In this document: one piece after another, positions 1 through 34,805 of the stretch
How positions within the stretch are numbered: the stretch's first letter is position 1
Layout of the letters: each line of letters opens with the position of its first letter
Source: Terriglobales bacterium
Lineage (GTDB): Bacteria > Acidobacteriota > Terriglobia > Terriglobales > Acidobacteriaceae
Reading direction: 5' to 3'
DNA: 34,805 nucleotides
Assembly (NCBI GenBank): GCA_025927695.1
Contig: JAICLA010000004.1
Coordinates: forward strand, 1 to 34,805
Notes under the pieces: model-generated
The model's database searches: none
Told to the model about the DNA's origin: nothing
The model's input: only the letters and a program-made list of their open reading frames with translations
Made by a program: the position numbers and the translations under genes

Positions 1-2412
1 ACTTTCGAATGCGATGAGCGGCTGATTGAGGCGCTGTGCTTGCCAATCGGTCTTTTCTTGCTGCCATCCGCTGGCGTGTGGGGCGAGACCGAAAAGGATC
101 TCGTGATGTCCCAGGTCTTGTGTTCCTTGGTCTTCGTATCCACCGCGGGTGCCGGGAGTGCGAACGAGGGTGAGACGGATGGTATTGTCGTCGCGCTTGT
201 CTGAACCGTTCTTGGTGTCAGTGAGAATGGTCGCGCCGGCGCCGCTTTGTGCGTCGCTGAGATCGATCCACTGGTGTGAAGCTACTTCGAACTGGCGCTC
301 ATCTTCGGTTGGACGCTGGATGGTACCAACGTCCCAGTTGTAGGTGGCGATTTGATTTTTCGCCTTGAGCGGGAAGACTGCCTTGAGATTCACGCCTTGC
401 GTCTTCCAATCGATGGAGTTGGCGAACTCGATGCGGTTGCCGGCGTCCCCGGATGCGAGACGGATGGTCTGCGTGAAATGTGAACCCTCGGCTTCGCGGT
501 CGATCTCGAGCGCAACGCGCACGGGGCCGTTTTCCACGATACGGACTTTCGCCGGACCAGTCACGTAGGCTTTCGGCTCGCGCTGTTCGTCTTCGAAGTC
601 CATGTTCCAGGCGGGCCACTGGCGGGGATTATCGATGGAGATGGCCAAGCGTATGGGGGCGGATAGAACTTCTTGATTTGATTTCTTGTCGATGATGCTT
701 GAGACATCGCCATTGCGATCAATGCTGATACGAAAACGGTCGTTCTCGAGGGAGGAATCGGTGATCTTCAAAGATGAAGCAACTGTGGAAGCGGACGATG
801 TTGGACGAACGTCGTAGACTGAGTATCCGATGGACGGAATTTTCGCGAGGAAAAGTATCTTTGTTCTGCCGTTAGGTTGATCGACTAATTGAGCGGGAGC
901 AGCTACTCCGTCAGGGCCTACAGTCTCGACCGCATGAGTGTTTTCCGGCAGAGCAATGTCAGCCTCGACGACATCTTCGCGTGCAATATTCAGCGGGTTG
1001 TACACCACGATCGCAATCCCCTGAACTCGCGTGTCCATCTGCGCCGCCACGGCGCTTGTTGCAGTGGTCATGACGGCGGCGAATTGGTTCATTGCGATGA
1101 CGTCGTCATTCCAGGCGAATTCGAATGCTTTGGGAGTCGCGGTGCCCGGAAGAATGTCGTGGAACTGGCCACCCATGACGAGCGTCCACGCATTGTTCAA
1201 ACGCTGTTGCTGATAAGGAAGGGCTCCGAGCCATGCGGCTGCAACTGAAGATTCCTCAGCGGCGGCGGCGAGCAGTTCGTTCTTGCGCATCCAGCGTTTT
1301 TGATATGCCTCTGAGGTGAGCGAGCCGGCGGAGTGATTGATGAGCTCGAGGTCGCCTTTGTAGCGAGGCATCTTGTCCGTGTTGCAGCAGGCGGCAATGT
1401 CATTGAAGATCTGATCGGCTTTGGCCCACTGTACGTTGATCGGACCACCCCCGAATCCGTTGGTGCGGGTGATGATCGACTCCATGTTCTTCAGAGAAGT
1501 CTCGTCAGGTGCGCCGCCGATGTCGCCCGTCCCGACGTAATGAAAATCGGCTTTTATGCCGGTAAGGTCGCCATTGATCTGGATACGCTTGACCCAATCT
1601 TCCTGTCGATTGCGTTGCTGGCCCTCCTGCGCGGCGGGTACGTCAGGCGACTTGCTGATGTCGTATGTGACCTCGCTTCCGTAGCTCAGCGGATTGAGCG
1701 CAGCGATGACGCTGCTTCCATCAAGCCCTTCCCAAACGCCAACGTTGAAAGGGATACCTTCAGGCGTTTGCTCGGGCGAATGTGGGCCGCCTACATGCGG
1801 CGCCGGCTGCCATCCGGATGAAAGCTTCTGCGTGGAGAATCCTTTGATGCCGGCATGGTTCAAGATGCTGGGTAATGAAGCGGGAAAGCCGAAACAATCC
1901 GGCAACATGTATTCGTTGCTGGCGATGCCGAACTCGCGGCGAAAGAACTGATTGCCGTACAGCACCTGACGAATGATGGATTCGGCATTAGGAGAATTGA
2001 CGTCGCCTTCTTCCATCGAGGAGCCGGCAGGGAACCAGCGTCCGGCTGCGACATATTTCTTCATGCGGTCGAAATCCGCGGGGTAATACTCCTTCATCAA
2101 GCGATAACGGTTCGCTCCGGTGAAGTTGAAGATATAGTGCGGATATTTTTCAAACAGAGCGAAATTGTTGCGCAGCGTCTTGGAAAGATATTCCTGGATG
2201 GTCTGTGGATATTCCCATCGCCATTCTGTGTCTAAGTGCGCGTAGCCGACGACGTACAGCGTGGGGTCCTTGCTGAGATCCGTCTTTGGCTGCGTGCTTC
2301 TTTTCTGAGTGCTCTTCGGCGCAGATGTCACGGGCTTCGGCTTAGAAGTTTGTGCGGCGGTCGAAGCCAACAAGGCGCAGACAAAAATGCCAAAGGTGCG
2401 GCGGATGGACAT
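1..2412 (-). CDS. GH38-type alpha-mannosidase, secreted, C-terminus truncated by window edge
   Basis: Manual reverse translation from ATG at 2412: MSIRRTFGIFVCALLASTAAQTSKPKPV...DPTLYVVGYAHLDTEWRWEYPQTIQEYL; near the edge ...GHHEILFGLAPHASGWQQEKTDWQAQRLNQPLIAFES. Both ends were read in the same family context; the ORF is open through position 1 and absent from the ORF track. Confidence 0.85.
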   Translation of the reverse strand, partial: MSIRRTFGIFVCALLASTAAQTSKPKPVTSAPKSTQKRSTQPKTDLSKDPTLYVVGYAHLDTEWRWEYPQTIQEYLSKTLRNNFALFEKYPHYIFNFTGANRYRLMKEYYPADFDRMKKYVAAGRWFPAGSSMEEGDVNSPNAESIIRQVLYGNQFFRREFGIASNEYMLPDCFGFPASLPSILNHAGIKGFSTQKLSSGWQPAPHVGGPHSPEQTPEGIPFNVGVWEGLDGSSVIAALNPLSYGSEVTYDISKSPDVPAAQEGQQRNRQEDWVKRIQINGDLTGIKADFHYVGTGDIGGAPDETSLKNMESIITRTNGFGGGPINVQWAKADQIFNDIAACCNTDKMPRYKGDLELINHSAGSLTSEAYQKRWMRKNELLAAAAEESSVAAAWLGALPYQQQRLNNAWTLVMGGQFHDILPGTATPKAFEFAWNDDVIAMNQFAAVMTTATSAVAAQMDTRVQGIAIVVYNPLNIAREDVVEADIALPENTHAVETVGPDGVAAPAQLVDQPNGRTKILFLAKIPSIGYSVYDVRPTSSASTVASSLKITDSSLENDRFRISIDRNGDVSSIIDKKSNQEVLSAPIRLAISIDNPRQWPAWNMDFEDEQREPKAYVTGPAKVRIVENGPVRVALEIDREAEGSHFTQTIRLASGDAGNRIEFANSIDWKTQGVNLKAVFPLKAKNQIATYNWDVGTIQRPTEDERQFEVASHQWIDLSDAQSGAGATILTDTKNGSDKRDDNTIRLTLVRTPGTRGGYEDQGTQDLGHHEILFGLAPHASGWQQEKTDWQAQRLNQPLIAFES

Positions 2413-2508
2413 GAACTCTCTCCCGAATTCGTGCGGGATATGTATACACGCTTGGCGGAGCGGATGGCGAGTTTGTGCGGGGAGGGGACCGAAAATTTAT
2501 GTGAAAAC

Positions 2509-2585
2509 TGGTGGCGGCGTGTGGACTCGAACCACAGACCTACGGATTATGAGACCGTCGCTCTAACCACCTGAGCTACGCCGCC
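2509..2585 (-). tRNA. tRNA with CAT anticodon (elongator Met likely; Ile2 with lysidine not excluded)
   Basis: GGCGGCGTAGCTCAGGTGGTTAGAGCGACGGTCTCATAATCCGTAGGTCTGTGGTTCGAGTCCACACGCCGCCACCA; 7-bp acceptor stem, TGTGG/CCACA T stem, encoded CCA. Confidence 0.95.
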
Positions 2586-2596
2586 GATTGTGAGGG

Positions 2597-2632
2597 AAGA
2601 AAAAAGAAGCCGCCTGGACGGGCGGTCTCTCT
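2597..2632 (-). terminator. terminator-like hairpin between promoter and tRNA
   Basis: Minus strand AGAGAGA-CCGCC-cgtcca-GGCGG-CTTCTTTTTTCTTCC: GC stem extended by a purine/pyrimidine stem with one A.C mismatch, then a T-rich run. Confidence 0.45.
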
Positions 2633-2649
2633 AAGACTCAACTCGTACG

Positions 2650-2678
2650 ATTCTAAAAGCAGCTTAAAACGCTGTCAA
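2650..2678 (-). promoter_or_regulatory. sigma70-type promoter for the tRNA transcript
   Basis: Minus strand TTGACA (2673-2678), 17 bp spacer, TAGAAT (2650-2655). Confidence 0.7.
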
Positions 2679-2778
2679 ACTTGAGCTTGCGCGGAATCCA
2701 TACAACTCGCAAATCGCCTCGGGCACTCTCATCATGCAAAGATCGTGTGCGGGTGAAAAAACTTTCTCCGGGGTATTG

Positions 2779-4515
2779 ATGTCAGTGCAAAAGGGACTTG
2801 CCCGTCTTAGTTTTCTTCTCATCGTTTTATTCGGAATCCTCCAGCTCACTGGGTGCGGTGGGGGTCTGGGAGCGTCCAGCGAGCCGGCTCCGACTGGCAC
2901 GACTACGCCTTCGCCCACTCCACCAACGACACCGACTACGCCCGCTCCCCCTACATCTGGTTCTGCCCTGCCGGGCATCTTCCGCTACAAGATCGATCTA
3001 TCTGGAACGGGCGCCAACACAAACGAAACTGCACTCACCCTTAGCAACGTGAATGCCACCAGCTTCGGTCGGCTCATGAAAAAAGGACTCGACGGGCTGA
3101 TCTTCGCGGAGCCGCTCTACGTGGCGAATCTATCGATCGCGGGCGGGACTCACAACGTGTTGTACGTGGCCACCGAACATGACATCGTCTACGCGCTCGA
3201 TGCCGACAGTCTGGCAGTTCTATGGACGCGCAACTTTACTGATCCCGCGAACGGTGTGACCACCGTCGCCAACGCGAATGACGGCAAAGGGCGCACTTTC
3301 CTTGGGCCCACCGTCGGCATTACTGGTACCCCAGTTATAGATTCCAATTCACAGACGCTTTACGTTTCTGCAATGACGAATGAGAAAGGCGCGATCAAGC
3401 ACAAACTGCATGCCATTAGCTTGATCGATGGCTCTGAAAAGTTCGGCGGGCCGACCGAGTTTGTCGCTACCGCAGCGGGCACTGGCATCGGCAATGACGG
3501 TAATGGGAATATCCCGTTCCTTCCTGAGCCGCAGAACCAGCGCACCGGATTGTTGCTGGTGAATGGCGTAGTCTATGTCGCCTTCGCTTCTTACTCTGAT
3601 GTAGAGCCATATCACGGCTGGGTCTTCGCCGTGGACGCTTCGACAATGAAGATCCTTGCTTCTTTGAATGTGACGCCGAGTACCGAAGGCGGCGGCATCT
3701 GGCAATCAGGCGCGGCTCCGGTAGCGGACGCCGAAGGCAACGTTTATCTGCAGACCGGCGATGGTGAGTTCACCATGAATACCGGTGGCAAAGATATAGG
3801 CGACAGCACACTCAAGCTGCATCTCGACGGCAATAGTCTGGACATCGTGGATTGGTTCACGCCGTTCAACCAGGATTGTCTTAATCGGGGTGATCTTGAT
3901 TACGGCTCTGGTGGTGCGATGCTGCTGCCCGACCAGACCGGCGCACATCCGCATCTTCTCATCGCAGGCACAAAAGAAGGACGGATCTACTTGCTTGACC
4001 GCGACAATCTTGGCCACTTCAGCGCCAGTGGCAGCAATCCGCAGATCCCGCAAGACCTGTTGATCAATCCAGCGCCATGCGGGCAAACGAGCAACGACAC
4101 TACGTTCCGCATCTACGGCACTCCTACGTTGTGGAATAACACGGTCTACATGGGCTCAGTGTTCAGTGGCGTGCGAGCATTCAGTCTGGCGAATGCTCAC
4201 CTCACACAGACTGGCATCACCAACGCGACCATCCAAGGCAACGGGCAACAAGGTCGAGGCGTGATTCCGGTCATCACTGCAAATGGCAGCACGCAAGGGA
4301 TTCTGTGGTTCGTGGAGTTTCGGCTCGATCACACGATCGTGTTGCACGCCTATGACGCTGCCAATCTGAGCCACGAACTCTACAACTCAAATCAGAATGC
4401 GGGGCGCGATGCGTTAGGTAACGGTGCGGTATTCGTGGTGCCAACAATCATTAATGGCAAGGTATATGTGACCTCCGGCGGGGGCACATTGAATGTGTAC
4501 GGAATCTTGCACTAA
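2779..4515 (+). CDS. PQQ-like beta-propeller lipoprotein
   Basis: Lipobox-like signal (LLIVLFGILQLTGCGGG), Pro/Thr linker, repeated blades (VLYVATEHDIVYALDADS, GRIYLLDRDNLGHF). Track start is 2734; ATG at 2779 better fits a signal peptide. Confidence 0.8.
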   Translation: MSVQKGLARLSFLLIVLFGILQLTGCGGGLGASSEPAPTGTTTPSPTPPTTPTTPAPPTSGSALPGIFRYKIDLSGTGANTNETALTLSNVNATSFGRLMKKGLDGLIFAEPLYVANLSIAGGTHNVLYVATEHDIVYALDADSLAVLWTRNFTDPANGVTTVANANDGKGRTFLGPTVGITGTPVIDSNSQTLYVSAMTNEKGAIKHKLHAISLIDGSEKFGGPTEFVATAAGTGIGNDGNGNIPFLPEPQNQRTGLLLVNGVVYVAFASYSDVEPYHGWVFAVDASTMKILASLNVTPSTEGGGIWQSGAAPVADAEGNVYLQTGDGEFTMNTGGKDIGDSTLKLHLDGNSLDIVDWFTPFNQDCLNRGDLDYGSGGAMLLPDQTGAHPHLLIAGTKEGRIYLLDRDNLGHFSASGSNPQIPQDLLINPAPCGQTSNDTTFRIYGTPTLWNNTVYMGSVFSGVRAFSLANAHLTQTGITNATIQGNGQQGRGVIPVITANGSTQGILWFVEFRLDHTIVLHAYDAANLSHELYNSNQNAGRDALGNGAVFVVPTIINGKVYVTSGGGTLNVYGILH

Positions 4516-4703
4516 ATGCGCGGCTGAAAGGGCAAATTCTGCAAGAATCTGCACATTTTCATAGAATGCCGAGTGGCGCTTCTCCCACAATGTGATTAAG
4601 CAGATTTTTTGCTTGTCCGAAGCCCTTTTTTTGAACTACTCTCTCTCACCTGCTTTTCCCAGGCCCCTTTGTAAATCCTTTAAGACCCAAGAGGCGCCAC
4701 CTC

Positions 4704-6086
4704 ATGTTCAAAGTACCTTCGCGCAGACATTTCGCACTGATTGCTTCCATTTGTACGCTGCTTTTGTTTTTCACCTATGGAGTAACAGCGGACAGCCATT
4801 CTCCTAACCTCCAGGCATTCCCTAACGGTAGCGGCACGCTGAAGACTTTTTCCACCCAGGGCAGCATCAACCTGAGCAGTGCTTTCTTCCAAAGTCTAGG
4901 AACGAATGGACGGACGTGCGCCAGTTGCCATGAGCCCACCGATGGTTGGGGGATAACGCCGGAGCATGTGCAGGCGCGCTTTGATGCTGATGGCGGCCTC
5001 GATCCGATCTTCAGTCCAGTGGATGGCGCGGTCTGCCCCACGGCGGACGTCTCCACAGTAGATGCCCGACGCCAGGCGTATCGCATGCTGTTGACCAAAG
5101 GTTTGATCCGCGTATCGATGCCGATGCCGGCGAATGCGGCGTTTACGTTAGAGTCGATCGACGATCCTTATAACTGTGCCACACCGCAAGCGCTGGCGCT
5201 GTTCCGCCGTCCGTTGCCGGCCACGAACCTGCGCTTCCTGAGCGCGGTCATGTGGGACGGTCGCGAGAGCGCAGCCGGACAATCGCTCGTTTACGATCTG
5301 ACTTCGCAGGCGAACGACGCAACGCTCGGCCACGCGCAAGCCTCAGCGGCGCCTACTGCCGCGCAGTTGAAAGACATTGTGGACTTCGAAATGTCGTTGA
5401 CGTCCGCGCAGGCTACTGACAACGACGCTGGCAACTTGGACGCTGAAGGCGGCAACGGCGGTCCGCAGAGCTTAGTTTCGCAAGAATTCTTCTTAGGTAT
5501 TAACGATCCGCTTGGCCTGAATCCGACGGGCAAACCGTTCGACTCAAGCGCCATGACCATGTACGCGAAGTGGGCGAACCTGAACAGCTCGCCGAACGCG
5601 AAGTATAGTGAAGCGCGCGCTGCAGTCGCCCGTGGTGAAGTGCTGTTCAACACGCTGCCTATCCCGATTGAAGGCGTTGCCGGCATCAATGATGTCTTGA
5701 ACCAGAAGACTGTGATCGGAAACTGCACCACGTGCCACGATTCACCGAACGTGGGCGACCACTCTGTTTCGCAGCCGTTGAATATCGGTCTGGTGGATGC
5801 ATCACGTCGCACGCCCGACATGCCGCTCTACACCTTCCGTTGCAACCTGACCGGACAGACGATTCAAGTGACCGATCCGGGGCGAGCATTGATCTCGGGA
5901 CGGTGTGAAGATATCGGCAAGTTCAAAGGCGCGATCCTGCGTGGCTTGGCTTCCCGTGCACCGTACTTCCATAACGGAAGCGCTGCGACTTTGATGGACG
6001 CGGTGGAGTTCTACAACACGAGGTTCAACCTGCAACTGAGTTCTCAACAGAAGTCTGACTTGGTAGCATTCCTGAAAACTCTGTAG
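4704..6086 (+). CDS. Di-haem cytochrome c peroxidase/MauG-like protein
   Basis: Signal peptide; two CXXCH motifs (CASCH, CTTCH); C-terminal GLASRAPYFHNGSAATLMDAVEFYNTRF typical of the CCP/MauG superfamily. Confidence 0.85.
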   Translation: MFKVPSRRHFALIASICTLLLFFTYGVTADSHSPNLQAFPNGSGTLKTFSTQGSINLSSAFFQSLGTNGRTCASCHEPTDGWGITPEHVQARFDADGGLDPIFSPVDGAVCPTADVSTVDARRQAYRMLLTKGLIRVSMPMPANAAFTLESIDDPYNCATPQALALFRRPLPATNLRFLSAVMWDGRESAAGQSLVYDLTSQANDATLGHAQASAAPTAAQLKDIVDFEMSLTSAQATDNDAGNLDAEGGNGGPQSLVSQEFFLGINDPLGLNPTGKPFDSSAMTMYAKWANLNSSPNAKYSEARAAVARGEVLFNTLPIPIEGVAGINDVLNQKTVIGNCTTCHDSPNVGDHSVSQPLNIGLVDASRRTPDMPLYTFRCNLTGQTIQVTDPGRALISGRCEDIGKFKGAILRGLASRAPYFHNGSAATLMDAVEFYNTRFNLQLSSQQKSDLVAFLKTL

Positions 6087-6104
6087 TCATCCGGCAAAAC
6101 AATC

Positions 6105-6142
6105 ACGCCAGCGGCAAAAGTCGCTGGCGTTTCTTTTGTTTT
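6105..6142. terminator. Bidirectional rho-independent terminator between convergent genes
   Basis: ACGCCAGCG gcaaaagt CGCTGGCGT followed by TTCTTTTGTTTTG; on the minus strand the stem is followed by GATTGTTTTG. Confidence 0.9.
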
Positions 6143-6149
6143 GACATTC

Positions 6150-7100
6150 TTAGGCCGCGTCTTTGCGCTTGGTCGGGTCGTCGCTCAGCAATGCCGGCTG
6201 TATCGACATGCGGAACATGGTCGGCTCTTTCTGGCGAATGGTCTTCTCGATACGGTGAATCGCTTTCTCGATCTCTGCTACATTTAGCCCGCGTTGAAAC
6301 TGCACTTCCACGATCAGCAAGGCTTCGTTCGGCCCCAACTGCATGGTATTCAGTAGCCCCACCGCCTCTACTGTTGGATCAGCAGTGATCAACTGCCGCA
6401 CTTTCCCGATACGTTTGCGCGTGGTGCGCTCGCCGATGAGAAGTGCTCCGGTCTCGCGTCCCATGAAGAAGGCAAGTCCGGCGAGTAGTACGCCGATGAG
6501 GATCGATCCGGCTGGGTCGAAATAGGGACTGTGAAAATGATGCCCGAGGAAAACGGCAAGAAACGCGATGGCGTTTCCCGCCAAGCCCGCGCAGTCTTCA
6601 AGGAAAACGGTAAATATCGTTGGGTCCTTGCTTCCGACGATCTCGTCAAAAACGCTTTCATTCCTGCTTTTTTGACGGCGTAACTCGCGGTATGACACCT
6701 GCCAGGAATACAGATCGAGCGCTGCGGCGATGAGGAGCACTACATAACTTACCGTGGGACTGCCGGAACTGAGATGCGGATCCATCATCTCGCGGATACC
6801 GTGATAGATGGTGACTCCGCCGCCGGCGCCGAAGATGTACACCGCGACCAGGAGAGAATAAAAGTAGAGGGCTTTGCCGTGCCCGAAGGGATGAAGCCGA
6901 TCGGGCGGCCGTTTGCTGCGATGCATGCCCCATAGCAGGAGAACTTCGTTGCCGCTGTCCACACTAGTGTGGATCGCTTCTGCCAGCATCGACGAACTTC
7001 CGGAAACGGCAGCTGCGAAAAACTTGGCGCAGGCAATGGCAAGGTTTGAGAAGATCGCCACCCATACCACTTTTTTGGAGCGGTCCATCGCCATGTGCAT
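6150..7100 (-). CDS. Cation diffusion facilitator (CDF) family transporter
   Basis: MLAEAIHTSVDSGNEVLLLWGMHRSKRPPDRLHPFGHGKALYFYSL: CDF signature with HPFGHGK. Confidence 0.9.
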   Translation of the reverse strand: MHMAMDRSKKVVWVAIFSNLAIACAKFFAAAVSGSSSMLAEAIHTSVDSGNEVLLLWGMHRSKRPPDRLHPFGHGKALYFYSLLVAVYIFGAGGGVTIYHGIREMMDPHLSSGSPTVSYVVLLIAAALDLYSWQVSYRELRRQKSRNESVFDEIVGSKDPTIFTVFLEDCAGLAGNAIAFLAVFLGHHFHSPYFDPAGSILIGVLLAGLAFFMGRETGALLIGERTTRKRIGKVRQLITADPTVEAVGLLNTMQLGPNEALLIVEVQFQRGLNVAEIEKAIHRIEKTIRQKEPTMFRMSIQPALLSDDPTKRKDAA

Positions 7101-7187
7101 TTGGATGCGCTGGCTTTAGGCGGTGTAGCAAACTGACGCCGCACGAAAGTGGCAACCTTTTATGCCGATGCGTGTAAGCTAATCGGC

Positions 7188-7880
7188 GTGAATCCAGCAG
7201 AATCAGAAAAGAAGCTGGCCGCCGAGGCGGCCGTCGAATATGTGAACGACGGCATGGTCATTGGTCTGGGCACAGGCAGCACCGCTGCCTATGCCGTGGT
7301 GAAGATCGGCGAACGAGTGAAGGAGGGTTTGCACATCACGGCTACGTCATCTTCGCTAGCCACCGAACAACTGGCGCGCGGCCTGAATATTCCGCTGCTG
7401 GAGTTTAGCGGGATCTCGCGGCTCGATCTGGCGATCGACGGCGCAGATGAGATCGATCCACAGCTGCGTGCGGTGAAGGGCGGAGGCGGCGCGCTGTTTC
7501 GCGAAAAGATATTAGCGGCAGCTTCAGACAGGATGATCTGCATCGCCGACCCAAGTAAGTTGGTGGAGAGACTTGGCAAGGCGAAGTTGCCGGTGGAAGT
7601 GCTGCCGTTCGCCGCTGCGTTCGTGGAAAAGTCGTTAGGCGATTTATGCACTCGCGTGGCCGTTCGTCAGTCGGGATCAGGCTCGCGATTTGTGACTGAT
7701 CAGGGCAATTGCATCTTCGATATGCATTTTGATGAGCCCTACGATCCACTAGAACTGGCTACCGCACTTAAGACGATACCCGGAGTGATCGAGCACGGGT
7801 TGTTCCTTTCCGAGATCGACATGCTGATCGTCGCGCATGGGGACAAGGTCGCGAAGATCAATCGCCAAGGCATGCTCTGA
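7188..7880 (+). CDS. rpiA: Ribose-5-phosphate isomerase A
   Basis: VIGLGTGSTAAYAV, DGADEIDPQLRAVKGGGGALFREKILA, SKLVERLGKAKLPVEVLPF. Track start 7149 (GTG); GTG at 7188 also plausible. Confidence 0.95.
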   Translation: MNPAESEKKLAAEAAVEYVNDGMVIGLGTGSTAAYAVVKIGERVKEGLHITATSSSLATEQLARGLNIPLLEFSGISRLDLAIDGADEIDPQLRAVKGGGGALFREKILAAASDRMICIADPSKLVERLGKAKLPVEVLPFAAAFVEKSLGDLCTRVAVRQSGSGSRFVTDQGNCIFDMHFDEPYDPLELATALKTIPGVIEHGLFLSEIDMLIVAHGDKVAKINRQGML

Positions 7881-7919
7881 CCTGCGCATGCGTCAAGACT
7901 GCGCTAAAATTCCAGTCCC

Positions 7920-10097
7920 ATGATAAACCTCCTTCGCTTCGCGCTCCTGTTTGTATTCTCTTGCGCCGCCGTAGCCGCGGACAATGCCGACATCACCCGC
8001 TGGAAGACTGAAGCCACGCACGTGACTATCACGCGTGACGATTGGGGTATTGCGCACGTGGTCGGCAACACCGATGCCGACGCGGTCTTCGGCATGATCT
8101 ATGCGCAATGCGAAGACGACTTCAATCGCGTGGAAACCAATTACATCAATGCGTTGGGCAGGCTAGCGGAGTCGGAAGGCGAATCAAAGATCTACCAGGA
8201 CCTGCGCCAGAAGTTGTTCATGGATCCTGAGGTGTTGAAGAAACAATATGGCGAATCGCCCGACTGGCTGAAGAAGCTTATGGATGCCTTCGCGGACGGC
8301 GCGAACTTCTATCTGTACAAGCATCGGGAAGTGAAACCACTCGTGATCACCCGCTTCGAACCGTGGATGGCAATGAGCTTTACCGAAGGCAGCATTGGCG
8401 GAGACATTGAGCGCGTGAATCTACGTGAGCTTGGGGCCTTTTATGGAAAGAATGATAAGAATGTAGCGCAATTGGTACCAGCTGAAGACTATGACGCGCC
8501 GGAACCCGAGCCATCGGGTTCGAACGGGATCGCTATTGCGCCCTCGAATACCACAAATCACCACGCGCTTCTGCTCATCAATCCCCATACGTCGTTCTTC
8601 TTCCGCTCAGAACTGCAGATGACAAGCCACGAGGGGTTGAACGCTTACGGAGCCGTGACTTGGGGACAGTTCTTCATCTATCAAGGTTTCAATGATCACA
8701 CCGGATGGATGCACACTTCGAGCGGCGTAGATGCAGTGGATGAGTATGTCGAGCAAGTCAGCAAGAGTGGCGGCCACTACGTTTATAAGTACGGCAGTGA
8801 AGAACGACCTGTAAAAGAGAGAATCATTCATGTTCCGTATAAGACCGACCACGGTATGGCTGACAAGACGTTTACCGCGTACTTCACTTCACATGGGCCC
8901 GTGATCCGCGAAGCGGATGGAAAGTGGATAACCATCCAGTTGATGCAGCGTCCGATCGAAGCGTTAGAGCAATCTTACTTGCGTACCAAAACCGCGAATT
9001 ACGCGGCTTATCGCAAGACCATGGACCTGCAGGCAAATTCGTCCAACAACACGATTTTTGCGGACTCTGATGGCGACATTGCGTACTTTCACGGAAACTT
9101 CATCCCTAAACGCAATGACAAGTACGACTATACGAAACCGGTGGACGGCAGCAATCCAGATACAGATTGGCACGGATTGCTGACTGTCGATCAGACGCCG
9201 CATCTGCTGAATCCGAAGAGCGGATGGCTTTATAACTCGAACAACTGGCCATGGTCCGGCGCGGGCGATAGCAGTTTGAAGAAAGAAGACTTTCCTGCTT
9301 ATGTTGAGACCGGCGGCGAATCTGCGCGCGGATTGCACGCCATTCGCCTGCTGACTAACAAAAAAGATTTCACTGCGGATTCCTTGCGCACCTCAGCCTA
9401 CGATAGTTACCTGCCTTGGTTTGAAAAAACCATTCCTGCGCTGGTGAAGGCGTGGGAGCAAGACTCGGATGCACAGCAGAAGTCGGCGCTCGCAGACCAG
9501 GTCGCGCTCTTACGTAAATGGGATTTTCGCTGGGGAGTCGATTCAGTGCCGACTTCGCTCGCCGTCTTCTGGGGCGAAGACATCACGCGCGCTATGGCCA
9601 AGCAGCGCGGACGACGCGGTGGAATAGGCTATGACGACGTTGTAGCGGCACCACCGCAAATGATGTTGGCTTCCCTCGCCGCGGCCACCGATAAACTAAA
9701 ATCCGACTTCGGAAAATGGCAAACGCCTTGGGGAGAAATCAATCGTTTCCAACGCGTTAACGGCGACATCGTTCAACCCTTCAACGATTCGTTGCCCAGC
9801 ATTCCGGTGGAGTTCACAAGTTCGATGTGGGGATCACTGGCATCTTTCGGCGCGCACGCTTATCCCGGGACTAAAAAATGGTATGGCACGAGCGGCAATA
9901 GCTTTGTCGCGGTCGTCGAATTCGGACCGCAAGTTCACGCGGTAGCTGTGACCGCTGGCGGTGAAAGCGGCCATCCAAACTCGAAACATTTCAACGACGA
10001 AGCCGAGCGCTACAGCACCGGCAACTTGCGCGAGGTCTACTTTTATCCGGCGCAACTCAAAGGGCACACGGAAAAGCAGTATCGTCCTGGAGAATAA
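7920..10097 (+). CDS. Penicillin acylase family (S45 Ntn-hydrolase) secreted protein
   Basis: Signal peptide; ITRDDWGIAHVVGNTDADAVFGMIYAQCEDDFNR; autoprocessing-type GSNGIAIAPSNTTNHHALLLINPH. Confidence 0.9.
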   Translation: MINLLRFALLFVFSCAAVAADNADITRWKTEATHVTITRDDWGIAHVVGNTDADAVFGMIYAQCEDDFNRVETNYINALGRLAESEGESKIYQDLRQKLFMDPEVLKKQYGESPDWLKKLMDAFADGANFYLYKHREVKPLVITRFEPWMAMSFTEGSIGGDIERVNLRELGAFYGKNDKNVAQLVPAEDYDAPEPEPSGSNGIAIAPSNTTNHHALLLINPHTSFFFRSELQMTSHEGLNAYGAVTWGQFFIYQGFNDHTGWMHTSSGVDAVDEYVEQVSKSGGHYVYKYGSEERPVKERIIHVPYKTDHGMADKTFTAYFTSHGPVIREADGKWITIQLMQRPIEALEQSYLRTKTANYAAYRKTMDLQANSSNNTIFADSDGDIAYFHGNFIPKRNDKYDYTKPVDGSNPDTDWHGLLTVDQTPHLLNPKSGWLYNSNNWPWSGAGDSSLKKEDFPAYVETGGESARGLHAIRLLTNKKDFTADSLRTSAYDSYLPWFEKTIPALVKAWEQDSDAQQKSALADQVALLRKWDFRWGVDSVPTSLAVFWGEDITRAMAKQRGRRGGIGYDDVVAAPPQMMLASLAAATDKLKSDFGKWQTPWGEINRFQRVNGDIVQPFNDSLPSIPVEFTSSMWGSLASFGAHAYPGTKKWYGTSGNSFVAVVEFGPQVHAVAVTAGGESGHPNSKHFNDEAERYSTGNLREVYFYPAQLKGHTEKQYRPGE

Positions 10098-10098
10098 A

Positions 10099-10986
10099 AT
10101 GGGATTTGCACGTGCGGCGATCTCAGTATTCTGCATGATAGCCGCATGCTGTGCGCAGTCGGGGCCGCCGCAGCATGCTGCGGAAAAGCCGCGTGAGCCG
10201 CGATCTGCTACCGCGAAGCAGACTCCGCAGTGCGCAAGCCACCACACGTTCACTAGTCCATCACTGAAGCGCGAGATGGGCTACTGTATCATCCTGCCTG
10301 CGGAGTACGAACGGTCGCCACGAAGATATCCGGTCCTCTACCTGTTGCACGGGCTGTACGGCTCTGAGAACGACTGGCAGGCGCTAACATCGGTGGGAAC
10401 CTATGTACGCGGAATGCCGCTAGTGGTGGTGATGCCTGAGGGCGATGATAGCTGGTACAGCAACTCAGTCGCAGAACCATCCAACCGTTATGAGGATTAT
10501 CTTTTCCATGACGTGGTGGAAGAGATAGAAGCGCATTATCGCGTGACCAAATCGCGCCAGGGGCGCTTTCTAGCAGGGCTTTCAATGGGCGGTTATGCCG
10601 CGCTCAAAGGCGCGACCAAGTACCCTGAGCTGTTCATGGCTGTGGGCTCATTCAGCGCTTCGTTGCGTTCTCATGAAGACGATGGCCGCTGGATCACTAC
10701 AACCCTCGCATTTGGCAAACAAGGCAGCGCCACCCGACGCGGGAATGATGTGTTCCTGTTGCTGGCAAAGGCGGATATCACCACGCTGCCCTATGTATTT
10801 CAAAGCGTGGGCGAACAAGACGATCTGCAGCCAGTTAACCGCCGATTCGCGCAGATGATGCGTGATCTTGGCGTGACCTATGAGTATTGTGAACTCCCCG
10901 GAAGGCATGAATGGCCCGTATGGGATACGTCTTTGAGGTTGTTTCTCGATTCACTGGTAAGACACAAGCTGTTGCCCGCCTCGTAA
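10099..10986 (+). CDS. Putative esterase (alpha/beta hydrolase, esterase-D type), secreted
   Basis: YPVLYLLHGLYGSENDWQAL, GxSxG motif GLSMGGYAALKGATKYPELF, C-terminal GRHEWPVWDTSLRLFL. Start placed at ATG 10099, 1 nt after the acylase stop. Confidence 0.85.
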   Translation: MGFARAAISVFCMIAACCAQSGPPQHAAEKPREPRSATAKQTPQCASHHTFTSPSLKREMGYCIILPAEYERSPRRYPVLYLLHGLYGSENDWQALTSVGTYVRGMPLVVVMPEGDDSWYSNSVAEPSNRYEDYLFHDVVEEIEAHYRVTKSRQGRFLAGLSMGGYAALKGATKYPELFMAVGSFSASLRSHEDDGRWITTTLAFGKQGSATRRGNDVFLLLAKADITTLPYVFQSVGEQDDLQPVNRRFAQMMRDLGVTYEYCELPGRHEWPVWDTSLRLFLDSLVRHKLLPAS

Positions 10987-10990
10987 ATCT

Positions 10991-11410
10991 TCATTTTGAA
11001 TACAGCACTACCACATCGATAGGGGACTGCGCCCAGTTCGGGTTGTCGCACTTCCCGCTTACTTCCAACCTGCCGCGCTCAATAGCGAACTTGTAAGGCA
11101 GGTCGCAGCCTGAGAATAGGATCACCGGCTGCACGTCAGTGATCGTCGCAACCGGTGTATACAAGGTGTTGGAGCGTTCCACCGTCTGCCGTGACCAAAG
11201 ATTCACGTACGCAATCACGATGTTGCCCTTGTCCAAATGGCCGGTGACCATGTGGTTTTTGTCGCGTACAAGCATCAGCTTTTCGTGCGTGCTATAAAGC
11301 GGCCCAATGTCTGATTGCGCCTTCACTGGCCGTTGGTGAACGGTCGCATAAATAAAAATAGCAAGCGCCGGCACACTCAAAAGCCACTTGCCGAGACGTC
11401 CAGTTCTCAT
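10991..11410 (-). CDS. Hypothetical exported protein
   Basis: MRTGRLGKWLLSVPALAIFIYATVHQRPVKAQ signal-like start; no recognised domain. Confidence 0.6.
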   Translation of the reverse strand: MRTGRLGKWLLSVPALAIFIYATVHQRPVKAQSDIGPLYSTHEKLMLVRDKNHMVTGHLDKGNIVIAYVNLWSRQTVERSNTLYTPVATITDVQPVILFSGCDLPYKFAIERGRLEVSGKCDNPNWAQSPIDVVVLYSK

Positions 11411-11454
11411 GGGGGTTCTCCTCACACACATATTTTGACGCCGAATCGGCGCAT

Positions 11455-11482
11455 TTGAATCCTTGACGCAATACATTATTCT
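11455..11482 (+). promoter_or_regulatory. Candidate promoter with -10 six nt from ATG
   Basis: TTGAAT (11455-11460), 16 bp, TATTCT (11477-11482), then TACGCC-ATG at 11489. Confidence 0.45.
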
Positions 11483-11488
11483 TACGCC

Positions 11489-12001
11489 ATGACCTCTCTG
11501 GTTTTGCTATTGGCGTTAGTCACGGCTCGGCCTATTAACACTGTTCAGAAACCGGCCCACAATGCCTGCGCGACTGCCGAGTTCCATCAGTTCGATTTTT
11601 GGATCGGGGATTGGGACGTGTTCAGGGTCAACGGGGGCGCCAAGTCAGCACACGTTGTGGTGGACCGCATACTTGATGGTTGCGCGATCCGCGAACAGTA
11701 TGAGGGCTTGGACGGAGAACACGGACAAAGTCTTAGTTCGTATTACGCGCCTGAGAAACGGTGGCAGCAGACTTGGGTTACGAACCAGGGTGCATTGCTG
11801 GTCATTCATGGGCGTTGGGATGGCACGCAGATGGCGTTTGAAGGATCCGACGCCGTACAAGAGGTTCGTGCCACATGGAAGCCGGTTAAAGAAGGGGTTC
11901 GCGAGACGGCGGAGGTATCGGCCGACCATGGAAAGACCTGGAAACCGTGGTTTGACCTCATCTTCCGGCGCCGGCCCGCAGTCGTAAATCCTTTAAAATA
12001 G
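11489..12001 (+). CDS. Secreted protein resembling DUF1579 family
   Basis: FHQFDFWIGDWDVFRVNGG...GCAIREQYEG...SSYYAPEKRWQQTWVTNQG pattern. Confidence 0.65.
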   Translation: MTSLVLLLALVTARPINTVQKPAHNACATAEFHQFDFWIGDWDVFRVNGGAKSAHVVVDRILDGCAIREQYEGLDGEHGQSLSSYYAPEKRWQQTWVTNQGALLVIHGRWDGTQMAFEGSDAVQEVRATWKPVKEGVRETAEVSADHGKTWKPWFDLIFRRRPAVVNPLK

Positions 12002-12060
12002 GGCTTAACCTTTTTGTAACCAAACGGCCGCGAGCGTACTCCATTGTGTTGAGGACCAGA

Positions 12061-12750
12061 ATGAGCGCTCAAGTCATGGCCACGCCTGCGGTGGAAGCTA
12101 ATAGTGACGAGGACATCGTCGCGCGGGTCGTAGCCGGCGATATCGGCAGTTTTGAGATCCTGATGCGGCGGCACAATCAGCGCCTATATCGGATCGGGCG
12201 CGCCATCCTGCGCAATGACGCCGACGCGGAAGACCTCATGCAAGAGTCCTATATCCGCGCATACCAGAATCTTTCCAAGTTCGAAGGCCGGGCAAAATTC
12301 TCCACGTGGCTCAGCCGGATCGCCGTCAATGAAGCGCTCGCCCGCAAACGCTCATTGGCCAGAAGAGAGGAGATCGAACCCATGGTCGATCCGCAATCAG
12401 ACCGCGCCAAGAATTTCCCCCTGCGAGCAGCTTCACCCGAGCAGCAAGTCTCTACCAACGAAATGCGCGGTCTGCTGGAAGACGCCATCGATTCGCTTCC
12501 CGATCAATATCGCACTGTAATCATGTTGCGTGACATCCAGGAGATGGAGACAGCGGAGACCGCCGAAGCGCTGGACATCACCGAGCAGAACGTGAAGACG
12601 CGGCTGCATCGCGCGCGCGCGTTGCTGCGCAAGCGGCTGTATCTGCGTGCCGGAGAACAAAAAGCGGAGGCGTATCCATTTCATGCAGTGCGCTGTGATC
12701 GCGTCGTTAAGAATGTCTTTGCTGTGATCTGGCCGGACAGAAAGCTGTAA
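12061..12750 (+). CDS. ECF-type RNA polymerase sigma factor
   Basis: Region 2 DAEDLMQESYIRAYQNLSKFEGRAKFSTWLSRIAVNEALARKR; region 4 LPDQYRTVIMLRDIQEMETAETAEALDITEQNVKTRLHRARALLRKRL. Confidence 0.95.
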   Translation: MSAQVMATPAVEANSDEDIVARVVAGDIGSFEILMRRHNQRLYRIGRAILRNDADAEDLMQESYIRAYQNLSKFEGRAKFSTWLSRIAVNEALARKRSLARREEIEPMVDPQSDRAKNFPLRAASPEQQVSTNEMRGLLEDAIDSLPDQYRTVIMLRDIQEMETAETAEALDITEQNVKTRLHRARALLRKRLYLRAGEQKAEAYPFHAVRCDRVVKNVFAVIWPDRKL

Positions 12751-12867
12751 CCAATCCCGTTCGAGTCCACTCTGTTGTTGTAAGCAGTGCGAAAAAGTAA
12801 AAGTCTCAATTCACTCCTCATTAGGGGAGCCACTGCGCGAATTCAAAGACAACAACAGGAGATATAG

Positions 12868-13413
12868 ATGAGACTCACCTTGAGATCAGCAGTAGCAGCC
12901 GTTGCGCTTTCACTTTGCACCGCTGCATTCGCCCAATCGCCATCAGACCCACAGATCGTAGGCATCGTGGTGGCGGCCAATCAGATCGACATGGACTACG
13001 CCAAGATCGCGCTGGCGAAATCAAAGAACAAAGAGGTGCGCGACTTTGCCCAGCAGATGATGACCGATCACACGGCTGTGCAGAAGTCTGTGTTCGACCT
13101 CGGCGCCAAGCTGAAGGTAAAGCCGGCACCGAGTGATACCGAAAAGTCGTTGAAAGACGGTGCCGCAAAAGAGCGCGCGGAATTGAAAAAGCTTAAGGGC
13201 GCGGCGTTTGACAAAGCCTATATCGACAATGAAGTGGACTATCACCAGGCCGTCATCGACGCGGTCAGCAAAACGCTGATCCCGAGCGCGCAGAACGCCG
13301 AACTCAAGCAAGCATTGGTTTCCACGGCGCCTGCTTTCGAAGGCCATCTTGAACATGCAAAGAAAGTGCAGTCTGACCTGGCCAGCGGCAGCGGCTCAGG
13401 AATGTCTCACTAA
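12868..13413 (+). CDS. DUF4142 family periplasmic protein
   Basis: Signal peptide; VVAANQIDMDYAKIALAKSKNKEVRDFAQQMMTDHTAVQKSV typical of DUF4142; RBS aggagat. Confidence 0.85.
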   Translation: MRLTLRSAVAAVALSLCTAAFAQSPSDPQIVGIVVAANQIDMDYAKIALAKSKNKEVRDFAQQMMTDHTAVQKSVFDLGAKLKVKPAPSDTEKSLKDGAAKERAELKKLKGAAFDKAYIDNEVDYHQAVIDAVSKTLIPSAQNAELKQALVSTAPAFEGHLEHAKKVQSDLASGSGSGMSH

Positions 13414-13433
13414 AAAGCCGAAGCGAGGGGAGG

Positions 13434-13763
13434 ATGAATATGCGTAAACGAATCTCAATAGCATTGCTGAGTGCGGCGATGATGTTGATGGTCTCATGTT
13501 CATCCAACCCTGCTCCCAAAACCCACACCGTTGTGATCGATGGATTCAAGTTCCAGCCTGCACTTCTCACAGTCAATGTTGGTGACACCGTCGTTTTTAA
13601 TAATCAAGACATGGTGCCGCACAATGCGGTGGCGGAAGGCAAGTTCGATTCCGGCAAGTTAGAGCAGGGTAAAAGCTGGACTTACACCGCAAAAGACAAA
13701 GGCACCTTCAACTACATCTGCACGTATCATCCCAACATGAAGGGCCAGATGATCGTCCAGTAA
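13434..13763 (+). CDS. Small cupredoxin/plastocyanin-like lipoprotein
   Basis: VDGFKFQPALLTVNVGDTVVFNNQDMVPHNAV...FNYICTYHPNMKGQMIVQ: Cu ligands H, C, H, M; N-terminal lipobox-like VSCSS. Confidence 0.9.
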   Translation: MNMRKRISIALLSAAMMLMVSCSSNPAPKTHTVVIDGFKFQPALLTVNVGDTVVFNNQDMVPHNAVAEGKFDSGKLEQGKSWTYTAKDKGTFNYICTYHPNMKGQMIVQ

Positions 13764-13788
13764 CGACATTCGCCCGGCCCGCCAAACC

Positions 13789-15690
13789 TCACGGCAAATA
13801 ATTGTTATGGCAAGCCAGATCCGTTGGTTGCACCGGCGGGTTCGGCGGGTTCAGCCATGGCGGATTCGCGAAATCAAAGAACTCAGTCATGTCCATCTGG
13901 GTCGCGTCGCGCTTTGTTAGCGCGGGAAGATTGAATCGCATCTCGATCAACTTCAAGATCGCAGTGTGGTCAGCCGGCGTGTGCGACACGTAGTTTTGCT
14001 TGCTGAAGGGTGAGATCACCATCATAGGCACGCGGAATCCGGTGCGCGTGAAATCACCCGGCGTGTCTCCCGAGGTCAGATCCTTTGGCGTGATGCCGTC
14101 AGGATTTGGTACGCCGAGCATCGGCGGAACGTGATCGTAGAATCCACCATCTTCGTCATAAGCGAGAATGAAGGCTGAACTGCGCCATGAACTGCTTTGC
14201 ATGAGCGCGTTGATGATACCGGCAACGTACGCTGCTCCAACCTGAATACGTGTTCCCGATGTAGTTGACGAAGGATCGGAAGTGCCGGGGTGCTCATCGC
14301 GGCCAGACATTGTGCCGGCTTCAATAAACGCAACCGAGGGTAGGGTACCATTCTGCAGATCAGTGAAGTACTGTGACACCGGCACGATCTTGTCGAGATG
14401 GTTCTTGGTAAATCCCCAGAAATTGTTCATGCTCGTGGCGGGCTCGCCATCCGATTGTTCGTCAGAGTAGTAGACCTTCCACGAGACACCTGCGTCTTCC
14501 AGTTCTTCAAAGATCGTCTTCGCGGTCAGCTGCCCGGGTTTGTGCACATATCCCTGAGAGGTGGCGGCTATCGCATACAAGCGATTGTCGGGTGAGTTGG
14601 TGGAAACGGGCGAGAACCAGCGGTCACTCATGGCGAACTGCGAAGCCATAAAGTAGTAGTAGGACAACTCATCCGAGGTGTAATAGCCCATGGCACGCTG
14701 GCCTTCGGTGTCATGGAATCCGCTGTATTGCGCCTGATGCGCGGCGTCCCAAACAAAGCCATCCATCATTGGGGTTTCTGATGTGGGTGATTGCAAGTTG
14801 AAATCGCGATGGCTCTCGGTCCAGCCAGGTGTGAGGTCTTCTATGCAACTGGTAGTGAGGTGGAATGGAGTGACGACGGTGCCGTCGGTCGAGGCATTGC
14901 TCGCATTAGCCGGAGTGCCGTCTACATCAGCAGGCAATCCGAGGCTGGTGCGGTAATCATTCATGTGTCCGAAGTAGTGATCAAACGAACGGTTCTCTTG
15001 AAACATGAACACGATGTGTTGCAGTTGACCAAGGCCAGGCGAATTGTCAGTGACGGTAATGTCTTCGGATTTCCAGAACGTGGTGCCCGCGCTGTTCTTG
15101 CCACGAATCAAAATGTGTCGCGCCCCTGGCTGAAGCGTCATCGATGTGTTCACCCTGTTCGCTGCCACGTGGTAGACCACGGCGCTATCCACCAGGATGT
15201 CCATCGAGTTGACCGATGTAGCCGAGTTGGTATCGGCAATAAAACTGACAGGATTCGATACGGTAGAACTTTTTGCGGGGCTGCAGATCGTGACCGAAGG
15301 CTGCGTCGAGTTCAATGTGCAGTCCGGTGGAGGAGGGGCTGAGCCGGTGACGGTAATGTCTTCTGACTTCCAGAAAGTTGTGCCCGCAGTGTTCTTCCCG
15401 CGGATCAGGATGTGCCGCGCTCCGGGTTGGAGGGTCATGGTCGTATCAACTTTGTTCGCTGCTACGTGGTAGACCACAGCGTTGTCCACAAGGATATCCA
15501 TCGAGGTGACGGTGGTAGCGGAATTGGTCAGCCCAACGAAATGGACCGGATCAGAAACAGTCGAGCTTTTTGCGGGCGAGCAGATCGTGACCGTGGGCTG
15601 CGCTTGGTTGACCGCACACTGTCCAATGGCCAAGGCGGATGTGCAAATAACTATCAGGGCAGCAGAAAAATAAATTCTGAATGATGACAT
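13789..15690 (-). CDS. Phosphoesterase family (PF04185-type, phospholipase C/acid phosphatase) with duplicated N-terminal module
   Basis: LQHIVFMFQENRSFDHYFGHM, RDEHPG, AYDEDGGFYDHVPP, FRVPMMVISPFSKQNYVSHTPADHTAILKLIEMRF. Confidence 0.9.
   Translation of the reverse strand: MSSFRIYFSAALIVICTSALAIGQCAVNQAQPTVTICSPAKSSTVSDPVHFVGLTNSATTVTSMDILVDNAVVYHVAANKVDTTMTLQPGARHILIRGKNTAGTTFWKSEDITVTGSAPPPPDCTLNSTQPSVTICSPAKSSTVSNPVSFIADTNSATSVNSMDILVDSAVVYHVAANRVNTSMTLQPGARHILIRGKNSAGTTFWKSEDITVTDNSPGLGQLQHIVFMFQENRSFDHYFGHMNDYRTSLGLPADVDGTPANASNASTDGTVVTPFHLTTSCIEDLTPGWTESHRDFNLQSPTSETPMMDGFVWDAAHQAQYSGFHDTEGQRAMGYYTSDELSYYYFMASQFAMSDRWFSPVSTNSPDNRLYAIAATSQGYVHKPGQLTAKTIFEELEDAGVSWKVYYSDEQSDGEPATSMNNFWGFTKNHLDKIVPVSQYFTDLQNGTLPSVAFIEAGTMSGRDEHPGTSDPSSTTSGTRIQVGAAYVAGIINALMQSSSWRSSAFILAYDEDGGFYDHVPPMLGVPNPDGITPKDLTSGDTPGDFTRTGFRVPMMVISPFSKQNYVSHTPADHTAILKLIEMRFNLPALTKRDATQMDMTEFFDFANPPWLNPPNPPVQPTDLACHNNYLP
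15049..15600 (-). repeat. Intragenic tandem repeat, two ~85-aa copies 297 bp apart
   Basis: QPTVTICSPAKSSTVSDPV...KSEDITVT and QPSVTICSPAKSSTVSNPV...KSEDITVT; 72/85 identical by hand alignment. Confidence 0.9.
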
Positions 15691-15775
15691 GGGGAACCGC
15701 GTCTGTACTTATCTATTAACTTTCTGATAACTAGTAGATTGGACGCAGGGACAGGCCCTTGAGGATTGCTGGAAA

Positions 15776-17101
15776 TCAAGTCTTTATAGTTTTCAGCAAC
15801 TCACGCGCAGCTCCGGTGCCGCTGCTAAGTGCGCCATGCACGGTGCCACTTGTACCATCAGAAACAGTTGCCTCGCCGGCGAAGAAAAGCGTGTGGTTGA
15901 CGGGGGCGGCCAGTGCCCGTGCTCCGCGCTCACCGCCCGCGCAGACATAGCTATATGCGCCGCGAGAGAACGGATCTGCCTGCCAGTCATGAACGTAGTC
16001 TTCAACCAGCAACTTGCGAAGTTTTGAGCTCGGGATTCCCAGTATTCGTGCTAATGAAGCCAATGCCGACGACACCACAGCGGCATTACTCTTACCGCGC
16101 AATCTCTTAGTGTGCCAAGCCGGCGACCAGGCGATCAGCAGTGGTTCCAGGGCAGGTCTTTGTGTCCACCAGGTAGGAAAGTCCTTGTCTTTCGTGAAAA
16201 GAAATCCCATCCTGCGTAGAGTCGCGCCACCGGCTTGGGGACGCATCTTTTCCCAGAAGCGGGTGCGGAAACGCAAGGCCACGCGTATCACCTCGCCCAT
16301 GTAGAGCTTTTTCAACGCGGCTTCTTTTTCTCGTAATTTAGGCGAGAACTTTACTGCTCCTGCTTGCCAGACGCCGAGGGGCAGAGTCACTACCGCTTTC
16401 TGCGCCGCGTAAGTCTGGCGACGGCGACCTCGCATTACCGCCGCTTCCACGCGTCCGCGTTTCCACCGAATCTGCTTCACAACTGTGCCCGTCTCGATGC
16501 GCACTTGAGCGGCGGGCAAACGCTTGAGCACGTCTGCCACGAGCGCCGCGTATCCGCCTACGATGCGGAACTGTTTATCTCCATTGATCTTTTCTTCCAT
16601 GCGCAAACCGCGAACGATGGAATTCACACTGATAAGCTCAGCGCGGGCGGCGTTGAAACCTTCAACGTAGCGGGTGGCGCTGTCACGGGCGTCGGCACTG
16701 AAACGCTTGCCCACACGCGAACGCAGGAATTCAGCGAATGTGTGATCTTTTTTTGTGACACGTAGCGCCTCGAGCACTTTTTCCGTCTGCGACCAGAACT
16801 CACTACATTTCTGCAAACCATCTTCTTCCAGGCACCACGGCTCTTCATTGATACGGCGCAATCGCAATCCCGCGCGCTTGATGCGCTCGATCAACTCCGG
16901 ATGTTCACCATGGACGAACTCGGCGCCGAGTTCGATGGGGAAGTGTTGCTTCTTGTCGTAATGAGTAAGGATGCGCCCGCCCACGCGGTCCCGAGCTTCC
17001 AGAATGATGACGGAGAGCCCGGCGGCGGCAAGAACTTCGGCACAAGCCAGTCCGGCAATACCAGCGCCAATAATGATTACGTCCGCATCGTGGTCGTGCA
17101 C
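15776..17101 (-). CDS. FAD-dependent amine oxidase (monoamine oxidase family)
   Basis: DVIIIGAGIAGLACAEVLAAAGLSVIILEARDRVGGRI; C-terminal LFFAGEATVSDGTSGTVHGALSSG. Confidence 0.9.
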   Translation of the reverse strand: MHDHDADVIIIGAGIAGLACAEVLAAAGLSVIILEARDRVGGRILTHYDKKQHFPIELGAEFVHGEHPELIERIKRAGLRLRRINEEPWCLEEDGLQKCSEFWSQTEKVLEALRVTKKDHTFAEFLRSRVGKRFSADARDSATRYVEGFNAARAELISVNSIVRGLRMEEKINGDKQFRIVGGYAALVADVLKRLPAAQVRIETGTVVKQIRWKRGRVEAAVMRGRRRQTYAAQKAVVTLPLGVWQAGAVKFSPKLREKEAALKKLYMGEVIRVALRFRTRFWEKMRPQAGGATLRRMGFLFTKDKDFPTWWTQRPALEPLLIAWSPAWHTKRLRGKSNAAVVSSALASLARILGIPSSKLRKLLVEDYVHDWQADPFSRGAYSYVCAGGERGARALAAPVNHTLFFAGEATVSDGTSGTVHGALSSGTGAARELLKTIKT

Positions 17102-17138
17102 TCATTGATTATGATGCGCGGGCCGCAGCCGCAACAAA

Positions 17139-18395
17139 TTATTCGTAGCGGAGTGCTTCGACGGGATCCATGCTCGCAGCCTTCATCGCCGGCCAGAGAC
17201 CGGCGAAAATACCCACACCCGCGAGGATGAGGAATGAACTGAACATCACGGGCAAGGACGTGCGCAAGAAGATGTCACCTTCATGATTGACCGTCTTAAA
17301 TGATTCGGAGTAGAGCGGCATGGGCGGAATGCTGTGCGCAAGAATCACCGCCACCAGCATGCCGACTGCTCCCGCAACGAAGGTCAGCAATAGTGCTTCT
17401 GCGAAGAATTGCATGGCGATGTCGCGCGGGCGGGCACCGATCGCTTTGCGCAAGCCCACTTCGCGCGTGCGCTCCGTTACCGAGACCAACATGATGTTCA
17501 TTACGCCTACGCCGCCGACACCTAACGTGAGCGCGCCGATGAATCCAAGCAGTACCTGAAGCGCGAGAGAAAACTGTTTCAGTTCTTCTGAATCTTCAAT
17601 CGTGTCCCACTCCGGCGTCGCCTTGTCGTCTTTTGGCTCGAAGTTATGCCTCTGGCCCAGCACCGTACGCACGCCCAGTAGCGCTTCCTTGTGCATGGCC
17701 GGATTGATGGGTTGAAAGACGATCATGCCGGGATCGCGCAGGCTGATGAAATCGCCGGCCGTCTCAAACGGCATGAAGACGTTCTCATTATCGGGGCCGT
17801 TGTTGGATGAGTCCTGGATCTTCAGAGCAAGTATGCCGATCACCTGAAACTGTGTACCCCAAACGCTGACATATTCACCCAAAGGCGGGTGTCCACCGAA
17901 GATCTTCTTCGCCGCGTGCGGGCCCATGATCAGAACGCGCCTATGTTCCGTGAAGTCTGCCGGTTCGAAGTATCGCCCTTCAGCCATGTTGAGCTTGCGC
18001 ATCTCGCCGTAGGGATACTGCACGCACTTTGTGGAGACAGTGATCACGCGGTTGCCATACTTGTAAGCGAAGTTGTCGTCGTCTTCCGCGCTTACATTCT
18101 TGACGAGAGGCACGTCGTCGCGAATGGCTTGGATGTCTTCGTACTTAAAATGAATACGACGTCCGGAGCGCTGTCCGCCGGCCTGCATGCTGGTTTGGCC
18201 CTGCCAGATCATGATCACGTTGTTGCCGATTCCCATGAACGCGCCGAGTACGCTGTCACCCACGCTCTGACCATAGCCGAGAAGCAGCACGACGGTGGTC
18301 AGTCCCCAGACGATGCCAAGCATCGTCAGTATGGAGCGCAGGCGGTTACGCTGCAGCGACTCCCAGCTATGCGTGATGACTTCTTTGAGATCCAT
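17139..18395 (-). CDS. MacB/FtsX-type ABC transporter permease
   Basis: NRLRSILTMLGIVWG; GVGVMNIMLVSVTERTREVGLRKAIGARPRDI; ends with LWPAMKAASMDPVEALRYE. Confidence 0.9.
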   Translation of the reverse strand: MDLKEVITHSWESLQRNRLRSILTMLGIVWGLTTVVLLLGYGQSVGDSVLGAFMGIGNNVIMIWQGQTSMQAGGQRSGRRIHFKYEDIQAIRDDVPLVKNVSAEDDDNFAYKYGNRVITVSTKCVQYPYGEMRKLNMAEGRYFEPADFTEHRRVLIMGPHAAKKIFGGHPPLGEYVSVWGTQFQVIGILALKIQDSSNNGPDNENVFMPFETAGDFISLRDPGMIVFQPINPAMHKEALLGVRTVLGQRHNFEPKDDKATPEWDTIEDSEELKQFSLALQVLLGFIGALTLGVGGVGVMNIMLVSVTERTREVGLRKAIGARPRDIAMQFFAEALLLTFVAGAVGMLVAVILAHSIPPMPLYSESFKTVNHEGDIFLRTSLPVMFSSFLILAGVGIFAGLWPAMKAASMDPVEALRYE

Positions 18396-18398
18396 GGA

Positions 18399-19655
18399 TC
18401 ACTCCGACCTTAAACATTCCACCGGCGTGAGCCCAGCCGCCCGGTTCGCCGGATAAACGCCCGCCGCGATGGTGATCACAGATAGTGTGAGCAACGAGCC
18501 GATGATCGCCAGCGGCGAGATCACCGGATGTGGAATGAAGTCGGGCATCGGTGCAAGGGCCATGATCAGGCAGATGCCCACGCCGCTGATGAATCCAAGC
18601 ACGCCACTCACAGTGGTGAGGATGGCTGCTTCAGCCAAGAACTGGCGTCCAATGTCTTTGGCCGTGGCACCCAATGCTTTGCGCACTCCGATCTCGCGCG
18701 TGCGCTCGGTCACGGAGACCAGCATGATGTTCATTACGCCAATGCCGCCGAGCAGTAACGTCATCACGGCGACCGCGCCAAAGAACATAGTCATCACACT
18801 GAAAATGCGTTCGGTGAGTTTTGCACCGTTGAGCGTGTCCCAAACTAGGAGTGCGTCTTTATCTGTGGGATCAAAATGGTGGCGCCGCCCCAGCACGGCA
18901 TAGACCTGCTTCACCGCTTTTACATGTTCTTCTGGGTCCTGAACTTCCACGACCAGGTTGTTTATCCAGCCAGGCTGGATGCCGGGACGTTCCGGCGGAG
19001 GCATGTCCCGCGCCATCGAGGAATAGGGAACGAAGAGTTGAGTGTTGTCAGGCCCGCTACCGTAGCTGCCGTTCTGCTTCTTCTTCTCGAGAACACCAAT
19101 GACTTGGTAAGGAACACCGTTCATGGTTAGCAGGGCTCCGACTGCAGGCTTTCCCGGATAAAGTTGCTGGGCGGCTTCGACTCCGAGAACAACTACGCGA
19201 TTCGAATATTTCTCGTCCGCTTCATTCATTAAGCGGCCTTCTGAAGTCTTCAGCGAGCGAAAGCGCTGATATTCAGGCCAAACTCCACGTACTGCGCGAT
19301 TGGCAGCATTGAACGCGCTCACTTCCTGTACGTTGCGGCGCAACTCGGGGCTGACCGTCTTAATGAGGTAGCATTCATTCTTTATTGCGATAGCGTCATC
19401 TACGCTCAGGCGGATGTCCCGCCCGGCGGCATAACCACCAGCTTGGGAACTTGTGCGTCCGCCCCACACGATCGCCAGGTCGACGCCAATGGTCTTCAGG
19501 CGTTCTTTCTGGTCTTTACTGAATCCCTTGCCCAGCCCGACTAGCAAAATAACCGAGGCAATGCCCCAAATGATTCCGAACATAGTCAAAAAGCTCCGCA
19601 TCTTGTGCGCAAAGATCGCGTTCAACGTTTGGCGGAAAAGCTCTTTGAAATTCAT
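18399..19655 (-). CDS. MacB/FtsX-type ABC transporter permease (paralogue of adjacent gene)
   Basis: HKMRSFLTMFGIIWGIASVILLVGLGKGF; GIGVMNIMLVSVTERTREIGVRKALGATAKDI; YPANRAAGLTPVECLRSE. Confidence 0.9.
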   Translation of the reverse strand: MNFKELFRQTLNAIFAHKMRSFLTMFGIIWGIASVILLVGLGKGFSKDQKERLKTIGVDLAIVWGGRTSSQAGGYAAGRDIRLSVDDAIAIKNECYLIKTVSPELRRNVQEVSAFNAANRAVRGVWPEYQRFRSLKTSEGRLMNEADEKYSNRVVVLGVEAAQQLYPGKPAVGALLTMNGVPYQVIGVLEKKKQNGSYGSGPDNTQLFVPYSSMARDMPPPERPGIQPGWINNLVVEVQDPEEHVKAVKQVYAVLGRRHHFDPTDKDALLVWDTLNGAKLTERIFSVMTMFFGAVAVMTLLLGGIGVMNIMLVSVTERTREIGVRKALGATAKDIGRQFLAEAAILTTVSGVLGFISGVGICLIMALAPMPDFIPHPVISPLAIIGSLLTLSVITIAAGVYPANRAAGLTPVECLRSE

Positions 19656-19935
19656 CTAAGGTGGGCCGTATGCTTCCGGATTTTTAGACGGCACCTGCCG
19701 TCAAAAGTCACGTTCTCTCAGTTATATACCTGTTCTGCTAACGCCGGTTTCAGTGCGCAATCGCCGAAGCGCGAAGCCGGGGCTATCTCGTTGCATTTAC
19801 AATTCTTTACTGTGGATTAACACATCTACCACGTCTTTCTAGGAGAGAGGCTGTCTAATGGTACGCAATCAAGAAAATTCCCCTCTGCGAGACCCAGCCA
19901 ACTGGCCGCAAGAATATTTACGAGGAAAAACAGGA

Positions 19936-21180
19936 ATGGGTTCCATCAAGAAGTCAGTGGCGAAGTTCTGCGCTTTGGCGGCTATATGTTTTCTGGGTGC
20001 CGCCGCGTGGTCGCAATCCGCTCCCGGCGTTGCGCTGGGGACAGTAAAGAGCATCTCTGGCAATGCCATCATATTGGCGACTGATGCTGGTGACACCGTG
20101 AATGTGACCGTCGCGGACAATGCCCGCCTCTTGCGCATCGCCCCCGGCGAGACTGATCTCAAGAAGGCGTCCCCACTCGCGCTCACTGACGTTCAAGCCG
20201 GCGACCGCATCCGCGTGCGCGGCACGCCGAGCGCCGACAGCAAAAGCATTGCCGCTGTCTCTGTCATCGCGATCAAGAAAGAAGACGTCACTCAGAAGCA
20301 GCAGAAAGATCTGCAGGATTGGCAACGGCGGGGTGCCGGCGGCTTGGTGAAGTCAGTGGATGCAGCGAGGAACACGGTAAACATCTCTGTGGCCGGAATC
20401 GGTACGACAAAGGAAGTCGCAGTGAAAGTGCCGTCGTCCGCCAAGGTTCGCCGCTATTCAGAGGATTCAGTCAAATTTGACGACGCGAAACCAAGTTCTC
20501 TCGCAGAAGTAAAGGTTGGCGACCAGCTTCGTGCCCGCGGCAACAAGAATGCCGATGGCACCGAACTGACCGCCGAAGAAGTCGTCTACGGTTCGTTTCG
20601 CAATGTTGCCGGGCTCATCACCGCCGTGGACCCGGAAAAGAACACCATCACCGTGAACGATCTTGCGACGAAGAAGCCGATCACAGTTCGCATCGCCAAT
20701 GATTCGCAGATGCACAAGTTACCGCAGATGGCGGCTACCATGATCGCGATGCGACTGAAAGGCATTCCTCTTCCGGGCGCGGCCGGCGCGGCTGGTGCTG
20801 CTGCAGCCCCGTCAAATGGCGGTGGCGCAACTCCTGCTAATGGTGGTGGAGCGCAGCGCGCGCCTGGTGGTCAAGGTCAAGGCCGTGGCAACGGCGCAGC
20901 TTCGGGCCAAGGCGGACAGCGCCCTGGCGCGGGCGGTGCGACTGATCTGAATCAGATTCTCAACCGCATGCCGGCAGTGCAATTCGCTGATCTGCAAAAG
21001 GGCGAGGCAGTCATGATCGTGACTACGGAAGGCAGTGCGACTACTGATGCGACAGCGATCAACCTTATCAGTGGAGTCGAGCCGATCCTCACCGCCTCGC
21101 CGGTGACCGGTGCAGCTTCATTGCTTTCACCGTGGAACTTGGGCGCGACGCCGGACGCCGGTGGCGGCGCTCCACAGTAA
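19936..21180 (+). CDS. Exported DUF5666-repeat protein with low-complexity insert
   Basis: Signal peptide from ATG 19936; three OB-like repeats (GTVKSISGNAIILATDAGDTVNVTV.., GGLVKSVDAARNTVNISV.., AGLITAVDPEKNTITVND..), with a G/A/P/N/Q-rich stretch. Confidence 0.75.
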   Translation: MGSIKKSVAKFCALAAICFLGAAAWSQSAPGVALGTVKSISGNAIILATDAGDTVNVTVADNARLLRIAPGETDLKKASPLALTDVQAGDRIRVRGTPSADSKSIAAVSVIAIKKEDVTQKQQKDLQDWQRRGAGGLVKSVDAARNTVNISVAGIGTTKEVAVKVPSSAKVRRYSEDSVKFDDAKPSSLAEVKVGDQLRARGNKNADGTELTAEEVVYGSFRNVAGLITAVDPEKNTITVNDLATKKPITVRIANDSQMHKLPQMAATMIAMRLKGIPLPGAAGAAGAAAAPSNGGGATPANGGGAQRAPGGQGQGRGNGAASGQGGQRPGAGGATDLNQILNRMPAVQFADLQKGEAVMIVTTEGSATTDATAINLISGVEPILTASPVTGAASLLSPWNLGATPDAGGGAPQ

Positions 21181-21276
21181 AGATGAGTCTTTCGAAGCCG
21201 ATATCCCGTATGTAGTACTGCAATCCTGTTGTCATGCAGGCCTGTAACTAGCTGTTCAATCTTTTTTGGAGTTGTG

Positions 21277-24189
21277 ATGAATTCGAGTATTTTCGCAATC
21301 TTGAAAGCGGCGATGCTCGCCGTCTTATTTTCCGCGGCGGCTGTCGCGCAGACCGGTACCGGAACACTCCGCGGGGTGGTCTCTGATCCCTCGGGCGCAG
21401 TGGTGCCGCAGACTACGGTGATCGCTACGTCGGCGAGCGGCCAGACTTATACCGGCGTGTCTTCAAAGTCCGGCGTATATGAAATCAAAGATCTGCCCGC
21501 AGGGCACTACACGCTCGACGCTTCTTCCGCCGGATTTTCTCTAGGCACGGTCCCGGAACTGGATGTCACCGCCGGCCAGGTCACAACGAAAGATGTGAAG
21601 TTCGACATTGCCGTGCAGCAAGAAAAAGTAAACGTGGAAGAATCCGGCAACCAGGTGGACGTCTCGCCGGGCAACAACGTAGGCGCGGTGGTGCTCAAGG
21701 GCAAAGATTTGGATGCCCTGTCTGACGATCCAGATGAATTGCAATCTGACTTGGCGGCATTGGCCGGCCCCGCAGCAGGTCCGAACGGCGGACAGATCTA
21801 CATCGACGGGTTTTCTGGCGGACAGTTGCCGCCGAAATCTGCCATCCGCGAGATCCGCATCAACAGCAATCCTTTCTCTGCGCAGTTCGACCGCATTGGA
21901 TTCGGACGTATTGAAGTCTTCACCAAGCCCGGCTCTGACAAATTCCACGGCCAAGTCCAGCTGAACGACAACCATTCCTTCTTTAACGCCGACAACCCGT
22001 TCGCAAAAGTCATTCCTGACTATCACACGGACATGGTCAGTGGGAACGTGAGCGGTCCGATAAGCAAGAAGGCGTCGTTCTTTCTGAATGTGCAGCAGCG
22101 CAATATTCAGGATGCGTCGATCATCAATGCGGTGATCCTTGATCCGACGCTGACCGCAACCCCGTTCAATGATGCGGTGCTGAAGCCGAACACGCGTACC
22201 AGCGTGACGCCGCGCGTCGACGTGCAGTTGACTGACAACAACACGCTCAGCATGCGCTATGAGTTCAATCGCAGCGCTCAGTCAGGTTTGGGTATTGGCG
22301 GCTTCGATCTCTCGAGCCTGTCTTACAACACCAACAGCATCCAGCACGAGATCCAGCTCAGCGATACGCAGACCATCAATCCGACGACGATCAACGAGAC
22401 GCGGTTCCAATTCGAACGAAATCGCAACAGCACAGCCGCGGACACGCTCGCGCCCACGGTCAACGTAATTGGCGCGTTCACGAATGGCGGCAACTCAATC
22501 GGCATCGCTGCGGTGGACACGGACGCCTACGAGTTCCAGAACTACACTTCGATGAACCGCGGCAAGCATTTCATCAAGTTTGGCGCGCGCGTCCGCGCTA
22601 CGCAGCTTTCCAATACTTCAACCGGCGGTTTCAACGGCACTTTCACTTTTGATTCTTTGGCCGCCTACCAGGTCACGCAGCAAGGAATCGCTAACGGGCT
22701 CACGCCCGCGCAGATCCGCGCAGCCGGCGGCGGAGCCAGCCAGTTCTCAATCACGCAAGGCCAGCCTTTGACAGAGAACACCTATGCTGATGCGGGACTC
22801 TACGTGGAAGACGATTGGCGCATCCGCCCGAACCTGACAGCGAGCTATGGCCTGCGTTACGAAACGCAGAATGGCATCGGCGATCATCTCGACTTCGCGC
22901 CGCGCCTCGGCATCTCCTGGGGACTGGGCAGTTCGAAGACTACGCCGAAAACTGTTATCCGCGCAGGCTGGGGCATCTTCTATGACCGCTTCTCACAAAA
23001 CTCGATCCTGCAGGCGGAGCGCCTCAATGGCGTGAACCAGCAGCAGTTCGTGGTGAACTCGCCGGATTTCTATCCCAATATTCCCACTGCGGCAGCGTTG
23101 GCCGGTGCGATCACTTCGCCGACCATCTATCAGATCTCGCCGAACATCCGCGCGCCTTACAACATGCAGGGCGCCGTGACGGTGGAGCGCCAGCTTTCCA
23201 AGATGGCCACTCTGTCAGTCTCATACATCAACTCGCGCGGCATGCATAACTTTGACATTCGCAACATCAATGCTCCGCTTCCCGGAACCTACACCGGACC
23301 GGGCACGGGCGTGCGCCCGCTGGGCAATGCGGACAACGTTTATATGTACGAGTCAGAAGGCATCTTCAAGCAGAACCAGTTGATCGCCAACTCCACTATC
23401 CGGATGGGGCAGCGCCTTTCGCTCGCCACTTACTATTCGTTGAGTTTTGCAAATGCTGATACTTCAGGCAGCTTCCCGACCAACAGCTATGACCTCAAGG
23501 CAGATTATGGGCGCGCCAGCTTTGACGTGCGTAACCGTTTCTTCATCGGAGGCTCTGTCAGCGCACCGTGGGGCGTGCGTCTCTCACCGTTCATCACGGC
23601 GAGCTCAGGCGTGCCGTTCAACTTCACCACCGGGCAAGACTTGAACGGGGATTCCATTTTCAACGACCGTCCGTACTTTGCCACAGGCACCGGACCGGGG
23701 ATCGTAGTCAGCAGGTTCGGAACGTTCAGCGCTGTTCAACAACCCGGTGCCGCAATTGTTCCTATCAATTACGGCAATGGTCCGGCGCAGTTCACTATCA
23801 ACATGCGAGTGAGCAAGACCATTGGTCTCGGACCGAAGATTGAAAGCGCCGGCGGCCGTCGAAATGGCGGCGGCGGTGGTGGTGGCGGAGACCACGGCGG
23901 TGGCCCCCGCGGTGGTGGCGGAGCAGGTGCCGCGATAGCGCGTGGTGGTGGCGGTGGCGGACCCATGGGCGGCATCTTCAACAATGCCACCACACCGCAC
24001 AAATACAACCTGACGCTTTCAGCCAACGCGCGCAACCTGTTTAACCGCGAGAACCTGGCCGCACCGATCGGCAATTTGAGTTCGCCGTTGTTCGGCACGT
24101 CGAACGCCCTTGCTGGTGGAGGCTTCGGCCCCGGCGGCAGCAGCGCTTCCAATCGCCGCATCGATCTTCAGGTGCAGTTCAACTTCTAG
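21277..24189 (+). CDS. TonB-dependent receptor-like outer membrane protein (Oar-like, carboxypeptidase-regulatory N-domain)
   Basis: GTLRGVVSDPSGAVVPQTTVIATSASGQTYTGVSSKSGVYEIKDLPAGHYTL, plug-like segment, beta-barrel repeats, terminal IDLQVQFNF. Confidence 0.9.
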   Translation: MNSSIFAILKAAMLAVLFSAAAVAQTGTGTLRGVVSDPSGAVVPQTTVIATSASGQTYTGVSSKSGVYEIKDLPAGHYTLDASSAGFSLGTVPELDVTAGQVTTKDVKFDIAVQQEKVNVEESGNQVDVSPGNNVGAVVLKGKDLDALSDDPDELQSDLAALAGPAAGPNGGQIYIDGFSGGQLPPKSAIREIRINSNPFSAQFDRIGFGRIEVFTKPGSDKFHGQVQLNDNHSFFNADNPFAKVIPDYHTDMVSGNVSGPISKKASFFLNVQQRNIQDASIINAVILDPTLTATPFNDAVLKPNTRTSVTPRVDVQLTDNNTLSMRYEFNRSAQSGLGIGGFDLSSLSYNTNSIQHEIQLSDTQTINPTTINETRFQFERNRNSTAADTLAPTVNVIGAFTNGGNSIGIAAVDTDAYEFQNYTSMNRGKHFIKFGARVRATQLSNTSTGGFNGTFTFDSLAAYQVTQQGIANGLTPAQIRAAGGGASQFSITQGQPLTENTYADAGLYVEDDWRIRPNLTASYGLRYETQNGIGDHLDFAPRLGISWGLGSSKTTPKTVIRAGWGIFYDRFSQNSILQAERLNGVNQQQFVVNSPDFYPNIPTAAALAGAITSPTIYQISPNIRAPYNMQGAVTVERQLSKMATLSVSYINSRGMHNFDIRNINAPLPGTYTGPGTGVRPLGNADNVYMYESEGIFKQNQLIANSTIRMGQRLSLATYYSLSFANADTSGSFPTNSYDLKADYGRASFDVRNRFFIGGSVSAPWGVRLSPFITASSGVPFNFTTGQDLNGDSIFNDRPYFATGTGPGIVVSRFGTFSAVQQPGAAIVPINYGNGPAQFTINMRVSKTIGLGPKIESAGGRRNGGGGGGGGDHGGGPRGGGGAGAAIARGGGGGGPMGGIFNNATTPHKYNLTLSANARNLFNRENLAAPIGNLSSPLFGTSNALAGGGFGPGGSSASNRRIDLQVQFNF

Positions 24190-24210
24190 AGTGGGACGCG
24201 GGTTTGGTCA

Positions 24211-24236
24211 TCGGCCGTCGGTCACCCGGCGGCCGA
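24211..24236. repeat. Inverted repeat/hairpin downstream of TonB receptor
   Basis: TCGGCCGTCGG tcac CCGGCGGCCGA, 11 bp with one T.G. Confidence 0.7.
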
Positions 24237-24287
24237 ATTTGTTGGCACCGACAACCGATAGCTGAAAACTGATAACCTGTTTCACCA

Positions 24288-25226
24288 ATGACGACCGCAT
24301 TCCTCTTTCCCGGACAAGGCTCTCAATCCGTCGGCATGGGCAAAGAACTTGCCGAAAGCTATCCAGTCGCTAAGCAGACTTTTGACGAAGCTGATGCCGC
24401 GCTCGGCTACAAGCTGTCGCAGCTCTGCTTCGAAGGCCCAGAAGATCAGTTGAAGTTGATCGAGATCACGCAGCCTGCCATTCTGACTGTATCAATCGCC
24501 GCATATCGCGTAGTACAGCAAGAAGCGCCGGGTCTAAAGCCTTCATTCGTGGCAGGACACTCTCTCGGCGAATATTCGGCACACGTTGCCGCCGGCACAT
24601 TGAGTTTTGCGGATGCGGTACGCACTGTGCGCAATCGCGGCAAGTACATGCAGACAGCCGTGCCGGTAGGCGTGGGTGCGATGGCCGCCATCCTCGGAAT
24701 GCCGATAGATCAACTCAGCGTCGTGTGCTCTAAAGCCGGGCAGGGCGAGATTGTTTCTCCGGCGAACATCAATTCCCCTGATCAGATCGTGATCTCCGGG
24801 AGTGTCGCCGCAGTACAACGCGCGGCAGACCTAGCGAAAGAACGTGGTGCCAAGCGCGCCATCATGCTGCAAGTCAGCGCGCCCTTCCATTGCGCGTTGA
24901 TGCAGCCTGCGCAAGATGAGCTCGCGAAAGACTTGGCGTCGCTTACATTCAGCGTACCTAAGACGCCCGTGGTGAAAAACATTGATGGCACTCAAACAAT
25001 AGCCGCCGACGAAGCGCGCGCAGCCCTCATTCATCAAGTGACCGGCGCCGTACAGTGGGTCAAATCCATGCAGACGTTGGTCGCTGCGGGTGTGGACACG
25101 TTCATTGAAGTCGGTCCCGGCAAAGTGCTCTGCGGACTGATGCGCCAGATCGATCGATCGAAGTCCTGCATGAACGTTGAGGATAAGGCCAGCTTACAGA
25201 AGACGATCTCAGCCGTCAGTTCTTAA
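24288..25226 (+). CDS. fabD: Malonyl CoA-acyl carrier protein transacylase
   Basis: FLFPGQGSQSVGMGKEL, FVAGHSLGEYSAHVAAGTLSF, VSAPFHCALMQPA, EVGPGKVLCGLMRQI. Confidence 0.97.
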   Translation: MTTAFLFPGQGSQSVGMGKELAESYPVAKQTFDEADAALGYKLSQLCFEGPEDQLKLIEITQPAILTVSIAAYRVVQQEAPGLKPSFVAGHSLGEYSAHVAAGTLSFADAVRTVRNRGKYMQTAVPVGVGAMAAILGMPIDQLSVVCSKAGQGEIVSPANINSPDQIVISGSVAAVQRAADLAKERGAKRAIMLQVSAPFHCALMQPAQDELAKDLASLTFSVPKTPVVKNIDGTQTIAADEARAALIHQVTGAVQWVKSMQTLVAAGVDTFIEVGPGKVLCGLMRQIDRSKSCMNVEDKASLQKTISAVSS

Positions 25227-25262
25227 GGAGTATCACGCCGCGTTTCTTCATTCGAGGTTTCC

Positions 25263-26189
25263 ATGCGAGTAAACTTCATCGGTGTCGTCATTTTTGTTTT
25301 GGCCCTCGCCTGCACGGCGCAGCGGGCTGCACACTCAAATCTTCTCGTCACGCCTGAATGGCTCGCGCAACATCTCAACGACCACAATCTCATCATTCTA
25401 GAAGTCGATGACGCGATGGACTCGACGCGCGGCCACGCGCACGACAAGACCACCGGTCACATTCCCGGCGCGCAGTACATCGCTATGTCAGATGTGTCAG
25501 CCCCGCGCGACCCCGAGCATAAAGTGCCGGCACTGGAATTCCCGGCAGATGACCTACTGGTCAAAGACCTGGAGCGCTTCGGCATCTCCAACGATTCACG
25601 GGTCGTGATCTACGCGAATGAAGGCTCCTTCTCCAACGGCACGCGCATCTTCTTTGCGCTTGATTATGTTGGCTTGGGCGATCGCGTTTCGGTGCTGGAT
25701 GGGGGTATCGCAAAATGGATTGCCACCGGGCACGCGAATGGAGACTTAGCTGCGAAAGAACCAATTCCAGGCCATATCATTCCTCATTTCAATCGAGACG
25801 ACAAAGTCGACGCTGATTGGCTCAATGCACACCTCAAAGATCCGAAGCTTTCTTTGTATGACACGCGCAGCCTAGAACGCTACACCGGTGAGCAAATAAA
25901 ACCCTATCCTCGCGGTGGACACATTCCCGGCGCGATCTATCTTGATCTTGGCAAGTTCTTCAATGATGACCAGACATTCAAGTCAGCCGACGAACTCAGA
26001 GTGCTGTTTCGTACCGCCGGATATAAAGATGGCAACACCATCGTGCCTTATTGTTTTGTCGGGCAGAATGCGACCGTTCCATACCTCGCTGCACGCATCC
26101 TCGGCTACAAGGTCCGACTCTATGATGGCTCTTGGGATGAATGGTCGAGGCGTCCGGAACTGCCGGTCGTCACCGGAGACAAGCCATAG
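25263..26189 (+). CDS. Exported two-domain rhodanese/sulfurtransferase
   Basis: VTPEWLAQHLNDHNLIILEVDD; GHIPGAQYIAM; YDTRSLERYTGE; GGHIPGAIYLDLGKFF; active loop PYCFVGQNATVPYLAARILGY; N-terminal signal peptide. Confidence 0.9.
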   Translation: MRVNFIGVVIFVLALACTAQRAAHSNLLVTPEWLAQHLNDHNLIILEVDDAMDSTRGHAHDKTTGHIPGAQYIAMSDVSAPRDPEHKVPALEFPADDLLVKDLERFGISNDSRVVIYANEGSFSNGTRIFFALDYVGLGDRVSVLDGGIAKWIATGHANGDLAAKEPIPGHIIPHFNRDDKVDADWLNAHLKDPKLSLYDTRSLERYTGEQIKPYPRGGHIPGAIYLDLGKFFNDDQTFKSADELRVLFRTAGYKDGNTIVPYCFVGQNATVPYLAARILGYKVRLYDGSWDEWSRRPELPVVTGDKP

Positions 26190-26930
26190 TTATTCTTCGT
26201 ACTCGTCAGAACCCTGCACCCAGAGGAATGACTGGATATCCATCATGTCGCGCGGCTTCATATCACGCAGGTCGAGGCGCACTTTGTCAGCGAACCGCAG
26301 GAGGTGCGCATAACTCTCAGCATTCGGGCGCGACTTGTACTCGAAGTCGTATCCGTATTCTTCCGCTGCGCGCTTGGTGACCATCGGCTTTAGGAAAAAG
26401 TGCACGTCAGGTTGCGCGATGAATCCGAAGACTGTGACTACGGGCCACGTGAGCACGCGCGTCTGCTTGCGCGGCAAGCCTCCGACCACCTCGATCCATT
26501 TTGCGAATCTGCGATCGATGCTCTCGCGGACGTAAAGAAAATCGTAAAGTCCCTTGGCAAATTGTTCTGCTCCGTGCGTGGGCTTTACTGCGTCGCGCAA
26601 TGCCATCTTCTCGAAGGAAAAGAGCAGGTTTGTGCGCGACTCGATCCTGACTGCGCGGGCTGCGATCTCTGCGAAGTCGGCCGCTGCGATCAGCCGTTTC
26701 ATCTCAGCCTGGCTGAGTTGCTGCTGCCATTGCTCGTGCGCGGTCCATTTGTATCCGCGTTCCCAATCGATATAGGTCTCATCTCTGAAACCGTCGGGAA
26801 AAAAGCGCAAGAATTTTTTGCGACAACGGATCGCGCCTTTGGTGAGATTCGACGGAGCCGGTTTGCCCGACTCGGTGAAGGCCTTTGAGGCAGAATGCGA
26901 TTGAGAGTTGTTGAGCGATGCGCGCGCCAT
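26190..26930 (-). CDS. Conserved hypothetical protein
   Basis: 246-aa ORF, CRKKFLRFFPDGFRDETYIDWERGYKWTAHEQW; no domain recognised. Confidence 0.75.
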   Translation of the reverse strand: MARASLNNSQSHSASKAFTESGKPAPSNLTKGAIRCRKKFLRFFPDGFRDETYIDWERGYKWTAHEQWQQQLSQAEMKRLIAAADFAEIAARAVRIESRTNLLFSFEKMALRDAVKPTHGAEQFAKGLYDFLYVRESIDRRFAKWIEVVGGLPRKQTRVLTWPVVTVFGFIAQPDVHFFLKPMVTKRAAEEYGYDFEYKSRPNAESYAHLLRFADKVRLDLRDMKPRDMMDIQSFLWVQGSDEYEE

Positions 26931-26964
26931 CCTTCTTTGGATTCTGCCCGCGCACAGAAGGCTG

Positions 26965-28266
26965 TCAGTGCATGCTCGAAGCAGGCCTGAAGCGCAGGAA
27001 AACAGCTACTCCCGCCGGATGTTTGCCATAAATCGGAGTCAGTGAATCAGGAACTCCGTACCAGGTCACCTGCGCACCCAGCGCGCTCGAGAGATGCGGG
27101 ACGATGGGCAACTCACGGTCATATCCAAGGCTGTAAGCTTGGACGCGGCCGATGATGTTGTGAGCGAATCCGGGCGGCTGGGCATTCATGCCCAGCAGCA
27201 GCTCATTTGTCCGGTCGACGTTTTCGATGCGCGTCCAAACACGATTCTTCTCAGTGAATCGCAATGTTGATTCGGCGAGATAGCCGTTCCAGACGATGTG
27301 CTCAGCGACTTCACTATTCCTACCCCAGAGCAACATTGACGACCATTCGCCATGGGCGATCGGTCGGTTGTACATCACCGACGCGGTCATGCGATCAGTG
27401 TCTTCGTCGGGATGAAGCGCTTCCGGGCTCGTCAGCCGTCCGAAGGAGTATTGCGCGCTCCAATTTTTCGCCGGGTTTACGGTTAATCGGGTTGACCACG
27501 AATCGATCGCGCCGTGCTCAATATTCCAGCGGTTCTCGTCCGGCTCACGTCCGTGGAATCCTGAGGCTTCGATGCGAAAGAACTTGTGCGTGAGACTGAT
27601 AGTCAACACGTCTGCAGCGATATGCGTCGAATCCTGCAGGTGGTGCCCGAGCGGCGCCAGCGGATCTTCTGAAGCCGACGCTCGATGCGGGAATGCTGCC
27701 GGGCCAAGCGCGGGATCGCCCATTGGCGCAGCGTAAACCGTGAGAACGGTATCATCGCGTAGCTTTAAGTCGTACAGCGCCGCGATCTCCATGAACAGGT
27801 CGTGCGGGTGTTGTCCGTCATTGATCGGACGGCCGAACGCAGTCTCACCTTGTTGAAACATCTCTGGATAGAAGCGTCCAGTGACCGTCGCAGGTTCGAG
27901 GCTGAGCATGGTCCGGAATGTGATCTGCCCGCGCTTGCCGATATTGCGCTGCGCCATTGGCATGAACCAGCTGGTGGAGAATACCTTGTCCGCGCTTCGC
28001 GGTCCGCTTTGCTGTTGTGCAGTGACGAATGCCGCGCCGTGGAACATGAAACGCCAGCTTTTGCGCTTCCACATCAGCATTGGCGGTGACTCTGACTCGG
28101 GCTCTGCCGTCGTTCCGGTTGTTGCGTGATGCAACGCTTGAGCGATCAAGGGCTGCGAGTCTTGCGCTTGATCATGCCGCATGCCGGGCATGTTCATGCC
28201 TTCGTGCTGAGCGACGGCCACCGAGGAACATACCAATAGCATTTGAAGTACGGGCGCGAACTTCAT
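26965..28266 (-). CDS. Hypothetical exported, probably beta-barrel outer-membrane protein with Met/His-rich N-terminus
   Basis: Signal peptide then QHEGMNMPGMRHDQ; alternating barrel-like strands; C-terminal VAVFLRFRPASSMH. Confidence 0.75.
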   Translation of the reverse strand: MKFAPVLQMLLVCSSVAVAQHEGMNMPGMRHDQAQDSQPLIAQALHHATTGTTAEPESESPPMLMWKRKSWRFMFHGAAFVTAQQQSGPRSADKVFSTSWFMPMAQRNIGKRGQITFRTMLSLEPATVTGRFYPEMFQQGETAFGRPINDGQHPHDLFMEIAALYDLKLRDDTVLTVYAAPMGDPALGPAAFPHRASASEDPLAPLGHHLQDSTHIAADVLTISLTHKFFRIEASGFHGREPDENRWNIEHGAIDSWSTRLTVNPAKNWSAQYSFGRLTSPEALHPDEDTDRMTASVMYNRPIAHGEWSSMLLWGRNSEVAEHIVWNGYLAESTLRFTEKNRVWTRIENVDRTNELLLGMNAQPPGFAHNIIGRVQAYSLGYDRELPIVPHLSSALGAQVTWYGVPDSLTPIYGKHPAGVAVFLRFRPASSMH

Positions 28267-28288
28267 CTCTCAACAATGTATCAATGTA

Positions 28289-28819
28289 TTAATGGATCGT
28301 GGAGTTGTCGCCCGTTCGATGCTCCGTGATTTGGAATTTCAGGAATTGTTGGATGGCCTTCAGCGCTTCTGCATTCTGCGTCTTAATGCGCACCCGCGCT
28401 CCCAGTCGTGTCTCTTCATATTCATAAGAAATATCCTTCTTTAAGGACTGCATCACAGGAACGCCTGGCGGTGTCTGGTCATGCACGAACATAGGGATGG
28501 AGAAATCCCCGTTCGTAAACATCATCGCAATATGGCGCATGTGCATACGGATCTCAGCGATGCTGTCCGTATCGTCCGCTGAATCGGCGAATGCTTCGAT
28601 AGAGCCGCCATCTGCCGATAGTAGGAAATGATGGCCGGTCTTCTCGTGAGAGAAACCCATGCCGATGTCTCCGCGCTGATCAACCGCAGTGTCCTTCTGA
28701 TGTTTCGCATGCATCGGACAATCCTTCATCGAATCATCATCATTCTTTTCTTTCGCAGGTTCCTGCGCCAGCAGGGAAACCGCGCACAACATCATGAGAA
28801 CAATCGCGAGCTTTTTCAT
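28289..28819 (-). CDS. Hypothetical exported protein with DCPMHAKH candidate metal motif
   Basis: MKKLAIVLMMLCAVSLLAQEPAKEKNDDDSMKDCPMHAKHQKD; ATG overlaps the upstream MerR stop (ATGA). Confidence 0.75.
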   Translation of the reverse strand: MKKLAIVLMMLCAVSLLAQEPAKEKNDDDSMKDCPMHAKHQKDTAVDQRGDIGMGFSHEKTGHHFLLSADGGSIEAFADSADDTDSIAEIRMHMRHIAMMFTNGDFSIPMFVHDQTPPGVPVMQSLKKDISYEYEETRLGARVRIKTQNAEALKAIQQFLKFQITEHRTGDNSTIH

Positions 28820-29280
28820 TTCGTGTCTCTCCTGAACATTTTATTTTTGTCTACTGCCGGCCTGGCTTCCAATGACGACAACAGGAACGCTTTCTGTCCC
28901 GGTCCTACCTTGCGCATCTTCTTTTTCCAATCCACCAGCATTTTGCTTAGGTATCTCTCGGTTTCTTTCAGGGCCTCAATATCCGCTCGCACCCGCGTCA
29001 GCTTCTCCTGCGCCAAGCCATAAGCACGTCGGCAAGGCGCGGCGCCTGAGTCGCGCACCCGGAATATCTCTGCCAACTCCGCCAGCGTGTAGCCCACACG
29101 CAACGCGCGTTGCACCGCGACTACGCGCTCTGCTGCTTCCCTGGTGAATATGCGATATCCGCTTTCGGTTCGAACTGCGGAGGGCAATATTCCCAGCCGC
29201 TCGTAGTGCCGGATGGTGTCTGGACTTACACCTGCGTGAGTTGCCAACTTTCCTGACGTCAATCTGCCGTTCAGGTTCAT
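28816..29280 (-). CDS. MerR-family transcriptional regulator
   Basis: LTSGKLATHAGVSPDTIRHYERLGILPSAVRTESGYRIFTREAAERV: MerR HTH and wing; long dimerisation helix with a single Cys. Confidence 0.93.
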   Translation of the reverse strand: MNLNGRLTSGKLATHAGVSPDTIRHYERLGILPSAVRTESGYRIFTREAAERVVAVQRALRVGYTLAELAEIFRVRDSGAAPCRRAYGLAQEKLTRVRADIEALKETERYLSKMLVDWKKKMRKVGPGQKAFLLSSLEARPAVDKNKMFRRDTK

Positions 29281-29285
29281 AGGAG

Positions 29286-29317
29286 AGTATGGACTCTGGA
29301 ATGCATTCCAGAGTCAA
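29286..29317 (-). promoter_or_regulatory. MerR-type promoter with 24-bp perfect palindrome in a 20-bp spacer
   Basis: Minus strand TTGACT-CTGGAATGCATTCCAGAGTC-CATACT; palindrome GACTCTGGAATGCATTCCAGAGTC at 29292-29315. Confidence 0.88.
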
Positions 29318-29352
29318 CAGGTATTTTTTTGAAAAAGGAAGGAAGGGAAGAG

Positions 29353-30372
29353 CTAGTCGGCGTGCGCCATCTTCTCGTTCGCGATCTCTTGCTCGATCTT
29401 GGCGTTGATCTTGGAGTCGGCGAATTGTGCGGCCACGCGGATCGCGTTCTTGATCGCGGTTCCGTTCGATGAGCCGTGGCCGACGATGCATACCCCTTTG
29501 AGGCCTAGCAGCGGCGCGCCGCCGTACTCAGCATAGTCGAGGCGTTTTTTGAAATCGGCGAAGGCCTTCTTGGAAAGGAGGAAGCCCACTTGTGACGAGA
29601 TGGTGGATTTCAACGATTCTTTCAGGAGGAAGCGGACCGCTTCCACCAGGCCTTCGGAGACTTTTAGTGCCACGTTGCCGATGAAGCCATCGCAGACGAT
29701 CACGTCGGCGTTGCCGTTATAGAGGTCGCGGCCTTCAACGTTGCCGACGAAGTTGATGGGAAGGCGCTTGAGCAACGGATAGGCATCCTTTGTGAGGTCA
29801 TTGCCTTTGGATTCTTCTTCGCCGACGCTCAGCAATCCCACGCGCGGGCGCGGGATGTTGAAGATGCTACGCGAATACATCTCGCCCATGATGGCGAACT
29901 GTTCGAGGTTCTGCGGTTTGCAATCGACGTTTGCGCCGACGTCGACAAGAATGGTTGCTGTCCCTTTGGAGGAAGGGAAGACTGCAGCTAATGCGGGACG
30001 ATCGACGCCCGGCAGTGCGCCGAGCACCATTTTTGCCGTTGCCATTGCGGCGCCGGTGTTGCCGGCGGTGGTGAATCCGGCGGCGGTGCCTTCGCGGACG
30101 AGACGCAGGCCGACGCGCATGGAAGAATCGCGTTTGCTGCGCACGGCGCTGGCGGCCTTTTCGTCCATGCCGATGACTTCCGTGGCATTCACGATCTCAA
30201 TGGGAAGCCGCGCCGCGGCCGGGTGGAGAGCCATCTCCTCGCGGAGCTTGTCCTCACGGCCTACGAGCAACACGCGCACGTCGTAGTGCCGCGTGGCGAG
30301 TATGGCGCCTTCGACCTCTGGTTTTGGGGCCTTGTCAGACCCCATCGCGTCAACCGCTATGACGGTGGGCAT
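29353..30372 (-). CDS. plsX: Phosphate acyltransferase PlsX
   Basis: [75 protein letters not shown]. Confidence 0.97.
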
Positions 30373-30433
30373 GGGCTAAGGGCAGTAAGTGTATAGCAGA
30401 GAAGTAAAGTTCGAGAAGTGGCCGATTGCCGAA

Positions 30434-30481
30434 CCCCACCCTGTCGCCGCAAAGAACAAAAACGCGGCGATAAGGATGGGG
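30434..30481 (-). ncRNA. Long imperfect hairpin in the rpmF-plsX intergenic RNA
   Basis: CCCCACCCT g TCGCCGC aaagaacaaaaac GCGGCGA ta AGGATGGGG (plus strand): 7-bp perfect inner stem, 9-bp outer stem with one mismatch. Confidence 0.55.
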
Positions 30482-30492
30482 CACAATATCAC

Positions 30493-30678
30493 TTAGCGTT
30501 CTTTCTCTACGTCGAGCACTTCGCGGCCTTTGTACGTTCCGCACTTGGGGCAGGCGCGATGCGGCATCTTCTTCTCGTGGCAGCTGGGGCACTCTGAGAG
30601 TGAGCTGGCGGTCAAGAAATCATGGGCGCGACGCTTTGCGGTGCGCGCTTTGGAATGTCTGCGTTTCGGATTTGGCAT
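30493..30678 (-). CDS. rpmF: 50S ribosomal protein L32
   Basis: MPNPKRRHSKARTAKRRAHDFL...CPSCHEKKMPHRACPKCGTYKGREV. Confidence 0.97.
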   Translation of the reverse strand: MPNPKRRHSKARTAKRRAHDFLTASSLSECPSCHEKKMPHRACPKCGTYKGREVLDVEKER

Positions 30679-30719
30679 TGCGATACCTTACTTTCGTCAA
30701 TATCTAAAATTTCGAATCT

Positions 30720-31268
30720 TTACTGCTTCAACTTGTCTTTCAAACCTGCCAGCGCCGCCCATCGAGGATCACTTGGCTTAGCGCATGAACACTCGCCCAT
30801 GTTCTTGTTCTGGCCGCACTGGGCACAGAGGCCCTTGCATTCTTCCGTGCACAGGATCTGCATGGGCAATGCCAGGAAGATCTGTTCTTTCAAAACTTCT
30901 TCCAACTCGACGCCTTCGCCCTTGTAATACCCGATCTCGCTCTCGGCTTCGTTGATCGAGACGTCATCTTCGCGCTGCATGGTGCTCAGCGGCCGATATA
31001 GAAGGTCAAAGTCACCGGAGAGCTCTTGTACCACCGGCTCGACGCAACGTGCGCATCGCAACTCTACTTGCGTGGCAAACTTGCCAACCACGCGGATGTC
31101 CTTCACTACCTGCTTGCCACCGTGATGCTCTTCCAGGAGCTCGGCACGTCCTTCGGCGGTCAGAGGTGCTTTCTGGACCGCTTCCTCGCCGAGGTCGATC
31201 TTGCCGGGGGCGTACGTCTCCGCAAATTCGATCTTGCGGAGTTCAAGGTCATGTAGCGAGAACAGCAT
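30720..31268 (-). CDS. DUF177/YceD family protein
   Basis: Immediately upstream of rpmF-plsX; RCARCVEPVVQELSGDFDLLY and CTEECKGLCAQCGQNKNMGECSC. ATG at 31268 preferred over TTG at 31277. Confidence 0.9.
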   Translation of the reverse strand: MLFSLHDLELRKIEFAETYAPGKIDLGEEAVQKAPLTAEGRAELLEEHHGGKQVVKDIRVVGKFATQVELRCARCVEPVVQELSGDFDLLYRPLSTMQREDDVSINEAESEIGYYKGEGVELEEVLKEQIFLALPMQILCTEECKGLCAQCGQNKNMGECSCAKPSDPRWAALAGLKDKLKQ

Positions 31269-31307
31269 CAGGGTCAACCGCCGTTTTTTTAGCCCCTAAA
31301 TGACTGA

Positions 31308-31325
31308 ACCGGCTTATCAGCCGGT
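31308..31325. repeat. Perfect small inverted repeat upstream of DUF177-rpmF-plsX
   Basis: ACCGGCT TATC AGCCGGT. Confidence 0.7.
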
Positions 31326-31639
31326 CACGGTACGGCACGGGGATTAACAGCTAAACACTGCTTAATCAGCGAAATATAGGATAAATGGCACCTCGCCGGA
31401 GTGTCAAACGAGGACGGGTACCCCTCCCCCATATCCATTGCAAATTCCTTAGAATCACACGTTTGCGAAAAAACGGTCTGCAAAATAGTCAAAACACAGA
31501 CGATACGCGCAAATATTTGATTCAAATGTAGTTAGCTCAAAGAGCAATCCCGAAACAAGGGAATAACTATTAATAGAACGAGTATGGGAGTTAAGTCAAG
31601 CGCTAGTCGGGGTAGTACTGCGCTGGTTGCTTCCCACAA

Positions 31640-31666
31640 ATTCTCGACGGTAAAGCTGTCGAGAAT
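31640..31666. repeat. Inverted repeat downstream of the NTF2-like gene
   Basis: ATTCTCGAC ggtaaagct GTCGAGAAT (9-bp perfect, extendable by G.T and G-C). Confidence 0.75.
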
Positions 31667-31707
31667 CTATGGGGCACCCGTTGTCGAGGTGTCGCGTGGC
31701 TCGAGCA

Positions 31708-32439
31708 TTACTTAGTGTTCGCGGAGAGGCGCGTCCACGTGATGTCTTCGTCGTTCCGGCGCTCGATCAGCTTATCCACTTTGCCATCTGGACCGCGCTC
31801 GAATAGTGTGCGGCCTTCCACGCCTTTGCGGAAGAAGATGGGAGCGGCTTCGGGGATGAGTTCTACCTTCGGGCGGTCGCCTTTTTGTTCGAAGAGTTTG
31901 TTGCCCTCTTGCATGACGGCGACGGTCTTGCCTGGAGCCAATTGGTAGGTGCCTAAGAAGTCTTTGAGTTCGCTTGCCGTCACTTTGCCCGGCGCTGGGT
32001 CCTGGTAGTAGCGCATGGTCTGGCTGGCGACGATCTTCCATTCGCCATTGCGGCGCAGCCATGTGTCAACGGTGTGATAGCGGGCGTGCATCTCGTGTCC
32101 GTAGACGGTTTCAACTTCATTCATCACGTAACCGAGAATGGCTACGTTACCCTCGATGCGGCTTTGCGGGTCTTCGACTTTGATGGTACCGGAGAAGCCG
32201 GGCGGCAGCGGGGTGATGTCGGCAACCAGGGCCTTCTTGTCCATGGTGCGGCCTTTTTCGTCAAAGAACATGGCATCGTCAGCGAAGTATTTTTTGAATG
32301 GCCCTTGATCGCCATTGCCGACGGCGTCAACGATCTCTTGTGTGCGGCGGACGAGTTCGGCTTGTGTGATGGTGGATTGCGCCGATACCGCGGAAATGGA
32401 AGTAATCGCACAAAGCAGTGACAAAAGGAATGGTTTCAT
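31708..32439 (-). CDS. Exported NTF2-like/SnoaL-like (DUF4440-type) protein
   Basis: Signal peptide MKPFLLSLLCAITSISAVSAQ from ATG 32439; ...NEVETVYGHEMHARYHTVDTWLRRNGEWKIVASQTMRYYQDP. Confidence 0.8.
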   Translation of the reverse strand: MKPFLLSLLCAITSISAVSAQSTITQAELVRRTQEIVDAVGNGDQGPFKKYFADDAMFFDEKGRTMDKKALVADITPLPPGFSGTIKVEDPQSRIEGNVAILGYVMNEVETVYGHEMHARYHTVDTWLRRNGEWKIVASQTMRYYQDPAPGKVTASELKDFLGTYQLAPGKTVAVMQEGNKLFEQKGDRPKVELIPEAAPIFFRKGVEGRTLFERGPDGKVDKLIERRNDEDITWTRLSANTK

Positions 32440-32518
32440 TGAGGCCCTCAGGAGATAAGAGATGTTATTCAGACCAAGGAGAGGAGAAATAGTACGTGAA
32501 TCGCGGTAAAGATTTTTC

Positions 32519-32547
32519 TTGACAACATACCGACTGGTCTGTATTGT
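32519..32547 (+). promoter_or_regulatory. tetR promoter with operator 1 between -35 and -10
   Basis: TTGACA (32519-32524), 17 bp, TATTGT (32542-32547); operator ATACCGACTGGTCTGTAT at 32527-32544. Confidence 0.82.
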
Positions 32548-32553
32548 ACACGT

Positions 32554-33180
32554 ATGGCAAAAAGAGCCATATCGAAAGCGGGACGGGGGGCAGAATCGAC
32601 GCGTGCTGCCATCTTGAATGCGGCATTCATGGAGTTCTATCACAACGGATTTCAAGGCGGGAGCCTGAACAAGATCGTGGAGAGCGCCGGGACGACCAAG
32701 GGCGCGCTGTTTCATCATTTTCCCAACGGCAAGCAAGAACTCGGCTATGCCGTGGTGGACGAGATCATCGGCCCCATCCTGCAGCAGCGCTGGCTCGAAT
32801 CATTAGTGGGATCCAAGGACCCGATCACTGATTTGAAACGCGCGTTCCGCCAGTATGTAAAAGAAGATATTGAGAGTGGGAACTATGTGCAGGGATGTCC
32901 GCTGAACAATATGGCGCAGGAGATGTCCCCACTGGATGAAGGGTTCCGCAAGCGCATCGACAAACTTTATTGCCTATGGCGCAAGACGTATGCGGATGCG
33001 TTTGCCGCAGGAGTGAAAGCAGGCAAGGTAAAAAAGAGCGTAGAGCCAGCGAGTGTAGCTGCCTTGATCGTAGCTTCGCAGATGGGAATATGGGGAACCG
33101 GCAAGAGCTCCCGCAGCCTGGAACTGATGACGCAGGCGGGCGAAGCTGTGTGCAGTTATTTGGACAGTCTAAGGCCATGA
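32554..33180 (+). CDS. TetR-family transcriptional regulator
   Basis: TRAAILNAAFMEFYHNGFQGGSLNKIVESAGTTKGALFHHFPNGKQELGYAV HTH; C-terminal GCPLNNMAQEMSPLDEGFR, LmrA/YxaF-like. Confidence 0.95.
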   Translation: MAKRAISKAGRGAESTRAAILNAAFMEFYHNGFQGGSLNKIVESAGTTKGALFHHFPNGKQELGYAVVDEIIGPILQQRWLESLVGSKDPITDLKRAFRQYVKEDIESGNYVQGCPLNNMAQEMSPLDEGFRKRIDKLYCLWRKTYADAFAAGVKAGKVKKSVEPASVAALIVASQMGIWGTGKSSRSLELMTQAGEAVCSYLDSLRP

Positions 33181-33202
33181 GTTTTTTTAAAATCCAACTA
33201 AC

Positions 33203-33220
33203 ATACCGACTAGTCGGTAT
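33203..33220 (+). promoter_or_regulatory. TetR operator 2 (perfect palindrome)
   Basis: ATACCGACTAGTCGGTAT, perfect 18-bp palindrome differing from operator 1 at two positions. Confidence 0.82.
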
Positions 33221-33236
33221 CAAAGGAGATAATCAG

Positions 33237-33758
33237 ATGCTTATGGTGGTGCTAGTGATCGCAGCAATCGTTATCGCAGCAGTGTTATTCGTTGTCAGCC
33301 GCCCGGGCGAGGTCCCAATCCGGCGCTCAATGCGAATCAATGCTGCGCCGGACAAGATATTTCCGTACATCAGTGACCTGAAGAAGTGGCGGCAGTGGTC
33401 ACCGTATGAGGACATAGACCCAAACCTGAAGCGCCACTACAGCGGCTCGGACGCGGGCGAAGGCGCGGTCTATGCGTGGGAGGGCAATCGCAAGATCGGG
33501 GCCGGACGCATGGAAATCACCGATGCGACATACCCACAGAAGATCGACATCGCGCTGGAATTCTTCCGCCCATTCAAAGGCAGCAATCGATCTGAGTTCA
33601 CTTTGCAACCGGCAGGAGGACAGACCGAAGTCACATGGACGATGGTGGGCGGAAAAAGCCTGACCTGTAAGCTCATGGGATTATTCATAAACATGGAAAA
33701 GATGATGGGAGCGCATCATGAAAAAGGATTGGCGCGGCTGAAGAAGGTCGCCGAGTGA
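33237..33758 (+). CDS. Membrane-anchored SRPBCC (polyketide cyclase/START-like) protein
   Basis: TM start MLMVVLVIAAIVIAAVLFVVS; RRSMRINAAPDKIFPYISDLKKWRQWSPYEDIDPNLKRHYSG; RBS aaaggagat. ATG 33237 is in frame with the track ORF. Confidence 0.85.
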   Translation: MLMVVLVIAAIVIAAVLFVVSRPGEVPIRRSMRINAAPDKIFPYISDLKKWRQWSPYEDIDPNLKRHYSGSDAGEGAVYAWEGNRKIGAGRMEITDATYPQKIDIALEFFRPFKGSNRSEFTLQPAGGQTEVTWTMVGGKSLTCKLMGLFINMEKMMGAHHEKGLARLKKVAE

Positions 33759-33846
33759 CGAACCGCGTACGATCAGCAAAGCGCGTGAGAAAAGATTGAG
33801 AAAAAGATCGGGAAAAGACAAAACACGATTTATAAGGAGAGACAAA

Positions 33847-34260
33847 ATGCGTTTTATCGTATTCGTAAAAGCAAGTAAAGAGAGCGAAGCGGGGCAGATG
33901 CCGTCACAAAAACTGTTGACAGACATGACTGCCTACAACGAACAACTGGTGAAAGCCGGTGTGATGCAGGCGGGTGAAGGTCTACATCCCAGTTCAAAGG
34001 GGGTGCGGCTGCAGTTTGGTGGCTCATCACCGAAGAGCGTGGGCGGCCCGTTCCCTACCAATGAAGTCATTGCGGGATTTTGGCTATGGAAGACGAAAGA
34101 TAAGCAAGAAGCGATCGAGTGGGCCAAGCGCGCGCCTTTCGGCGACGGCGCCGTGCTGGAGTTGCGGCAGATCTTCGAAGCGGAAGATTTTGGCGATGAA
34201 CTAACGCCGGAACTTCGCGCGCGGGAAGAGAACCTGCGCGCAAGGTCCGAAAAAAACTGA
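33847..34260 (+). CDS. YCII/DGPF-type domain protein
   Basis: MRFIVFVKASKESEAGQMPSQKLLTDMTAYNEQLVKAGVMQAGEGLHPSSKGVRLQF; RBS aaggaga. Confidence 0.85.
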   Translation: MRFIVFVKASKESEAGQMPSQKLLTDMTAYNEQLVKAGVMQAGEGLHPSSKGVRLQFGGSSPKSVGGPFPTNEVIAGFWLWKTKDKQEAIEWAKRAPFGDGAVLELRQIFEAEDFGDELTPELRAREENLRARSEKN

Positions 34261-34311
34261 CCAGCTTCGCGTCCATGCAGGCGTACAATCCTCTTCTTTC
34301 AGGAGAAAGCT

Positions 34312-34805
34312 ATGTCGAAAGATCTGCATGGGAAAGTCGCCATCATCACCGGTGGGACAACAGGTATCGGACGGGAGACGGCCGTGCTGTTTGCGGAAGC
34401 GGGGGCGAAGGTAGCCATTGCCGGACGCCGCGAGAAAGAAGGCAATGAAACGCTGGCGCTGGTGAAGAGAGCAGGCGGCGATGGATTCTTTTTGAAGACT
34501 GACGTTGCTAAGTCGGCCGACGTGCAGGCGCTGGTGCGCGCGACCCTGGAGAAGTACGGACGCGTGGATTGCCTGTTCAACAATGCGGGAATCGAAGGCG
34601 TGTGGGCGCCGATCGTGGAACAGCGTGAAGAAGATTTTGCGCAGGTGATCGCCATCAACCTGACCGGTGTTTGGTTGTGCATGAAATATGTTGTGCCGCA
34701 GATGTTGAAGCAGGGAGGCGGCGCGATCGTGAACATGTCGTCTGTTGCCGGGCTGATGGGTGCTGCCGGGGCAGCGGCTTATGTTGCGAGCAAGCATGCG
34801 GTGAT
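34312..34805 (+). CDS. SDR-family oxidoreductase, truncated by window edge
   Basis: MSKDLHGKVAIITGGTTGIGRETAVLFAEAGAKVAIAGRR...CLFNNAGIEG...GGAIVNMSSVAGLMGAAGAAAYVASKHAV; RBS aggagaaa. Confidence 0.95.
   Translation, partial: MSKDLHGKVAIITGGTTGIGRETAVLFAEAGAKVAIAGRREKEGNETLALVKRAGGDGFFLKTDVAKSADVQALVRATLEKYGRVDCLFNNAGIEGVWAPIVEQREEDFAQVIAINLTGVWLCMKYVVPQMLKQGGGAIVNMSSVAGLMGAAGAAAYVASKHAV

Follow-up and report, generated by a model that had tools for sequence, protein, structure and literature searches.

A one-cysteine MerR module beside a predicted copper-associated outer-membrane barrel in an Acidobacteriaceae genome

Three adjacent genes on the minus strand of the window, by which we mean the whole 34,805-nucleotide stretch of Terriglobales DNA analyzed here, from the genome of a soil acidobacterium, are best explained as two units lying side by side: a MerR module answering to a thiophilic metal or to envelope stress, and a copper-associated barrel that this module now also drives, a reading to which we assign a probability of roughly 0.55. 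Unit 1 consists of merR (28816..29280, 154 aa) and a gene for a small exported protein whose family has no name and which carries the motif DCPMHAKH (28289..28819, 176 aa); the two genes overlap by ATGA at 28816-28819. After a gap of 22 nt follows the barrel gene (26965..28266, 433 aa), whose product is predicted to be a 16-stranded beta-barrel of the outer membrane; its family, likewise unnamed, has copper context. The first-pass annotation had described these open reading frames, their spacings and a MerR-type promoter, all of which are present in the window. It had also regarded them as a self-contained, dedicated three-gene cassette, a view that the comparison with other genomes described below does not bear out. 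The window is contig C149 of an assembly that comprises 318 contigs and is 72% complete, and the best-matching relatives are Acidobacteriota.

The inducer, the metal binding, the direction of transport and the co-transcription that we infer can be put together as follows. MerR would drive its own gene and that of the small exported protein through a ZntR-like operator with a 20-bp spacer; by analogy with other MerR proteins, a soft metal or thiol-reactive signal at the conserved cysteine would untwist the promoter and switch it on. The small exported protein, with its Cys/His/Met tail and His-rich core, would bind or buffer the stressor in the periplasm. The disordered Met/His tail of the barrel would gather copper from the periplasm, and the barrel's loops, lined with His and Asp, may form a narrow path or a binding site across the outer membrane.

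Membership of the regulator in the MerR family is firm. Its 154-aa sequence has the N-terminal HTH and the dimerization helix of this family, and Pfam matches to PF00376 (9e-15), PF13411 (1.6e-14) and PF09278 (1.2e-8) all lie above cut-off. No NCBIfam equivalog cut-off for ZntR, CadR, MerR or CueR was reached, the best being TIGR02051 with 80 bits against the required 151. In an alignment with 12 orthologues, ZntR and CueR, the window protein retains one of the three classical metal-ligand cysteines, at the ZntR C79 column; the orthologues keep the same cysteine, and the C-terminal loop cysteines are absent from them as they are from the window protein. A published screen demanded at least two of the three ligand cysteines for metal-sensing MerRs (PMC1526738), by which the window MerR would fall outside the metal-sensing subgroup of MerR, ZntR, CadR and CueR, whereas those divalent-metal MerRs that have been tested cannot do without the cysteine equivalent to C79 (PMC3431237). 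The metal role previously deduced from the regulator is weakened, since a single classical ligand cysteine is present.

The promoter and operator, TTGACT-CTGGAATGCATTCCAGAGTC-CATACT with a 20-bp spacer, was found as an exact pattern match on the minus strand (29286..29317), once in the window against none expected in 100 shuffles. A repeat search located within it a perfect, unstranded 24-bp palindrome (29292..29315; arms of 12+12 nt, 100% complementary), the predicted binding site of a MerR dimer; a palindrome in a promoter spacer of 19-20 bp is the arrangement that defines MerR promoters. The operator shared by the unit 1 loci, TTGACY-CTGGAA..TTCCAGRGTC with a 20-bp spacer, is close to that of E. 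coli zntA (TTGACTCTGGAGTCGACTCCAGAGTGTATCCT), and the ZntR consensus is given as ACTCTGGAGTCGACTCCAGAGT in a 20-bp spacer (PMC1526738). This site lies upstream of most of the MerR orthologues examined, and its conservation supports the MerR control proposed earlier. The window system thus resembles ZntR/zntA of E. coli in its MerR-family regulator, in a near-identical palindrome (ACTCTGGA..TCCAGAGT) within a 20-bp spacer and in the cysteine at position 79. It differs in lacking the C-terminal cysteine/histidine loop, in having the operator on merR itself, whereas zntR reportedly does not control its own expression, and in targeting an exported protein instead of a P1B ATPase.

In two loci (L087 and L135) the operator stands between merR and the small gene, which is thus a direct target of the operator there. 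A search for a wider regulon with the exact pattern did not reveal one: the pattern occurs once in the source genome and at seven sites across 150 genomes, four of which are merR-small gene loci (the window, G045, G054 and G077). The other exact matches are in G062, G073 and G110, genomes with no detected small gene. In the retrieved flanks of ten small-gene copies that have no neighboring MerR, the operator was not found; these flanks are short, and a MerR may lie elsewhere. Between the -10 box of the window promoter and the ATG of merR there are 5 nt (29280-29291), with a similar closeness in L086; because of this short distance, the merR transcript may be leaderless, or the real start codon may lie downstream of the called ATG.

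The pairing of merR with the small gene is recurrent. The small protein is present in 33 of the 150 genomes sampled from the same family and in 20 of the 297 sampled across the phylum. A MerR gene adjoins 16 of the 26 retrieved small-protein loci, usually with an overlap, while the flanking genes differ among the loci listed. When 15 close MerRs are taken as the starting point, 12 have the small gene next to them and one more stops at a contig edge. The recurrent MerR linkage that the first-pass annotation proposed to look for by a neighborhood survey thus holds for the small protein, and from these sequences unit 1 appears to be a conserved, autoregulated module of MerR and a small exported protein that recurs in many Acidobacteriota. 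Two loci with diverged MerRs show other partners behind a like operator. In G123 the partner is an exported Metal_resist/LTXXQ protein with the mature tail MKDCPLHAHH, and in G103 (L194 2555-6488) the regulator and operator precede genes for an adaptor of the CusB/HlyD type, a permease resembling MacB and an ABC ATPase, the latter two named by the appearance of their sequences. Such partners would tie this type of regulator to efflux or to metal or envelope stress, a link that leaves the choice of signal free.

The small protein itself gave no Pfam, NCBIfam or PDB match, and its family members scanned singly gave only stray weak matches; PDB profile and fold searches, Foldseek included, returned nothing below E = 0.05. 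Its family alignment has invariant H63, H93, H113 and H167; H157 is nearly invariant but is replaced by Q in the window copy. The core is conserved, whereas the DCPMHAKH Cys/His/Met tail is variable and missing in many members. An AlphaFold2 model, built from two sequences only, predicts a core of two beta-beta-alpha repeats, mostly at pLDDT >85. The protein resembles the Metal_resist/LTXXQ family (CpxP/Spy/CnrX-like) in that the G123 member replaces it behind the same operator and has a similar DCPLHAHH tail, and differs from it in its two-repeat core and in the absence of a Metal_resist/LTXXQ Pfam match among 22 members of the small-protein family. Its short Cys-Pro-Met-His motif likewise recalls the CPMHP motif of HMBD (PF19335), but there is no Pfam match and the motif sits in the variable, often missing tail. 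A scripted count of Cys-containing tails against MerR linkage, which included signal peptides, gave p = 0.69; a by-eye recount made after it, restricted to cysteines behind the signal peptide, gave 11/17 linked against 1/10 unlinked proteins, a figure drawn from related sequences and to be taken as a lead only. No relatives of the small protein were found in viral contigs. Remote relatives (~28% identity) on Methylomagnum and Cupriavidus plasmids (L124 5926-6483; L125 5857-6450) are labelled 'aspartate carbamoyltransferase', probably a misannotation.

These observations bear on a possible but rather less probable explanation, in which MerR responds to a non-metal signal (an electrophile, an oxidant or a compound active on the envelope) by way of its single cysteine or of a pocket. 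On this view the small protein would act in envelope stress generally, and the barrel would be an ordinary porin or would have come along as a passenger. The retention of one in three ligand cysteines would fit such a sensor, as would a small-protein core that matches no metal protein and the HlyD-MacB-like ABC exporter of G103, a type often serving organic compounds. A metal signal is favored by the ZntR-like operator, by the position of the remaining cysteine at a residue essential in the tested divalent-metal MerRs, by the G123 Metal_resist/LTXXQ partner, which shares the Cys/His tail, and by the copper context of the barrel family described below.

The three-gene order merR-small gene-barrel was seen in no other genome. 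In other genomes that encode both proteins, the small gene and the barrel gene are separated by megabases or sit on different contigs, except in L060 (Gemmatimonadota), where they lie ~4 kb apart with no MerR match; we therefore rejected the small protein and the barrel as a conserved pair. A segment with the operator, merR and the small gene (28229..29356, minus strand) is absent from same-genus G125/L105, the closest relative, in which blastn aligns both sides of it. There plsX and the barrel stand together with 83 bp between the aligned parts, against 1.13 kb in the window, and with neither MerR nor the small protein. The simpler reading of this sequence comparison is that unit 1 was inserted between plsX and the barrel gene in the source genome; alternatively, it may have been lost in G125. 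As unit 1 stands between plsX and the barrel in the source genome, the barrel gene should be co-transcribed there under MerR control. A 246-aa protein with no Pfam match (26190-26930) is kept beside the barrel in G125/L008. Elsewhere in the window, 21229-24189 encodes a large exported protein, perhaps an outer-membrane protein of the TonB-dependent type, with a long glycine-rich stretch near its C-terminus (~23800-23950).

The same comparison makes it quite improbable that the three genes are a dedicated, co-evolved metal-handling cassette replacing pump-based resistance, as was first suggested. The ATGA overlap, the 22-nt gap and the lack of obvious room for a promoter before the barrel do speak for such a unit, but the small gene and the barrel are unlinked in other genomes that have both, plsX and the barrel occur in G125 without the other two genes, and the same genome has a copA-like gene linked to CsoR. 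This last gene lies on contig C286 (L172 1145-3780), where a copA-like gene stands behind a csoR-like one and encodes a P1B ATPase containing YHS and HMBD domains, so that copper export exists outside the locus; the absence of a pump noted in the first-pass annotation is accordingly true of the locus and does not extend to the genome. That the juxtaposition is an assembly error of the metagenome bin is very unlikely. The fragmented, incomplete assembly and the uniqueness of the gene order would be compatible with such an error, whereas the DNA on either side of the extra segment aligns within a single contig of G125, to the syntenic plsX-barrel region.

Like the small protein, the barrel has no Pfam, NCBIfam or PDB sequence match, and its family members scanned singly gave only stray weak matches; both hypotheticals thus fall outside every Pfam, NCBIfam and PDB family covered by the searches, and no description of either family was found in the open-licence literature. 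One scan of genome contigs yielded 506 barrel-related stretches, the best 80 of which come from Acidobacteriota, Gemmatimonadota, Proteobacteria, Myxococcota and others, with one on a Bacteroidota plasmid. Matches carrying an internal in-frame stop occur in G027, G053, G089, G113 and G119. The AlphaFold2 model of the window protein (pLDDT 87, pTM 0.85) has a porin-like fold of 16 strands, and Foldseek matches it to porins with E down to 2e-11, at a TM-score of ~0.5 (by query length) and ~10% identity.

Two features set this predicted barrel apart from general porins of the OmpF/OmpC type, which it resembles by its Foldseek matches and strand number: a Met/His tail and outer loops that are its most conserved part. 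The predicted disordered N-terminal tail, delimited by pLDDT and composition, covers residues 20-48 (28123..28209, minus strand), and pLDDT falls below 50 for residues 7-37. The Met/His-rich N-terminus pointed out earlier is weak evidence in the window protein taken singly (5/15 residues, p ~0.009) and holds across the family, in which Met and His make up 20% of the N-terminal tails against 7% of the barrels and exceed 10% of the tail in 60 of 67 members. In L017, L019 and L024 a Cys-rich segment (GVCGDCLDxW-like) takes the place of the Met/His tail at the N-terminus of the barrel relatives, although the called start may be wrong. The two long loops, which are outer according to the inferred topology, both lie on the minus strand. 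The first, residues 122-157 (27796..27903), has a mean column conservation of 0.72 and includes the motif QHPHD (invariant Q152 H153 P154 H155 D156); the second, residues 184-216 (27619..27717), has the highest conservation in the protein, 0.78, with the motifs HR.S and HH..D..H (invariant H208 H209 D212 H215). The strands average 0.44-0.66, below both loops. Outer loops of porins normally vary. The conserved His/Asp motifs suggest an inward-folded binding site in the predicted barrel, which could serve a ligand other than copper.

The copper association of the family is seen in the gene neighborhoods of many distant relatives of the window barrel. A motif screen found P1B-ATPase-like ORFs at 16 of 80 barrel loci (866 kb) and at none of 20 control windows, which were drawn from four same-family genomes and in which ~0.4 would be expected from the relatives' rate of ~0.43 per Mb (32 above-cutoff matches in ~74 Mb). 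CopC, CopD, HMBD and YHS proteins adjoin some barrels. A Pontibacter plasmid has a copper ATPase upstream of the barrel and a four-helix copper protein downstream, and a Sphingobium plasmid has MerR, DUF305, DUF2933 and a heavy-metal ATPase near it. The link to copper drawn from the barrel in the window is therefore sustained at the level of the family. Near the closest Acidobacteriaceae relatives of the barrel (L004-L015) there is no P1B ATPase, CopC, MCO or CsoR, and for this reason the copper role of the window barrel rests on its family membership.

The Met/His tail of PcoB is required for copper resistance (PMC12509749), and the tail of the window barrel may, by analogy, work like that of PcoB/CopB (PF05275) without being homologous to it by sequence. 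Both are outer-membrane barrels, predicted in the present case, with a disordered Met/His-rich N-terminal tail and copper neighborhoods. These likenesses are what would recommend the barrel as a divergent CopB/PcoB, a proposal that we rejected as extremely unlikely: PF05275 matched neither the window protein nor any of 68 members (E up to 0.01), profile comparison with CopB by hhalign gave a probability of 0.2%, 16 strands are predicted against 12 in PcoB, and the conserved outer-loop His/Asp motifs are a further difference.

We tentatively propose, at somewhat less than even odds, that the barrels form a class of outer-membrane copper proteins not described before, which has no sequence relationship to CopB/PcoB and occurs in Acidobacteriota, Gemmatimonadota, Proteobacteria, Myxococcota and Bacteroidota. 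On this proposal the Met/His tail would supply copper to the conserved His/Asp loops, which would let it through or trap it, and in the source genome the barrel would have come under a new one-cysteine type of MerR whose usual target is an exported metal-stress protein without a name. Little is understood of how copper passes or is retained at the outer membrane, and PcoB is the case that has mainly been studied. A barrel family that is large and unnamed, with copper neighbors and conserved outer-loop His/Asp motifs, offers a second case to test beside PcoB, and a one-cysteine MerR that recognizes a ZntR-like operator but lacks the usual metal loop makes its signal testable. Two sizeable protein families could receive names.
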